This document shows, piece after piece, positions 1 through 64,000 of a DNA stretch of 64,000 nt. The position numbers were made by a program, and so were the translations under genes. Source of the stretch: Granulosicoccus sp. Its GTDB lineage: Bacteria; Pseudomonadota; Gammaproteobacteria; Granulosicoccales; Granulosicoccaceae. The DNA lies in NCBI GenBank assembly GCA_023301795.1, contig JALZVU010000196.1, positions 1-64,000 of the forward strand. The letters run 5' to 3'. Numbering within the stretch: position 1 is the stretch's first letter; every line of letters starts with the position of its first letter. The notes under the pieces were generated by a model. That model was given only the letters and a program-made list of their open reading frames with translations. It was not told the origin of the DNA and did no database searches.

Positions 1-878
1 CGACGCTCACGCCACATGGTGTAGAGCCCCGACACTATAATCAGCAAAGCACCGCACAACATCAGCACATCGGGTCGCTCACCAAACACTAACACGCCCA
101 GCATCAACAAAAAGAGCAGCCTTGAATAGCGAAAAGGCGACACCACTGACACAGGCGCTGTACGTATAGAGGAAATGATCATCAGGTAACCCACTGTGGC
201 AAAGGCTATCATGCTCATCACCAAGAGCCAGTCCGGGCCCACCGGCAACAGGGTCGTTTCCGTCGTTAATACCCAGACCAGCGCAAAAGGTACAGCCGCT
301 AGCATGGTGTAGGCCGCCAGACACGATGACGCCATGCCAGCCGGTGTCACCCGAGTGGTGAGATCACGTACTGATAAACCAAGCATGGCAAACACCGCCC
401 ACAGCACATTGGCATCAAATGCTTGCGCACCGGGCTGCACCACCAGCAAAACCCCTACAAATCCCAGACCCATAGCGCTCCAGCGACGCCAGCTTACCTT
501 CTCTCCCAACAACAGAACGGCGCCCAGAACCACGACTAGCGGCGTGGCCTGCAGAATGGCACCAACGGTCGAGAGGGGTACCAGACGAAGCGCCTGAACC
601 ATACCGAAGGTGCCAGCAATTTCCGCCACGTAGCGAATCAGCAGCACACGCGACAACGCCTGCCGGTTGATCAGACGCTCTCCCTGCACAAGGGCGATCA
701 TGATGAAAACAAGTAACGAACCACCCATCAACAGTAAGGCTGTATGGGCTGATGACATGGCGCCTGCTGCCATTTTGATGAACATGTCGGCAATGGCAAA
801 AGCTGCCATGGACAGCACCATCAAGGCGATACCACGTGAATTCTGCTGATCGTTTGCCTGCACAGAGTTGTCTATCAA
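1..878 (-). CDS. EamA/DMT-family transporter (3' end beyond window)
   Basis: An open frame reads leftward off the window edge and translates as a strongly hydrophobic protein of at least 292 residues with about nine or ten membrane segments, as in EamA/drug-metabolite transporters. Typical stretches are GAILQATPLVVVLGAVLLLGE, which ends one EamA repeat's signature, and a matching SVVSPFRYSRLLFLLMLG in the second repeat. The family exports small metabolites across the inner membrane; the substrate cannot be told. The start is unclear: no ATG opens the frame. TTG at 878, GTG at 863 or an internal ATG at 821 are the options, and none has a good ribosome binding site. An ATG at 892 is out of frame by one base in a run of four T (see findings). 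The C-terminus lies outside the window. Confidence 0.85.
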   Translation of the reverse strand, partial: MIDNSVQANDQQNSRGIALMVLSMAAFAIADMFIKMAAGAMSSAHTALLLMGGSLLVFIMIALVQGERLINRQALSRVLLIRYVAEIAGTFGMVQALRLVPLSTVGAILQATPLVVVLGAVLLLGEKVSWRRWSAMGLGFVGVLLVVQPGAQAFDANVLWAVFAMLGLSVRDLTTRVTPAGMASSCLAAYTMLAAVPFALVWVLTTETTLLPVGPDWLLVMSMIAFATVGYLMIISSIRTAPVSVVSPFRYSRLLFLLMLGVLVFGERPDVLMLCGALLIIVSGLYTMWRER

Positions 879-886
879 AATGTGTA

Positions 887-904
887 TTTCATGAATAGTT
901 CAGG
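887..904. repeat. 18-bp sequence shared with the MFS gene leader at 35031
   Basis: The 18 bases at 887-904 are identical to 35031-35048. On the minus strand they read CCTGAACTATTCATGAAA. Here they lie between the stop of the small membrane protein gene and the first usable start of the DMT gene. The ATG inside the repeat opens only a five-codon frame. Confidence 0.7.
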
Positions 905-909
905 TTTGG

Positions 910-1428
910 TCATGTCATTTTTTTTGTTGCCCAAGCCCCCTTTTTAGCGGCTTTTCGTCGGCTTGCTAACGTCGCAATCATCGGCCCCTGCTCGGCACCG
1001 CTATTGCCTTGATGTGAATACATGGCGTGACTGATCGCCTCATGCAGTGCGTTGGCAACTGCCTGATCGTAACGTTTATGAGAGGCATGCGTCCCGTCAA
1101 ACATCGTGATGCTTACGTGGTAATACGTACGCTTTAGAAACACCAGAACAAACACAATTGCAAAGACAACAAGCGAGGCGCCCAACAACGATTTTCCCAC
1201 CCACTCAGGCAGCATTTCATTGCGCACAACAACACCGGTGTACACCACCAGTACAAGCGAAAAAAAGAACAATGCGTATTTGGCCGGGCGCGGTGTACGA
1301 AAGGTCTTGAGTTCCAGCTTCATGATTGAACGCACTGTGTAGCTGGTGCTCATGAATTTCACCCACGACGAGGTCACCGAGGCACGCCTGTCTCGGAAGT
1401 AGTAATAGGGCTGTAAGGGTCTACGCAT
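910..1428 (-). CDS. Small two-TM membrane protein, DUF6232-like
   Basis: This 172-residue protein has an N-terminal soluble stretch (about 1-48), two adjacent hydrophobic segments (about 50-67 and 80-98) and a basic C-terminal tail rich in Lys and Arg. The N-terminal pattern, with YYYFRD, then ASVTSSWVKF, then a YTVRSI strand ahead of the two membrane helices, recalls the DUF6232 family, but this is from memory of the family's look and not from a search. The function is unknown. The ATG start at 1428 is the only one upstream of the conserved-looking part. It reads in the same direction as the DMT transporter and could be co-transcribed with it. Confidence 0.6.
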   Translation of the reverse strand: MRRPLQPYYYFRDRRASVTSSWVKFMSTSYTVRSIMKLELKTFRTPRPAKYALFFFSLVLVVYTGVVVRNEMLPEWVGKSLLGASLVVFAIVFVLVFLKRTYYHVSITMFDGTHASHKRYDQAVANALHEAISHAMYSHQGNSGAEQGPMIATLASRRKAAKKGAWATKKMT

Positions 1429-1465
1429 ATCAAAGAACTACCAGAACATGGATCAGTCTATCGTC

Positions 1466-1960
1466 CTAATGCAGAACCGGAGGCCTTGCAGGTTCTTCCC
1501 ACTCATCCAGTTCATCATCCAAGTCGTCATAGCCTGTTCCGTCAAAACTCTGAAAATCGTCAAGCTCATCATGAAAAGCAGAATCGGGCTCAGGTGATGC
1601 GTGATGGAGCAGCATGCGCCAGCCGCCGTCCTCCATCTGATAGATGTTGGTAGAGACCATGATACTTACCACCTGACCATCAAGTGCTATCTCTTCTCTG
1701 ACAAGATGGATCGCCAGAGAGTCGTTGCCCGTGTACAAGGTATCAACAATGGAGAAATCCAGAATGGGTGCTTCTGCGAACATCAGCTCAAAGCTTTGCA
1801 TCACAGCAGTCCGGCCCTCGATACGTGAGGCACCAGGGTGGACACACACAATGTTCTCGTCGGTTGACCAGACAGCGTCAAGGGCTACCAGATCAGCGCG
1901 TTCAATGGCATCGTAGAAAGCGGCTTCAGCCTCTTCGGGGGTACTGAATGGTGTACTCAC
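1466..1960 (-). CDS. SnoaL-like / NTF2-fold protein (DUF4440 type)
   Basis: A 164-residue protein whose first 125 residues follow the NTF2-fold plan of the SnoaL/DUF4440 group: an N-terminal helix with AEAAFYDAIERADLVALDAVW, a strand with NIVCVHPGASRIEGRTAV, and a final WRMLLHHASPEP. Members bind small ligands or act as minor isomerases and hydrolases; no specific activity can be assigned. The C-terminal 40 residues are acidic (many Asp and Glu) and probably disordered. The start is GTG at 1960, supported by AAGGA about five bases upstream. It lies just downstream of cysQ on the same strand. Confidence 0.8.
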   Translation of the reverse strand: MSTPFSTPEEAEAAFYDAIERADLVALDAVWSTDENIVCVHPGASRIEGRTAVMQSFELMFAEAPILDFSIVDTLYTGNDSLAIHLVREEIALDGQVVSIMVSTNIYQMEDGGWRMLLHHASPEPDSAFHDELDDFQSFDGTGYDDLDDELDEWEEPARPPVLH

Positions 1961-1996
1961 AAGGTCCTTGGGTAGATCGATGACGTCGTGGATAGT

Positions 1997-2818
1997 CTAA
2001 AGCGCTTCAGGCGGCAGGTGTTGTGTCCAGTCGATTCGATCATCACCAAACACCAAAAAAGCGGGATTTATCAGCGATTCTCGTTCGTTATAGGTCAGAT
2101 TCTGACTGTGCAGGTCACGGATGTAACCTCCAGCCTCTTCCACAATACACTGTGCAGCACCCGTATCCCATTCACCCGTGGGCCCTAGCCTTGCGTAAAT
2201 ATCAGCAACACCCTCGGCCACCAGGCACGATTTCAAGGCAGAACCCATCGGTATTTCAACATGTTCACCCAGATCATCCAGGAAATGCTGCAGACACGGA
2301 CCAATGGTTGGGCTGCGGCTTTTGGCCACGGTGACAGGCGACGACGCACTGCGAACCCGGATAGGCTGTGGTCGTTCCATCCCCACCTGTTTGTAAGCAC
2401 CCATGCCACGTGTTGCATAGTAGGAGACATTCAGAACAGGGGCGAAGATCACTCCGGCAATCGGTATATTGTTGTGCACCAGTGCGATGTTGACAGAAAA
2501 TTCACCGTTTCTTCGCAAGAATTCTCGGGTGCCGTCCAGTGGATCCACCAACCAGTAGGTTGGCCAGCAATGGCGCTCCTCGAACGATATATCGTCTGAT
2601 TCTTCAGACAACACCGGCAAACTGGGTGTCAGCTTCTGTAGCTTGTCGATGATAATGTCGTGAGCGGCAAGGTCTGCCGTGGTTACCGGCGTGTTATCGC
2701 TCTTTAGATCGACTTCGTAGTCGCTCCCATATACTTCAACAATACGCTCACCAGCAGCTTGAGAGATGCTCAGGGCGTCGAGGGTAAGGCGATGTGCGGT
2801 TGGCAGGTCGAAACTCAT
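1997..2818 (-). CDS. cysQ: 3'(2'),5'-bisphosphate nucleotidase CysQ
   Basis: This 273-residue inositol-monophosphatase-superfamily enzyme should hydrolyse 3'-phosphoadenosine 5'-phosphate to AMP, removing the by-product of sulfate assimilation and sulfotransfer. The metal-binding signatures are present: SEESDD near residue 70, DPLDGTREF near residue 93, and EWDTGAAQCIVEEAGG near residue 215. The length matches CysQ, and the DGTREF form is typical of CysQ rather than SuhB. The ATG start at 2818 gives a full N-terminus. Inner-membrane association, described for E. coli CysQ, is not obvious here. Neighbours do not add functional context. Confidence 0.93.
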   Translation of the reverse strand: MSFDLPTAHRLTLDALSISQAAGERIVEVYGSDYEVDLKSDNTPVTTADLAAHDIIIDKLQKLTPSLPVLSEESDDISFEERHCWPTYWLVDPLDGTREFLRRNGEFSVNIALVHNNIPIAGVIFAPVLNVSYYATRGMGAYKQVGMERPQPIRVRSASSPVTVAKSRSPTIGPCLQHFLDDLGEHVEIPMGSALKSCLVAEGVADIYARLGPTGEWDTGAAQCIVEEAGGYIRDLHSQNLTYNERESLINPAFLVFGDDRIDWTQHLPPEAL

Positions 2819-3043
2819 AGCGTGAGCATCGGTTTAGTCTTAATTGGCTAGCGGCATGAGAGGACTTTTATTGAGCGTAGCTCATCCGTCCACACCACTG
2901 TGTATTGCCAATTAACGCCCAAGCTCATGATATTCAACCCCTGTTCAAACCCATACACTAAAGTGTCGTATGCATTTGGGCAAGTGCTGAGCCGCTTTAG
3001 TTCCGCATGGCAGTTCGGTAAAACTCGAACACATGCCAAATCC

Positions 3044-3817
3044 CTAGATCAACCTGTTGACATTGCCCTGTCGCACAAACCGGACCCGTCCCTGTGCATC
3101 AGCGCGTCCCATCTGCCGTAGACCGTTTAGTACGGCTGGCGGGGCATTTGCCGAAGGGGTAAACAACACGTCAGCAGAAAAATCACCCGCAAGCGTCAAG
3201 CTCACTGTTCCGTCCATACTCACATCACCACCATTGGCGGTGAGCGTTATGACGTGAGTCTGCTCGCCGTCGGGAGCTATCACAATCTGTACATTGCCGA
3301 GTTTGGTAGGAACAGGTGATTCCAATAATGCATCGTTCCAGTTCAACGTGCCATCAAAGCGCGTCAGTAGCTCGTTAGCAACGGTGATCTGTTCAATATC
3401 ACCAGAGAGCTGCCCACTAAAGCTTGCAACCGGTACGGGCAACAGTGGCTCCAGAGTTTTAGCCAATGCTGAGAATGCAAAGTCAGTGATCGTAATGTCG
3501 CCATTCCACTGGCGTGCCACCAGTCCTTGCCCCTCGCCCCCATAACCTTCAAAGCGAAACGACACACCCGCGCCACCCGACAACAATGTACTCGGTGCTA
3601 ACGTCCAACCCACGTTGCTAAATTCAAGCGGCAGCAGATCATCGGTAGATCGCACACTGGCAATCACCCCGTTATAGAGTTTGCCACTAACGCCCTCCAA
3701 TGCGACAGGTCCAAGTTGTGGCCGGATTTTATCCACGACAGGAGCTGCCGGGAACAATACAACCATACCGATCACGTACGAAAGGAGTCCGACAACGATC
3801 AGCCAGACAAGCCTCAT
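3044..3817 (-). CDS. gspN: Type II secretion protein GspN
   Basis: GspN is an accessory inner-membrane protein of the type II secretion system. This 257-residue copy has one N-terminal membrane anchor (about 3-24) and a beta-rich periplasmic domain resembling the lipid-transfer-like fold of the family, with VSGKLYNGVIASV near residue 43 and the strand pattern WNGDITITDFAFSALA near residue 103. Its ATG overlaps the gspM stop codon as TAATG, so translation is likely coupled. It is the last gene of the gspG-N run. Confidence 0.88.
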   Translation of the reverse strand: MRLVWLIVVGLLSYVIGMVVLFPAAPVVDKIRPQLGPVALEGVSGKLYNGVIASVRSTDDLLPLEFSNVGWTLAPSTLLSGGAGVSFRFEGYGGEGQGLVARQWNGDITITDFAFSALAKTLEPLLPVPVASFSGQLSGDIEQITVANELLTRFDGTLNWNDALLESPVPTKLGNVQIVIAPDGEQTHVITLTANGGDVSMDGTVSLTLAGDFSADVLFTPSANAPPAVLNGLRQMGRADAQGRVRFVRQGNVNRLI

Positions 3818-4290
3818 TAACTTCGCTCCATATTGAAACGAGCGCTGACGGTACCTTGATTCTTGCGGCTGATGGTCATCGTCGACACCTTCAGCCCATA
3901 GAGCTCAAGCTCAGCAAGCACCCCGACTAGCTTGTCAAATTCCACCTCGGCGAACTGCACGCGTGCCCCGTCAGAGCCACTGGGCTCAACCCGCTCTGGT
4001 GGGTCCATGGCAGCTTCACGAATAACCTGATCAATCAACAGATAGGGCGCCTTGTCAGAGCTCTTGCGCTCACCCTGCCCATTGCCAGAGCCATTTTGCA
4101 ATTGAGGTACGGCTGATTGAATAAACTGCAATGTATCTTGTTTGCCTTCAATGGCCTGTTGGGCCTGCGCTTGGCGCGTAGTCATCGGATACCACGCAAG
4201 CGCGTATAGCATACCGATAACGGTTAGCCCCGCTAGCGCAATCACGATGTAGCGATCGCGGGGTGTTTGACGTAGATACCAGTCTTTCAT
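3817..4290 (-). CDS. gspM: Type II secretion protein GspM
   Basis: GspM pairs with GspL in the inner-membrane platform of the type II system. The 157-residue protein begins with a short cytoplasmic stretch (MKDWYLRQTPRDR), one membrane helix (about 16-33), a coiled-coil-like region with many Gln and Ala, and a small C-terminal ferredoxin-like domain containing QFAEVEFDKLVGVLAELELYG. Size, topology and position between gspL and gspN agree with GspM. The start ATG at 4290 sits 47 bases after gspL. Confidence 0.88.
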   Translation of the reverse strand: MKDWYLRQTPRDRYIVIALAGLTVIGMLYALAWYPMTTRQAQAQQAIEGKQDTLQFIQSAVPQLQNGSGNGQGERKSSDKAPYLLIDQVIREAAMDPPERVEPSGSDGARVQFAEVEFDKLVGVLAELELYGLKVSTMTISRKNQGTVSARFNMERS

Positions 4291-4337
4291 TGTCTGCTCG
4301 TTATTATTTAGTCGGTGAAGCCGTGGGCCAAACAGTA

Positions 4338-5552
4338 TTATTCAATACGTACTCGCCCGCGCACCGTGTTGTTCTCTCGGTTGGCAGACTGCACCGTCAT
4401 GATCAAGGAACCGCGCTTACCAAGCTCTGATTTGAGCACATCCAGAGTGGGCACATCATTCGTGTTCAAATCCAGATCAAAACGCCCATTGCGATAGCCA
4501 ATGGTCCTGAGCTGAGTTTGTGGCTGAGTTGAAAGACTGCTCGCAATCTGCGCCATGCGACTGGTAAACCCATCGGTATTAACCGCGCCGATACTTTCCA
4601 ATGCAGCCTGAACCTGGCGTCTGGGCCGTTGCATGCGCGCATTGGGCAAGGCCTGTGAAAATGCCTCGGCTATCTGCGTATCAAGGGCGGCCTCCTGTTG
4701 CTGCAGTTCACGCACCTCGAACCACTTACCGGCAAACAGAACCACACAGACACAGGCAGCTAAAATGGCTGTGGTTCGCCAGGGCTTCCATGTCTTGTCA
4801 AAATCTTTTTTGGGGTTGTACACGCCTTGCAGCAGATTGACATGCGGCGAGGAAGCCAGACCACTGGCATACAACGCCAGGCGATGATCACAATGGCGCA
4901 CTTCCATATCCAGACCTGCGGGCGCCTCCAGCGGCGTTCCCCCATCAAGACTAAAAGCCACAAGAGAGCTTTGTACCTGCTCGTCAGTACTCGACAGAGC
5001 ACCTTCAATCATCATGCTGGCCATACCCGTATCGGTGACAAATCCCTGATACTCACCCAATCGCACCACCGTACGCCCATGATCCAGCAACGCACTCCAC
5101 ACGCTCACATCACCCTCTGCCGACTTGAGCACCGGTAACGCCAGCGTCTCCGGAACGATCTCGGAGGGGCGCAAACCCGCTTCAGCACAGCGTTCAGTGA
5201 CATCATCCATGATCTCACGCGAGATGACCGCTACCGGATATTCATCATCCCGGCTCTTTGCACCAAGGGCAAAATGCAGATCTTCTACATCATCAGCTAC
5301 CTGCTCCTCCAGAGCGTAGGGCACCGCCTGCTGAGCACGCGCAAGAGATCCTCCCGGGACCACTGTCTGCGCAATTAACACGTCGTCTGCGGGCAAGATA
5401 AGCGTTGCTCGCCTGCCCTCGACACTGTCGCCTGCCTCGCGCAAGGTACCTTCGCGCACCGCTGTGGTGAGTGCACCCTTTTCATCGGCAATGGCCCACT
5501 GGACCAAGTCCTCGCCGATCAAAGGCATGTAAATTATGACGTGTTTGGACAC
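4338..5552 (-). CDS. gspL: Type II secretion protein GspL
   Basis: GspL links the cytoplasmic ATPase GspE to the inner-membrane platform. This 404-residue protein has an actin-like cytoplasmic domain (about 1-255) with PYALEEQVADDVEDLHFALG, one membrane helix (about 264-282, from TTAILAACVCVVLFAGKWF), and a periplasmic part ending in a ferredoxin-like domain. The start is GTG at 5552 with AGGAA about seven bases ahead. It follows gspK by 18 bases. GspE, its partner, is not encoded in the window. Confidence 0.92.
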   Translation of the reverse strand: MSKHVIIYMPLIGEDLVQWAIADEKGALTTAVREGTLREAGDSVEGRRATLILPADDVLIAQTVVPGGSLARAQQAVPYALEEQVADDVEDLHFALGAKSRDDEYPVAVISREIMDDVTERCAEAGLRPSEIVPETLALPVLKSAEGDVSVWSALLDHGRTVVRLGEYQGFVTDTGMASMMIEGALSSTDEQVQSSLVAFSLDGGTPLEAPAGLDMEVRHCDHRLALYASGLASSPHVNLLQGVYNPKKDFDKTWKPWRTTAILAACVCVVLFAGKWFEVRELQQQEAALDTQIAEAFSQALPNARMQRPRRQVQAALESIGAVNTDGFTSRMAQIASSLSTQPQTQLRTIGYRNGRFDLDLNTNDVPTLDVLKSELGKRGSLIMTVQSANRENNTVRGRVRIE

Positions 5553-5570
5553 AGTAAATTCCTGCGGTAG

Positions 5571-6671
5571 TTAAAGCGTATCGCGCGAGCGATAAATGAC
5601 TTTGGTTCGACCAGAACCGTCGCGTTCCAGCAAAGTGTACTGCGATAACCGAATTCCTTCAGCTTCCACATCGATACGCACTTGAAAGTAATTGGTTTTG
5701 ACGTCCAGAATGATATCGGTCGGAAATTCCACACCCTCAGGCAAGGCGACCTCACTTTGAAAATCCTCTGTTGACTGATAGGGGACAACATCACGATTCT
5801 CCCCTTCCAGAGTCTGCGGCGCATCGTCGGCATCCAGATCAAAGATATCTTCACACTCCGGATAATCCTCGTACGCACCCGTATCCCATCGGGATAGCGA
5901 GGCCTCGTTACCTTGTATAGCCTCACCGATAGATGCCAGAACTTCAGGCGTCGCGGTATTGACGTTCAATGCTGTCGGCTGATCTTGCACAGGCAATGCC
6001 GAAATATGCGGGAGTAGCAACTCGTAGTCCTCGGTCTCCGCTTCTATGGCACTACTGAATCCTTTGACTAACTGCAGCTCGGAGACACTGACAAACGGTG
6101 CGTTGGCAGCCCGATAACCGACCTCAAGTCCTGTGTAGTAGTCATCTTCTGCACCTTCACCGGTGAAAGTGATATCGCTATCTAGCCAGTCAATCACCGC
6201 GTCGGCTTTAGTGGGTTCAATATTAAGCGCCTCCAACAAGCGCTTGAACTGATCCGCATAGGAGGGCTGCTGAACTCCCTCAGCATTAATTATGTTGTTC
6301 AGATTGAAGCGCCCTTGCATGTCCACCACACAACCCTGAAGAGAGGCGTTGTCGATCGGGATAGGGGGAATGGTCTGCGCCCAGTCATCATCAAATGAAT
6401 CACTGTTGCCACGAAGTTCATCCTGCACATCACGGTATAGCAGTGCAGCAGCGAAACGCTCACCACTGATACCAAAGGCACGCGCCTGCTGAATAAGCCC
6501 CTCGTTACGCTCGCGCTGCATGTCCAGAGCCTGACTGGAATTGATCGCCACCATGGTAATCGTACCCAAGGCTATAACCAGCACCGCAGTGATGATGGCA
6601 ACGCCCGACTGAGCACTAGGGTTGCGCGATACCAGATAGTGGCGTGTGCGCGTTGTCGTCATGTTGCTCAT
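5571..6671 (-). CDS. gspK: Type II secretion minor pseudopilin GspK
   Basis: GspK caps the pseudopilus tip with GspI and GspJ. The 366-residue protein has a prepilin-type N-terminus: a basic leader, then SGVAIITAVLVIALG, where Gly-Val is the expected prepilin peptidase site. The usual Glu at position +5 is absent, as is normal for GspK. The large domain carries ALNVNTATPEVLASIGEAI near residue 235, a helix-hairpin-like motif of the family. Its ATG overlaps the gspJ stop as ATGA. Confidence 0.93.
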   Translation of the reverse strand: MSNMTTTRTRHYLVSRNPSAQSGVAIITAVLVIALGTITMVAINSSQALDMQRERNEGLIQQARAFGISGERFAAALLYRDVQDELRGNSDSFDDDWAQTIPPIPIDNASLQGCVVDMQGRFNLNNIINAEGVQQPSYADQFKRLLEALNIEPTKADAVIDWLDSDITFTGEGAEDDYYTGLEVGYRAANAPFVSVSELQLVKGFSSAIEAETEDYELLLPHISALPVQDQPTALNVNTATPEVLASIGEAIQGNEASLSRWDTGAYEDYPECEDIFDLDADDAPQTLEGENRDVVPYQSTEDFQSEVALPEGVEFPTDIILDVKTNYFQVRIDVEAEGIRLSQYTLLERDGSGRTKVIYRSRDTL

Positions 6672-7321
6672 CCGGGTAACGCAAACAGCCGGACCACGTC
6701 ACCGTAGTCCTGCAGCTCCAGAGTGAATTCTACGGCCGCCGGCAAACCCGGCTCCTCGACATTCGAAGGTGGCCAGCTCTCTTGCCACTCACCGCTGGTA
6801 TCCAGAAAACGGTAGGTCATGGCCTCGACACCGGTGAGTAACTGACGGCGCCTAACCGGCTGCTCATCAATGGTGTCCAGATGATACCAATACTGGCGAA
6901 TCAGCTTGTCGTCTTCCAGCGCATAGGCCACGCGCTGCAGATTGGAGCGCACAGGCGACACATCGGCGGCAGGATTCGACCAGCCGGCCCGGGTGAATTC
7001 GAACAGGTTCTCACCTTGTAAATTGAACTGAAACGGCGACAGTTCGCCATCGAAGGCTGAGCGCACGGGTCGGTTGATGATTTGTGTAACGTCCTCTGCC
7101 AACCAGTAAAAAGTGCGTTGCAATTCGCTCAGACGCGCAGATTGTGCCTCAATACGATCGCGTGTTTCCGTAATCTGAAACAGCATCTGGAACGCTGCGG
7201 TACCCAGAATTGCCAAGAGAAACATAGCCACCAACAACTCGATAAGCGTAAAGCCCCGCACGGCATGTTGGCCGATGCGAGTACCTGCACGGTTAAGCAT
7301 GGTGCCCCTAGGCCGACTCAT
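6668..7321 (-). CDS. gspJ: Type II secretion minor pseudopilin GspJ
   Basis: GspJ is a minor pseudopilin of the tip complex. In this 217-residue protein the prepilin peptidase motif is RGFTLIELLVAMFLLAI, with cleavage expected after Gly23 and the usual Glu at +5. The body has RTFYWLAEDVTQIINRPVR near residue 69 and a C-terminal VVRLFALPG, both common in GspJ. The start ATG overlaps the gspI stop (ATGA). A second ATG at residue 8 would give a shorter leader of ordinary length. Confidence 0.93.
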   Translation of the reverse strand: MSRPRGTMLNRAGTRIGQHAVRGFTLIELLVAMFLLAILGTAAFQMLFQITETRDRIEAQSARLSELQRTFYWLAEDVTQIINRPVRSAFDGELSPFQFNLQGENLFEFTRAGWSNPAADVSPVRSNLQRVAYALEDDKLIRQYWYHLDTIDEQPVRRRQLLTGVEAMTYRFLDTSGEWQESWPPSNVEEPGLPAAVEFTLELQDYGDVVRLFALPG

Positions 7322-7806
7322 TGTGTGATTCCGGCATCATCGCTAGCACCTTGCCGGTTTTCCGGATTACCCACAAATCCTGTCACGGTGTAAACGTAAT
7401 TCTCGGCATCCTTGTCCAGCCTGACCTGAACATCCAGACGGCGCAGATCAGGATCAGCCACGGCTTGCGTGCGTGTGCGCACGTGCCAGGTAAACTGGCC
7501 CATATCGACTTCTTTATTGGTGGTGCCAACGTTGGGCCAGGCTGGAAGAGTTTGCAATCCTGTTAAGGCGTCGCTGGCCACCCAGCGACCAAATTCGCGT
7601 TCACGCAAATAATCAGCGCGCCAGGCACTGGCGCCAGCTGACGCCACCAGTGCAGAGCAGCCCACGGCAATGATGGTCATGGCCACCAGCACTTCAATGA
7701 GCGTAAAGCCTTTTTGAAGAACGCCTGTTCCTTGTGAACTTCCAAGTGAACTTCCAACGTAACGCAGTCTTGTTGGATGCGCTTTATGTATGCGTCGAAT
7801 ATTCAT
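7318..7806 (-). CDS. gspI: Type II secretion minor pseudopilin GspI
   Basis: GspI starts assembly of the pseudopilus tip with GspJ and GspK. This 162-residue protein has QKGFTLIEVLVAMTIIAVG, with cleavage expected after Gly33, and a C-terminal RLDVQVRL strand. The leader is unusually long for a type IV prepilin-like protein and contains a 12-bp tandem duplication giving GSSLGSSQG. No nearer start codon is in frame. The ATG overlaps the gspH stop codon as ATGA, which supports it as the real start. Confidence 0.9.
   Translation of the reverse strand: MNIRRIHKAHPTRLRYVGSSLGSSQGTGVLQKGFTLIEVLVAMTIIAVGCSALVASAGASAWRADYLREREFGRWVASDALTGLQTLPAWPNVGTTNKEVDMGQFTWHVRTRTQAVADPDLRRLDVQVRLDKDAENYVYTVTGFVGNPENRQGASDDAGITQ
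7732..7755. repeat. 12-bp tandem duplication inside the gspI leader
   Basis: Two 12-base units, ttgtgaacttcc and aagtgaacttcc, lie head to tail and differ at their first two bases. On the minus strand they encode the repeated Gly-Ser-Ser in the GspI leader, upstream of the prepilin cleavage site. Confidence 0.75.
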
Positions 7807-8348
7807 GATCCTGACAACTGTTCAACAACCACCGGCAGCACTTCACCAGCAGCCACTTCGTAGCGAAACTCCCCCTCCAGATCGCTAATCAGTATCCGGA
7901 AATCGGGAATGATTTCGCCATTGGACAAAAATATGATGTGCGGTCGGATCGGGTTCTCATCGCTCGCATCCCTTAACTCTTCAACCAGGTCTTCCAGCAC
8001 AATCGGCAGCCCTGAAATATCAACAGCAAATTCAAGTGCCACCTGTGGGGTGCGAAAGCGTAATTGCTCATCTTCAAACATCTCCCAGCTCTCCTCATCT
8101 TCATCGTCTTCATCGGTGGTGAGCACATAGAATTCGTACGACTCGGGATGAAATCGAATGCCGAACTGCTGGCGCGAGTACACCGCTTGGTCAGAAGCTA
8201 GCTCCAGAAGCAGACCCGTGCGCAGCGCTGTGTCGCGCATGCTCTTGCCAACGTTCCGGAACTCGATATTGATAACCACTACGCCCACCAATATCGATAT
8301 GATCGTGACGGTGACCAGTAGTTCGATGAGCGTAAAGCCGCGCATCAT
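7803..8348 (-). CDS. gspH: Type II secretion minor pseudopilin GspH
   Basis: GspH is a minor pseudopilin. The N-terminus from the chosen start is MMRGFTLIELLVTVTIISIL, an ordinary short prepilin leader, Gly-Phe cleavage site and Glu at +5. The body has LLLELASDQAVYSRQQFGI, the typical GspH helix after the pilin stalk, and an acidic loop (DEDDEDEES). I chose ATG 8348 (or the adjacent ATG 8345) because GGAAGG stands just upstream. The open frame extends to a GTG at 8456, adding 36 Arg-rich residues, but that start has no well-placed binding site. Confidence 0.88.
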   Translation of the reverse strand: MMRGFTLIELLVTVTIISILVGVVVINIEFRNVGKSMRDTALRTGLLLELASDQAVYSRQQFGIRFHPESYEFYVLTTDEDDEDEESWEMFEDEQLRFRTPQVALEFAVDISGLPIVLEDLVEELRDASDENPIRPHIIFLSNGEIIPDFRILISDLEGEFRYEVAAGEVLPVVVEQLSGS

Positions 8349-8483
8349 CCTTCCACGTGGTAACCCAGTTGTCGCCCGCCCTGGAACAGGGCGCACGACA
8401 TCCACGCCACGCCTGTGGGTGGCGCTTACACTGAGTTGTCTTGGACGATGATGCACAGATGGTGCTCCCTCTACCAGTCGCCG

Positions 8484-8942
8484 TTATTGAGCGTCTAGTG
8501 AGCTGATGTCCGCATCGAACTCTTCACCGCCTTCAACACCATCATTGCCCAACGAAATAATTTCGAATCGTCCGTCTTCGTTGATGTACAGATACTCACG
8601 ACCCCAAGGATCCTTGTTAAGTTTCTGCACATAACCGCCGCTTTTCCAGTTGGCAGGCTCCGGATCGCCGCCGGGCTTTGTCACTAACGACTCCAACCCC
8701 TGATCCGTTGAAGGAAAGTTGAAGTTGTCGAGCTTGTACAGATTGAGCGCGGCGGTATAAGTACCGATATCATTTTTGGCTCTGACGACTCTGGCCTCGT
8801 TTGGCCGATCCATGATCAACGGCACCACGGTGGCACCCAGGATCGCTATGATAGCGACCACCACCATAATCTCGATCAATGTAAAGCCGCGCTGCAGCCT
8901 CTGACGACCTGAAAAGCTTGTACGTACGTGTTTATTGCCCAT
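8484..8942 (-). CDS. gspG: Type II secretion major pseudopilin GspG
   Basis: GspG is the main subunit of the pseudopilus that pushes substrates through the secretin. The 152-residue protein has the leader MGNKHVRTSFSGRQRLQRG and the mature start FTLIEIMVVVAIIAILGATV. The calcium-loop region of the family is present around NKDPWGREYLYINEDGRFEI and the SLGNDGVEGGEEFDADI tail. It is the first gene of the leftward run; the start has GAGG five bases upstream. gspF, gspE, gspD and gspC, usually just before it, are absent here. Confidence 0.96.
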   Translation of the reverse strand: MGNKHVRTSFSGRQRLQRGFTLIEIMVVVAIIAILGATVVPLIMDRPNEARVVRAKNDIGTYTAALNLYKLDNFNFPSTDQGLESLVTKPGGDPEPANWKSGGYVQKLNKDPWGREYLYINEDGRFEIISLGNDGVEGGEEFDADISSLDAQ

Positions 8943-8975
8943 AAGGCCTCGTTCTCCCGTTATCTTGATGGGTGA

Positions 8976-8981
8976 ATTATA
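8976..8981 (-). promoter_or_regulatory. Candidate -10 box for gspG operon
   Basis: The minus strand reads TATAAT in the 87-bp gap between gspG and the divergent rrtA gene, 33 bases ahead of the gspG start. No convincing -35 box stands at the right spacing, so this is only a candidate. Confidence 0.3.
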
Positions 8982-9029
8982 GTTATCTGTTAAAGGATAG
9001 CACCGCCAATAGGACCCGATGCCTGCCGA

Positions 9030-9647
9030 ATGATTCCTGAATCTCTCAGACTGTTGCGATCACAGGCCTACCAACTGGTGTTGGTACTGGCAATTCTGTG
9101 TATTTCTTTGCAATACGCGGGCCTTGATGATCTTCTGGAATATCGGCGTAGCCTGATCGCAAACGGCCATTGGTGGCTATTACTGAGCGGAAACTTTGTA
9201 CATCTGGGTGCTAGTCACCTGTGGATGAATCTGGCGGGGCTGGCGCTGACGGTTATGCTTGTCTGGGGTCATTTCAACGCATGGCAGTGGTTGCTCCTTA
9301 TTTTACTCTGTAGTTGGGGTGTAGGGATTGGCTTGTGGTTCTTCAACCCCGAGGTAGAAGGTTATGTGGGTTTTTCCGGCACACTGCACGGCCTGCTCAT
9401 TGCCGGCACGCTCGCAGATCTACGTACCTACCCTCGCTCCGCGCTTATTTTACTGATACTGGTTACCGGAAAGCTTGTCTGGGAGCAGTTTGCCGGGGCG
9501 TTACCTGGCAGTGAGTCTGTAGCGGGTGGACAAGTGCTGGTCGATGCGCATCTCTATGGCGCGATCGCAGGCGCTTTGATTGCTCCGATATTACTGGTGC
9601 AAAATTATCAACGTCGTCAGTCGGGCACAAACTCGCACACAGAATAA
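9030..9647 (+). CDS. rrtA: Rhombosortase (rhomboid-family intramembrane protease)
   Basis: A 205-residue polytopic membrane protein with about six helices. The rhomboid serine motif appears as GFSGTLHGLL near residue 115 and the partner histidine as DAHLYGAIAG near residue 175; an upper HLWMNLAGL helix supplies the usual His and Asn. The LHG after GxSG and the small size fit rhombosortases, which cleave GlyGly-CTERM tails of proteins that leave by type II secretion. It is divergent from the gspG-N operon, which fits that role. No GlyGly-CTERM substrate was seen in the window. Confidence 0.82.
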   Translation: MIPESLRLLRSQAYQLVLVLAILCISLQYAGLDDLLEYRRSLIANGHWWLLLSGNFVHLGASHLWMNLAGLALTVMLVWGHFNAWQWLLLILLCSWGVGIGLWFFNPEVEGYVGFSGTLHGLLIAGTLADLRTYPRSALILLILVTGKLVWEQFAGALPGSESVAGGQVLVDAHLYGAIAGALIAPILLVQNYQRRQSGTNSHTE

Positions 9648-9656
9648 TAGTCATTA

Positions 9657-10670
9657 CTACCCTTTAACCTTCAGCCTTTCCAGTTCATCCAGCATCACCC
9701 CGGCGACCTCAACGCCATGTTCAAGGCTTTGCCGACGTGTGTCATAGCGCCGTTGCGAGGGCAGACGCGTGCCTGGCTGGGCGAGGATCTGCTCGAACAG
9801 AAACTCTGCACGCTCAAGGTAGTTACCTGAGCCAAAATGCTCCGGATCAATAGCCAGCAATAACTCACCCCCCAACGGCGCACCCACACCGTGGGTATCA
9901 TGCTGCGAGGACTCAACACTGAAATTGTCGCCTATCAACGCTCCGGCCAGTAGCTCTACCATCAACGCCAGTGCCGCCCCTTTGTAGCCACCGAACGCTA
10001 GCTGTGCACCTGCCAGAGCGGCCTCTGGATCGTTGGTTGGCACGCCTTGGTCATCAATCGCCCAACCATCGGGTATCGATTTACCTTCTCTCAGATGCAA
10101 TTGGATTTCGCCGCGGGCACTGGCACTCGACGCTTGATCAAACACCAGAGGTGGACTGTTTTTACGCGGAAAAGCAAAAGCCATCGGGTTGGTTCCGTAC
10201 ACAGGCTTCGTGCCGCCTGCGGGAGCCACGTAGGCATTGGAACTGGTGAACGCAAAAGCCACCAGTCCTTGCTCTGCCAGCATTTCAACCTCAGGCCAAA
10301 GCGCTGCAATGTTGTAGGTGTTGTTTATAGCGAGCGACGCTGTCCCATGGGATCGGGCCTTGTCTACCAGCGCAGGCAGCCCGACTTGTAACGCTCGTGG
10401 ACAAAAACCGTGCATGGCATCCACACGCACCACTGACGAGTCACCTTGCATCAGCACAGGCTCAGCAGTAGCGTTGGCCACGGGGTTTTTCAAGGCAGCA
10501 ATATAGAAACCGACCCTGAATAGCCCATGGGACGTGCAACCATCGCGCTCAGCGGCCGTTACGGTATCGGCGATACTGCTCGCCTGATGTTCAGAAAAAC
10601 CGTGCGCCAGCAAGATATCAGCGGCAAGCTTATGAATATCAGCAAGTGTCAGTGTTGCATTTTTTGTCAT
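9657..10670 (-). CDS. Ldh-family NAD(P)-dependent oxidoreductase
   Basis: This 337-residue protein belongs to the malate/L-lactate dehydrogenase family that also holds ureidoglycolate dehydrogenase, delta1-piperideine-2-carboxylate reductase and related enzymes. Signs are the N-terminal helical part ending in DGCTSHGLFRVGFY, the core AGGTKPVYGTNPMAFAFPR near residue 155, and FGGYKGAALALMVELLAG near residue 226. The KPVYGTNP form is common in the imino-acid reductase branch, but substrate cannot be settled from sequence. It ends 10 bases from the convergent rrtA stop and no pathway partner stands beside it. Confidence 0.85.
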   Translation of the reverse strand: MTKNATLTLADIHKLAADILLAHGFSEHQASSIADTVTAAERDGCTSHGLFRVGFYIAALKNPVANATAEPVLMQGDSSVVRVDAMHGFCPRALQVGLPALVDKARSHGTASLAINNTYNIAALWPEVEMLAEQGLVAFAFTSSNAYVAPAGGTKPVYGTNPMAFAFPRKNSPPLVFDQASSASARGEIQLHLREGKSIPDGWAIDDQGVPTNDPEAALAGAQLAFGGYKGAALALMVELLAGALIGDNFSVESSQHDTHGVGAPLGGELLLAIDPEHFGSGNYLERAEFLFEQILAQPGTRLPSQRRYDTRRQSLEHGVEVAGVMLDELERLKVKG

Positions 10671-10891
10671 GGGAAAATCGCAGAATCAGTCATTACACGG
10701 AAGACAACGCGGGTGCAGGTATATTCACAAGCCTCTCATCATCGAGGCAGAGTTGTTCATGATACGCCCGCAAGAGGCTGACGCCATACTACGTCACATC
10801 CGCCAAGGCATTACCTTACGTAGCATTGAGAGGTTGCCAGTCAAACTCACTGCCCTATCTGGCCCTCAACCCGTCTTATTCAGGAACGTTT

Positions 10892-11908
10892 ATGAGCAAA
10901 TCCGCCATTGACACTATCATGGAAAAATCCGTGATTCCAAGCTTCAGCAGTTTGGGCTCAAGCATTCGATCACGCCTGTTTAACTGGCAGACGCTTTCTA
11001 GCTACTCACTCACGGGCAAGGTCGTCGTCATCACCGGGGCGACATCGGGAATAGGTGAAGCCGGGGCCAGACACTATGCGCAACTGGGAGCAACACTTGT
11101 GATCGTCGCTCGAAGCGCCGAGAAAGTAGAAGCTCTCACTGCGAAACTCCAAAAAGAGACCGGCAATAACCAGGTATTCAGTGTCATCGCTGATCTGGGT
11201 GATCAAGACGAGGTACGAAAAGCGGCCGCTGAGCTCGCCTTGCGATGGCCGGTGATAAACGTTCTGGTACACAACGCAGGCGCTTTATTCAACAAACGTA
11301 AACGTGCCGCTAACGGCACGGATCTCTCTGTTGAGCTCATGGTTGCCACCCCGTTCTTACTCACAGGCTTGTTGCTGAGAAATCTTGAAGCCGCAGCACA
11401 ACAGCAAGATGAGAGCACAGGCATGACGCCTGCGGCGGCCAGAGTATTAACAATGAGTTCTGGTGGAATGTACACCCAACCACTAAAAGTGGATGCGCTA
11501 CAAATGAGCGAAGAAAGCTATCAGGGTGCCCAGCAATATGCACTGGCAAAGAGAGCTCAGGTTATCCTGAACCAAATGTGGGCGACTCGGGTCCCGGCTG
11601 ACAAGGTAGTGTTTCATGCCTTACACCCTGGCTGGGTCAGCACACCAGGTATCACAGAAGCACTGCCCGGATTTTCCAGAATCTTGGGCCCGCTGGGATT
11701 GCTTCGCTCAGCTGATATGGGTGCCGATACGATGGTATGGCTAAGCGCCGATGAGCAAGCTATGAACAGCAGCGGAAAGTTCTGGCATGACAGGCAAGCA
11801 CGCAATATCGACATGAGCAACAACACACGCAATGCAGACACCCCAACCAAACGCCAGGCTTTGTGGCAATGGTGTGAAAAACATACGAATTGGTCATTTA
11901 CACCCTAA
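10892..11908 (+). CDS. Short-chain dehydrogenase, DHRS12-like
   Basis: A 338-residue SDR. The nucleotide-binding motif is VVITGATSGIGEAGARHYAQ, the NAG motif is HNAGALF, and the catalytic Tyr-x-x-x-Lys is in QQYALAKRAQ, with the serine in MSSGGMYTQPL. The N-terminal extension ahead of YSLTGK, the SSGGM form and the HPGWVSTPGITEALPGF stretch closely recall vertebrate DHRS12 and its bacterial relatives, whose substrate is not established. ATG 10892 was preferred over an upstream start at 10826 because it begins the family-like N-terminus and has AGGAACG just ahead. Confidence 0.87.
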   Translation: MSKSAIDTIMEKSVIPSFSSLGSSIRSRLFNWQTLSSYSLTGKVVVITGATSGIGEAGARHYAQLGATLVIVARSAEKVEALTAKLQKETGNNQVFSVIADLGDQDEVRKAAAELALRWPVINVLVHNAGALFNKRKRAANGTDLSVELMVATPFLLTGLLLRNLEAAAQQQDESTGMTPAAARVLTMSSGGMYTQPLKVDALQMSEESYQGAQQYALAKRAQVILNQMWATRVPADKVVFHALHPGWVSTPGITEALPGFSRILGPLGLLRSADMGADTMVWLSADEQAMNSSGKFWHDRQARNIDMSNNTRNADTPTKRQALWQWCEKHTNWSFTP

Positions 11909-11917
11909 CCAGCCGGG

Positions 11918-13921
11918 CTACTCGACAAGGCTAACGACTGACAGATAAATTTTAAACGTTGTACCCTCACCGGGTTGCGACTCCACTTGCAGCCGCCATC
12001 CGTGCGATTCGCACACTTTTTTGCAAATCGCCAGACCCAATCCGGTGCCACGTACATCGCCAGACTGCAATCTTTCGAACGGCTGGAATACTCGCTCCAG
12101 ATACTGGGTATCGATGCCAATACCATTGTCTTTTACACTGATAACCACAGGCCCAAAGGCATCGTCTGGAGAGTCTGTTATTGAGATAGTCACTCTTGCC
12201 GGCGTATCAGGCTTCTTGTACTTCAACGCATTGATGATCAGATTGCGAAACAACTGGGCCATGCCAACGCTGTTGGCATGCACCACTGGCAGAGGGGATA
12301 CAACAAATTCAGCCTGTGCATCGTGTACCGCCAAGTCCAACTCGTCACGCAGCTGCTCAATCAGCTCTGACAGATCGACATGATCAATTTTCTGATTATT
12401 ACTACCAGCACGTGAATACGCCAGCGTCTCCTTGATCAGCAGACTCATGCGCTTTGCAGAACTGCGTATTGTTTTCAGAAAGAACCGGCCATTCTCATCC
12501 AATATCGATTCATAGTCCTCTTCAAGTAACGTGCTGAACTGTTGAAGCTTGCGCAGCGGCTCTTGCAAATCATGCGATGCGATATGAGCAAATTGTTCCA
12601 AATCCAGATTGGCTCGCTGCAGATTCAAATTAATCTCTTTTAGTTCCGCATCTTTGGCTTGCATGCTTTTCTGCGCAGCATCAAGTTGACCCATCGCTGA
12701 GGATAATGTCGACAACTCGCGTAAGAAATAGGGCTGAACCACTGTGGGGAAGCGCTCGCTACCCACATCGTCAAGTTGTTGTGTAATCTGCAACAGAGGC
12801 ACAACCGTCTTACGATACAAAAGCCAGTAACTGATGCCCACCAGAGCCGCCAGGACCAAAGCCGACGTCAACGACAAAAAGGCACGATACTGATCAAGCC
12901 CTCTGAGTGTACTCTCAGCTAGATCATTGACAGTATTGCGCGAACTGTCTCGTAGATCATCAGCCAGGGAGAGGAAGCGAATTGTATAATCACGCACCAG
13001 GCTATCTAACGCACGTTGATCATTTACCTGAGTGACAACTACCTTTTGAACCTTGAACATAGAATCATCGCCAACCAGTTCAGAGCGTAGGTCCCGAAGA
13101 GGCGGCAACAATGCAGCCGCACTGAATCCATCACGTATATAAATACTGCGACTGACCAGAGCACTGATCAGAAGGTCCCGACCCTGCATGGCCAGATCAA
13201 CAGATTCTGCCGTTGTCAGCAGAGGTACACGTTCAACAATGGCGCTAAGTGCCACCACATCCTGAACAAAAAGTAGATAGTCCTGAATGGCTAGATTAAT
13301 CGATTCGTATTCATTGTAGCGGGCAATGAATACGTTCATATCATCAATCGATGATCCCTGCTGTGCATCAGCAGGAAGAGCGGGCTCACTGAAATCATAC
13401 AGTGCACCCGTCAGTCGCACCACATGTTGCTGAACCGTTTTTTCAAACTCAGAGAGAACGCCCATTAAGCGCAGCTTCTGTGCTTCATTGTTTTCACGAT
13501 TTAAAAGCTGCTGCTTTTTTATATCGGCAAGTTCTGTAGTGACATCCGCAATATCAGCCAATGCGTTGTCCAGCTCGCCACGCTCACTCAACTCGATGTT
13601 GCTCAATCTATTCAGCGTCTGGCTTGTTTGCAGGACACTGGCATCAAGCGCAGACCGACGTTGCTCCAGCACGTCGAGGTTCGACGATGAACTCAACAGC
13701 AAGCCTTGAGATTGTAGGCCTGCCGTAGAGGCCGTTAGCTGATAGACCACGTCAAGCTCAGGCAGTAATTCAGAAATCAGTATTTTTTCACGCTTCAGGA
13801 CATCAGAGGTATAGATCCAGATCCCCAGAGCAAGCACACAAAACAGACCCGCAACAACCGCCATAGACAACAGGAATGCCCGTAGCAACGTTGTCTTACC
13901 TATTGGGGTCTGGCCTTGCAT
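11918..13921 (-). CDS. Membrane sensor histidine kinase with large periplasmic domain
   Basis: A 667-residue kinase. Membrane helices are near 13-36 and 350-370 and bracket a periplasmic region of about 310 residues that looks all-helical, with heptad-like Leu spacing as in the TorS sensor domain. A HAMP-like linker and a short coiled coil follow. The phosphoacceptor is the His in IASHDLQEPLRKL (about 450), the N box is RNLIINALKYKK, and the G boxes are VKDNGIGID and GTGLGLAICKK. No receiver domain or adjacent response regulator is present. It is divergent from the solute-binding protein gene at 14035, which suggests the binding protein presents a ligand to this sensor; that is inference. Confidence 0.9.
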   Translation of the reverse strand: MQGQTPIGKTTLLRAFLLSMAVVAGLFCVLALGIWIYTSDVLKREKILISELLPELDVVYQLTASTAGLQSQGLLLSSSSNLDVLEQRRSALDASVLQTSQTLNRLSNIELSERGELDNALADIADVTTELADIKKQQLLNRENNEAQKLRLMGVLSEFEKTVQQHVVRLTGALYDFSEPALPADAQQGSSIDDMNVFIARYNEYESINLAIQDYLLFVQDVVALSAIVERVPLLTTAESVDLAMQGRDLLISALVSRSIYIRDGFSAAALLPPLRDLRSELVGDDSMFKVQKVVVTQVNDQRALDSLVRDYTIRFLSLADDLRDSSRNTVNDLAESTLRGLDQYRAFLSLTSALVLAALVGISYWLLYRKTVVPLLQITQQLDDVGSERFPTVVQPYFLRELSTLSSAMGQLDAAQKSMQAKDAELKEINLNLQRANLDLEQFAHIASHDLQEPLRKLQQFSTLLEEDYESILDENGRFFLKTIRSSAKRMSLLIKETLAYSRAGSNNQKIDHVDLSELIEQLRDELDLAVHDAQAEFVVSPLPVVHANSVGMAQLFRNLIINALKYKKPDTPARVTISITDSPDDAFGPVVISVKDNGIGIDTQYLERVFQPFERLQSGDVRGTGLGLAICKKVCESHGWRLQVESQPGEGTTFKIYLSVVSLVE

Positions 13922-14034
13922 CGTTTTAACAGCCCGTTAGAGTCGGATAAGGTAACCTTGGTTGAATCTGGCACGGATCTGGCCGCCTGTTGCACAGGGT
14001 GTGTAGCCAAGCATGACCAATAGGGCGTTCGAGC

Positions 14035-15477
14035 ATGAAAAATTCCAGAAGACGATTTGTCAAAACAGCGATTGCAGGCGCTTTTCTGCCCAATAGCTTA
14101 AGGCCCAGAGTGAGCCTTGCACAAACCGCACCATGGCACAAGACCATCGCCCAGACAGCTCGCGAACTAAACACGGGCAAAGCCCTTCGCGTTCTCATAC
14201 CTAACGGTTCGGGGGCAAATGTCCGTGCCGCAACCCAAGAGTTTACGCACTTGAGTGGCATACAGTGCGAGATTGAAGAAATTGTTGTTAACGATATTAA
14301 TGTTGAACTCATCCTGCGCGCAAACTCAGCAGACGAAACGGTGGACGTGGCACTACCCGCAACCTTTGGCATGACAGATCTGGTTCAGGCTAATGCCATC
14401 ATGGCATTAGATGATTTAGCCAAACGCTATGAACCTGAAGGCTTTTCGGATGGGTATCTGTATCGAAAAGGTGACCACTATCAGGACAAACTGTACGGCT
14501 ATCAGACCGATGGCGATGCCTACCTGATGTTCTACAACAAAGCCATGATGCAAGACCCCGGCGAGAATGAAGCCTATTTCAAGGCAAGCGGCAAACAGCT
14601 GGAGCCTGCATCGAGCTGGGAAGATCTTGACCGCATGATGGCCTTCTTTCATCGACCTGACGAGGCGATATACGGCGGTAGCCTGTTTCGTAATCCTGGG
14701 TATCTGGTGTGGGAATGGTGGGCACGTTTTCATGCCAAAGGTTATCTGCCCTTCAGCGACACCATGCAGCCGAATATCAACAACGAGGCAGGCGTGGCGG
14801 CCCTTGAGGAGCTTATTGCCGCAACAGATTCACTAACCCCAGACTCCCGCACAAACGGCCTGTTTGACAACTGGGCAGATTTTGGTCACGGCAATGTCTT
14901 TTGCAACATCGGCTGGGGTGGAACACAAAAACATCTCATGTCAAACAGCAACATGCGCGACAACCTCATACACAGCGCATTACCCGGGCCTGTCATTAAC
15001 GAGACGCCAAGCACCATGGGTTATTTTAACTGGGGCTGGGATTACACTGTCAGCACCAGTTCGGCCCAACCAGAGCTTGCCTATCTGCTGGCTTTGTTCT
15101 GCGTCACACCCCATGTCTCCGGACTTGCAGTACGAGAGTCTGAGGGGTTTTTTGATCCGTTCCAGACTAACCACTACGAGGATCAGGCGATTATCGATGT
15201 GTATGGCAGCTCGTTCCTGACTGCACATAAAAACAGCCTGGTAAACAGTATCCCCGATTTGTACCTCAGCGGTCAGAGCAATTACCTTGACGCGTTACGA
15301 CAACAAATTCTGGAGACCGTAGCCGGTAAAGTTAGCGCACAGCAGTCACTGAATATTTGCGCGCAACAATGGTCGCATATCACACGACGGCTTGGTACAC
15401 GCTCCCAAACGCAACAATGGCAACAGCTGGTCGCAACCTACCCTGAATCACTACAAAACAATTTACGTGGTCGCTGA
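14035..15477 (+). CDS. Tat-exported extracellular solute-binding protein
   Basis: A 480-residue periplasmic binding protein of the family 1 (sugar-type) fold. The N-terminus MKNSRRRFVKTAIAGAFLP has the twin-arginine motif, with a likely cleavage near SLAQTAP. The first lobe starts ALRVLIPNGSGANVRAATQEF, and the hinge part has DGDAYLMFYNKAMMQDPGENE, as in ABC sugar-binding proteins. No permease or ATPase gene is near. The only close partner is the divergent sensor kinase across a 113-bp gap, so a sensory role is plausible. The ligand is unknown. Confidence 0.87.
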   Translation: MKNSRRRFVKTAIAGAFLPNSLRPRVSLAQTAPWHKTIAQTARELNTGKALRVLIPNGSGANVRAATQEFTHLSGIQCEIEEIVVNDINVELILRANSADETVDVALPATFGMTDLVQANAIMALDDLAKRYEPEGFSDGYLYRKGDHYQDKLYGYQTDGDAYLMFYNKAMMQDPGENEAYFKASGKQLEPASSWEDLDRMMAFFHRPDEAIYGGSLFRNPGYLVWEWWARFHAKGYLPFSDTMQPNINNEAGVAALEELIAATDSLTPDSRTNGLFDNWADFGHGNVFCNIGWGGTQKHLMSNSNMRDNLIHSALPGPVINETPSTMGYFNWGWDYTVSTSSAQPELAYLLALFCVTPHVSGLAVRESEGFFDPFQTNHYEDQAIIDVYGSSFLTAHKNSLVNSIPDLYLSGQSNYLDALRQQILETVAGKVSAQQSLNICAQQWSHITRRLGTRSQTQQWQQLVATYPESLQNNLRGR

Positions 15478-15585
15478 GTACTACTGCGGCATAGCTTTCA
15501 CTTAACCGTTATTGACTTGTTTACTCTTCAAACGTGCATATTTCTTGAATAGTGGTAGCTATTAAAAACTACCAGTTAATTCGGC

Positions 15586-16146
15586 ATGGCTAAGCTTCAC
15601 TCCACACCTTCCAATCAGCGTTTTTCCTGGCTTAATGCACCAGCTATGAACACCGCTGCAAACGGTCCCTGGACCCTCTCAGAAAACAAGGCAGTAACCT
15701 CACAAAACCCGACTGACTGCTGGGTAAACTTGCCTGCTAAAACCTTATTAACTCTACTGGCTTCAGGCTTGACTGCAGCTCAATCCCAAAGTGCCACAAT
15801 ATTAGCAACAACCCACGATCATGCGCATTCTACGTGTGGTCGATTCGAAATACGGCGTCTTAGACAACTCGGTGACAGTGCTCGACTATTTGTTCAACAG
15901 AGAGACGATTACTTTCAGAGGTTGGAGCTGTATGTCGAAAACGAACTCATTGCAGCATTCAACGAACCTGTCTGGCCTCACTTGCAGCAATCCGCCATCA
16001 GCGTAAGGGTTAGTGTGCCAGCGGCCTGCATACAATTTCTGGAATTCATAACAGCTCATAAAACTGAAACTGAAACCCAGACGCTGTGTGAAAGCGCCAA
16101 TCAGGCCGATATTGGCAAGCCCGACGAGGCAGTCGCTGCAGCCTGA
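15586..16146 (+). CDS. Hypothetical protein, unrecognised
   Basis: I do not recognise this 186-residue protein. It has no signal peptide or clear membrane helix. The N-terminal 60 residues are rich in Asn, Ser and Thr and look flexible; the middle, from CGRFEIRRLRQLGDSARLFVQQRD to VSVPAACIQFLEFI, has alternating strand and helix character; the tail is Thr/Glu-rich (KTETETQT). It starts 108 bases after the solute-binding protein and converges with the CheB-CheR gene, ending 21 bases from it. The ATG has only a weak binding site upstream. Position suggests a link to the neighbouring signalling genes, but nothing in the sequence proves it. Confidence 0.6.
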   Translation: MAKLHSTPSNQRFSWLNAPAMNTAANGPWTLSENKAVTSQNPTDCWVNLPAKTLLTLLASGLTAAQSQSATILATTHDHAHSTCGRFEIRRLRQLGDSARLFVQQRDDYFQRLELYVENELIAAFNEPVWPHLQQSAISVRVSVPAACIQFLEFITAHKTETETQTLCESANQADIGKPDEAVAAA

Positions 16147-16167
16147 AGCCACAGCGACAATCAGGCC

Positions 16168-19100
16168 TTAGCTAAGCACTGGGACCGGAGCGGAACTGCT
16201 TGAATTTATAGCGTGCCTTACGCTCAGTTCAAGCAGCAGAGGCGACAACTCAGCCTTATTTAGAAAATACGACAACATCTTGTCCGGAATCTCTTGCTCT
16301 AGCTCGCTACGGCTATAGCCTGACATCAGTATCAGTGGCAAGGACTCGTTGTAGTCACGTATTTTCCGAGCCAGATCATCAGCTGTCTCCATGCCCAAAC
16401 GATAATCAACAAGACACAAATCGATATCATCATTACGCAGCGCCTGAATGGCCTCATCCACGGTTGAAGCATCAAAAACTGCGACGGTTAACGAGCTTAT
16501 TTTTTCAAGATGTCGCCTGATCACGCGTCGATCACTCTCGCTGTCATCGACGATCAATACCCTGAGCTTTGCAGGGAGCTCCACCGTACTGCCTGAGAAC
16601 TTGTGCCTTGCCAGAGTGCTTTTGATCCGGTGGTCCTCGTAAGCATCCAAGCGGGGCGACAAATCCGTAATCATAATGGTGACTGCAGCACTTTTTTCAT
16701 CACCCAGAACAGACGAGGCATACGGTAATAGTTTGATCTGTACAGGCGATCCACCAACGGTGAATACCTCACGATACACGCTGTGATGCGTGCGCCTGAC
16801 CGTCTCGATATCATCGTGCAAGTGGATATACTCCAGCTCGTTAGAGATATGGTGCAGTGGACGACCTATATCGCTGGAAAGCAGATTGAAGTACTTCGCT
16901 GACACCGCCGTATATTTACGAATAAGCGTTTTTTCATCAAGAAAAATAATACCCACTGATGTGGCAACGAGGATATTGTCCATATCATCATTGACCGTCA
17001 TAAGCTCCTCTATTTTCTCCTGATGTTCGCAGTTAACGGTATACAGCTCCTCATTCACTGACTGCAGCTCTTCATTGGTACTCTGCAATTCCTCATTCGA
17101 AGACATCAGCTCTTCGTTGGCAGATTGAAGCTCTTCGTTAGTGGTCTCCAGCTCCTCGTTGGATATCTGCAAGTGTTCCTGCTTATGCAACAATTCGTTT
17201 TCCAGATCACGAATACGCTGCTGCGTCTCTTCGTTATAATCATAGTCACCCGCGATTTTACGAGAAGCCGGTGCTGCATCTCCGTCAGTAAACACCACAG
17301 AAAAATACGCATCGTCACCGTTTTTTTCAGGGAAATGGGTCACCTGCATATCCACCAGCGCAGGTTTGTCATTCACAGTAGTCTGAATATTGGAGTAAAA
17401 CACCGGCTTAACTTCAGTCTTTGAACGCGATAGTGCTGTGTCAAGAGCCACAGACAATTCACTGACAATAATTTCATGAATGTCGGTAGACACACGGCCT
17501 ACCGGAAACCGTATCAAATATTTGTTAGCATCGCCGTAGATATGCACCGCCTGATGCTCGGAATTCAGGATAAGGCAGGCAGGTACAAAATCATTGATCA
17601 GATGATCTTTGACGTGTTCAAAGCGATTTGATGCCGCGGTATGCGATCGATAGCTGCGTAATAAATTGGATACTGGCCGCATTCCCAATGTCGGTTTAGC
17701 TGATCCTGCATTGTTGGCACCCGCTAGTGGTAACCGAGTATTAGTGATTTTCTCATAAATCCTGAATCGTTCATGCATCACCTTGTAATGCGTTTTTAAT
17801 TCGCCTACGGATTCGGAAGAACCAAAGAACACCTTCGCACGATCTCGTAGGGAGAAATGAAACGATGACATCACCACCTTTTGCACAGCGTGCTGAAAGT
17901 AGATGAGAACATTACGACAGGTAATCAGATCAATGTTCGAGAAAGGCGGATCGTTGATCATATTGTGGGAGGCAAACACCACCATCTTTCTGAGTGAGGG
18001 CCGTATCTCGTACTCGGCACCCACTTTCACAAAATACCGCGCAAGCCTTTCTTTGGAAACATCATGAATAATCTCTTCACGGTATCGAGCCGTGGATGCC
18101 AGAGCAATGGCATCCACATCTGCATCGGTGGCAAAGATTTTTACTCGAACCTCTTTCTCATATTTCTGGAATGCCTCGTCAATGGTCATGGCCAAAGAGT
18201 ATGCTTCTTCGCCCGTTGAACACCCTGCCACCCAGAAACGCAATTCGCGATTCTCTTTAAGCTCAGCAACCAAGGGCTCCACAACCTGACGGGCAAGAAA
18301 CTCCCAGGCATGATCATCACGGAAAAAGCTAGTGACGTTAATCAAAAGCTCACGCCCTAATGTCTCTAGTTCAGTTTTAGACGACTGCAGCAGATTCAGG
18401 TATTCAAACTGGCTTTGCACCTGATTGATACCCATGCGACGCTCGATACGACGCGCCACTGTTGATGCTTTGTACTGACTAAAATCAATGCCATTGCTAG
18501 CCTTTAGCAAGCTGTAAATTATTGAGAGCACACTCTCTTCAGTGTTGCTGGTAGCGCGCAATACCGAACGAACGCCACGCACCATTGAATTTTTAAGGTA
18601 CGTAGCCAGATATACCGCCAACTCTTCAGGTGGCAAAATAAAATCCGCCGTTCCAGTCTGGGCTGCGTTGTAAGGCATGCCATCAAACTTTGATGATTCA
18701 CGGTCCTGAACAAGAATCAAGCCACCTGCCTCCTTGATAGCTTTGATACCTCGGCTTCCGTCGCTACCCGTGCCTGAGAGCACAATACCCACGGCACGAT
18801 GCTTGGCGTCAATGGCTAGTGATCTGAAAAAATGATCGATAGGCAGGTTCACACCACCCGCTCGAACCTGTTCACTCAGATACAGACTGCCATCTACCAG
18901 AGTGATGTTTTTCTTGGGCGGGATAAGGTAGATCGCGTTGGCCAACACCTCCACACCATGAACCACAGTCTCAACAGACATACTCGTGTTGCGCGCCAGC
19001 AACTCGTCCATCAGGCTTTCAAAATCAGGTGACAGATGCTGCACTACGATAAAGGCTGCATCACTGTCTGTGCTCATGTGATCAAAGAAGTCTCTCAAAG

Positions 19101-19347
19101 CCTCTAATCCACCTGCCGATGCCCCGATACCAACGTACAGAATGGGCGATGCATCTTGCTCCAACCTACTGGGCGCTTCAGCGTCAATGTCAGACATCAC
19201 AGCGCCCTCAACGAGTGAGTGTGCTGTGCTATCGCCCAGCGTCAGAACAGGCTGTGAATCCACAGCGACTTCACTCTGATGATTCGCTTGTTCAGTAGCA
19301 CTGGCAGCTTCAGAGGCCGTCTTGTCTAACTCGGGTTTTTCATTCAT
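16168..19347 (-). CDS. CheB-CheR fusion with PAS and C-terminal receiver domain
   Basis: A 1059-residue signalling protein. Domains in order: CheB methylesterase (about 68-250), with the catalytic Ser in GIGASAGG (Ser77), His104 in VVQHLS and Asp in [10 protein letters not shown]; CheR methyltransferase (about 275-545), with [10 protein letters not shown] and the SAM loop [13 protein letters not shown]; a coiled coil (about 725-785) with repeated NEELxS heptads; a PAS domain with [16 protein letters not shown]; and a receiver (about 930-1040) with [19 protein letters not shown] for the phospho-Asp and MSGYS. The family often carries a histidine kinase at the end, but here a receiver takes that place, so it likely takes phosphate from another kinase. 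No chemoreceptor gene is nearby. Confidence 0.93.
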
Positions 19348-19482
19348 CCAAATATATCCGGAATAGCAAATAATTGACTGATCAATGCTCCGAACAATTC
19401 ATCCCATCACGCTCAACCTGGCGTGTTTACGAATGAGCTGTGCGGCTGCTCAGTGGTATCAGTATTTCTGATCACTCACGCG

Positions 19483-22173
19483 CTACACCATTTCAATCAG
19501 TTCTCGCTGCCTGTCATTGTTGCGAATAAGCAAGTCCTCCAATGCACTTGCCTCTTTAGGCTCACACATCAGATAACCCTGTGCATATTTGCAATTGGTT
19601 TCCCGCAGCTGCTCCAGTGTACCTGTATTTTCAATCCCCTCGGCCAACACATCAATGTCCAAAGCACCTGCCATGGCCAACACTGACATAACAATGGCGC
19701 GGCTTGGTTCACTGTGTTCCATATCGGCAATAAACGATTTATCTATCTTTAGTGTGTCAATGGGTAATCGTGTCAAGTTACTTAGCGAGGCATAGCCAGT
19801 ACCAAAATCATCCAGTGACAGGCCGACCCCCATTTGCTTAATCTGCTGAATTACACGCAGGCAACCACTGTTTTTTTTAATAAGCGCCGCTTCGGTTATT
19901 TCAAGTTTCAAGCTACTGGCTGACATATCGCAACGCCGCAAAATCGCTTGCAGACGGGGTGCAAAATTGGCCAGGCTTAACTGCACGGGTGAGACATTGA
20001 CTGACATAGTGCAGTTGTCTGGCAAAAAACCCGCAAGCTCCCATTGCCGATATTGCTGGCACGCGGTTTCCAACACCCACTGCCCCACCTCGGCAATCAA
20101 GCCATTGTCTTCCAGACAATCCACAACACTTCGTGTGTCGGGTACGGAAAAATCAGTGGGGTACCAGCGTAACAGCGCTTCAAAACCCACAATGGATTCG
20201 TCGCTGATACGAAACTGCGGTTGATAAGCCAGCACAAACTCCTGATGCTCAGTAGCTCGGCGTACACCTGCCTGTAACAATGAGCGCTCCACATCTTCAC
20301 GATGAAATTGTTCAGTGTAGACCACCCAGCGCGCGCGCCCTGAAGACTTGGCTTTATACAATGCCGTGTCAGCTTGTTTGATAAACAAATCACTGCTGGT
20401 CATCTTTGTATCAGGAAAAGCGATACCAATACTCACAGACAAGTGCAATTCGTTGTCAAACACATGAAACGTATCGCTAAAACTACCGATAATGCGATCA
20501 GCCAGATTGCAAACCTCTTCCTGAGTTTCCCATGCAGCAACGATAATCGTGAATTCATCACCACCCAGGCGTGCGCATATATCGGCAGAACTCACCGCCG
20601 CACTGATACGGCTTGCCACCTCTCTAAGCAGTTCATCTCCACAGTCATGCCCCAAAGTGTCGTTGATTGATTTGAATCCATCAAGATCCAGATACATGAG
20701 CGCAGTGTTTACGCGTTTTTGCGAATGATTGAGACGCCCTTGCAATTGATCAAGAAACGCTGACCGGTTAGCCAGTCCTGTCAGAGCATCATGAGTGGCG
20801 GCAAAACGCAAATTTTCACTGGCCAGATGAGCTTCAGTTACATCGAGCAACACCAGCAGGCATCCATTGAAGCGACCGTTCTCGTTAACAGTAACCGTCG
20901 CCGACAGCGCCACCCAGGACACCTTACCCGTCGGTTTCTGTAAACGCAGATTGTACGAAAAGATCTGATTCTCACTCAATGTCTCACGAAGCTGTACCAG
21001 CGCCTCCACCACATCTTCAGCGTGTATGGCATCTATCCAGCCAGCGTCCAGGGTCTCATCCATCGACAAGCCACTTAGCTGACACCACATGTCATTGGCG
21101 TAATCACACGTCCAGTCTTCTCCCAACTGCACGATGCCCACTGGGGCAACATTAGTCAGAGCCTTAAACTGCTGATGCGTGGCACCAATTTCGTGCAACG
21201 GTGTGCTATCGCTTTCGTGATCAAAGACAAAGGTGGTGTAGACACTACCTGCCACGCGCGTAAAGTACGACGAGCAAACCAGATGCACCGAGTTTCCACT
21301 TTCCACCAGCGCCGTTACAGGTCGACGGTTAACCGGCAATATGCCCTCCGCTACAGACGGGGTATCAAAGTTCAGCGAGCGCTTTAGGATCGGCATCAAA
21401 AACGGTTGCGGCAGATACGTATCGAGAGAACATCCCAGCGCTCTTGCGCTGTCACGCCCAAACAGATTCTCAGCAGCTGGGTTGAACGCTGTGATGATAC
21501 CTGTGGAATTGGTTATCACGACCGCATTGATCGCAGCACTCATCAACTGCACGTAATGCCTCGCACCCGCATCATCATGGTTAGCAGGCGATCGCACCGC
21601 CAGATCAGAATCGGGAATTTTTTGCTGCTGTTTCAGCGCTTCAATCAAACGCTCCAATGTCTCTATCATCACGCCAGCACCCTTTGCCAATTCGCTACTG
21701 GCAGGGTTGGCAACAAACATGATGGAGGTACGTGCGGCACCATTAATGATAGGCAGCATCAGGAAATAATGAACAGGGGGATGTGAACCTGGCAAACACG
21801 CTGGCAAGCCAATGTCCTGAGGCTGACCACACACAGGCCTGCGCAAACGCATAACAGACAGAATCATGGGATCTGGGCGACGGCTAGCAAGGCTGTCGTG
21901 ACAAATCTCAACACGCCCATTGTCAGCACGCTGGACAACCGCAGCTAGTCTTGCAAATTGTTCAGCGTAAGCGCCCTGGCCAGCCGGACTCAACACAAAC
22001 GCATACTCCGCACCTGTCGCCTCCACAGCATGCGTCAATAATATTTCCAAGCGCCTGCGTTCGGACTCATCGTCGTTGGCAGCTTCATGATCACCTCTGG
22101 ACCTCTCAAAGGCATAGAGCTCACTTACCAGGCTATTTGGCTTTTCGGTTATGTCTGTGAACGAGATCGCCAT
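19483..22173 (-). CDS. PAS-GGDEF-EAL cyclic di-GMP signalling protein
   Basis: An 896-residue cytoplasmic protein. The N-terminal 190 residues look GAF-like, followed by two PAS-like regions with AVVITNSTGIITAFNPAAENLFG and VGIVQLGEDWTCDYAND, then GGDEF (about 455-620) and EAL (about 635-885). The cyclase motif is ARLGGDEFTIIVA, with NDTLGHDCGDELL ahead. The phosphodiesterase keeps FEALLRW, SVNVSP, LEITE, DDFGTGYASLSNL, KIDKSF and LAEGIE, so both active sites look intact. It lies 135 bases upstream of the CheB-CheR gene on the same strand, and the two could be co-transcribed or functionally linked. Confidence 0.95.
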   Translation of the reverse strand: MAISFTDITEKPNSLVSELYAFERSRGDHEAANDDESERRRLEILLTHAVEATGAEYAFVLSPAGQGAYAEQFARLAAVVQRADNGRVEICHDSLASRRPDPMILSVMRLRRPVCGQPQDIGLPACLPGSHPPVHYFLMLPIINGAARTSIMFVANPASSELAKGAGVMIETLERLIEALKQQQKIPDSDLAVRSPANHDDAGARHYVQLMSAAINAVVITNSTGIITAFNPAAENLFGRDSARALGCSLDTYLPQPFLMPILKRSLNFDTPSVAEGILPVNRRPVTALVESGNSVHLVCSSYFTRVAGSVYTTFVFDHESDSTPLHEIGATHQQFKALTNVAPVGIVQLGEDWTCDYANDMWCQLSGLSMDETLDAGWIDAIHAEDVVEALVQLRETLSENQIFSYNLRLQKPTGKVSWVALSATVTVNENGRFNGCLLVLLDVTEAHLASENLRFAATHDALTGLANRSAFLDQLQGRLNHSQKRVNTALMYLDLDGFKSINDTLGHDCGDELLREVASRISAAVSSADICARLGGDEFTIIVAAWETQEEVCNLADRIIGSFSDTFHVFDNELHLSVSIGIAFPDTKMTSSDLFIKQADTALYKAKSSGRARWVVYTEQFHREDVERSLLQAGVRRATEHQEFVLAYQPQFRISDESIVGFEALLRWYPTDFSVPDTRSVVDCLEDNGLIAEVGQWVLETACQQYRQWELAGFLPDNCTMSVNVSPVQLSLANFAPRLQAILRRCDMSASSLKLEITEAALIKKNSGCLRVIQQIKQMGVGLSLDDFGTGYASLSNLTRLPIDTLKIDKSFIADMEHSEPSRAIVMSVLAMAGALDIDVLAEGIENTGTLEQLRETNCKYAQGYLMCEPKEASALEDLLIRNNDRQRELIEMV

Positions 22174-22323
22174 AGGCGCCAGATTCCGACGTCGCTTAAA
22201 ATGACGCGTAAGAATAGCGTATTAATGTTGTGTTACGCCTGCTAACAGGTGTGATTACGTGCGTTGTTTCCAGTGCTTAGAGTTACATGCTGACAGCTTA
22301 CTGACGCACCCATCCAGCGATGC

Positions 22324-24414
22324 CTATACTCCGCCATAATCATGGCGATTTTCGCCAATCCACCGTCGCACCAGTGCGTGAACAGCCTTGTGCTCATTGA
22401 GCAACAGCCCATCCGCCAGCGCGGTTACGGCATCCAGTAAATCATCGTCACGACCCAGTTTGGCAATTCTGAACTCAGCTAGGCCGGTTTGCCGTGTACC
22501 AAGCACCTCGCCTGCACCGCGTAGCTCCAGATCTTTCTGGGCAATCACAAAGCCATCGTTCGTCTCACGCATGATGCCGAGCCGCTCACGGGCATTTTGC
22601 GACAACGGCGCCTGATACAAAAGAATACAACTGCTTTGCGCGCTACCACGCCCCACTCTGCCACGTAGCTGATGCAATTGCGACAGACCCAGACGCTCTG
22701 CATTTTCGATAATCATTAACGATGCATTGGGAACATCAACCCCCACCTCAATCACCGTGGTGGCGACCAGCAAATCCACGTCCCGCTGCTTGAATGACTG
22801 CATGATAGCTTCTTTGTCTTTGCCCTTGAGCCTCCCATGTACCAATGCAACCCGGCACTCAGGCAGCGAGGCCTGCAAGGTTTCGAGTGTGTCCTCAGCA
22901 GCCTCTGCCTGCAATGATTCAGATTCCTCGATCAGAGTGCAAACCCAGTACACCTGATGCCCTTGCGCTATGGCACCACCAACGCGCTCGATAACATCCG
23001 GTCGTCGAGCGTTGTCCAGAGCCACGGTGGTGACAGGCTTTCGTCCCGGTGGAAGTTCGTCGATAACCGATACATCCAGATCGGCATAAGCGGTCATGGC
23101 CAGTGTTCTGGGTATAGGTGTTGCGGTCATGATGAGCTGATGAGGCACTGAATTTTCGGTGGCTCCCTTGTTGCGCAATGCCATACGCTGATGCACACCA
23201 AAACGATGCTGTTCGTCAATGATCGCAAGCCCTAGATTGGCAAACTCCACATCCTTTTGAAACAGGGCATGTGTGCCCACCACCACCTTGTGCTCACCCA
23301 TGGCAATCGCCTCAATACTGGCCCGTCTGGCTGCGACGCGCAGCTTGCCCGTCAGCCAGACCACCCCAATCCCTAAGGATTCGAACCACTGGGAGAAATT
23401 CACCATGTGCTGCTCAGCCAGGATTTCTGTCGGTGCCATCATTGCCACCTGATAGCCGCTCTCCACCGCCTGGGCCGCAGCCAGTGCCGCCACAACGGTT
23501 TTGCCCGAACCGACATCGCCCTGCACCAGACGCAACATCGGTTCAGGCGTGCCCATATCATCAACGACATCCTTGAGAACTCGCTGCTGCGCTGCTGTCA
23601 ACTCAAAGCTCAACGAGGCCTTTAGTTGCTTCATGAGTTGGCCCTTGGGCCGCACCAACGGTGCCTGATACGTTTGTGCCTGCACTCGCAGCAGACGAAG
23701 TCCCAGTCTGTGTGCGACAAGCTCCTCCAGTGCCAGACGTCGGTGCGCTGGATGTACGCCGTCCAGAAGAGCTTGCACATCAGCATCCGGAGCCGGTCTG
23801 TGGACGCTGTGTAAAGCGCTTACAAGATCGGGCAGCTGCACACCCACCACACTTGCGACATTCAGATGATCGGTGAGTGCCTGCTGGTCGAGCAATGCAA
23901 GCGCTTGATCAGTGAGCTTCCTGAACGTGGCCTGCTGCAAACCTTCGGTGGTGTGATAGAACGGTGTGAGGGTTTTGCTCAACGCCGCCTCATTGGACGC
24001 ATCATCCGCTAACAGACGGTATTCGGGATGAACCATTTCCAGCATTCCGGCACCCCGACGGACTTCACCGAAACACTGCACGCGCTTGCCTAAGGCAAAT
24101 TGTGTGACCTGAGCTTGCGAGAAATGGAAAAACCGCAATGTAATAGAGCCGGTGCCGTCATTGATCCGCACTAGCAAAGAGCGGCGCTGACGCACTACCA
24201 CCTCAGCCAGCAACACCTCACCACACACCAGCCCCTCAGTGCCAGGCGCAAGCGATCCGATAAGACTTAAACGCGTTCTGTCCTGATAACGAAAGGGCAG
24301 GTGAAAGAGCACATCCTGCAGCGTAAACAGCCCGATGGCGCCAAGCTTTATCGACATGGCTGCACCCACGCCTTTTAGCGTATCGACGCTGACAGTGTCC
24401 AAGGCAGGGTGCAT
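22324..24414 (-). CDS. recG: ATP-dependent DNA helicase RecG
   Basis: RecG remodels stalled replication forks and recombination intermediates. The 696-residue protein has the N-terminal wedge/OB-fold region (about 50-180, starting FHLPFRYQDRTRL) and two helicase lobes. Motifs are Walker A GDVGSGKTVVAALAA, IIDEQHRFGVHQR, TATPIPRTLAMT, and the C-terminal QLRGRVGRG. Length matches the family. The gene is the last of the gmk-rpoZ-spoT-ridA-recG run, with a 42-bp gap after ridA. Confidence 0.97.
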   Translation of the reverse strand: MHPALDTVSVDTLKGVGAAMSIKLGAIGLFTLQDVLFHLPFRYQDRTRLSLIGSLAPGTEGLVCGEVLLAEVVVRQRRSLLVRINDGTGSITLRFFHFSQAQVTQFALGKRVQCFGEVRRGAGMLEMVHPEYRLLADDASNEAALSKTLTPFYHTTEGLQQATFRKLTDQALALLDQQALTDHLNVASVVGVQLPDLVSALHSVHRPAPDADVQALLDGVHPAHRRLALEELVAHRLGLRLLRVQAQTYQAPLVRPKGQLMKQLKASLSFELTAAQQRVLKDVVDDMGTPEPMLRLVQGDVGSGKTVVAALAAAQAVESGYQVAMMAPTEILAEQHMVNFSQWFESLGIGVVWLTGKLRVAARRASIEAIAMGEHKVVVGTHALFQKDVEFANLGLAIIDEQHRFGVHQRMALRNKGATENSVPHQLIMTATPIPRTLAMTAYADLDVSVIDELPPGRKPVTTVALDNARRPDVIERVGGAIAQGHQVYWVCTLIEESESLQAEAAEDTLETLQASLPECRVALVHGRLKGKDKEAIMQSFKQRDVDLLVATTVIEVGVDVPNASLMIIENAERLGLSQLHQLRGRVGRGSAQSSCILLYQAPLSQNARERLGIMRETNDGFVIAQKDLELRGAGEVLGTRQTGLAEFRIAKLGRDDDLLDAVTALADGLLLNEHKAVHALVRRWIGENRHDYGGV

Positions 24415-24456
24415 GAGTGAAACGCGCTACAAGAAGGCTCAAACTGATGACAGGGA

Positions 24457-24840
24457 TTAACCCAGAAACATCACACCTTCGACTTCAACGGCTACATTGC
24501 GCGGCAAGGAGGCAACACCGATGGCCGCACGCGCTGGATAGGGCTTGGCAAATCGCTCTTCCATTACCTCGTTAACCAACGGAAAATCAGTCAGATCTGT
24601 GAGAAAAACCGTCAGTTTGACAATTTGATCAAAAGAGCCACCTGCAGCTTTGCAAACCGCTTCCAGATTATCAAACACCTGGACAACCTGCGTGCGTACA
24701 TCATCACTGACTAGCTCCATGGTCTCTGGCACAAGCGGTATAGCGCCAGACAGATAAACCGTATCCCCTGCTCGCACAGCTTGAGAGTACGCACCAATGG
24801 CAGCCGGGGCGGCGTCTGTGTGAAATGTCTGGCGGGGCAT
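24457..24840 (-). CDS. ridA: RidA family reactive imine deaminase
   Basis: RidA hydrolyses reactive enamine/imine intermediates made by PLP enzymes such as threonine dehydratase. This 127-residue protein shows [19 protein letters not shown], with [14 protein letters not shown] in the middle, [13 protein letters not shown], and the C-terminal [20 protein letters not shown] that carries the conserved Arg. ATG 24840 was chosen; the frame extends to TTG 24858, giving six more residues. It occupies the place between spoT and recG that trmH has in E. coli. Confidence 0.94.
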
Positions 24841-24954
24841 GGCAGGCTCTTGAATCAATGGAAAGTGCGGGTAAGTATAAACCCATCACACCCGATCAGC
24901 GCTCTTTGTATCACTTAGCGCAAAGCCGGCTCCCTGGCGTGTACGAGCAGTTAC

Positions 24955-27183
24955 TTATGCCTCACGCTTAACACTGCGTACCACCGTCAAGTTACGCAGA
25001 CGTCTGACAATTCGCGCTAACTGTATCCGATTCTCTACTGCCAGGACAAAGCGTATGGTGATGTCATCTTCATCCTGGTTCTTGAAATCCATGTGCTCGA
25101 TATTGACGTTCATCAAGGACATGGTATTGGTGACGCGTGCCAATGCTCCGGGCTGATGAATTAGATGACAGACAACCACCACATCAAACTGGCCTTTGAT
25201 ATCAATGGCCCAGTCAACAGCTACCCACTCTTTAGGCCGACGGCGAAAACGTCGCACATTCCGACAACCCGCGCGGTGCACAGCAACACCTTTACCCGGC
25301 GTGAAAAAACCTTGCACGTTGTCACCCGGGATAGGTCGACAACATTGCGCCATGTATAAGGTCGGACTGCTAGCAGAATCGATCATCACCGGGGCGACTT
25401 CCTTTTCCGGGGGCACCCCGCCTTCACTGCTACTGACGCCGCGCTGCACATCAATCAGACGCTGTGCAATCTGACTGGGCAGTTGAATACCCAGACCGAT
25501 GTCAGCAAACAAGGCTTGAGTATCCGCCAGACGGCGTTCAGCCAGCAGCGCCTTGACGCTTTTGTCCGAGAGTTTCTCTAGCGAAGTATCGTGCCTGGCC
25601 AGAGCCCGGCGCAGCAATCGCTCTCCGAATTGAATCGCTTCGTTTTTGTCCAGGGCTCGCAAGTAGTGCCGGATGGCCGTACGGGCCTTGGCCGTGACCA
25701 CTGAATTAAGCCACATCGGACTGATAGCGATTTTTGCGCCTGTAATTATTTCCACTGTCTGCCCATTGTGCAGTGGCGTACTCAGCGAAACCATTCGCTT
25801 GTCTATCATCGCCGAAACGCATTTGTTACCTACCTCTGAATGCACCGCATAGGCAAAATCGACGGGGGTCGCATCGCGAGGAAGCTGAATAATCGATCCC
25901 TTTGGGGTGAAGACGTAAATTTCACCAGGGAACAGGTCGAGTTTGATGTTTTCGACAAACTCGATCGAATCGGTTGCGTTTTGCTGCAAATCTGCCAGCG
26001 AGGCAAGCCAGCCAGGTGCGGCCATTGGGGAAGCCAGATCAGGACCGTTTTTGTATGTCCAATGCGCGGCGACACCCGACTCAGCCAGAGTGTGCATGCT
26101 GCGTGTGCGAATCTGCACCTCCAGCGGCGTGTTTTCGGCACCGTGGTTCAACACGGTATGCAATGACTGGTAGCCATTTTGTTTCGGGACTGCGATAAAG
26201 TCCTTAAAACGGGAGAATATGGGCGGATACAGATGATGCACGATACCCAGAACCTTGTAGCAGTCATCCAGATCATCAACAATAATGCGTAGTGCGAGCA
26301 TGTCGAACACCTGCTCGAAATTCACCTGTTTTTTCAGCATTTTCTTGTACAGACTGTACAAGTGCTTTTCCCGGCCAGAGACACTCGCCTCTACGCCTTT
26401 TTCACTCAGGCTGGCTCGCAGACGCTCCACCACCCTCTCGAGAATCTGATCGCGATGGGTGAGCTGATCAACAGTGACTTCCAGTATCCTGCTACGCATG
26501 GGATAACAGGCATTAAAGCCAAGATCTTCAAGCTCGTTTTTGATGGTGTACATACCCAAGCGCGAAGCGATCGGAGCATAGACCTCCAGCGTCTCCTTGC
26601 CGATACGACGGCGTTTGTCAGGTCTGAGTGCGCCGATGGTGCGCATGTTGTGAATGCGATCGCCCAATTTGATCATGATAACGCGCAGGTCGGTGACCAT
26701 CGCCAGTAACATCTTCATGAAACTCTGGGCTTGTGCTTCGGCTTTCGAGCTGAACTTCAAGTGATTAAGCTTGCTGACTCCGTCAACAATGTGCGTGACT
26801 TCCTCACCAAACGCTGCCACTAGGGCATCACGGCTAACAGGCGTGTCTTCGAGAACGTCGTGCATCAATGCAGCCATCACACTGTGATGATCAAGCCCCA
26901 TATCAAAAACGATGCCAGCAACTGCCACTGGGTGCGTAATGTAAGGTTCGCCTGAGCTACGACGCTGCTCACTGTGGGCGTCACGCGCCAGAACAAAAGC
27001 TCGCGAGACGTCGGCGAGCTGTTCACTGTTGAAGCGCGTGCCCAGCTTTTCCTGCAACGCTGAATAGGCTTGCAGTTCAATAGGAATAGTCATCCCAACG
27101 GATCCATGCACATCGTCATCCGATGCAAGATCTGCAGGGTTTGCGGGTTCACTGGGAGCAGCGACGCTGACGACTACAGTCAT
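24955..27183 (-). CDS. spoT: Bifunctional (p)ppGpp synthetase/hydrolase SpoT
   Basis: This 742-residue RelA/SpoT homologue makes and degrades the stringent-response alarmone. In order: HD hydrolase (about 75-190) with ALMHDVLEDTP and IKLGDRIHNMRT, both with intact His-Asp; synthetase (about 270-390) with SRFKDFIAVPKQNGYQSLHT, where RFKD is the RXKD form of bifunctional enzymes rather than the EXDD of RelA; TGS with VFTPKGSIIQLPRDATPVDFAY; a CxC zinc-finger-like region with CRPIPGD; and a C-terminal ACT domain. The N-terminus has a roughly 30-residue extension before MTIPIELQAY, and a start at that later Met is also possible. Confidence 0.96.
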   Translation of the reverse strand: MTVVVSVAAPSEPANPADLASDDDVHGSVGMTIPIELQAYSALQEKLGTRFNSEQLADVSRAFVLARDAHSEQRRSSGEPYITHPVAVAGIVFDMGLDHHSVMAALMHDVLEDTPVSRDALVAAFGEEVTHIVDGVSKLNHLKFSSKAEAQAQSFMKMLLAMVTDLRVIMIKLGDRIHNMRTIGALRPDKRRRIGKETLEVYAPIASRLGMYTIKNELEDLGFNACYPMRSRILEVTVDQLTHRDQILERVVERLRASLSEKGVEASVSGREKHLYSLYKKMLKKQVNFEQVFDMLALRIIVDDLDDCYKVLGIVHHLYPPIFSRFKDFIAVPKQNGYQSLHTVLNHGAENTPLEVQIRTRSMHTLAESGVAAHWTYKNGPDLASPMAAPGWLASLADLQQNATDSIEFVENIKLDLFPGEIYVFTPKGSIIQLPRDATPVDFAYAVHSEVGNKCVSAMIDKRMVSLSTPLHNGQTVEIITGAKIAISPMWLNSVVTAKARTAIRHYLRALDKNEAIQFGERLLRRALARHDTSLEKLSDKSVKALLAERRLADTQALFADIGLGIQLPSQIAQRLIDVQRGVSSSEGGVPPEKEVAPVMIDSASSPTLYMAQCCRPIPGDNVQGFFTPGKGVAVHRAGCRNVRRFRRRPKEWVAVDWAIDIKGQFDVVVVCHLIHQPGALARVTNTMSLMNVNIEHMDFKNQDEDDITIRFVLAVENRIQLARIVRRLRNLTVVRSVKREA

Positions 27184-27252
27184 AGCGCTTGCCTTCCCAG
27201 TGCATCTAGATGAACTGCGACTACCGGCGACTGGCGCACCGGCAGCACAACA

Positions 27253-27513
27253 TCAGAATTCTTCGCGCAAATCTTTGTCATACATGATCGGCTCTACCGG
27301 TGCGGGGGGCGGTGCTGCTTCATTGAGAATATCTTCACCGATAAGACCGTCTGCAATTTCTCGAAGCGCAATAACGGTTGGCTTGTCATCATCTTCAGGA
27401 ACCAGTGCTTCGGCTCCCATGGAAATATTGCGCGCCCGCTTGGATGCGATCAACACCAGATCAAACCGGTTGTTAACCATTGCCAAGCTGTCTTCGACTG
27501 TTACTCGTGCCAT
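27253..27513 (-). CDS. rpoZ: RNA polymerase omega subunit
   Basis: The 86-residue omega subunit helps assemble RNA polymerase and forms part of a ppGpp binding site. It begins [20 protein letters not shown] and contains [10 protein letters not shown] and [15 protein letters not shown], which are standard. ATG 27513 has AGGAAAG about ten bases upstream. It is 69 bases upstream of spoT, and the 174-bp gap between gmk and rpoZ may hold a separate promoter, although no clear boxes were found. Confidence 0.97.
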
Positions 27514-27687
27514 GAAACGTCTTTCCTGCCTTAAGCTGAACCCTCTAGTCTAGTCGTCTTGCATGACAAAGACCATACGTATGTTACGTTGAGTTTTGTA
27601 GTGTTATCACAATCGCACAGTCAGCAGTGAAATTCAGCATTAAATTATCGCCATATCAGGACTATCTGTTGTGAATGGCACGATCAA

Positions 27688-28311
27688 CTACTCGTGAGTC
27701 AAGCTTGTTATCAGTCCTGCATGACGCAACGCCTGTCGTGACTTTTGTACGCGATGGCTCAGCACAACGGCTTTGAGCTCCGCCAGCGCATCATCAAAAT
27801 CGTCGTTGATGATCAGATAATCAGCCCGATGATATTGCTGCATCTCACGAACCGCTTCGGCCGTCCGGCTTTCGATCACGGAGTGCGAATCCTGACCTCG
27901 CCCACGCAGCCTTTCAATCAGCGTGTTACGCGATGGCGGCAGAATAAAAATAGACACAACATCTGCAAGCTTTTGCCGTACTTGGGCAGCCCCCTGCCAG
28001 TCAATTTCCAGTATGACGTCGGTACCGCTGGATAAAGCGACGTTAACCCCTTCCATACCGGTGCCATAGTAATTACCGAACACCTCGGCGTATTCGAGAA
28101 ACCGATCTGAGTCAATCATTTGCTCGAATTGCTCCCGGCTGACATAGCAGTAGTCCACCCGGTCGGTTTCACCCGGGCGCTGTGGACGGGTGGTGTGAGA
28201 CACCGCTACCGTCAATTCACTCAGCTCATCAATGGCTCGGCGCACCAGTGATGTCTTACCTGCCCCGGAGGGTGCTGACACGATAAACATCTGAGCCTGA
28301 TGATTTTGCAT
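27688..28311 (-). CDS. gmk: Guanylate kinase
   Basis: Guanylate kinase phosphorylates GMP to GDP. The 207-residue protein has the P-loop SAPSGAGKTSLVRR, the GMP-binding SHTTRPQRPGETDRVDYCYVS and FLEYAEVFGNYYGT, and the lid with LIERLRGRGQDS. ATG 28311 was chosen for its GAGAGAA binding site; the frame extends to a TTG at 28326. First gene of the leftward gmk-recG run and divergent from the redoxin gene at 28409. Confidence 0.97.
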   Translation of the reverse strand: MQNHQAQMFIVSAPSGAGKTSLVRRAIDELSELTVAVSHTTRPQRPGETDRVDYCYVSREQFEQMIDSDRFLEYAEVFGNYYGTGMEGVNVALSSGTDVILEIDWQGAAQVRQKLADVVSIFILPPSRNTLIERLRGRGQDSHSVIESRTAEAVREMQQYHRADYLIINDDFDDALAELKAVVLSHRVQKSRQALRHAGLITSLTHE

Positions 28312-28408
28312 GGTTCTCTCTATCAAAGTACGCCAAAGACCAACGGGAAGTTTAATTGTTCGCTCGGTTAGATACCATAGCGACCTTGCTTACAGGAAAA
28401 TTCAAGCC

Positions 28409-28960
28409 ATGGCTCTCACACATTCTCAAACCGTGATCATTGGCAGCCCAGCTGCACCTTTCACCCTACCTGACACACTCACTGGACAGGATGTGTCCCT
28501 CAGCCAATTCGAAGGGCAGCCGGTATTCATAGCGTTCATTTGCAACCATTGCCCTTATGTCGTCCATCTAATCGATGCCCTGAGCGCCACGGCGCAGCAG
28601 CTGGCAACACAGGGGATCGCCACGATTGCCATCAGCGCGAATGATGCTGGCCAATACCCCGCAGACAGCCCAGAGCGCATGGGCGCATTAGCTCGCGAGA
28701 AGAACTTTGAATTTCCCTATTGCCACGATGAGACACAATCGGTAGCACGTGCCTATGGCGCTCTATGCACGCCTGACCTGTACGTGTACGACGCTCAGCA
28801 CATGCTCTACTACCGTGGGCAATTTGATAGCAGTCGACCAGGCAGTGGTGTGGCCAGCGGCCAGGATATTCAACGCGTGGCCGCACAACTGATGGACCAC
28901 GAACCACCCCCGCTTGACACCACTCCAAGCGTTGGCTGCAGCATCAAGTGGAAGCGCTGA
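28409..28960 (+). CDS. Redoxin / thioredoxin-like protein (AhpC/TSA fold)
   Basis: A 183-residue thioredoxin-fold protein. The N-terminus APFTLPDTLTGQDVSLSQFEG is a typical redoxin start, and FICNHCPYVVHLID holds a Cys-x-x-Cys (CNHC), then a long helix. Further along, ALCTPDLYVYDAQHMLYYRGQFD is the usual TPxxxxxD strand pair. The family is thought to act in thiol-disulfide exchange; the partner is not known. There is no signal peptide, so it is cytoplasmic. ATG 28409 was chosen because the upstream 33 codons do not look like the family and AGGAAAA precedes this ATG. Confidence 0.87.
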   Translation: MALTHSQTVIIGSPAAPFTLPDTLTGQDVSLSQFEGQPVFIAFICNHCPYVVHLIDALSATAQQLATQGIATIAISANDAGQYPADSPERMGALAREKNFEFPYCHDETQSVARAYGALCTPDLYVYDAQHMLYYRGQFDSSRPGSGVASGQDIQRVAAQLMDHEPPPLDTTPSVGCSIKWKR

Positions 28961-29008
28961 ACCGCGCATCTGCCTGTTACGTGAACTCACACAACCCACA
29001 CGATAAAT

Positions 29009-29983
29009 ATGATCAAACCTGATTTTGACGGAAAGCGATTCTCATACCCTGGCAAGCCGACTGCAGGATCTCGCTGGGATGTCTTGCGCTGGGCCATTAC
29101 ACGAAAACCTGCGAAATGGCCCCGTGATCTGAGCAACCCGCCACCATCGACTGTCGAACCACACGTTGACGGCGGACGTTTGCGGCTGACGTACATCAAT
29201 CATGCGACAGTGCTAATCCAATGCGATGGGCTCAATATCATTACCGATCCCGTGTTCTCGCGCCGTGTCAGCCCAGTCAGCTTTGCAGGGCCAAAACGCT
29301 TGCGTCCGGCAGGCCTTGATATCGACGCACTACCCACTATCCACGCAGTGCTGATAAGCCACTCGCACTACGACCACCTGGATGTACGTTCATTGAAAAA
29401 ACTCTCCGAACGCGATAACCCCGTCGTGCTTGCGCCTTTAAACAACGGCGCCATTATCAACCCAGTTACACAACGGGCCACCACTGAACTGACATGGTGG
29501 GATTCCCACGCACTGGATGAGCAAACCACCGCCACTCTTGTCCCCGCAAGACACTGGACATCCAGAAAACCTGGTGATGAAAACCAGGCACTGTGGGGAG
29601 GCTTTGTCGTCACATTCCAATCGGGCAGTGTGTACTTTGCAGGTGATACCGGCTATGCAGATGGCGAACATTTTCGCCAAGCTGCAAACGAGCTAGGCCC
29701 CTTCCGATGCGCCCTGATACCTATTGGTGCGTACGAACCTCGCTGGTTCATGAAACCTCAGCACATGAACCCGGCAGAAGCTGTCATGGCCTACAACGAT
29801 TTGCAATGCGACTACGCGCTGGGAATACATCACGGAACATTCCAGCTAACCGATGAAGCACACGATGCACCGCTCATAGCGTTGGATGCAGCGTTACTTG
29901 AAAACAATATTGATAGCAACAAGTTCAAGGCTCTGCCTAACGGCATTGCATGGGATGTCCCGGCAACACCTGTGAGCGAATGA
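29009..29983 (+). CDS. MBL-fold metallo-hydrolase
   Basis: This 324-residue metallo-beta-lactamase-fold protein has the metal-binding HSHYDHLD near residue 114, a second ligand region VPARHWTSRKPGD near residue 178, GDTGYADG near 217 and the final HH in LGIHHGTFQLTDE near 275. The INHATVLIQCDGLNIITDPVFS opening and RCALIPIGAYEPRWFM stretch are those of the NAPE-PLD/UlaG-like group, whose bacterial members hydrolyse phosphodiester or lactone bonds. The substrate is unknown. No signal peptide is present. It converges with the phospholipase gene with a 13-bp gap. Confidence 0.9.
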   Translation: MIKPDFDGKRFSYPGKPTAGSRWDVLRWAITRKPAKWPRDLSNPPPSTVEPHVDGGRLRLTYINHATVLIQCDGLNIITDPVFSRRVSPVSFAGPKRLRPAGLDIDALPTIHAVLISHSHYDHLDVRSLKKLSERDNPVVLAPLNNGAIINPVTQRATTELTWWDSHALDEQTTATLVPARHWTSRKPGDENQALWGGFVVTFQSGSVYFAGDTGYADGEHFRQAANELGPFRCALIPIGAYEPRWFMKPQHMNPAEAVMAYNDLQCDYALGIHHGTFQLTDEAHDAPLIALDAALLENNIDSNKFKALPNGIAWDVPATPVSE

Positions 29984-29996
29984 TGAAAACTTGTCG

Positions 29997-31163
29997 CTAA
30001 AAAAGATTCGTTAGTGCCACGCCAATACCCAAGCGTTGCTGATGATGGTTGTAGTCAATTAGCGAGTCTCCGTACCCGTTGAAATACTGAACAAATCCTC
30101 GGAACCGGGTTATCAGAGGAAACGTCATCGACAGTCTTAATGCGCCATGACCGGTGGCAGGGTTACCGCGCGCATTAATCGCATACTCATATCTACTGTT
30201 GCGCCACGCCACACCCAGCTCACCGTGCCCCATGAAATCCAGGATATCAGGATTATCATCGCCTTCAGCATCATCAGGATTTTCCTTGGCATCTTCGGGC
30301 AGCCGGTACCAGGGACGAATACTGGCAATAAAGTCACCGCGCTCATAAATCAACATCGTATAAAGCCTGTTCCAACTTCGTGACAAGCCTTGCACTTGTC
30401 CGTTAGATTGATGCTCAAGGCCAGTGACCAATGCCGTGTTGCCTCCGAATGGCCCCCATAGCAGTGGCACAAGATAGAAAATCTCGGGCTGATAGTTCGT
30501 CTCACGAAACGGACTGGACAGATCACTGGAATACAACTGCCACCATGCTTCAAGCGTAATACCCAGCGATACTGAATCATTGGCAAACAATAAATCGCTT
30601 TCGTTAAGTTGTGACTTCAGACTTATCTGAAATTTGACTTCAGCAGATTGCAAACCCTCACGCAGCGGTACATCGTTTTGTTGATAAACTGCCTCGTTAA
30701 TATTCGTGGTGTAGCTCACTGGCAAAACAAAATTAGGTTTATGGGCAGTGATCACATAGGGATTAAAGGCTGTTTCACGCTCCTGGATCACCCGCTCGGT
30801 AAGTGCACCCACACTAGGTACTGACACCTTGGGATCGGAGATTACATCATCATCCACCTCGCCTGCGAGCACTGCATGAGCAGGCACCTTGACCTCTGCC
30901 TCACCGTTTCCAGATGCCGGATTGATGGCAACAATTCCTGAGCCATCTACCGGGCTGACGGCATCAGACGTCGGCTGGCGCGTATTACCCACGCCACCGG
31001 CACACGCGCCCAGCATCAATGACATGAGCAATATCACCGCGCATGCCATCAGGTTGGAAGTACCGTGTTTCACGCATTGTTTCTTACTAGGCGACATTGT
31101 TTCAGGACTATTCATTGACGGGGCTGCGTTCCAGCGTAAGACAAAGGCGGGAGGCTGAGACAT
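29997..31163 (-). CDS. pldA: Outer-membrane phospholipase A with a lipobox
   Basis: A 388-residue OMPLA-type enzyme. The catalytic set is seen in LEHQSNGQ (His and Ser) and SRSWNRLYT (Asn, plus the calcium-binding Ser), matching E. coli OMPLA His142, Ser144 and Asn156. The C-terminal 240 residues are beta-barrel strands ending in GIGVALTNLF with a terminal Phe. The N-terminus is odd: after basic residues comes a hydrophobic stretch ending LMLGACAGG, a lipoprotein signal peptidase site, followed by about 110 residues of low-complexity linker. The start could be ATG 31163, 31115 or 31097. Phospholipase A activates when the outer membrane is disturbed. Confidence 0.9.
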   Translation of the reverse strand: MSQPPAFVLRWNAAPSMNSPETMSPSKKQCVKHGTSNLMACAVILLMSLMLGACAGGVGNTRQPTSDAVSPVDGSGIVAINPASGNGEAEVKVPAHAVLAGEVDDDVISDPKVSVPSVGALTERVIQERETAFNPYVITAHKPNFVLPVSYTTNINEAVYQQNDVPLREGLQSAEVKFQISLKSQLNESDLLFANDSVSLGITLEAWWQLYSSDLSSPFRETNYQPEIFYLVPLLWGPFGGNTALVTGLEHQSNGQVQGLSRSWNRLYTMLIYERGDFIASIRPWYRLPEDAKENPDDAEGDDNPDILDFMGHGELGVAWRNSRYEYAINARGNPATGHGALRLSMTFPLITRFRGFVQYFNGYGDSLIDYNHHQQRLGIGVALTNLF

Positions 31164-31335
31164 GATACTCGGTGAAGCACACGATGATCACAACAACGGC
31201 CCGACGCTTGCGAGCTGAGGATCATAATCTGGTGTTGTATGATGAAGGCAGACAATGCGCCCGTACCAGCGTACGAAGCGCGTACAAAACATCTGGTATA
31301 CAACACCCTAAGCGCATGCGCATCAGGCATTTTCC

Positions 31336-32403
31336 ATGAATAAGGCACACCCGACCACACCACGTGCAACCGCAAGAAGTTCATTCGAGTTTGGCGGTGT
31401 GTCCATAGCGCCAGGCACCCGAAAAGTTGTCGATCTGGAACTACCCAAACTCAGCTCTCAGGCGTTAATGAGCCTTCCTGTTCACGTTGTTCACGGGCGT
31501 AAGGAAGGTCCAGTCATTTTCCTCAGTGCCGCGATTCACGGCGATGAACTGAATGGGGTTGAAATTATTCGTCGTGTGCTCGCCACCAAACTACTCAATC
31601 GCATCTCCGGCACAGTGTTGGCCCTGCCTGTCGTCAACGCCTATGGCATGGCTCAGCAAAGCCGTTATCTACCCGACAGACGCGACTTGAACCGTTCGTT
31701 TCCGGGCAGTGAATCCGGCTCTCTGGCATCACGTATTGCCCATGTATTCATGGAGCAAATTGTCTCGCGAACCAGCGTAGGAATCGACTTTCACACAGGT
31801 TCGGGACACCGTACTAACCTGCCACAGATTCGCGCAGATCTTGAAGACACGCAAACGCTCGAGTTGGCGCGCAGCTTTGGTGTGCCCGTATTGTTGAATT
31901 CACCCTTGAGAGATGGATCTTTACGCGCAAGTGCATGCACCAAAGGCACACGCGTGTTGCTTTATGAGGCCGGGGAAGCGTTACGCTTTGATGAGCTTGC
32001 AATACGGGCAGGGGTAACCGGCGTCTTCGGTGTACTGAGAACTCTGGGTATGCTGCGCGCAACAGCTAAAAGTGTCAGCAGCTATCGTGACCCTTATGTT
32101 GCCAGTAGCAGTCGGTGGGAGCGTGCACCAGAGAGCGGGATATTCCGCAGCAAAGCGACCATGGGAAACCGCGTATCACGCAAGGATGTGCTTGGTTACA
32201 TACATGACCCGGTCAGCAATGAACAGACACCGATACTGTCCAGAACATCAGGCATCATTATCGGCAGACTGGAGCTGCCAGTGGTGCACGAAGGTGATGC
32301 GGTGTATCACATAGCGCGCTTTGACGACGACATTGCAGACGTCGAAGAGAACGTTGACAGCTTTCAGATGGATCATGAAGACGATAGTCTGATAGACGAG
32401 TAG
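31336..32403 (+). CDS. M14 succinylglutamate desuccinylase/aspartoacylase family protein
   Basis: This 355-residue zinc carboxypeptidase-fold protein has the metal motif IHGDELNGVE (His68, Glu71), a third ligand in IDFHTGSGH, and PVVNAYGMAQQSRYLPDRRDLNRSFPG with the substrate-binding Arg/Asn set. The C-terminal part holds a small lipoyl-like barrel with GNRVSRKDVLGYIHD. The family removes acyl groups from amino acids or peptides. It converges on rimK, and aspartoacylase-family genes often neighbour rimK in gammaproteobacteria, so an action on glutamylated products is a reasonable guess, but unproven. Confidence 0.9.
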   Translation: MNKAHPTTPRATARSSFEFGGVSIAPGTRKVVDLELPKLSSQALMSLPVHVVHGRKEGPVIFLSAAIHGDELNGVEIIRRVLATKLLNRISGTVLALPVVNAYGMAQQSRYLPDRRDLNRSFPGSESGSLASRIAHVFMEQIVSRTSVGIDFHTGSGHRTNLPQIRADLEDTQTLELARSFGVPVLLNSPLRDGSLRASACTKGTRVLLYEAGEALRFDELAIRAGVTGVFGVLRTLGMLRATAKSVSSYRDPYVASSSRWERAPESGIFRSKATMGNRVSRKDVLGYIHDPVSNEQTPILSRTSGIIIGRLELPVVHEGDAVYHIARFDDDIADVEENVDSFQMDHEDDSLIDE

Positions 32404-32473
32404 CTGTTCTGCGTCCAAGCCTGCTGAGCTCATCAATGCACCAACGAACCTATTCAATCAACACCACTGTGCC

Positions 32474-32493
32474 GGCCTGAACCATTCAATGAA
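32474..32493 (+). repeat. Imperfect copy of the 18-bp transporter-leader sequence
   Basis: GGCCTGAACCATTCAATGAA resembles the minus-strand sequence just ahead of and at the start of the MFS gene near 35031-35050 (GGCCTGAACTATTCATGAA), with one substitution and one inserted A. It lies in the 136-bp gap between the M14 gene and rimK and is followed by TTCAGG, giving a weak inverted repeat. It may be coincidence. Confidence 0.4.
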
Positions 32494-32539
32494 TTCAGGT
32501 TTATGGTGCTGATTGAACTCTGTACCAAAGTGAAACAAA

Positions 32540-33751
32540 TCAGACCGGTGTTGCGGTGGTGCCGGTTGGTACGTCAGTGACTAGCTGCTGCGCCGCCGGA
32601 CGACGTTGACGACGTGTCTTAGCCGGTACCATACCGCGCATGGATTCCAGTTTGCCGTAGCAAAGTAACTTGTCTTCGGCTTCCAGAATACGCTCAGACT
32701 TTGGATTAGGAATAACCTTGTTACCCCGATACAGGGTAAGAACGTTAATATCCTTTTCGGCCAGCTTGGTATCTTTGATACTCAAACCTACAAAGTTGGA
32801 ACCTTCTGGAACGTAAATTTCGCTAACACCATAGCCCTTGCTGATAGTAAGGCGCTGCCTGATATCGATCTCAGGAAAGTCCACTTGCGCTGAAATGTAG
32901 TCGATAACGGTGCCAGCAACATCCAGACCCGTGCAGGTTTCGATGCCTTCGAGTCCGGGTGATGAATTAACTTCCATTATCTGAGGTCCATTTTTTCCCT
33001 CAAGCATGTCAACCCCTGCCACTCGCAGCCCGAGAATCTGTGCTGCTCGCACAGCTGTCTCAATGTATTCCTCAGACAACTCAACAGCCTCTGCCACGCC
33101 GCCACGATGAACATTACTGCGAAACTCCTGCCCTTGGGCTACGCGCCGCATGGCTGCAACCACACGATCGCCGACTACAAATGCACGGATGTCCTTGCCT
33201 TTACTCTCAGCAACAAATTTCTGGATCAGGACATTTTGCTTCTGGCTCTGCAACAACTCGATAATGGCTTCAGCCGAATTGATGGTATCGGCTAGCAGCA
33301 CCCCTATGCCTTGAGTGCCCTCTATCAGCTTGATGACAACGGGTGCACCACCCACACGCTCGATAGCAGGCAAAACATCTTTCTTGTCTCTAACAAACGT
33401 TGTCCTGGGAATACCTACGTGGTGCCTGCTCAGTATTTGCAGGCTACGCAGCTTATCGCGGGAGTTGGTTATACCTGCTGAGGTGTTGGCGCAGAAGATA
33501 TCCATTTCCTGGCATTGCCGGACTACAGCCGTGCCATAGTAGGTGATGGATGCACCGATTCTGGGCAAAACAGCGTCGTATGAGCTGAGTTCTTTTTGTC
33601 GGTAAAAAAGATCAGGCCGCCCTTTATCCAGATCAATGGCGAATTTTAGCGTGTTTAGAACACGCACTTTATGGCCACGCTGCTCAGCTGCTTCTACGAA
33701 CCGACGCGTGCTGTAGGAATTGGGGCCGCAAGACAAAATACCTAATTTCAT
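32540..33751 (-). CDS. rimK: RimK alpha-L-glutamate ligase with C-terminal RCK_C-like domain
   Basis: RimK adds glutamates to ribosomal protein S6 and can make poly-alpha-glutamate. The first 300 residues are a standard RimK: the start MKLGILSCGPNSYSTRRFVE, then ATP-grasp with VIKLIEGTQGIGVLLAD, VGDRVVAAMRRVAQGQEFRSN and GPQIMEVNSSPGLEGIE. Family members are usually about 300 residues; this one has 100 more. Residues about 305-370, starting VSEIYVPEGSNFVGLSIKD and ending ILEAEDKLLCYG, look like the RCK_C (TrkA-C) ligand-binding fold. A basic/low-complexity tail ends the protein. The extra domain may sense a small ligand. Confidence 0.93.
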   Translation of the reverse strand: MKLGILSCGPNSYSTRRFVEAAEQRGHKVRVLNTLKFAIDLDKGRPDLFYRQKELSSYDAVLPRIGASITYYGTAVVRQCQEMDIFCANTSAGITNSRDKLRSLQILSRHHVGIPRTTFVRDKKDVLPAIERVGGAPVVIKLIEGTQGIGVLLADTINSAEAIIELLQSQKQNVLIQKFVAESKGKDIRAFVVGDRVVAAMRRVAQGQEFRSNVHRGGVAEAVELSEEYIETAVRAAQILGLRVAGVDMLEGKNGPQIMEVNSSPGLEGIETCTGLDVAGTVIDYISAQVDFPEIDIRQRLTISKGYGVSEIYVPEGSNFVGLSIKDTKLAEKDINVLTLYRGNKVIPNPKSERILEAEDKLLCYGKLESMRGMVPAKTRRQRRPAAQQLVTDVPTGTTATPV

Positions 33752-33839
33752 AGCGTTTTACAGTACCGTACTGAGAGAAGGAGACGATGACAACTGTGAC
33801 AATCATCTCACGTTAGCCACTCGCACTACAGCCTAACTA

Positions 33840-35036
33840 TCAGGCACCGGTATCAATCGCGCCTTTGAGTCGTCGTCGGGTGAGGCCAGACATGGAGATG
33901 ATGCCCACAACGGGCCCCAGGGCCAGTACGCAAAACAGACCCGGCCAACCGATAACCTGCGCCAAAAGCGGAGTGAGCTGGACCGTAACAATCGTCAATG
34001 CAAAGCCTAAGGCGGTTTGCAATGACATGAGGCTACCAGAGCTCTCGGGCGGTGCCAGGTCGGCCACCATCGCCGAAAATTGTGCCGAGTCTGGAATAAC
34101 CGACAAACCCCACACGACAAAAACAGCAAACACCAACCACATGGGTCCGCCAAACACGACAGCTGCAGCTATGGCAGAAGAGCCACTAATGGCCATCGAG
34201 ACGATCGTCAGCTCAGCCTTGCCCAGAGCATCTGCAAGCTTACCTGCGAAGGGGCAAAGCAAGGCACCAGCACCGATCGCAATAAAGGCGGTCAGCTTGG
34301 ACAGCTGTGTGGCCTCGTCAAGACTCGTCTGTAAAACGTAGGACGCCGCTGCTGCAGGTGCAATCCATGCCCATAATGCATACAACTCCCACATATGCCC
34401 TAGATAACCCAGAAAAGCTCGCCGAAGACGTCGATCCGTCCACGCCAGCGCGATCACCCGGGGGTTCATCTTCGCTGCAGCAGCGTGATGCGGACCTGCT
34501 TGCGTAAACGATACCAGCACGGCCGCCAGCAGCGCCAACAAGCTTGCCAGTATGGTGGTCAGCCGCCAGTTAGCCCCACCCAAAAAAGCCAGCAAATGCG
34601 GGGAAGCCGATCCGAGCGTCAATCCACCCACCAGCAAACCAATCAGCCAACCACGATCCTTGAGCCCCCACCCCACAGCGATCTTCATGCCCACGGGATA
34701 CACACCAGCCAGAGCAAAGCCTGTAATTATGCGTAAAGCAATGCTTATGGCACCACCAGGGGGCACCGCCAACATCAACGCATTGGCAAGCGCTGCAAGC
34801 ACCGCAGATAGCGCAAACACTTTGCGCGGATCGTAACGATCAGCAATCCCGGACATGGCGACATACAGAGCGCCAACAACAAAACCTGCGGCCACCCCAG
34901 ACACCAGCATGGCAGACTGCAGTGCGCTGAGCGACACCTCGGAACGTAAATCCACCAGGATAGCCGATGAGACAAACCACAACGACATGGCAGCGACTTC
35001 GGCCAAAACCAGCAACGTCATGGATCGTGTTTTCAT
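33840..35036 (-). CDS. MFS transporter
   Basis: A 398-residue major-facilitator protein with about 12 membrane segments, beginning MKTRSMTLLVLAEVAAMSLWF. MFS signs include GIADRYDPRKVFALSAVLAALAN in the loop after helix 2 and KLADALGKAELTIVSMAISG in the second half. The substrate is not clear. The frame stays open upstream to 35222, but that stretch overlaps the truncated sucC in another frame, so ATG 35036 is used. The ATG lies inside the 18-bp sequence shared with the region at 887, and the gene sits where the rest of sucC and sucD would be expected. Confidence 0.88.
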   Translation of the reverse strand: MKTRSMTLLVLAEVAAMSLWFVSSAILVDLRSEVSLSALQSAMLVSGVAAGFVVGALYVAMSGIADRYDPRKVFALSAVLAALANALMLAVPPGGAISIALRIITGFALAGVYPVGMKIAVGWGLKDRGWLIGLLVGGLTLGSASPHLLAFLGGANWRLTTILASLLALLAAVLVSFTQAGPHHAAAAKMNPRVIALAWTDRRLRRAFLGYLGHMWELYALWAWIAPAAAASYVLQTSLDEATQLSKLTAFIAIGAGALLCPFAGKLADALGKAELTIVSMAISGSSAIAAAVVFGGPMWLVFAVFVVWGLSVIPDSAQFSAMVADLAPPESSGSLMSLQTALGFALTIVTVQLTPLLAQVIGWPGLFCVLALGPVVGIISMSGLTRRRLKGAIDTGA

Positions 35037-35048
35037 GAATAGTTCAGG
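35031..35048. repeat. 18-bp sequence shared with the DMT gene leader at 887
   Basis: This is identical to 887-904 over 18 bases. On the minus strand it holds the MFS start codon and the 12 bases before it. It lies just after the premature stop of sucC. Confidence 0.7.
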
Positions 35049-35055
35049 CCTAGTG

Positions 35056-35787
35056 TTACGGTTTGAACCCGATTTCCTGAGTCTCGTCACGTAGTGCTGC
35101 GATATCAGGATGGCGCTCCAGCGAACTGTTATCGACAATGATTTTTCCATCAAGACAAACAAGATTGCCTTCGGCAGTAACCACAAGAGGACTGATTTCC
35201 ACAAGCGCCAGCTCCTTGTCAATAAACAGAGAATACAACCGTTCTAGCAACTGGATGAACTGTTCGCCCTGCTCACCACTTAGCCCTAGCTGCAATGCCA
35301 GTCCAGCACTTTGCTCTGGTGTGATCCCCACTCCAGAATCAACTTGTACCTTGAGAATCTTATCCGGCGTATTGCGCATGACCTGCTCAAGCTCCATACC
35401 GCCTTGGGTGGAGGCTGTAATGAATACACACTCCTGAGCAGGCTCAACGATCATCCCCAGATACAACTCATTGTCGATAAGGCAAATTTCTTCAACCAGT
35501 ATGGCGTTGACCGGTTGGCCTGCTGTGCTGGTATGTGCTGTGACAAAGTGTGTGCCCAGCATGGACTTGGCATAGTCCTCTGCCTCACGCGGGGTATCGA
35601 CAATCTTTACGCCTCCCGCTTTCCCGCGCCCGCCAGCGTGTACCTGCGCTTTGACTACGACCTGCTCGGTAGAGAATGTTTCAGCGGCCGCCCGCGCCTG
35701 AGCGGGCGTGTGAGCGATCAGATTATTGGGCACAGGCATGCCGTAGGCTGCAAACAAAGCTTTTGCCTGATACTCATGTAAATTCAT
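35056..35787 (-). CDS. sucC: Truncated succinyl-CoA synthetase beta subunit (ATP-grasp half only)
   Basis: The 243-residue product matches the first 240 residues of SucC, starting MNLHEYQAKALFAAYGMPVP, with HAGGRGKAGGVK, LVEEICLIDNELYLG and ALVEISPLVVTAEGNLVCLDGK. A complete SucC has about 388 residues; here the frame ends GFKP-stop right after the ATP-grasp domain, at ALRDETQE. The CoA-ligase domain is absent and cannot be found in another frame, because the MFS gene starts 19 bp later. sucD is missing too. It is probably a relic of a sucA-sucB-lpd-sucC-sucD order. A functional succinyl-CoA synthetase would have to be encoded elsewhere. Confidence 0.88.
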   Translation of the reverse strand: MNLHEYQAKALFAAYGMPVPNNLIAHTPAQARAAAETFSTEQVVVKAQVHAGGRGKAGGVKIVDTPREAEDYAKSMLGTHFVTAHTSTAGQPVNAILVEEICLIDNELYLGMIVEPAQECVFITASTQGGMELEQVMRNTPDKILKVQVDSGVGITPEQSAGLALQLGLSGEQGEQFIQLLERLYSLFIDKELALVEISPLVVTAEGNLVCLDGKIIVDNSSLERHPDIAALRDETQEIGFKP

Positions 35788-35847
35788 GAACCATCCTGGA
35801 AGAACATACGGTTAATCACATCGTGCACGGCAAGCCGCTTTAACGGG

Positions 35848-37362
<1,515 letters not shown>

Positions 37363-37483
37363 TCAACGATACTCGGCCCATCGGCACGCGAAATGAACAT
37401 TCGCAGCGTTAGATGGCGACGAAAATGCGAACATCAGAACATTGTGCATTGACTTGTACTGTGTTTTCCGGCCCGTTGGCTGA

Positions 37484-38629
37484 ATGCATCGCATGACGTC
37501 AATTTATCGACATGTTGTGACATTACAGGAACCCTATAGTTTGATTCAGCATGATTCCAGCGCCATCCAGTCGGCCAAGCACTTGGTTAGCGACTATTGC
37601 GCCAACTTCGACCGCGCCGAACCAGCCGACTTGAGCGCCACACTCAAACGCTATGCCGCTGATCGGTATTACTGGCGGGGTCTGGCGCCATTTGGAGAGC
37701 AAGACAATGCCGACGAGGTGGTCGATGTTTTCTGGAAGCCACTGCGAGAGTCTTTTACCGCTGTGCAGCGGCGAGTGGACGTTTTTTTCGCAGGCCACAA
37801 TGATGTGCCTGCCCAAACCGGTGGTGGACCAGTCACTGAGGCGGAACACTCAAGCTCTGTGTGGACCTGCCAGATGGGACATTTCATGGGACTCATGGAT
37901 AAGCCGTGGCTCGATATTCCACCCACTCGGCGAATCGTTTTTATTCGTTTCACCGAATTCCATCGGGTATATGATGGCAAAATCTGCGAATCTGCAATGT
38001 TTATCGACCTTATGGGTGCCATGCGTCAGGCAGGTCAGTACCCTCTGCCACCCAGCACCGGTGAATCGTTCATCTACCCCGGGCCTGCAACTGCCGATGG
38101 GGTTCTGAGCGGCGAACATCCCTCACAGCAAAGCACGGCGACACTAGACCTGATCAACCGTATGATCGCTGATCTGTCGGAGGCCAACCGACTGGCTCAG
38201 GAGCTTAAGATCAACAATGTCCCGCGGGAATTGCTGGCAAAAAGCTGGGATGAAAATATGGTCTGGTACGGGCCTGAGGGTATAGGTGCGACCTACACAA
38301 TTGATCGCTATCAGCAGCAACACCAGTATCCATTTCGCTTCAATCTGACCGGCAAGAAGTTCAACGGCCACATCGCGCGTTTTTCGGAAGGCCAATACGG
38401 CGGCTTTTTTGGGTGGCCTAACCTGACCAATACCGCGCAGGGCGGATTCCTGGGCTTACCAGCCAGCGGTATAGCCGCTGACATGCGCGTTATGGATGTC
38501 TATCGCAGCAACGGCGAAAAGCTGGTGGAGAACTGGGTCATCATTGACCTGCATCATTGGCTTTGCATGCAAGGATTGGATGTTCTAAAACGAATGCGAC
38601 AACTGCTAGGCATTGAAACACTGGGTTAG
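37484..38629 (+). CDS. Tandem SnoaL-like (NTF2-fold) protein
   Basis: A 381-residue protein with two NTF2-fold units of the SnoaL polyketide-cyclase type. The first (about 30-180) has DLSATLKRYAADRYYWRGLAP and IVFIRFTEFHRVYDGKICES; the second (about 220-375) has LAKSWDENMVWYGPEGIGATYTID and GEKLVENWVIIDLHHWL. The paired Trp-Tyr and the closing ENW-x-x-x-D pattern are usual in this group, whose members may be cyclases, hydrolases or ligand binders. No activity can be assigned. It is on the plus strand between lpdA and the transglutaminase gene, opposite to the 2-oxoglutarate dehydrogenase genes. Confidence 0.82.
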   Translation: MHRMTSIYRHVVTLQEPYSLIQHDSSAIQSAKHLVSDYCANFDRAEPADLSATLKRYAADRYYWRGLAPFGEQDNADEVVDVFWKPLRESFTAVQRRVDVFFAGHNDVPAQTGGGPVTEAEHSSSVWTCQMGHFMGLMDKPWLDIPPTRRIVFIRFTEFHRVYDGKICESAMFIDLMGAMRQAGQYPLPPSTGESFIYPGPATADGVLSGEHPSQQSTATLDLINRMIADLSEANRLAQELKINNVPRELLAKSWDENMVWYGPEGIGATYTIDRYQQQHQYPFRFNLTGKKFNGHIARFSEGQYGGFFGWPNLTNTAQGGFLGLPASGIAADMRVMDVYRSNGEKLVENWVIIDLHHWLCMQGLDVLKRMRQLLGIETLG

Positions 38630-38657
38630 GAGATCGCTGGGCGGCTTGCCAACCGAA

Positions 38658-39500
38658 CTACGCAGAACTCAGCGCATCGTTTGGCATAGGTTGTCGGTTG
38701 TCGGTGTTATCAGAAACACCCTCAGTTGCCCACACATAGTGATACATCGAATCAGCCGCACCGATAATCGTTGCGAAAGACACATCGGCAGCGTCACGAC
38801 CCGCACCGATTCGCGCAAAGCCACTCACTGGTGCAAGCTTGGTTGCGTCGAACATATACCAGCGATCGCTTAGATAAACTTCGTGGAAACCGTGAAAATC
38901 CGGCGGTTGTAGATCCACCGCGTACCCGGTGACATACCGGGCCGGAATGCCTAAAGCCCGACACAGGGTAATGCACAGATGCGCGTAGTCTCGACAAACG
39001 CCAGAGCACTGGAGCAAAACATCACAGGCAGAGGATGTTGACGTGGTGCTACCTGGCGTATAACTCAGATGATTATGCACCCAGTCTGCAATGGCTTGCA
39101 CCCGTGAATACCCAGGCTGCAGATAACCAAAGGTATCCCAGGCAAATTTCATTAATTTGTCTGACTCACAATACCGACTGGGGTTGAGGTAGGTCAGAAC
39201 GTCTGCCGGCAAATCTGCGTGAGCTACCTCTATCAGATCCGTGTCCAAAGAACTCACCTGATAGAGTTCCACCACCGCTTGATAACCGATAGTGAACTCA
39301 CCTGGCTGCACTAGCACTCGGTGGGTGCGGTTGCCGAGCAAGCCGGTATCACACACTTGAAGCTCGTATTCTGGCGTGGTCTGGAACCCTTCGTTCCAGA
39401 CCGACTGGTAGTTATTTTGAGGCACCGATATCTGAAAAAGAAAATTGGCCGGTGCCATCACTGAGTATGTCAGCTGGCACCCCAGATTGATGACCTTCAT
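38658..39500 (-). CDS. Transglutaminase-like cysteine protease-fold protein
   Basis: A 280-residue protein with the N-terminal beta domain typical of bacterial transglutaminase-like proteins (MKVINLGCQLTYSVMAPANF) and a core domain. The Cys-His-Asp triad lies in LLQCSGVCRDYAHLC, FHGFHEVYLSDRWYMFDATK. Bacterial members are usually amidases or peptidases rather than cross-linking enzymes. There is no signal peptide, so the protein is cytoplasmic. It begins 15 bases after the sucB stop and may be co-transcribed with sucAB, an unusual companion. Confidence 0.9.
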   Translation of the reverse strand: MKVINLGCQLTYSVMAPANFLFQISVPQNNYQSVWNEGFQTTPEYELQVCDTGLLGNRTHRVLVQPGEFTIGYQAVVELYQVSSLDTDLIEVAHADLPADVLTYLNPSRYCESDKLMKFAWDTFGYLQPGYSRVQAIADWVHNHLSYTPGSTTSTSSACDVLLQCSGVCRDYAHLCITLCRALGIPARYVTGYAVDLQPPDFHGFHEVYLSDRWYMFDATKLAPVSGFARIGAGRDAADVSFATIIGAADSMYHYVWATEGVSDNTDNRQPMPNDALSSA

Positions 39501-39515
39501 TGAATTGTCTGGCGG

Positions 39516-40760
39516 CTACAAATCAAACACGATGCGTGCAGGATCTTCAACCAGTTCCTTAATTGTTTTCAAAAAGCCCACCGCACCCTTTCCATCAACA
39601 ATTCGATGGTCATAGCTCAGCGCGACATACATCATGGGGCGGATAACGACCTCACCGTTCACAGCGATAGGCCGATCTTGTGTGGCGTGCATGCCAAGGA
39701 TGGCACTTTGCGGCGGGTTGAGAATAGGCGTGGACAACAGCGAACCAAATACCCCACCGTTAGACACAGTGAAGGTGCCACCCGTCATCTCATCCATCGA
39801 CAACTTGCCGTCTCGCGCTTTTTCAGCGTAAACACCGATAGTCTTTTCGATATCCGCCAGAGACATGTACTCAGTGTTGCGCAGTACAGGAACAACCAGT
39901 CCTCGCTCTGATGATACAGCGACACCAATATCGCAGTAACCGTGGTAAACCACATCATCACCATCAATAGAGGCGTTGATATCTGGATAGCGCTTGAGTG
40001 CTTCAGTGGACGCTTTGAGGAAGATTGACATAAAGCCAAGCTTGATCGCATGCGACTTTTCAAACTGCGCTTTGTATTGATTGCGCAGTGCAATGAAAGC
40101 ACTCATATCAATTTCGTTGAAGGTTGTCAGCATCGCGGTGTTTTGCGAAGCCGACAGCAGACGCTCAGCGATACGCGCACGCATCCTGGACATCGGCACG
40201 CGTTTCTCGACCCGCTCACCTTCAGGCATGACAGGTGCCTGCGTGGCCGCAGCTTTCGCAGGTGCCGGAGCAGCCTTTGCAACAGCTGGCGCAGGTGCAG
40301 CCTGTGCAGAGCCTTTGCCTGCAACATGCGCTTCTACATCTTCTTTGGAAATGCGCCCGTTTTTACCTGACCCACTCACCTGAGCAGCCTGGAGTCCGTG
40401 CTTTTCCAGCAGTTTTCTAACTGAAGGGCTGGTCTGACCGGCGGAGGCGTCGTCGCCAGCCTCGTCGTTGGAAGCCGCAGTATCGGCGGATTGCACCGCA
40501 GCCGTAGCGGTAGATGCAGCACCTGCCGCCTCGATGGAACCAATGACCTGATGCGCCGCAACCGTAGTGCCTTCGGGCTCGATAATCTTGCCGAGCACGC
40601 CGTCTTCTGACGCTGGCACTTCAAGAACCACCTTGTCGGTCTCGATGTCGACCAAAACCTCGTCACGACTCACCGGATCACCTTCCTGCTTATGCCAGGT
40701 AACGATCAATGCGTCAGCTATTGATTCCGGTAACGTGGGTACTTTGATCTCGGAACTCAT
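39516..40760 (-). CDS. sucB: Dihydrolipoamide succinyltransferase (E2 of 2-oxoglutarate dehydrogenase)
   Basis: The E2 core moves the succinyl group to CoA. This 414-residue protein has one lipoyl domain with the lysine in [13 protein letters not shown], an Ala/Pro-rich linker, a peripheral-subunit-binding domain with [13 protein letters not shown] and [11 protein letters not shown], a second Ala/Pro linker, and the catalytic domain with [16 protein letters not shown], holding the active His and Asp. It follows sucA by 54 bases. Confidence 0.97.
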
Positions 40761-40814
40761 CTGCGGCTGCCTTTATGTATGTTGGTTGCTGGAAATTGGG
40801 TGCAATTGTAGAAC

Positions 40815-43691
40815 TTATGAGCGTTGGCTGTTGGGAATCACACCCAGCGCCTCGTCGACAAGACGTTTTTGCTCGATCAGATGTTGATTCATGTAACCAC
40901 TGGCAGGAGAGGCCGAAGGCACTCTGCCTACAAATTCAACCGTGCCCACAGCGTTAGGCAATACGCGCTCAATACGGTGACGATTGGACCGCCAAGCACC
41001 TTGATTACGCGGCTCTTCCTGACACCAGACAATGCTTTTGGCATTCGGATATTGGTTGACAGCCTCTGTCATGGCATCGTAAGGGAACGGATAAATCTGC
41101 TCGAGCCGAACCAAGGCCACGTTAGTGATCTCAGCTTTACGGCGTGCTTCTAATAGATCGTAATACACCTTGCCACTACAGAAAACCAGACGTTCAACAC
41201 CGGCCGGATCCAGCGCATCGATTTCACCAATAACCGGTTGGAAGGTACCTTCGGCCAGGTCCTCAAGTGTTGAGGTTGCCAGTCGGTGGCGCAGCAGACT
41301 CTTGGGTGACATGACAATCATGGGCCGACGCATGGGTCGGATCATCTGGCGACGCAACATATGATAAGCCTGCGCCGGCGTGCTGGGCACCAACACTTGC
41401 ATGTTGTCCTCAGCGCACAATTGTAAAAATCGCTCAAGCCGAGCTGACGAATGCTCTGGTCCCTGCCCTTCATAGCCGTGTGGCAACAACAAGGTCAAGC
41501 CGCAAAGCCTGCCCCATTTGGTTTCGCCAGAACTAATGAACTGATCGATGACCACCTGCGCACCGTTGGCAAAATCGCCAAACTGACCTTCCCAGATAAC
41601 CAGAGTGTTGGGATCGGCTGTTGCATAACCGTATTCAAAGCCCAGCACTGCCTCTTCAGACAAGACCGAATCAATAACCAGAAAATTCGCTTTGTCGGTG
41701 AGTTCGCGAAGCGGCACATACGCACCCATTGTTGCCTGGTTGTGCAATACAGCATGACGATGAGCAAACGTACCTCGTCCGCAATCCTGACCAGACAGAC
41801 GCACCGAATAACCTTGATCAAGTAACGTGGCGTAGGCCATGGTCTCGGCATAGCCCCAATCCAGAGGCAGGGCACCCACGGTCATCTTGCGTCGATCCTC
41901 GACGATCTTGTTGACCCGCGAATGCAACGCCAACCCGTCTGGCAACGTCGTAAGTTGTGTGGCTAATGATTGTAATCTTGCCAACGGCACGGTTGATTCA
42001 AACGGGGTTTTCCAGTCAGTAGCACCGTACTTGCTCCAGTCCACGATCAGTTCAGGTGCTTCAGGCTGGCCTTCAATCACACCAGGAGCCACGTTCAGAC
42101 CATCATCTAGCGCCTTACGATAATCCTCGACCATCTGATCCGCTACCGCACTGGTAACAATGCCGCTCTGGGCAAGTTTTTCTGCGTACAGTACACGCGT
42201 GGTGCGCAGAGCCTTGATTGATTTGTACATGATGGGCTGCGTAACTGAAGGCTCATCCGTCTCGTTATGCCCGTGCCGGCGATAGCACACCATATCGATT
42301 ACCACGTCTTTCTTGAATGCTGTACGAAAATCCAACGCCAGCTGCGTAACAAAGTAGACCGCTTCCGGATCATCCCCGTTAACGTGAAAAATAGGTGCAT
42401 TGATCATCTTTGCCACATCAGTGGCATACAAGGTGGAACGCACGTCTGCTACATTACTCGTGGTGAAGCCGATCTGATTATTGATAATGATATGCACAGT
42501 TCCCTTGGTAGAGAAACCGCGAGAATCTGCCATGTTGAAGGTTTCCATTACCACGCCCTGCCCCGCAAACGCAGCATCGCCATGAATGGCAATGGGAATA
42601 ACCTTATCGCCATCCTTGTCCCCATATCGATCCTGACGCGAGCGCACAGAACCCTCTACAACGGGCGACACAATCTCCAGATGGGACGGATTAAAGGCCA
42701 ATGACAAATGCATATGACCCTGGGTGGTGCGAATGTCAGAACTGAAACCCTGATGATATTTAACATCACCCGATGACAAACTTTCGTTGTGCTTGCCTTC
42801 GAATTCAGAAAACAAATCAGCAGGGTTTTTACCCAGAATATTGACCAGAACATTGAGCCGCCCACGGTGAGCCATACCGATCACCATGTCTTTTACACCC
42901 GCATTGCCCGCGCGCCGCACGATCTCGCTCATGATGACAATAAGGCTTTCACCGCCTTCCAGCGAGAATCGCTTCTGACCGACATACCGTGAACCCAGAT
43001 GCCGCTCCATACTCTCGGCAGCGGTGACACGCTGTAAAATCCACTCACGTGTCTCTGCATCCAGCGAAGGCGCCGACGCCACGCTTTCTATACGTTGCTG
43101 CAGCCAGTCTTTCTGGGGCGTGTAGTCGATGTACATGAATTCGTAGCCGATGGCCCCGCAATAGCACTTTTCCAGATGTGCAATGATGTCCTTGAGTGGT
43201 GCCTGATCGATCCCTTCAAGGGAGGGGGTCTGAAATACGGTGTCAAGGTCTGCCTCTGAAAGTCCGTTTTCGTGCAAACGCACCTCGCGCACCATCGCCT
43301 TACTGTGCTCGCCCAAGGGGTCGGTCTTGGCTAGCTGGTGACCGCGCACCCGGTAGGCATTGATTAACTGTGTAACGTATATCTGCTTGAGCTCACCGGT
43401 AACACTGGCACTGGCGGCAGTGGGCGAGCTTGAACGTGCCGCTGGTCGGCCACTGGCCATTTGTCGAAACTGGGCACGAATTTCAGAGTGAGCCACTTCG
43501 CGAGCGTTCTCGGCAACCATGGGCAAGTTGCCAAAATAGTCGCGCCAAGCCTGATCTACTGAGTTGGGATCTTTGAGGTATTGCTCATACTGACTCTCCA
43601 ACCACGGATAGTTGGCACCGCCAAGCATAGACGTATCCCATTGCTCCTGCATGGAGGTCTGGGTTTCTACCGATTTTGGGGGAGTGCTCAT
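40815..43691 (-). CDS. sucA: 2-oxoglutarate dehydrogenase E1
   Basis: E1 decarboxylates 2-oxoglutarate with thiamine diphosphate. The 958-residue protein has the N-terminal YEQYLKDPNSVDQAWRDYF that binds E2, the GMAHRGRLNVLVNILGK signature, the ThDP motif from GDAAFAGQGVVMETFN to INNQIGFTT, and the C-terminal transketolase-like half with QFGDFANGAQVVIDQFI. ATG 43691 was chosen over an open extension to 43889 because AGGAA stands seven bases upstream and MSTPPKSVETQ gives a normal length. A 244-bp gap upstream probably holds the promoter, although no clear boxes were recognised. Confidence 0.97.
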   Translation of the reverse strand: MSTPPKSVETQTSMQEQWDTSMLGGANYPWLESQYEQYLKDPNSVDQAWRDYFGNLPMVAENAREVAHSEIRAQFRQMASGRPAARSSSPTAASASVTGELKQIYVTQLINAYRVRGHQLAKTDPLGEHSKAMVREVRLHENGLSEADLDTVFQTPSLEGIDQAPLKDIIAHLEKCYCGAIGYEFMYIDYTPQKDWLQQRIESVASAPSLDAETREWILQRVTAAESMERHLGSRYVGQKRFSLEGGESLIVIMSEIVRRAGNAGVKDMVIGMAHRGRLNVLVNILGKNPADLFSEFEGKHNESLSSGDVKYHQGFSSDIRTTQGHMHLSLAFNPSHLEIVSPVVEGSVRSRQDRYGDKDGDKVIPIAIHGDAAFAGQGVVMETFNMADSRGFSTKGTVHIIINNQIGFTTSNVADVRSTLYATDVAKMINAPIFHVNGDDPEAVYFVTQLALDFRTAFKKDVVIDMVCYRRHGHNETDEPSVTQPIMYKSIKALRTTRVLYAEKLAQSGIVTSAVADQMVEDYRKALDDGLNVAPGVIEGQPEAPELIVDWSKYGATDWKTPFESTVPLARLQSLATQLTTLPDGLALHSRVNKIVEDRRKMTVGALPLDWGYAETMAYATLLDQGYSVRLSGQDCGRGTFAHRHAVLHNQATMGAYVPLRELTDKANFLVIDSVLSEEAVLGFEYGYATADPNTLVIWEGQFGDFANGAQVVIDQFISSGETKWGRLCGLTLLLPHGYEGQGPEHSSARLERFLQLCAEDNMQVLVPSTPAQAYHMLRRQMIRPMRRPMIVMSPKSLLRHRLATSTLEDLAEGTFQPVIGEIDALDPAGVERLVFCSGKVYYDLLEARRKAEITNVALVRLEQIYPFPYDAMTEAVNQYPNAKSIVWCQEEPRNQGAWRSNRHRIERVLPNAVGTVEFVGRVPSASPASGYMNQHLIEQKRLVDEALGVIPNSQRS

Positions 43692-43935
43692 TAATGGTTC
43701 CTGAATCTTGCCAGCTGCGAGCTGGCGGTTGTAGCGTCGATCAATCGGGGGTTGAAAGCTCCGGTAGGAGATACGGTCCATCAAGCATACCCAGTGCCAG
43801 CAATACCCTAGCAGGGTTAGTTGCAGGCTCCCCAAAGCTACCCCATAGCTTAGACCCTTAGACGCTTCAGGGCTACCCAGACATGTCAAGTGACTGTTTC
43901 AAACGCGCCTTGCTCACGACCAGACAAGACACACG

Positions 43936-44514
43936 CTACTCGTCATCGTCATCGCAATAGATATCCGGGTCCTCATCCTCGTTGAAGCGTTCTGGATTTG
44001 CCCAAAATCTGGCGTTGAGCCAGTTCGGCGATATCTTGTAATGACTGAGCCGGTATTCGAACCATCGTGCAGGTGCAACATCATGGGCTTGTGCGTCATC
44101 GACTATCAGCTGTAGCTTGCGAAACCCCAGCGCAAAGAACCGCTCATCGGCAGGGTCCGTGTCATCCAGTGAGCCATCTTGTCGGTGGGCGCAATGCACC
44201 AGCACGCGATGTGGGAAAGCTCTGATTGCGCGTCCCAAGCGTCGCTCAAACTCAGGCTTGTCAGCATCGAGCTGCAATACTAGCGTACAGGGAGGATCAG
44301 CATCGTTATCTAATTCGCCTGATTCAGCGGATTGCAACGCATGTTTCTCAGCATCTGCAAGTGAGGCAAAACGATGGACTGCCACGCCGTCCACCGGACG
44401 GCTTAACAGGGCGGCTGGCAGCTGGCCGGCAACCAGCAATCGGGAAGGTGCATCGCTGTAAAGGTAATCGCCCAGAAATCGCGCTGGGAATCGATCGGAT
44501 TGATCCGGCTTCAT
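43936..44514 (-). CDS. DUF6231-like protein
   Basis: A 192-residue cytoplasmic protein. The middle HRVLVHCAHRQDGSLDD and LGFRKLQ and the C-terminal WFEYRLSHYKISPNWLNARFWANPERF resemble my memory of the DUF6231 family of gammaproteobacteria, which has a Rossmann-like methyltransferase-type core without known activity. The tail is very acidic (DEDPDIYCDDDDE). ATG 44514 has GGAGAG eight bases upstream and is preferred to TTG 44535. The gene lies on the same strand as sucA and just downstream of the DUF1244 gene. Confidence 0.68.
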   Translation of the reverse strand: MKPDQSDRFPARFLGDYLYSDAPSRLLVAGQLPAALLSRPVDGVAVHRFASLADAEKHALQSAESGELDNDADPPCTLVLQLDADKPEFERRLGRAIRAFPHRVLVHCAHRQDGSLDDTDPADERFFALGFRKLQLIVDDAQAHDVAPARWFEYRLSHYKISPNWLNARFWANPERFNEDEDPDIYCDDDDE

Positions 44515-44559
44515 GGGCTGGCTCTCCAATGACAAGTGACTGACGCTAAACTGCGCGCC

Positions 44560-44868
44560 TCAATTGTGGGTTGCGTTGTAACTTGCCTGTTGCTCAGGGG
44601 TGGCCTGCGTTTGATGCTGCGCTTTCCACTCACTGTACGGCATGCCGTATACGTGTGTTCGCGCGTCTTCGTACTCGATTTGCATATCACGTTCACCGGC
44701 GGCGCCCACGTAGTACTTGGACAGACAATTACGACAGAATCCCGCCAGATTCATTAAATCGATGTTCTGAACGTCAGTGCGTTGCTGCAGATGCGCAACC
44801 AGTGTGCGAAAGGCTGCAGCTTCTAGTTCAGTTCGAGTTTGTTGGTCCAGCGAGTCGATAGTTGTCAT
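44560..44868 (-). CDS. DUF1244 family protein
   Basis: A small protein of 102 residues with the DUF1244 signature: AAAFRTLVAHLQQRTDVQNIDLM, then AGFCRNCLSKYYVGA, then YEDARTHVYGMPYSEWKAQ. The FCRNC cysteines look metal-binding. Function is unknown; the family is widespread in proteobacteria. It is upstream of the DUF6231-like gene and divergent from the DUF3301 gene. Confidence 0.92.
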   Translation of the reverse strand: MTTIDSLDQQTRTELEAAAFRTLVAHLQQRTDVQNIDLMNLAGFCRNCLSKYYVGAAGERDMQIEYEDARTHVYGMPYSEWKAQHQTQATPEQQASYNATHN

Positions 44869-44927
44869 GGGTCTTTTACTAGTAGCAGGTTGATTATTTA
44901 TTATACGAACCGCATGCTCTTAAAGAT

Positions 44928-45275
44928 ATGACCGGAAATGCGCTTTTTGATCTTTTAATCATCGCCGTCCCTGCCTTGGCCATCAGGCTCTGGTGGACGG
45001 GCTCGCGGGCGCGTGAACTGGCGATCGAGCATTCACGCACGGCCTGTCGACAGCAGCAGTTGCAGTTTCTGGATCAGACGGCGGCGCTGAGCCGGGTACG
45101 ACTGTCTCGCAATCATAGCGGGGCACACTGCCTGGAGCGGCAATACCAGTTTGAATTCACCGATCAAGGCGCATACCGTGACACGGCATCGGTCATCATG
45201 CACGGTCACATACTGAAGAAAATTCACTTTCCCTACACCCGGGATGCTGATGGACACCGTATCTACACACATTGA
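44928..45275 (+). CDS. DUF3301 family protein
   Basis: A 115-residue protein with one N-terminal membrane-like segment (about 5-23), then WWTGSRARELAIEHSRTACRQQQLQFLDQTAAL and RQYQFEFTDQGAYRD, which are the standard DUF3301 features. It probably sits at the inner membrane; its function is unknown. Divergent from the DUF1244 gene. Confidence 0.9.
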   Translation: MTGNALFDLLIIAVPALAIRLWWTGSRARELAIEHSRTACRQQQLQFLDQTAALSRVRLSRNHSGAHCLERQYQFEFTDQGAYRDTASVIMHGHILKKIHFPYTRDADGHRIYTH

Positions 45276-45336
45276 CAACCTCGTAGTGCGCTAAACTCTA
45301 TAATTCCTATTAATTAACGTCCCAGATAGCATCAAT

Positions 45337-45828
45337 ATGAGTGAATGTCCTTGCGGCTCTACACGAGCCTTCAGTGAATGCTGCCAAAGCATCATCAATG
45401 GTGACACTCGGGCTGAAACAGCCGAGGCGCTAATTCGGGCTCGCTATACCGCCCACACCACTGGCGATATGGACTTCATTCTGGCCACTCACCACCCCTC
45501 CACACGCTCGGATATAGACGAGGCTGCCACACGACGCTGGGCCAGTGAATCCACCTGGTTAGGTCTTGAAATACTCAATGTGGATGGCGGCGGTAGCGAT
45601 GAAAGCTCTGGGCGCATTGAATTTATGGCCCGTTATCGCGATGCCGCTCGACGCAGGCACACACATCATGAACGGGGTGTCTTCGAAAAATATCACGGAC
45701 AGTGGTACTTCCGTGATGCTGAAGTACCCGACGTTGACCAATTCAGACGCAACAGGCCAAAACAGGGACGCAACGAGGTTTGTGCCTGCGGAAGTGGCAA
45801 AAAATTTAAAAAGTGCTGCGGTATCTAA
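45337..45828 (+). CDS. YchJ family SEC-C zinc-binding protein
   Basis: A 163-residue protein with SEC-C zinc motifs at both ends: CPCGSTRAFSECC near residue 4 and CACGSGKKFKKCC near residue 149. The middle is an NTF2-like domain with ARYTAHTTGDMDFILATHH and FMARYRD, as in YchJ. The SEC-C motif binds zinc and can mediate protein contacts; the role of YchJ is not established. Starts 61 bases after the DUF3301 gene. Confidence 0.93.
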   Translation: MSECPCGSTRAFSECCQSIINGDTRAETAEALIRARYTAHTTGDMDFILATHHPSTRSDIDEAATRRWASESTWLGLEILNVDGGGSDESSGRIEFMARYRDAARRRHTHHERGVFEKYHGQWYFRDAEVPDVDQFRRNRPKQGRNEVCACGSGKKFKKCCGI

Positions 45829-45978
45829 AAGTTTGTTAACGAAGCCGCCGCTATGGTGCTCGCTTCGGTATAGACGGTTTGATCTGAGCAGGTGTGCTGA
45901 ATACACTGGTCAATCATCGAATAGTGAACGCTAAACCTGCGGCGGTACTTCGCAGCCTAACCACTTGAGAACCTACCA

Positions 45979-47643
45979 ATGGATAAGCCCTGGCTAACAT
46001 CATACCCGTCATCAGTACCTGCTGAAATCGACATCAGTCAGTACGCATCAGTCGTTGATATATTCACCGAAAGCACTCAGCGGTTTGCTGATCGGCCGGC
46101 ATTCCATAACCTTGGCACCACCATCACCTATCGCGAACTTGAGCAACAGACTCAAGCCTTTGCATCATGGTGCCAACACGAAGCGGGTCTCGTGAAAGGC
46201 GATCGCATTGCCATCATGATGCCCAACCTGCTGCAATACCCTGTTGCCGTATTCGGCGCGCTTCGGGCCGGCCTGGTTGTCGTCAACACCAATCCGTTGT
46301 ACACCGAGCGAGAGCTGGAACATCAGTTAAAGGACTCAGGCGCCAAGGCCATTGTGGTGGTTGAGGCGTTCGCCCACACCCTGGCTAACGTCATAGGCAA
46401 AACTGACGTTCAGACTGTCATCACCACCCGCTTTGGCGACATGCTCAATTTTCCTAAATCGCTGCTGGTTAATTTTGTACTGAAGTACATCAAAAAGATG
46501 GTGCCGCCGTTTTCTCTGCCTGGATCGCACAACATGAAAAGTGTGCTGGCAAAGGGCGCCCAGATGCCTGCGGCCGTAGCAGATGTGACACTCGATGATC
46601 TGGCTTTTCTGCAATACACCGGTGGCACCACAGGTGTAGCCAAAGGCGCGATGCTGACGCACCGCAACATGGTCTCCAATATCCAGCAGGCCTACACCTG
46701 GATCAATGCAGTCGACCAGGATGAAGGGCACGAGATCATCGTCACCGCCCTGCCGCTTTATCATATCTTTGCGCTGACCGCCAATTGCCTGACGTATATG
46801 AAGCTTGGCGCACTGAATCTTCTGATCACCAATCCGCGCGACATGCCGGGATTTGTAAAAGAGCTGGGTAACTTCCAATTCACCGCTTTCACCGGTGTTA
46901 ATACTCTGTTCAATGCTCTGATGAATACGCCAGGCTTTGAACAACTGGACTTCTCCAAGCTAAAACTGACCTTAGGCGGCGGTATGGCCGTGCAAAAGCC
47001 TGTGGCTGATCGCTGGCAAGAGATCACTGGCAATACACTGATAGAAGCCTACGGACTGACCGAGACCAGCCCGGCCGCCTGCATCAATCCCATGGACCTG
47101 CCTGAATACAACGATTCCATTGGTCTGCCACTGCCTTCAACAGATGCCTGCATTCGCGACCCGGACAACAAGGCACTTCCCGTTGGCGAGGCCGGCGAAC
47201 TTTGCATACGCGGACCACAGGTTATGAAAGGCTACTGGCAGCGCCCCGAGGACACCGCAGCTACTGTCGACAGCGAAGGTTGGCTGCACACAGGTGATGT
47301 TGCCGTCATGAATGATCGGGGGTTTTTCTCGATTGTCGATAGATTAAAAGACATGATTCTGGTGTCAGGCTTCAATGTCTATCCCAACGAAATCGAAGGG
47401 GTAATTGCTGCAATGCCAGGGGTTCTTGAAGTAGGTGCCATTGGCGTACCCGACGAGCACTCAGGTGAAGTTGTCAAAGTGGTCGTGGTCAAAAAAGATC
47501 CTGCGCTAAGTGAGGCTGACATTCTGGCGCACTGCAAAGAGCAACTCACCGGATACAAACGTCCCAAGGTCGTGCAATTCGTCGATGAACTGCCCAAAAC
47601 CAACGTGGGCAAGATATTGCGCCGCGAACTCAGAACGCTGTGA
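45979..47643 (+). CDS. fadD: Long-chain acyl-CoA ligase
   Basis: This 554-residue AMP-forming ligase activates fatty acids with ATP and CoA. The AMP-binding signature is [20 protein letters not shown], with [42 protein letters not shown] and the C-terminal lysine region [14 protein letters not shown]. Length and the [12 protein letters not shown] region match FadD. It is likely bound to the inner face of the membrane. It converges with the NUDIX gene with a 13-bp gap. Other beta-oxidation genes are not in the window. Confidence 0.95.
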
Positions 47644-47656
47644 TCGCCACTCAGAC

Positions 47657-48256
47657 TTAAAGATCAACGATAGAAGGATGGCGCACTATGTCCAATGGTG
47701 CGCCAGGCCGACTGTGAATGTCAGCGTAGTGAACGCCCGTGCTTGCAGGCTTGCCGTTCTGTTTTCGATCTTTAAAATAATGAGTCAAGGTTTCGGTGAC
47801 AACAGGAAACGCCAGCGTGTCCCACGGAATATCGGCTTCATCAAACAAACCAACCTCAAGCGTTTCCTCATTGGCTTTCGCAAAGCCGTCGCGTAACTGC
47901 CCCGCAAACATCAGATAAATCTGGCTGATGCGTGGCAGGCTGTATACCGCAAACAAGCGCAAGTCATCACTCTTGGCCGTGGCCTCCTCGAACGCCTCTC
48001 GCGCGGCGCCTTCCATGAGACTCTCTTCGTTCTCCATAAAGCCTGCAGGCAGTGTCCAGAATCCATGGCGCGGCTCTATGGCCCGCTTGCACAGTAGCAC
48101 TCGCCCTTCCCATTCAAGCAAGCACCCCACAACGTTCTTCGGGTTTTCATAATGAATAGTCGCGCAGCGTGTACAAACACGACGCAAGCGGTTATCCCCG
48201 TCAGGGATCTGTTGGATGCATCCCCCGCCACATTCGGTACAAAAGCCATCTGACAT
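47657..48256 (-). CDS. NUDIX hydrolase with zinc ribbon
   Basis: A 199-residue protein with an N-terminal zinc ribbon (CTECGGGC and CTRCATIHYENPKNVVGCL) of the NudC/ADP-ribose pyrophosphatase type and a NUDIX domain with GFMENEESLMEGAAREAFEE, which fits the Gx5Ex7REUxEE pattern. The final Gly of the NUDIX box is replaced by Thr. Substrate is a nucleotide diphosphate that cannot be specified. ATG 48256 has AGGA eight bases upstream; a GTG extends the frame to 48289. Confidence 0.92.
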   Translation of the reverse strand: MSDGFCTECGGGCIQQIPDGDNRLRRVCTRCATIHYENPKNVVGCLLEWEGRVLLCKRAIEPRHGFWTLPAGFMENEESLMEGAAREAFEEATAKSDDLRLFAVYSLPRISQIYLMFAGQLRDGFAKANEETLEVGLFDEADIPWDTLAFPVVTETLTHYFKDRKQNGKPASTGVHYADIHSRPGAPLDIVRHPSIVDL

Positions 48257-48324
48257 GTCGCAATCCTGATTGGAGGTGTGAGTCGGCACGCCAAACGCTG
48301 CAGATACCGATTAAGTTACTCGCT

Positions 48325-48729
48325 TTACGAGACCTGCTGACGAACCGATTCAGGAAGCGGCATGGACTTGCCCACTTGTGTATTTATCCACACGATTTTG
48401 GCGCTACCCGTGGTGTACAGCACGTCATCAACCGTCAAAGTATAGGTGCTGATAAAAGAGCTTCTACCCGGTGTATGGCCGCCCATGCGCACCGTAATAG
48501 TCGCCGGATAGACAACAGGCTTCAGATACTGAGCATGGTTATCGACGATGACCATTCCTTGTTCAGCACTGGCCAGTGGCGCAAACCCGACACTCTCGTA
48601 CCACTGCAATCTGGCTGTCTCAAAATACTGGAAATACACAATGTTGTTGATGTGCCCCAACGCATCCATATCACCCCAACGAACAGGCAATTGAATCTGA
48701 TGAAGAAAACGACCTTCTGGATCTGACAT
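48325..48729 (-). CDS. Acyl-CoA thioesterase (YbgC/4HBT family)
   Basis: A hot-dog-fold thioesterase of 134 residues. The catalytic motif RWGDMDALGHINNIVYFQYFETARLQW is close to the YbgC/4-hydroxybenzoyl-CoA thioesterase pattern, with the Asp after GHIN-like residues. Members hydrolyse acyl-CoA esters in the cytoplasm. ATG 48729 was chosen over TTG 48747. It lies 68 bases upstream of the NUDIX gene on the same strand. Confidence 0.9.
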   Translation of the reverse strand: MSDPEGRFLHQIQLPVRWGDMDALGHINNIVYFQYFETARLQWYESVGFAPLASAEQGMVIVDNHAQYLKPVVYPATITVRMGGHTPGRSSFISTYTLTVDDVLYTTGSAKIVWINTQVGKSMPLPESVRQQVS

Positions 48730-48839
48730 AAATGCGCTACCGATCAAAAAAACTGGCCGAAGTCTACTCCATCAGCGCTGTCGCCGCACGCTAGAAGTAA
48801 AGTACGACACTGACAGTCCACCGAATACCTGAGGTGTAG

Positions 48840-50759
48840 CTACAAGCGTGATCCACGTAGGTGCGTCACGCCAGCTTGCAAACTCTCAAGCGTCAATTGA
48901 TCAGGCGCAACGGGCTCACCGACATTCAGGGTTATCCGCGCGAACACGCGCTTAGGCATTTTAAGCACAGCGCGCCCTCCTTTGCGACTGAACAGACTAC
49001 CCCACAAGCCTTGCAATGCCATAGGAATCACGGGCGCAGGCGTCTTCTCGAGTACGCGCATGATGCCAGGTCTAAACACGTTGATCTGACCGTCGTAAGT
49101 AATCTGACCTTCCGGAAAAATACACAGTAACTCACCAGCCCTGAGCGCTATTTCCATTTGTTCAAACGCTTTTTCATACAGCGCTTTGTCCTCTTTTTGC
49201 CCGGCAATAGGAATAGCACCTGCGGTTTTGAAAATGAAGTGCAATACCGGAATGCGGTAGATTTTGTAATACATGACAAAGCGTACCGGGCGCTTGATGC
49301 ACCCGCTGATGATCAAGGCATCAACAAAGCTGACATGATTGGGCGCAAGAATAGCGGCACCGTGTTCCGGAATGTTTGCCAGCCCCACAGGCTTTACGCG
49401 ATAGCAAGAATGAATCAACAACCAGATCAGAAAGCGCATGAAGAATTCTGGCACTTGCCTGAAGATATAGAGTGCTACCAATGCATTGGCAATGGCCGTA
49501 AACAGGAACAGTTGCACAATGCTTAATCCGAGGCCGAGTAAAACAAGTGCCACAACTGCGGAAAAAACCATGAACAAAGCGTTCAGAATATTATTACAGG
49601 CAATAGCGCGAGACAAGCGCTCAGGCGCACTGGTTTTCTGGATCAATGCGTACAGTGGCACGATGTACAAGCCACCAAAAAGACCAACGAAAAAGATATC
49701 GGCCACAATGCGCCAAGCCCCAGAGGCTTTAACGAAGGCGCTAACGTCCAACACCTCACCTGCCATGGAGCTCAAGGGTGCTGATGGAGTTGCCAGCACC
49801 AGATCCAGACCAAACAAGGTAAGCCCGATGGCACCAAAAGGCACCAGTCCTATCTCAACCCGACCATGCGACAGCCGCTCGCACAACAACGAACCGCCTG
49901 CAATACCGACAGAAAACGTAGCCAGCAAAATAGTGAAAACGTCTACATTGCCACCCAGCACATCGCGCGCATAGACAGGGAACTGAGCCAGATAGGTTGC
50001 TCCCATAAACCAGAACCAGGAAATAGCCAGAATCGATTGAAAAATGACCCGGTGCCTGGCCGTACTGCGCAACAATTTTACGGTCTGGGAGACCGGGTTG
50101 AATGACAGGACAAGCTTAGGATCGCCAGCTGGCGCTTTGGGTATGGCACGACTTGTCAGATAGCCGGTAACCGCTATAAAAATTAGCACAACGCTGACGG
50201 GCAACACACTACCCTCAGGCGCTTTACTGATTAACTGGGTTCCTGCAATCGTGCCTAACAAGATAGCCAGAAAGGTACCCAGCTCTACCATCCCGTTACC
50301 ACCGGTAAGCTCTGACTCATCTAGGTGCTGCGCAAGAATGGCGTACTTTACGGGTCCAAAGAAAGCCGACTGCGTTCCCATCAGGAACAACACACCAAGA
50401 AGCAGGCTCAGGTTGTCAAGATATAGTGCGGCAACCCCGCAGCTCATGACACCTATCTCTGCTAGTTTGATGTGCCGTATTAACCACGACTTCTCAACCT
50501 TGTCTGCCAGTTGACCGCAAAAGGCTGAGAATAAAAAGAACGGCAAGATAAAGAGACCAGCGGCTACATTGATCAGTAATGCATCATCAAAACCCTCGGT
50601 GCGCATCGCCGAAAATGCAATCAGGGCAACCAGGGCATTCTTGTAAACATTGTCGTTGAACGCGCCCAGAAGCTGCGTGCAAAAGAACGGTAAGAACCGC
50701 CGCAGGCGAAGCAGGCCGAACTGGCTGGTGGATTGTTCAGGGTTATTCACTGTGTACAT
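48840..50759 (-). CDS. MFS-PlsC fusion: lysophospholipid transporter/acyltransferase without the ligase domain
   Basis: A 639-residue inner-membrane protein. Residues about 1-420 form a 12-helix MFS unit like LplT (FCTQLLGAFNDNVYKNALVALI), and the rest a PlsC acyltransferase with the NHx4D motif LAPNHVSFVDALI and FPEGQITYDGQINVFRPGIM. In the related three-domain Aas proteins an AMP-binding acyl-ACP ligase follows; here the protein ends after the acyltransferase. It likely flips and re-acylates lysophospholipids using acyl groups made elsewhere. The start is ATG 50759. Confidence 0.92.
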   Translation of the reverse strand: MYTVNNPEQSTSQFGLLRLRRFLPFFCTQLLGAFNDNVYKNALVALIAFSAMRTEGFDDALLINVAAGLFILPFFLFSAFCGQLADKVEKSWLIRHIKLAEIGVMSCGVAALYLDNLSLLLGVLFLMGTQSAFFGPVKYAILAQHLDESELTGGNGMVELGTFLAILLGTIAGTQLISKAPEGSVLPVSVVLIFIAVTGYLTSRAIPKAPAGDPKLVLSFNPVSQTVKLLRSTARHRVIFQSILAISWFWFMGATYLAQFPVYARDVLGGNVDVFTILLATFSVGIAGGSLLCERLSHGRVEIGLVPFGAIGLTLFGLDLVLATPSAPLSSMAGEVLDVSAFVKASGAWRIVADIFFVGLFGGLYIVPLYALIQKTSAPERLSRAIACNNILNALFMVFSAVVALVLLGLGLSIVQLFLFTAIANALVALYIFRQVPEFFMRFLIWLLIHSCYRVKPVGLANIPEHGAAILAPNHVSFVDALIISGCIKRPVRFVMYYKIYRIPVLHFIFKTAGAIPIAGQKEDKALYEKAFEQMEIALRAGELLCIFPEGQITYDGQINVFRPGIMRVLEKTPAPVIPMALQGLWGSLFSRKGGRAVLKMPKRVFARITLNVGEPVAPDQLTLESLQAGVTHLRGSRL

Positions 50760-50823
50760 GCCCGACCAGCATCAAGATCAATGCCATTGACACCCTACAC
50801 CGTTTTCAAAAGCCCTGTTTTGT

Positions 50824-50879
50824 GCGCCATGCAATGGGCGCAATGCAATTGGCGCCATGCAATGGGTGCCGTGCAGTGG
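50824..50879. repeat. Four tandem copies of a 14-bp repeat
   Basis: Units are gcgccatgcaatgg, gcgcaatgcaattg, gcgccatgcaatgg and gtgccgtgcagtgg, head to tail, with units one and three identical. A degraded start of a fifth unit (gcgcacat) follows. The array lies in the 214-bp gap between the MFS-PlsC start and the cold-shock gene stop. It could be bound by a protein or be a slippage product. Confidence 0.88.
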
Positions 50880-50973
50880 GCGCACATAAAATGTTCGCCA
50901 CACAACACGCACCGCAAACTGTACTTCTGTCACCTAACTCAAGACTCGGCAAACCGAGCCGTGTCACTGCCAA

Positions 50974-51195
50974 TTAGGCAGACGCTTGAATTGATGAGAC
51001 GGTAGACGCCTGCCACCCTTTGTCGCTTTGCGTTGCCTCGAATTCTACAACCTGACCTTCACTTAGTGAGCGGTATCCTTCACCCTCTATGACACGATAG
51101 TGAACGAATACGTCCTCACCGGATGGACTGATAATAAATCCGTACCCTTTGGCGTTATCAAACCACTTAACGGTACCTTGTTGTCGATCAACCAT
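50974..51195 (-). CDS. CspA-family cold-shock protein
   Basis: A 73-residue nucleic-acid-binding cold-shock domain protein with QGTVKWFDNAKGYGFII (RNP1, KGYGFI) and EDVFVHYRVIEG (RNP2, VFVHY). It chaperones single-stranded RNA. ATG 51195 was chosen because AGGAGG stands at 51200-51205 with a four-base spacer; the open frame upstream to 51273 looks like untranslated leader. The VIEGEGYRSL form is more frequent in CspD/CapB-like members than in CspA. Confidence 0.95.
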   Translation of the reverse strand: MVDRQQGTVKWFDNAKGYGFIISPSGEDVFVHYRVIEGEGYRSLSEGQVVEFEATQSDKGWQASTVSSIQASA

Positions 51196-51199
51196 ACTA

Positions 51200-51205
51200 C
51201 CTCCT
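51200..51205 (-). promoter_or_regulatory. Strong Shine-Dalgarno site of the cold-shock gene
   Basis: AGGAGG on the minus strand, four bases before ATG 51195. It settles the start of the cold-shock gene against the longer open frame. Confidence 0.8.
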
Positions 51206-51460
51206 GATCCAGATCTGCTAAAACATCCGCACACATAGTCGCGGATCTGCGTAGGAAGGAAATTAGCATGCAACGATCAGTAATTAGGGCGACACAAGCA
51301 GGCTGACACGCTTGTTCACAAAATGTCCGCACCAAATAACCTGCACAGAGCAAATTATTGCGTTTCCAGAGATCAACAGCACAATCATGCGTCTACACGA
51401 CACACTTGGGCACAATTGATTCGGGTCACAACCCAAGCCGTAGTCGTTGAGTGATCGGCC

Positions 51461-54118
51461 TCAATTCATGGACTTACTCACAAGCTCATAAACATCCGGT
51501 GATAGTGCATCAGTATCCAGAATTCTTTGCAGTTGCTTGCGCATTAACCCCTGTTGCGGATTAACCAATCTGGTCATACGCGTAAGCGGTTTTACAAGAC
51601 TTGCTGCCAACTGCGGATTCAACTCGTCCAGCTCAATGACTCTGTCAGCGACGAAACCGTAACCTCGCCCATCACTGGCATGAAATGCCACTGGGTTGTT
51701 CATCGCAAAGCTGGCTATCAGGGCACGCGCACGATTAGGATTACGCACGTCAAAATCCTGATGCTTGTACAGCGACAGAACGTCATCCATAACACCTGTA
51801 TCGCGTGACATGGCTTGTACGCTAAACCATTTATCCAACACCAGCTTATTACTACCCGCAGCCGCATGAAATTCTAACAACGCCTGATCACGTTGTTCGC
51901 TACGGCCCTGACACAGACTCGCCAATGCAGCCAGACGGTCAGTCATATTGTCAGCACTGGCGTACTGTGCATGGGCTAACAAGGGCCAATCGTAATCTGG
52001 TAAATACGTCAATAACGAAAGCGCCGTGTTGGCAAGACTACGCATACCAATCGCACGGTCGTCCAGCAATTCATACTGCGGATCTCGTCCATCACAAACA
52101 AGATCTCGAAGTAACGGCTCGTGATGGCTTGCAATAGCCTGCTGTAGCGCTGCATGCGCAGCCCCTAGGTGCGGGTAATCCACCTGTTGTAATGATTCAG
52201 CCAGAGTGTCGATGGACGGTATACGCAATATAGAAGCTTTAAAGGCTGTGTCTAGTTGGGCATCATTCAACAACGTTGTCAAAGCACTGTTAAGCGTGTT
52301 TACGGATAGACTCGCCGCGTCGGAGCCAGCAGCTGCCATGATGGCTCGCTCGGCTAAACGTTGTGCCGCCTCCCAACGATTAAATGCATCACTATCGTGG
52401 GCAATGAGCAGTGCAAGCTGCTCATCCTCAAGTGTTTGATGCAGCTTAACCGGTGCAGAAAACCCACGTAACAGCGAGGCCACTGGCCTGGCCTTGATAT
52501 TCTCGAAACTGAAACTTTGAACAGCTTGTGTGATGTTGAGCAACACACTACCGGATTCAACGTTATGGCTTGCATCGACATGCCTTGCGTATCCTTCGAT
52601 GGTCAGTGCGCTACCCTGCTCATCAAGCAGACCCATAATGACCGGAATGTGCAATGCAGGCTTGTCACTCTGCCCCGGTGTATCGGGCACATGCTGAGAT
52701 ACTTGCACGGTATAACGCTGAGCTTCTGGTTCGTAGTGTTCACTAACCTCTAGTACTGGCGTACCTGCTGTCTCATACCAAAGCCGAAACTGTGACAAAT
52801 CCACATCACTGACACTTTGCATGGCATCGATAAAAGCCTCACAGGTGGTAGCACTTCCATCATGGCGACGCACATATTCATCCATACCCATGCGCCAGCA
52901 CTCAGCCCCCAAGAGCGTGTGCAACATGCGAATAACCTCTGCGCCTTTTTCATACACCGTCAGTGTGTAGAAATTGTTGATCTCGATGTAACTGTCAGGC
53001 CGAATTGGATGAGCCATCGGGCTGGCATCCTCGGCAAACTGACGTGCGCGCAGCAATCGCACATCCTCTATTCGTTTAACCGTAGCCGAATGCATGTCGC
53101 TGGAAAAGCACTGATCACGAAATACCGTCAGTCCTTCTTTGAGGCTCAGCTGAAACCAGTCTCGGCAGGTTATTCTGTTACCTGTCCAGTTATGGAAGTA
53201 CTCGTGGGCAATAACAGCTTCGACGCCTAGAAAATCTGTGTCTGTGGCCGTATGACTATCCGCCAGAACAAACCGGGAATTGAACACATTCAACCCCTTA
53301 TTCTCCATGGCGCCCATGTTGAAATCATCAACAGCCACAATCATGAACCGCTCGAGATCGTATTCAAAACCGTATACCTGCTCATCCCAGCGCATGGATT
53401 TTTTTAACGCCAACATGGCAAAGTCGCAGTAGTCGACATTGTGCTCTTGTACATAAATCTGCAACAACACGGGCGAGCCTGATGCCGTCACAAACTCATC
53501 TTCGATAACCGACAACTTACCTGCCACCAGCGCAAACAGGTAACACGGCTTGGGATGTGGATCATGCCAGACAACACGTTGATACCCATTGGACAACGTT
53601 TCGTGTGACACAAGATTTCCATTGCTCAGCAACACAGGATAATTCGCAGTATCAGCTTCAATCGTGACGTCAAACACTGACAGGACATCTGGACGATCCA
53701 GATAGTAGGTTATCTTGCGAAAACCTTCCGCCTCACATTGCGTGCAAAAGTTTTCACTGGATCGGTACAACCCCTCCAATGCGGTATTGGCTTGCGGATT
53801 AATGACCGTGTGAATACGCACAACACAGGACGATGGCAGGCCAGTTAACGTCAATGAATGCTCATCCAGATGATATTGCTCAGCCGACAACATTGTTCCG
53901 TCAACCGCTACCGACTCAAGTATCAGGTCCACACCATTCAGGTACAGGGCAGGCGTGGCAGAACCGATCGTCACATCACCCGAGCATGTCAGGTTCAGCT
54001 CACTGTGCACGTGCGTTGCCTGTGCATCCAGCGTAAAGTGCAATCGCGTACTACCGATTTGCCAGGGCGATGCTTGATAATCCAGTCGCTGGATAGTGAT
54101 CGGGTTACGTGAATCCAT
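51461..54118 (-). CDS. pepN: Aminopeptidase N
   Basis: This 885-residue M1 zinc aminopeptidase removes N-terminal residues from peptides in the cytoplasm. The exopeptidase motif is GAMENKGLNVFNSRFVLAD, the zinc site HEYFHNWTGNR, and the third ligand Glu in LKEGLTVFRD. Domain order (N-terminal beta, catalytic, beta, C-terminal helical) and length match PepN. The ATG at 54118 begins MDSRNPITI. Confidence 0.97.
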   Translation of the reverse strand: MDSRNPITIQRLDYQASPWQIGSTRLHFTLDAQATHVHSELNLTCSGDVTIGSATPALYLNGVDLILESVAVDGTMLSAEQYHLDEHSLTLTGLPSSCVVRIHTVINPQANTALEGLYRSSENFCTQCEAEGFRKITYYLDRPDVLSVFDVTIEADTANYPVLLSNGNLVSHETLSNGYQRVVWHDPHPKPCYLFALVAGKLSVIEDEFVTASGSPVLLQIYVQEHNVDYCDFAMLALKKSMRWDEQVYGFEYDLERFMIVAVDDFNMGAMENKGLNVFNSRFVLADSHTATDTDFLGVEAVIAHEYFHNWTGNRITCRDWFQLSLKEGLTVFRDQCFSSDMHSATVKRIEDVRLLRARQFAEDASPMAHPIRPDSYIEINNFYTLTVYEKGAEVIRMLHTLLGAECWRMGMDEYVRRHDGSATTCEAFIDAMQSVSDVDLSQFRLWYETAGTPVLEVSEHYEPEAQRYTVQVSQHVPDTPGQSDKPALHIPVIMGLLDEQGSALTIEGYARHVDASHNVESGSVLLNITQAVQSFSFENIKARPVASLLRGFSAPVKLHQTLEDEQLALLIAHDSDAFNRWEAAQRLAERAIMAAAGSDAASLSVNTLNSALTTLLNDAQLDTAFKASILRIPSIDTLAESLQQVDYPHLGAAHAALQQAIASHHEPLLRDLVCDGRDPQYELLDDRAIGMRSLANTALSLLTYLPDYDWPLLAHAQYASADNMTDRLAALASLCQGRSEQRDQALLEFHAAAGSNKLVLDKWFSVQAMSRDTGVMDDVLSLYKHQDFDVRNPNRARALIASFAMNNPVAFHASDGRGYGFVADRVIELDELNPQLAASLVKPLTRMTRLVNPQQGLMRKQLQRILDTDALSPDVYELVSKSMN

Positions 54119-54453
54119 AGGTGTATCTCGGGAGTGTGTAAATAAGCGAGCGTAGTAACGACAAGTCTGAACCTATCAGAGTTCAGACGCCAGACAGTTC
54201 CCACCAGCTTTCAGGAACGCAAGCCTTGATGACGCAACTGTCAAATGGCTGACTCAAAAACGACTGCCATCCAACTACCCGATACGCAGTTGCGTGAAAG
54301 ACTGCGCAGATTGTTTGTGAACCACTACACTGCAGGGCAGATTTACTGCCCTAACTATCTGCCCCGATTGACCGATACCGGTAGATTGAGAACGACTCAA
54401 GCGGATCATGCATCTGCGCCCGCCGCCGACATTGACAATCCACTCGCCACAGC
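54119..54453. other. 335-bp gap upstream of pepN and the PGPGW gene
   Basis: This is the divergent control region of pepN and the PGPGW gene. It holds the beginning of an open frame from 54245 (plus strand, 93 codons, ends 54526) whose first part, to about residue 45, looks somewhat protein-like, but it overlaps the PGPGW gene and matches nothing I know. No promoter boxes or terminator were recognised. Confidence 0.4.
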
Positions 54454-54894
54454 ATGCTCACTCAGCTATCCCACTGGCTCAGCCAACACGCAGCACTACT
54501 GGGCGTACTGGCTGGCATCTCTGTGATTCTGTTGCTGGGCAGCGTAGTAGCAACACCATGGGTGGTCTCACGCCTGCCCGAAGACTACTTGCTGCAACGC
54601 CAGCGCCCCGCTGTCGCTCGCTCAGCGCTCAACACCATTGCGCAAGCCCTGAGAACCCTCATCGGCGTGCTACTTATACTGCTGGGACTGACCATGCTCA
54701 TCATTCCGGGGCCAGGATTGGTGACCTTGCTGGTGGGCATCTCGATTGCTAGGTTCCCAGGCAAGCATCGGCTGCTACGTTATGTCGCCAGCCGCGAGGC
54801 GGTGTATGGCTCACTGAACTGGATGCGCCAGCGTCACCAAAAGCCGTTGTTACTCCATCCTTTCCATGATGACAATGGTGGTAAAGACACCTGA
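54454..54894 (+). CDS. PGPGW-type small membrane protein
   Basis: A 146-residue inner-membrane protein with two or three hydrophobic segments: LLGVLAGISVILLLGSVVATPWVV (about 15-38) and ALRTLIGVLLILLGLTMLIIPGPGLVTLLVGIS (about 66-98). The IIPGPGLV turn between two membrane helices is the hallmark of the PGPGW family. The C-terminal 45 residues are basic and soluble. Function unknown. ATG 54454 has only a weak binding site. Confidence 0.83.
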   Translation: MLTQLSHWLSQHAALLGVLAGISVILLLGSVVATPWVVSRLPEDYLLQRQRPAVARSALNTIAQALRTLIGVLLILLGLTMLIIPGPGLVTLLVGISIARFPGKHRLLRYVASREAVYGSLNWMRQRHQKPLLLHPFHDDNGGKDT

Positions 54895-54952
54895 ACCTGC
54901 TATCCGGTAATTTGCGTTCAAGTATTGGCTCAGCTGACCTACACTCAAGTGT

Positions 54953-56113
54953 ATGCGCTATTCATATTCTTCACTGTCCGCAATCATTCTTTGTGCATTG
55001 TTATGGCAAAGCAGCCAGCAGATGGCTGTTGCAGAGTCTGCAAAAAGCGTGGATGAGCTGGCTGAGCAAATTCGTAAAACCGACGAACAGCTGGCACAAC
55101 TTAAACGCACCATCGATCAGAACACCCTCCTGAAACGCGATCTACAGGAAGCCTTCGGCGCCGCCCAGGCAAAACGCTCAGAGCGCGATAACCGCCTGAC
55201 AGAGCTTGATGAACGCATCGATCATTTCAACCAGCAACTGGACAATCTGGAAACCTCAGTGGATCAGGCAAGCGTCTCTATAGATGCACGCAAGGCACAA
55301 CTGGCTGCAGCACTTCGTAGCGCCCAGAGTATTGGTTCATCCACACGACTGAAAACCTTGTTACAACAGGATGACCCTGCCCAGGCACAACGTCTGGACA
55401 CCTACCGAGGCTATCTGTTCAATGCCCAGCACCAGCAAATCGAGGCTTCCATAAGCTACCTTGAACGCATCAACCAAGCTCGCCAGAGCGCACTCAAGGA
55501 TAGAAACTGGCTGAACCACATTCGTAGCAAAGCCACCCGTCAGCGAGAATCTTTCGCACAAGAGGCAAACGACAAACAGCAACGCATCGAGATTGTCGCC
55601 GAGGAGCTGGAAGCCACCACCCGCAGCGTTGCCCAGCTTGAGCAAGACCAGCAGAGGTTGCAGACACTAATGGAAGACCTGGAGGCACTGCAACGAGGTG
55701 CATCAGGCTACTTTGCCGCCCTTCAGGGACAGCTGCCAACCCCGGTTTCAGGAGATATACGCGCCCGGTTCGGTGAAACCAAGTCAGTGGGTAAATTAAA
55801 CTGGAGCGGCTGGTTTATCGAAGCTGGCAACGGCTCGCCGGTGCGCGCCATTGCTGACGGTGAAGTGGTGTACAGTGATTGGTTACAGGGTTTTGGCATG
55901 CTGATTATCATCGATCACGGTGACGGATACATGACACTTTACGGCGGCAATCAAGCCGTCATACCGGCAAAAGGCACATGGGTTGAATCCGGTTCAACAA
56001 TTGCATCGGTAGGAGACTCTGGAGGTCAGAATACCAGCGGGCTTTATTTTGAGATCCGTCACAATGCGACGGCTTTGGATCCGCAAGACTGGCTGACTCC
56101 GACATCCAGCTGA
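54953..56113 (+). CDS. envC: Murein hydrolase activator EnvC
   Basis: A 386-residue periplasmic activator of division amidases. It has a signal peptide (about 1-25, LSAIILCALLW...QMAVAES), a long coiled coil (about 28-240) as in EnvC, and a C-terminal LytM/M23-like domain with GSPVRAIADGEVVYSDWLQGFGMLIIIDHGDGYMTLYGG. The metal ligands of active M23 peptidases are missing (Gly-Gly replaces the His after TLY), so it is an activator, not a peptidase. It starts 58 bases after the PGPGW gene; envC beside ctpA is a frequent arrangement. Confidence 0.94.
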   Translation: MRYSYSSLSAIILCALLWQSSQQMAVAESAKSVDELAEQIRKTDEQLAQLKRTIDQNTLLKRDLQEAFGAAQAKRSERDNRLTELDERIDHFNQQLDNLETSVDQASVSIDARKAQLAAALRSAQSIGSSTRLKTLLQQDDPAQAQRLDTYRGYLFNAQHQQIEASISYLERINQARQSALKDRNWLNHIRSKATRQRESFAQEANDKQQRIEIVAEELEATTRSVAQLEQDQQRLQTLMEDLEALQRGASGYFAALQGQLPTPVSGDIRARFGETKSVGKLNWSGWFIEAGNGSPVRAIADGEVVYSDWLQGFGMLIIIDHGDGYMTLYGGNQAVIPAKGTWVESGSTIASVGDSGGQNTSGLYFEIRHNATALDPQDWLTPTSS

Positions 56114-56279
56114 TCATGGCGCCGTCTCAACAGACTCTGCCACGGAACACTACGTAATTACGGTGGTCCGAGCAGTAATAAGTCGGTATTGTTGAGTAGT
56201 GCGTATGATAATTACTGGCATTTATATCCTCTGACGAGCACACCACGTCATTGGGTTGTCCTAAACGGAGTAGAACTGC

Positions 56280-57593
56280 ATGAAGTTAAACACACGCTCG
56301 GTAGGCCTTGTTCTGGCCGGTGCCGTCATCGGGGGCTCGCTAACGCTGACGCAACACGTCATGGGCGCGCGAAATGCCAATGAACTGCCGCTCGAACAGA
56401 TGCGAACATTCACCGATGTATTCAGCCGCATCAAAAACGACTACGTGGAAGAGGTCTCCGATGAAGAGCTACTCGAATACGCTATCCGCGGAATGCTCAA
56501 CGGCCTCGATCCGCACTCGGCCTACCTGAATACAGAAGAATTCAACGAACTGCGCATCGGTACCACCGGAGAATTCGGTGGCCTGGGGATTGAGGTTGGC
56601 TTGGAAGACGGTTTTGTCAAAGTCGTCTCCCCGATCGATGACACCCCGGCAGCGCGGGCAGGCATTCTGTCGGGAGACCTGATCATTCGCCTTGATGACA
56701 CGCCCACAAAAGGATTGTCACTCAATGATGCGGTCAAATTGATGCGCGGCAAACCTGGCAGCATCTTGACACTCACAGTCATTCGCGAAGGAGCCGACAA
56801 GCCGCTCAACATCGACATCAAACGCGACATCATTAAAGTCACTAGCGTTCGTAACCGGATGCTTGACGACGGCTTTGGCTACCTGCGCATTTCCAACTTC
56901 CAGACCAAGACCACTGCAGACATGCTTAAAGCGATCAAATCGCTCAAGAGCGAAGCTCCCAATGAAGACCTTCGCGGACTTGTGCTTGATCTTCGCAATA
57001 ATCCCGGTGGCGTCCTGTCCGGTGCGGTTGGCGTATCTGATGCGTTCCTCAACGATGGCATGATCGTCTATACCGATGGTCGCGAAAGTGATTCCAAGCT
57101 ACGCTACGACGCTACTGACGGCGATGTCCTCAACGGCGCACCTCTGGTGATTCTCGTCAACGGCGGATCAGCATCAGCCTCAGAGATCGTTGCTGGCGCT
57201 ATGCAGGATCACGGGCGAGGCGTAGTACTGGGTAGCAAGACATTTGGCAAAGGCTCAGTCCAGACTATTCAGGATCTGGCAGCTGGTGGCGCTGTGAAAC
57301 TGACAACATCACGTTATTACACACCCAACGGCCGCTCCATTCAAGCCTTGGGTATCGAGCCTGATATTCAGACAAGGCCGGGCTCATGGGTACGACCTGA
57401 CGAGGAAAGTGATGTCACACAGTTAACCGAATCCAGCTTGCGTGGTTCATTAGTCAACGAAGGTGACGAGGAAGAAGAAGAGACTGAAGCTGCCGAGGTC
57501 CCTGAAGACACCTTGGTCTATGACGATTATCAGCTTTTTGAAGCCCTCAATTTATTGAAAGGCCTGACGATCTTGAGTAAAAAGACGAGCTAG
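56280..57593 (+). CDS. ctpA: Carboxyl-terminal processing protease (S41)
   Basis: This 437-residue periplasmic serine protease cuts proteins at the C-terminus. There is a signal anchor (about 8-28), a PDZ domain (about 95-175) with GEFGGLGIEVGLEDGFVKVVSP, and the Ser-Lys catalytic pair in VNGGSASASEIVAGAM and GSKTFGKGSVQ. An acidic linker (EGDEEEEETEAAE) is near the C-terminus. GGAG upstream supports ATG 56280. Transcription probably ends at the hairpin at 57671. Confidence 0.95.
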   Translation: MKLNTRSVGLVLAGAVIGGSLTLTQHVMGARNANELPLEQMRTFTDVFSRIKNDYVEEVSDEELLEYAIRGMLNGLDPHSAYLNTEEFNELRIGTTGEFGGLGIEVGLEDGFVKVVSPIDDTPAARAGILSGDLIIRLDDTPTKGLSLNDAVKLMRGKPGSILTLTVIREGADKPLNIDIKRDIIKVTSVRNRMLDDGFGYLRISNFQTKTTADMLKAIKSLKSEAPNEDLRGLVLDLRNNPGGVLSGAVGVSDAFLNDGMIVYTDGRESDSKLRYDATDGDVLNGAPLVILVNGGSASASEIVAGAMQDHGRGVVLGSKTFGKGSVQTIQDLAAGGAVKLTTSRYYTPNGRSIQALGIEPDIQTRPGSWVRPDEESDVTQLTESSLRGSLVNEGDEEEEETEAAEVPEDTLVYDDYQLFEALNLLKGLTILSKKTS

Positions 57594-57670
57594 AAGCCCG
57601 TTTGAGAATAGGCTGACCCTGAAGCTTGGGAATACCGGCTTCAGGACAGGCTTTCGATACCAATGTGTTC

Positions 57671-57700
57671 AAAGGCGCAGCTACAGGCTGCGCCTTTTTT
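57671..57700 (+). terminator. Rho-independent terminator after ctpA
   Basis: An 11-bp perfect stem (aaaggcgcagc at 57671-57681 pairing with gctgcgccttt at 57687-57697), a five-base loop and a T run continuing to 57700. It closes the envC-ctpA unit 78 bases after the ctpA stop and before the dehydrogenase operon. Confidence 0.92.
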
Positions 57701-57841
57701 GTTTGTACAGATCAGAAACAGCACAACTTAAGGCTCAGTCTTACAACACGCAACCGCTGTACTTGCGCTAGCATGAGGACACCGCGCTCACACAGTCCGA
57801 CTGAGCCATCACCCCGCATAGTCTGATCAGGAGCCAAGAAA

Positions 57842-59146
57842 ATGGGCTGTCAGTATTTCGCACCCACACCCGATGGTGCTGATTCATTTACCGTCGCCAT
57901 GCCACGTCTTACCGTGGGCCGTGGCACACTGTCAGAAGTGGGCGCACGTACGGCAGCCCTGAGTGTTCGCCGTGTAGCCCTGTTCACCGATCCCTATCTA
58001 CTGGACGGCCCATTAGTGGCCATTGCCAGAAAGTCATTGGAAGATGCCGGCATCGAGGTAGTGGTATTTTCTGATATCCGTGTTGAACCTGACGACGAGT
58101 CGGTGTCGCGCGGCGCGGCTTTTCTTCGCGATGCTCGCTGCGAGGCAATGGTGTCCGTCGGCGGAGGATCGGTTATAGACGCCGCCAAAGCCGCCCTTGT
58201 GCTACATCGCCATGGCGGTAACCCGATTGACTACTTTGCTGCACCCGTAGGCGGCGGACAAGCTATCACAGGCCCGCTTCTGCCACACGTAGCGTGTCCT
58301 ACAACATCAGGCACAGGCTCTGAATGCACCTCTATCTCTGTTTTGCGTATCACAAGCCTCAACACAAAGTTTGTTATCGCCCATCCCTGTCTGTTACCGA
58401 CCATAGCCATTGTTGATCCGCAGGTTTGTGACAGCTTGCCAGCCAATGCCGTTGCATCCACCGGATTTGATCTGTGTTGTCACGCTCTGGAGTGCTACAC
58501 CGCACGCGCCTACACCCAGCACGCTAAAGTCGCCTCACCTAACGCTCGTCAGTACATCCAGGGAGCCAACCCTTTCAGCGATATTGCAGCCGTTGAGGCC
58601 CTGAAAATTGTCGGTGAATATCTGGAACGTGGAGTTAATGATGCAACGGACACGCAAGCAAGGGATCAGCTTATGTGGGGCGCAACGCTTGCAGGTATCG
58701 CGTTTGGCAATTCTGGAACACACTTGCCACATGCCATGTCGTATGGGGTCACGCATTTGATGAGCGACATTACAACCGAAGGTTACCCTGTGAAAACCCC
58801 ATTTGTACCGCACGGTATCAGTGTCATCGTCAATGCCCCCTCCATAATGGCCTACACCGCTCAAGCTACCCCGGAACGCCACCTTGAAGGAGCACGCTAT
58901 CTGCTTGCTGACGATAAGGGGGCAACGATTGATGATGCTGGTGAAGTGCTTGCGAACCGTATGGTCCAGCTAATGAAGGCTACCGATATGCCCAACGGGT
59001 TGAGCGGTATCGGATTTGACGAATCTCACATTCAAGCGCTAGCCAGCTCGTCCATGAGGCAAGGGCGCGCCATTGCCAACGCCCCTCGCGACTCCAATCA
59101 GGTTGATCTTGAAAATATGTATCGCAACGCCTTGAGTTATTGGTAG
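57842..59146 (+). CDS. Iron-containing alcohol dehydrogenase, hydroxyacid-oxoacid transhydrogenase-like
   Basis: A 434-residue group III dehydrogenase. The cofactor loop is VSVGGGSVIDAAKAA, with VACPTTSGTGSECTSISV, and metal ligands lie in STGFDLCCHALECYTARAY, GTHLPHAMSYG and VPHGISVIVNAPS. RVEPDDESVSRGAAFL and YIQGANPFSDIAAVEALKIV closely recall human ADHFE1, the 4-hydroxybutyrate:2-oxoglutarate transhydrogenase, so this may do that reaction, or oxidise another hydroxyacid or alcohol. AGGAG stands eight bases ahead of ATG 57842. The permease gene starts three bases after its stop. Confidence 0.9.
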   Translation: MGCQYFAPTPDGADSFTVAMPRLTVGRGTLSEVGARTAALSVRRVALFTDPYLLDGPLVAIARKSLEDAGIEVVVFSDIRVEPDDESVSRGAAFLRDARCEAMVSVGGGSVIDAAKAALVLHRHGGNPIDYFAAPVGGGQAITGPLLPHVACPTTSGTGSECTSISVLRITSLNTKFVIAHPCLLPTIAIVDPQVCDSLPANAVASTGFDLCCHALECYTARAYTQHAKVASPNARQYIQGANPFSDIAAVEALKIVGEYLERGVNDATDTQARDQLMWGATLAGIAFGNSGTHLPHAMSYGVTHLMSDITTEGYPVKTPFVPHGISVIVNAPSIMAYTAQATPERHLEGARYLLADDKGATIDDAGEVLANRMVQLMKATDMPNGLSGIGFDESHIQALASSSMRQGRAIANAPRDSNQVDLENMYRNALSYW

Positions 59147-59149
59147 CTG

Positions 59150-60124
59150 ATGCTCGCCTTCATATCCAGACGGCTCCTTCAATCGGTGTTCGTCATGCTG
59201 GCAGTCAGCCTGATTGCTTTTACACTGTTTCGATTTGTTGGCGACCCGGTTGCACAGATGGTCGGACAGGAAACCTCGGTGGCCGATCAGGAGCGCATTC
59301 GTGACTCACTGGGTTTAAACGATCCGATCACAACGCAGTTCGTCAGCTTTGTCAGCGATCTGATCACAGGGAATTTCGGCTTCTCCTACCGTACCCGACA
59401 ACCTATCAGCGAAATGATTCTGTCACGTATGCCAGCCACGATTGAACTGGGTATTGTCTCGTTGCTTATTTCACTATTGATTGGGGTACCTGCTGGTATC
59501 TACACAGCGCTTCATCGCGGCGGTGCTATTGCTAACACCATACTGGTAACAACGCTTATCGGTATATCCATCCCCACGTTTGTAATCGGTATATTTCTGA
59601 TTTTCATATTCGGTGTGCAACTGGGCTGGTTACCCACATTTGGTCGTGGTGATGTCGTCACAATAGGCTGGTGGCAAACCAATTTTCTCACCATCGACGG
59701 CTGGCGCTCTCTACTGCTACCCGCATTAACACTCGGCGTATACCAGTTGACGCTTACCATGCGCCTGGTGCGATCAGAAATGCAGGATGTCATGAAAACC
59801 GATTTCATCAAGTTTGCAAGAGCACGGGGTATAAACCGGCATTCCATTCACTACAACCACGCGCTTCGCAATACGATGGTACCGGTGATCACTATTATCG
59901 GTTTGCAATTTGGTGGCGTCATCGCCTTCTCGATTGTTACAGAATCCGTGTTTCAGTGGCCTGGCATGGGTCTCTTGTTTCTTGATTCAATTCGTTACGT
60001 TGATATCCCGGTGATGTCGGTTTATCTGGTGTTAATTGCTTTGATGTTTGTGGTTATCAACCTTATCGTTGATTTACTGTATGCCGTAATCGATCCGCGA
60101 GTGCGCACCGGAGCAACCCACTGA
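59150..60124 (+). CDS. Opp/Dpp-type ABC transporter permease (first)
   Basis: A 324-residue inner-membrane permease of the peptide/nickel type. It starts MLAFISRRLLQSVFVMLAVSLIAFTLFRFVGDP, and the EAA loop is RARGINRHSIHYNHALRNTMVPV. About six membrane segments follow the usual DppB plan. Its stop overlaps the next gene's ATG (TGATG), so the permeases are translated together. Confidence 0.92.
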   Translation: MLAFISRRLLQSVFVMLAVSLIAFTLFRFVGDPVAQMVGQETSVADQERIRDSLGLNDPITTQFVSFVSDLITGNFGFSYRTRQPISEMILSRMPATIELGIVSLLISLLIGVPAGIYTALHRGGAIANTILVTTLIGISIPTFVIGIFLIFIFGVQLGWLPTFGRGDVVTIGWWQTNFLTIDGWRSLLLPALTLGVYQLTLTMRLVRSEMQDVMKTDFIKFARARGINRHSIHYNHALRNTMVPVITIIGLQFGGVIAFSIVTESVFQWPGMGLLFLDSIRYVDIPVMSVYLVLIALMFVVINLIVDLLYAVIDPRVRTGATH

Positions 60125-61041
60125 TGCTATCGCGACTGAAAAGAGCATCTGTCGAGAACGAGCTTTTATATCTGTTCCTGCACAGTCGTGTGGCGCAGCT
60201 TGCTGCATTAATCAGTGTACTGATGATGGGCGCGGCGGCCCTTGCTGCTTTTGTGGCACCTAGCAACCCCTACGATCTGGCAAGCTTTGACCTACTGGAT
60301 TCGCTGCTACCACCCAGCTACATGGACGGCGGTGATGCTCGGTTTCTGATAGGCACCGATGACCAGGGACGGGATTTGTTGTCAGCCATTCTCTACGGCA
60401 CACGCCTGTCACTTACCGTCGGCTTGCTATCCGTAGCCTTTGCCAGCATTCTTGGGGTCACACTTGGCTTGATGGCTGGCTACCTGGGTGGCCGCTTTGA
60501 TACGATTGTCATGCGTATTGCCGATGTACAGCTCAGCTTGCCAGCAATACTGACGGCACTACTAATTGATGGCATTGCACGCGGCATACTGCCACAACAA
60601 CGACACGATGATCTGATGCTCGTGGTGCTGACGGTGGCCATCGGATTATCGCTATGGGTGAATTTCGCTCGCACCGCACGCGCCTCCACTTTTGTTGAAA
60701 AAAACAAAGAGTACGTACAAGCTACACAAATAATGGGCATGCATCCCCTTCGGATCATGTTCGTACAGATACTGCCCAATATCCTTGGGCCCATCATGGT
60801 GATATTAACAGTCGACCTAGCTGTCGCTATTTTATTGGAGGCCACCTTATCGTTTCTGGGAGTTGGTGTTCCACCGAACCAACCATCACTAGGCACGTTA
60901 ATTCGAATTGGCACCGAGTATCTGTTTTCAGGAGAATGGTGGATCGTTATATTCCCAAGCCTTACCTTGGTCGTACTCATCGTCGCAGTCAATGTACTCG
61001 GTGATTTCCTGCGCGACGCGCTCAACCCCAAGCTGCGATAG
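60124..61041 (+). CDS. Opp/Dpp-type ABC transporter permease (second)
   Basis: A 305-residue DppC-like permease. After a short N-terminus come one helix (about 25-45), a periplasmic stretch with FLIGTDDQGRDLLSAILYGTRLSL (the conserved GTDxxGRD), and five more helices. The EAA loop is ATQIMGMHPLRIMFVQILPNILGP. It pairs with the preceding permease to form the channel. Confidence 0.93.
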   Translation: MLSRLKRASVENELLYLFLHSRVAQLAALISVLMMGAAALAAFVAPSNPYDLASFDLLDSLLPPSYMDGGDARFLIGTDDQGRDLLSAILYGTRLSLTVGLLSVAFASILGVTLGLMAGYLGGRFDTIVMRIADVQLSLPAILTALLIDGIARGILPQQRHDDLMLVVLTVAIGLSLWVNFARTARASTFVEKNKEYVQATQIMGMHPLRIMFVQILPNILGPIMVILTVDLAVAILLEATLSFLGVGVPPNQPSLGTLIRIGTEYLFSGEWWIVIFPSLTLVVLIVAVNVLGDFLRDALNPKLR

Positions 61042-61053
61042 CCCGGATCAGAC

Positions 61054-62820
61054 ATGGACAAGCTCCTGAGTGTTAACAACCTGAGTGTAATGATCCCTAC
61101 ACGCTTTGGTGATTTTCTAGCCGTGGACAGCATTAATCTGGATGTGAAAGAAGGTCAGATACACGGTCTTGTGGGTGAGTCAGGCGCGGGCAAGTCGACC
61201 ATAGGAGCCGCTATTATCGGGTTACTGGAGACACCTGCTTTTGTCTCAAGTGGCACCATTAAGCTCTTGGGACAATCTCTGACCGAGCTGGATAACCAGA
61301 CCCTTGAGGGCCTGCGCGGCAGACGCATCAGCATGATATTCCAGGATCCGCAAACCTCACTCAATCCTCTGTTAAGCATCAGCGACCAACTGGTGGAAAC
61401 CATCCGCCAACACCGTTCAATGTCTCGTGATGAGGCACGTAAGGCTGCCATTGAATTACTCGAGGAAACTGGCATCAACAACGCTGCTCAGCGTATCGAT
61501 GACTACCCGCATCAATTTTCAGGCGGCATGCGTCAACGCGTTGTTATAGCACTGGCGCTGTGTACTGAACCTGCATTGATCATCGCCGACGAGCCCACGA
61601 CGGCGTTGGATGTTTCGGTACAAAAACAGATTCTCAAGCTGATTCGTGATCTGGCAAAACAGCGTGGTGTAGGCGTTATCCTGATAACCCACGATATTGG
61701 TGTTATTGCCGAGATCACTGATGAGGTCACTGTATTGCGCTATGGACGTGTGGTGGAACACGGCAAAACACCAAAAGTGCTGGGCTCACCCGATGAGACG
61801 TACACCCAACAACTGATGGCAGCCGTGCCCAGACTGGATAAACGCCTGGATCGTTTTGTCAATATTGCATCTGATGATCATCGTATTGATGGAAACACGG
61901 CATGGCAGGTGAAAGGTGCCAATGACCAGCACGCCTCACAATGGCTGCTGAACAATCCAACGAGTCAATCAGTACCAGCAGCTGATCAGACCGAGCTGAG
62001 CACATCCGACTCAAGCACCTCGGTATTGCAGGTTCAAAACCTGTCAGTGACCTACGATGCCAAACGCAGCTGGTTTGGTAAAAAAACTGGATTTCAAGCG
62101 CTCAACGACATTAGTTTTGACATAAAGCCAGGCGAGGTACTGGGTGTTGTGGGTGAAAGCGGCAGTGGAAAATCGACACTTGCCAAGGCTATTGCAGGCC
62201 TGGTACCTGTCTCACAAGGCGCTATGTGGTTTAACGGTACAAATCTGCCAGACGCTGCGCAACGAGCTCGCACTCATCCGGCGCGTAGACAAATACAAAT
62301 GGTATTTCAGGATCCCTATTCATCGTTGAATAACCGACGTACCGTAGAGGCGATTCTGACGGAGAGTTTGCGGTTTTATGGTCTGGCTGACAAAGGGGCG
62401 CCATCGCGCAAACTGGTTGCCTCCATGCTTGAGCTGGTAGAGATGCCTCAGCGCGCCATGCTCAAATACCCTCATCAGTTCTCTGGCGGACAGCGCCAGC
62501 GTATTGCCATTGCAAGAGCCTTGATGGCGCGTCCCGACTTTCTGATCTGCGATGAACCCACGTCAGCACTGGATGTATCCATACAGGCACAAATATTGAA
62601 CCTGCTTAAAGAACTACAAAAAAACCTGGGTCTGACGATAGTATTCATTAGTCATAATCTGGCGGTCGTCAGACAAATGGCCGACACCGTGATGGTGTTG
62701 CGTAATGGTGAACACGTGGAATCAGGTTTGAACGAAGATTTTTTCACCAATCCAGCCGCTGATTACAGTCAACAACTATTGCGTGAATCACCCTCGCTAG
62801 AACTTCTATTAACAGATTGA
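61054..62820 (+). CDS. Double ABC ATPase of the Opp/Dpp-type transporter
   Basis: A 588-residue fusion of two ATPases (DppD and DppF types, as in YejF). The first has GESGAGKSTIGAA, FSGGMRQRVVIALAL and ADEPTTALDV; the second has GESGSGKSTLAKA, FSGGQRQRIAIARAL and CDEPTSALDVS. Both halves look active. A linker of about 60 residues separates them. No solute-binding protein gene is in this operon, so a periplasmic binding protein from elsewhere must serve it. Confidence 0.95.
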   Translation: MDKLLSVNNLSVMIPTRFGDFLAVDSINLDVKEGQIHGLVGESGAGKSTIGAAIIGLLETPAFVSSGTIKLLGQSLTELDNQTLEGLRGRRISMIFQDPQTSLNPLLSISDQLVETIRQHRSMSRDEARKAAIELLEETGINNAAQRIDDYPHQFSGGMRQRVVIALALCTEPALIIADEPTTALDVSVQKQILKLIRDLAKQRGVGVILITHDIGVIAEITDEVTVLRYGRVVEHGKTPKVLGSPDETYTQQLMAAVPRLDKRLDRFVNIASDDHRIDGNTAWQVKGANDQHASQWLLNNPTSQSVPAADQTELSTSDSSTSVLQVQNLSVTYDAKRSWFGKKTGFQALNDISFDIKPGEVLGVVGESGSGKSTLAKAIAGLVPVSQGAMWFNGTNLPDAAQRARTHPARRQIQMVFQDPYSSLNNRRTVEAILTESLRFYGLADKGAPSRKLVASMLELVEMPQRAMLKYPHQFSGGQRQRIAIARALMARPDFLICDEPTSALDVSIQAQILNLLKELQKNLGLTIVFISHNLAVVRQMADTVMVLRNGEHVESGLNEDFFTNPAADYSQQLLRESPSLELLLTD

Positions 62821-62823
62821 TCT

Positions 62824-63600
62824 GTGAACCCTCCTGACAAAACTATGGACTCGAAGATTAAGCTCGAACAGGTTGAAGACAGGCTGGCACGACAAGCGCT
62901 CGAACTGCAGCAATCAAAAGAATCACTCGGTCGCTTTACCTACGCCATCTCCCATGAGCTCAATTCGCCTATTCGCATGCTCAACAGTCTTCTGGATATG
63001 CTGAACGAGGAGCACCGGACACAACTCGATTGTGAGGGCGCCGAACTACTGGATATGATACGAGTTTCAGCTGGACGCACACAGGCACTGGTAGGTGGCA
63101 TTATTGACTATTCATCGTATTGCAACCCTGATTCGAGGTACACGCACGTTGATGTTCAGAGCGTGCTTGGCGATGTGCTGGATGAGCTGGCACCTGTCAT
63201 AGCCGATAAAAAAGCGAACATTTCCGCAGAACCAATGCCGTCAATCACATCATCAGCTGATGCCTTGCGACAGCTTCTGTATCACCTGATTCAGAATGCC
63301 CTGATATACAACGATAAAGAACAGCCAGCGGACGTGTCTATTCGTTGCACAGAATCGGTCGAAGGATACGAGTGGATTATAGAAGATAAAGGGTTAGGCA
63401 TAGACCCAAGCCACTACGAACGCATCTTTAGCCCTTTTGAACGGCTGAATCCAAAATCAAAATATGAAGGTGCCGGACTGGGATTGTCGCAATGCCGGCA
63501 AATTGTGAACGCATTGCAGGGGCGATTATGGGTTATCCCTAACCAGCCACGTGGCAGTCGCTTTCATGTTTTTCTGCCCCGCCTGCCGGAGCAACCATAA
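62824..63600 (+). CDS. Soluble histidine kinase at the end of the transporter operon
   Basis: A 258-residue kinase with no membrane segment and no sensor domain. A short coiled coil (about 12-35) leads to the His44 motif YAISHELNSPIRML; the N box is HLIQNALIYND, the G boxes DKGLGID and GAGLGLSQC. The start is GTG 62824, three bases after the ATPase stop; ATG 62845 is an alternative. No response regulator is adjacent. Kinases of this SHELNSP/SHDLQEP group often work with PAS or phytochrome inputs, but here the input must come from another protein. Confidence 0.9.
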   Translation: MNPPDKTMDSKIKLEQVEDRLARQALELQQSKESLGRFTYAISHELNSPIRMLNSLLDMLNEEHRTQLDCEGAELLDMIRVSAGRTQALVGGIIDYSSYCNPDSRYTHVDVQSVLGDVLDELAPVIADKKANISAEPMPSITSSADALRQLLYHLIQNALIYNDKEQPADVSIRCTESVEGYEWIIEDKGLGIDPSHYERIFSPFERLNPKSKYEGAGLGLSQCRQIVNALQGRLWVIPNQPRGSRFHVFLPRLPEQP

Positions 63601-63652
63601 AACAACCCCCACCCTGTCAGCGCTTAGCTGGCCAGAGCGGGGAATCGTCTGC

Positions 63653-64000
63653 CTATTTGAACAGGTTTTTTGCCATGTCCATAGGGTTTCCAGAAGTCAG
63701 ACCTTCAAGAAAATTTCCACCTGAACTCATCTTGTCCATCAGTGCAGGTACGGCTTGAGACAAGGTCTCAGCAGCAGAACTTGAATCAACACCAAGTTTT
63801 GACGCCATCTCACTGACTTTGTCTGCACCCAGAGCATTAGTCATGTCATCAGCTGACACAGCAGCGTTCTCGCCATCGCCCAACCAAGAAGTGACCTGAT
63901 CACCCAGCCCGCCTTCCTTTAGCTTGTCTGCAATAGCACCTACATCGAATCCTTCACCGCTAGTAAGACCTGACAGCGCATCCATAATGCCACCGGCATC
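63653..64000 (-). CDS. DUF937/YidB-like protein (5' end beyond window)
   Basis: The frame runs leftward from the right edge and stays open there: the first visible codons read Asp-Ala-Gly-Gly-Ile-Met-Asp. The visible 115 residues contain repeated Gly/Ser loops and helices such as GLGDQVTSWLGDGENAAVSADDMTNALGAD and SKLGVDSSSAAETLSQAVPALMDKM, as in DUF937/YidB proteins of unknown role. The true start lies outside the window, although an ATG at 63985 could also serve. Confidence 0.8.
   Translation of the reverse strand, partial: DAGGIMDALSGLTSGEGFDVGAIADKLKEGGLGDQVTSWLGDGENAAVSADDMTNALGADKVSEMASKLGVDSSSAAETLSQAVPALMDKMSSGGNFLEGLTSGNPMDMAKNLFK

Follow-up and report, generated by a model that had tools for sequence, protein, structure and literature searches.

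A sensor histidine kinase gene and a gene for a solute-binding protein (SBP) stand back to back in the window, by which we mean the whole 64,000-nucleotide stretch of Granulosicoccus DNA analyzed here (contig C196), and the question raised by this locus is whether the SBP is a receptor that is read by the kinase or a component of a transporter. The TorT-TorS(-TorR) system, responsible for TMAO sensing in E. coli and Vibrio, is the closest point of comparison; its binding protein TorT is of type I, as is LuxP. We consider it likely that the locus encodes a three-component sensor working like TorT-TorS, in which an SBP of the type-II sugar family takes the place of the type-I TorT. The divergent arrangement, which had been described from the DNA alone in an earlier sequence-only reading, was confirmed with both genes at the coordinates given in Table 1. 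No shared motif is evident in the intergenic region across the six pairs compared.

Table 1. Coordinates of the kinase-SBP locus, its parts and other genes of the window mentioned in the text.
Feature	Coordinates	Strand	Details or basis
Sensor histidine kinase	11918..13921	-	667 aa; HisKA + HATPase_c; without receiver or HPt domain
Kinase HATPase_c, residues 551-661	11939..12271	-	Pfam
Kinase HisKA dimerisation/phospho-acceptor domain, residues 441-507	12401..12601	-	Pfam
Kinase second transmembrane segment, about residues 347-369	12815..12883	-	hydropathy
Kinase periplasmic all-helical sensor domain, predicted TorS fold, about residues 37-346	12884..13813	-	AlphaFold model, structure search
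Kinase first transmembrane segment, about residues 14-36	13814..13882	-	hydropathy
Divergent intergenic region	13922..14034	.	113 bp between start codons; coordinates
SBP gene	14035..15477	+	480 aa
SBP twin-arginine leader, SRRRFVK	14035..14124	+	SBP alignment
Mature SBP, CUT1/SBP_bac_1 type	14125..15477	+	450 aa; sequence family
Protein without Pfam match	15586..16146	+	186 aa
CheB-CheR-PAS protein with C-terminal receiver domain	16168..19347	-	1059 aa; without adjoining chemotaxis genes
BPD_transp_1 permeases	59483..61038		only ones on contig C196

The kinase and its sensor domain

The kinase core is conventional, with an invariant H450 in the SHDLQEPL motif of the HisKA domain, and at Pfam thresholds the protein contains no receiver, HPt, PAS or HAMP domain. 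By hydropathy it has two hydrophobic segments, near residues 12-36 and 347-369. Its periplasmic region of ~310 residues is predicted to be all-helical. An AlphaFold model of residues 1-430, built from six sequences, was likewise all-helical with a mean pLDDT of 80, and it shows the two stacked helical bundles that characterize the periplasmic domain of TorS. When this model was searched with Foldseek, the only hits at E <= 0.001 were six TorS chains, with the TorS-TorT complex ranking first. Alignment with VIA gave Z 20.2 for 3O1I (2.5 A over 264 residues) and Z 19.9 for 3O1H (2.4 A over 265 residues), the TorS matches as a whole ranging from Z 18.6 to 20.2, and the next bacterial sensor matches were the ligand-binding domains of McpS at Z 16. 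It should be noted that helical bundles can reach a Z of about 13-14 without kinship, so the TorS match at Z ~20 lies well above this background. As modeled, the periplasmic domain of the window kinase has the TorS fold, TorS beating every other solved structure.

The resemblance is one of fold. Searching PDB sequences with profiles of the sensor families returned no TorS match, and it was the fold comparison alone that found TorS. The TorS equivalog model of NCBIfam (TIGR02956) scored 104 bits on the window kinase vs the 676.5 required, the best stretch being the kinase core. The TorS-like plan put forward in the sequence-only reading thus stands for the sensor, where the top Foldseek and VIA matches are all TorS and include TorS-TorT complexes, but not for the hybrid relay, as the receiver and HPt that follow the kinase core in TorS are missing and only HisKA and HATPase_c are present.

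Family and export of the binding protein

The N-terminus of the SBP (MKNSRRRFVKTAIAGA) carries a Tat-type leader with the motif SRRRFVK. The RR pair of this leader is invariant in 12 aligned SBPs and is found throughout the 17 rows of the clade described below; together with the hydrophobic stretch this predicts export by the Tat route, as had been suggested earlier. RR leaders occur in several relatives of the transporter type as well, however, and the Tat leader is therefore no mark of a sensing role.

On the single SBP sequence Pfam SBP_bac_1 scored 23.6 bits, under its cut-off of 26, while a profile of 12 SBP sequences matched the trehalose/maltose-binding protein 1EU8 (E 1.1e-10, positions 67-449) and also other sugar SBPs. 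By this profile similarity, which spans the full domain, the protein is assigned to the CUT1/family-1 sugar SBPs, and it is not a type-I binding protein of the TorT kind. The earlier view that the SBP is of the sugar/family 1 type, and that the two proteins would make a different pair from TorS and its type-I partner TorT, is borne out by this match. The structural model of the SBP, predicted from six sequences, reached a pLDDT of only 42, so that the fold assignment rests on sequence.

Conservation and co-divergence of the pair

The conservation of the pair was surveyed in 48 genomes of the family. Close SBPs (59-62% identity) occur in six genomes including that of the window, all of them Granulosicoccus, and in 6/6 of these the SBP gene is adjacent to and divergent from the orthologous kinase gene. 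The sensor domain of the kinase is present in 7/48 genomes, in six of which the SBP accompanies it. The pairing is found again wherever a close relative carries the SBP, and is thus beyond chance. Beyond the kinase the LDH and SDR genes are also retained among close relatives; the SBP side varies: four loci have CheB/CheR and EAL genes downstream of the SBP, and in two a recG-like gene follows directly. As obligate partners the CheB/CheR-PAS-receiver and PAS-GGDEF-EAL genes were rejected, since they are missing there from 2/6 loci. The 1059-aa CheB-CheR-PAS gene of the window lies between SBP and recG in only some Granulosicoccus, and the 186-aa protein is kept after the SBP (36-39%) solely in genomes with a CheB/CheR gene at that place.

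A second SBP clade (40-47% identity) was found in the same genus and in another genus. In five genomes (G020, G028, G031, G033, and G006) the second-clade SBP is divergent from a kinase which is adjoined by a one-domain regulator, located after the kinase in four of these loci and before it in G006; in G001 the SBP lies at a contig edge. Alignment of the two kinase sensor families with hhalign gave a probability of 96.8 over 343 columns, a value to be read with the caution usual for helical proteins. The same SBP also occurs in four alphaproteobacterial genomes, where its gene diverges from that of a related kinase; in three of them a one-domain regulator adjoins the kinase. The linkage of SBP and kinase is therefore conserved in two bacterial classes, and the pair held both in the Granulosicoccaceae and in some alphaproteobacteria when the gene-pair conservation proposed as a check was followed up. 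In two alphaproteobacterial loci (L073:8887-9636 and L074:7142-7981) the SBP is followed by a small soluble-looking protein which on inspection by eye looks like the phospho-acceptor domain of a histidine kinase, a hint that the pathway may include a second kinase. In G236 a Tat SBP of the same clade is followed by a regulator and by a kinase whose sensor region is shorter and of a different kind (L058:112-3550), and the SBP may thus have switched its kinase partner. In G257 the SBP is a distant one and its neighbor is a hybrid kinase.

A tree of 33 SBPs placed 17 rows together in a single clade with support 100/100, to the exclusion of the SBPs of transporter operons: the SBPs of the window and of its five close relatives, those of the second clade, the four from alphaproteobacteria, and that of G236. 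A kinase was seen for 16 of these SBPs, the remaining one being at a contig edge. The closest sequences outside the clade are encoded in ABC-transporter operons; the distant SBP of G257 also falls outside. The distance matrices of SBP and kinase are correlated with an r of 0.97 for the full kinase and 0.94 for its first 380 residues, with 0/5000 permutations as high, it being understood that common descent inflates r. Even so, the type of kinase goes with the type of SBP inside a single genus.

The genome G021 (98% complete) is the exception, in that it holds an intact kinase orthologue and an upstream response regulator but no detectable SBP, so the kinase may act alone or with another partner. 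At this locus (L051:8217-10962) a one-domain response regulator gene replaces the SBP upstream of the kinase, and a contig end is close. Both this genome and the position of the McpS domains directly after TorS among bacterial sensors would fit a kinase which binds its ligand itself, in the manner of McpS-type chemoreceptors, in its own helical domain, the SBP being a co-controlled neighbor and no signaling partner. We regard this as unlikely, because the adjacency of SBP and kinase repeats in two classes amid changing surroundings, because a single SBP clade is tied to kinases and diverges in correlation with them, and because McpS clearly ranked below TorS.

Transporters, mechanism and significance

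A more improbable explanation still is that the SBP delivers its ligand to an ABC transporter whose genes lie elsewhere in the genome, whether or not it also takes part in signaling, although dual-use SBPs are known in some three-component systems (PMC10384115). The SBP is not encoded with a MalFGK-type transporter, and no permease was found within about 44 kb of it on contig C196, in agreement with the earlier observation that no transporter genes are near. The genome as a whole gave 134 permease matches, among them two MalFGK-type sets, on C154 and C189, without an adjoining SBP gene, and these speak for such a transporter. Against this, 19/24 MalG-type permease matches have an SBP within 2.5 kb, and the C154 and C189 sets are explained otherwise: the C154 permease shares 97% identity with, and is a duplicate of, that of C44, which has its own SBP, and the C189 set adjoins its own SBP in G020, G026, and G043. 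Of these, G043 has both the C189-type and the window-type SBP and G026 has no window-type SBP. In the window genome the C189 genes are of alpha-glucoside type and are without the SBP found beside them in relatives (G000:C189, L114); this SBP has been lost, moved or cut off in assembly. By eye, the C4 permease is adjoined by a larger SBP-like gene. The permease follow-up covered MalG-type matches other than those at contig edges on C39 and C143. There is also no close paralogue of the SBP in the genome. A matching permease or ATPase elsewhere, which would have spoken against a dedicated receptor, was thus looked for across the genome and no clear candidate emerged. That the two genes are neighbors merely because gene order was inherited, and have no functional connection, is very improbable, for while close relatives have a long gene order in common and keep LDH and SDR beside the kinase, the pair stays intact where the SBP side is rearranged by presence or absence of CheB/CheR and EAL genes, and it recurs in distant genomes with unrelated surroundings.

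The reading as a three-component sensor draws on the gene structure, the domains, the TorS-fold model, the SBP family, the pairing, the co-divergence, and the lack of a clear cognate permease. From these we infer physical binding, ligand class, direction of signaling, response regulator, and output as follows. The SBP would reach the periplasm via Tat and bind a small ligand, probably carbohydrate-like. In its loaded (or empty) form it would then dock onto the dimeric kinase at its periplasmic domain of TorS fold, and this docking would shift helices through the membrane and so set kinase activity. Phosphate would pass from the kinase to a single-domain response regulator, whose gene lies beside the kinase in most sister systems and would lie elsewhere in the window genome; no response regulator gene is found beside the window kinase, and weak candidates are present on C250 and C76. 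The SBP would no longer serve any transporter. For the wider history, we see about an even chance that a lineage of sugar-transporter SBPs parted from its transporter on a single occasion and turned into a receptor which is exported by Tat and docks on a TorS-fold kinase. The result would be a family of sensors in gamma- and alphaproteobacteria with a type-II binding protein in the position of TorT, and with a single-domain regulator and not a transcription factor as output.

The locus resembles TorT-TorS in its two-transmembrane kinase with a double helical-bundle periplasmic domain (Z 20 for the model), in the soluble periplasmic binding protein encoded beside it, and in having no transporter. 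It differs in that the SBP is a type-II CUT1/family-1 protein related to the trehalose/maltose-binding protein whereas TorT is of type I, in its Tat leader, and in a kinase without receiver and HPt, the sister systems using a one-domain regulator. As in LuxP-LuxQ, a kinase would read a periplasmic binding protein, but there the binding protein is of type I. The LuxQ sensor is in addition a double PDC (PMC8534201), in contrast to the helical bundles here. In CuaD-CuaS-CuaR, which responds to cellobiose, the kinase is bound by a dedicated SBP and transport falls to a second one; CuaD is a lipoprotein whose gene shares an operon with those of CuaS and of a DNA-binding YesN/AraC regulator, and the transporter operon adjoins (PMC10384115). 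This system and similar ones in Firmicutes share with our locus a sugar SBP reserved for sensing and a two-transmembrane kinase, and CuaD-CuaS-CuaR provides the experimental precedent for such a reserved SBP; unlike it, the window SBP has a Tat-type leader and a divergently oriented gene, the sensor has the TorS fold by model, and no transporter is near. The SBPs of CUT1 sugar ABC transporters (SBP_bac_1) belong to the same sequence family, but those linked to kinases group in a clade of their own and have no permeases.

SBP-dependent three-component systems are known, as are TorS-fold sensors, and what appears to be new is that a TorS-fold sensor is combined with an SBP of CUT1 type; no such pair was found in the literature searched, which does not extend to the main TorS-TorT paper (PMC3625974). 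If the proposed reading is true, the TorS-type helical sensor reads binding proteins of two structural classes, and the members of this CUT1 SBP clade would be receptors and not transport parts, even though pipelines would annotate them as ABC-transporter substrate-binding proteins. The clade also offers natural pairs for mapping which surface of the SBP talks to which helices of the sensor.
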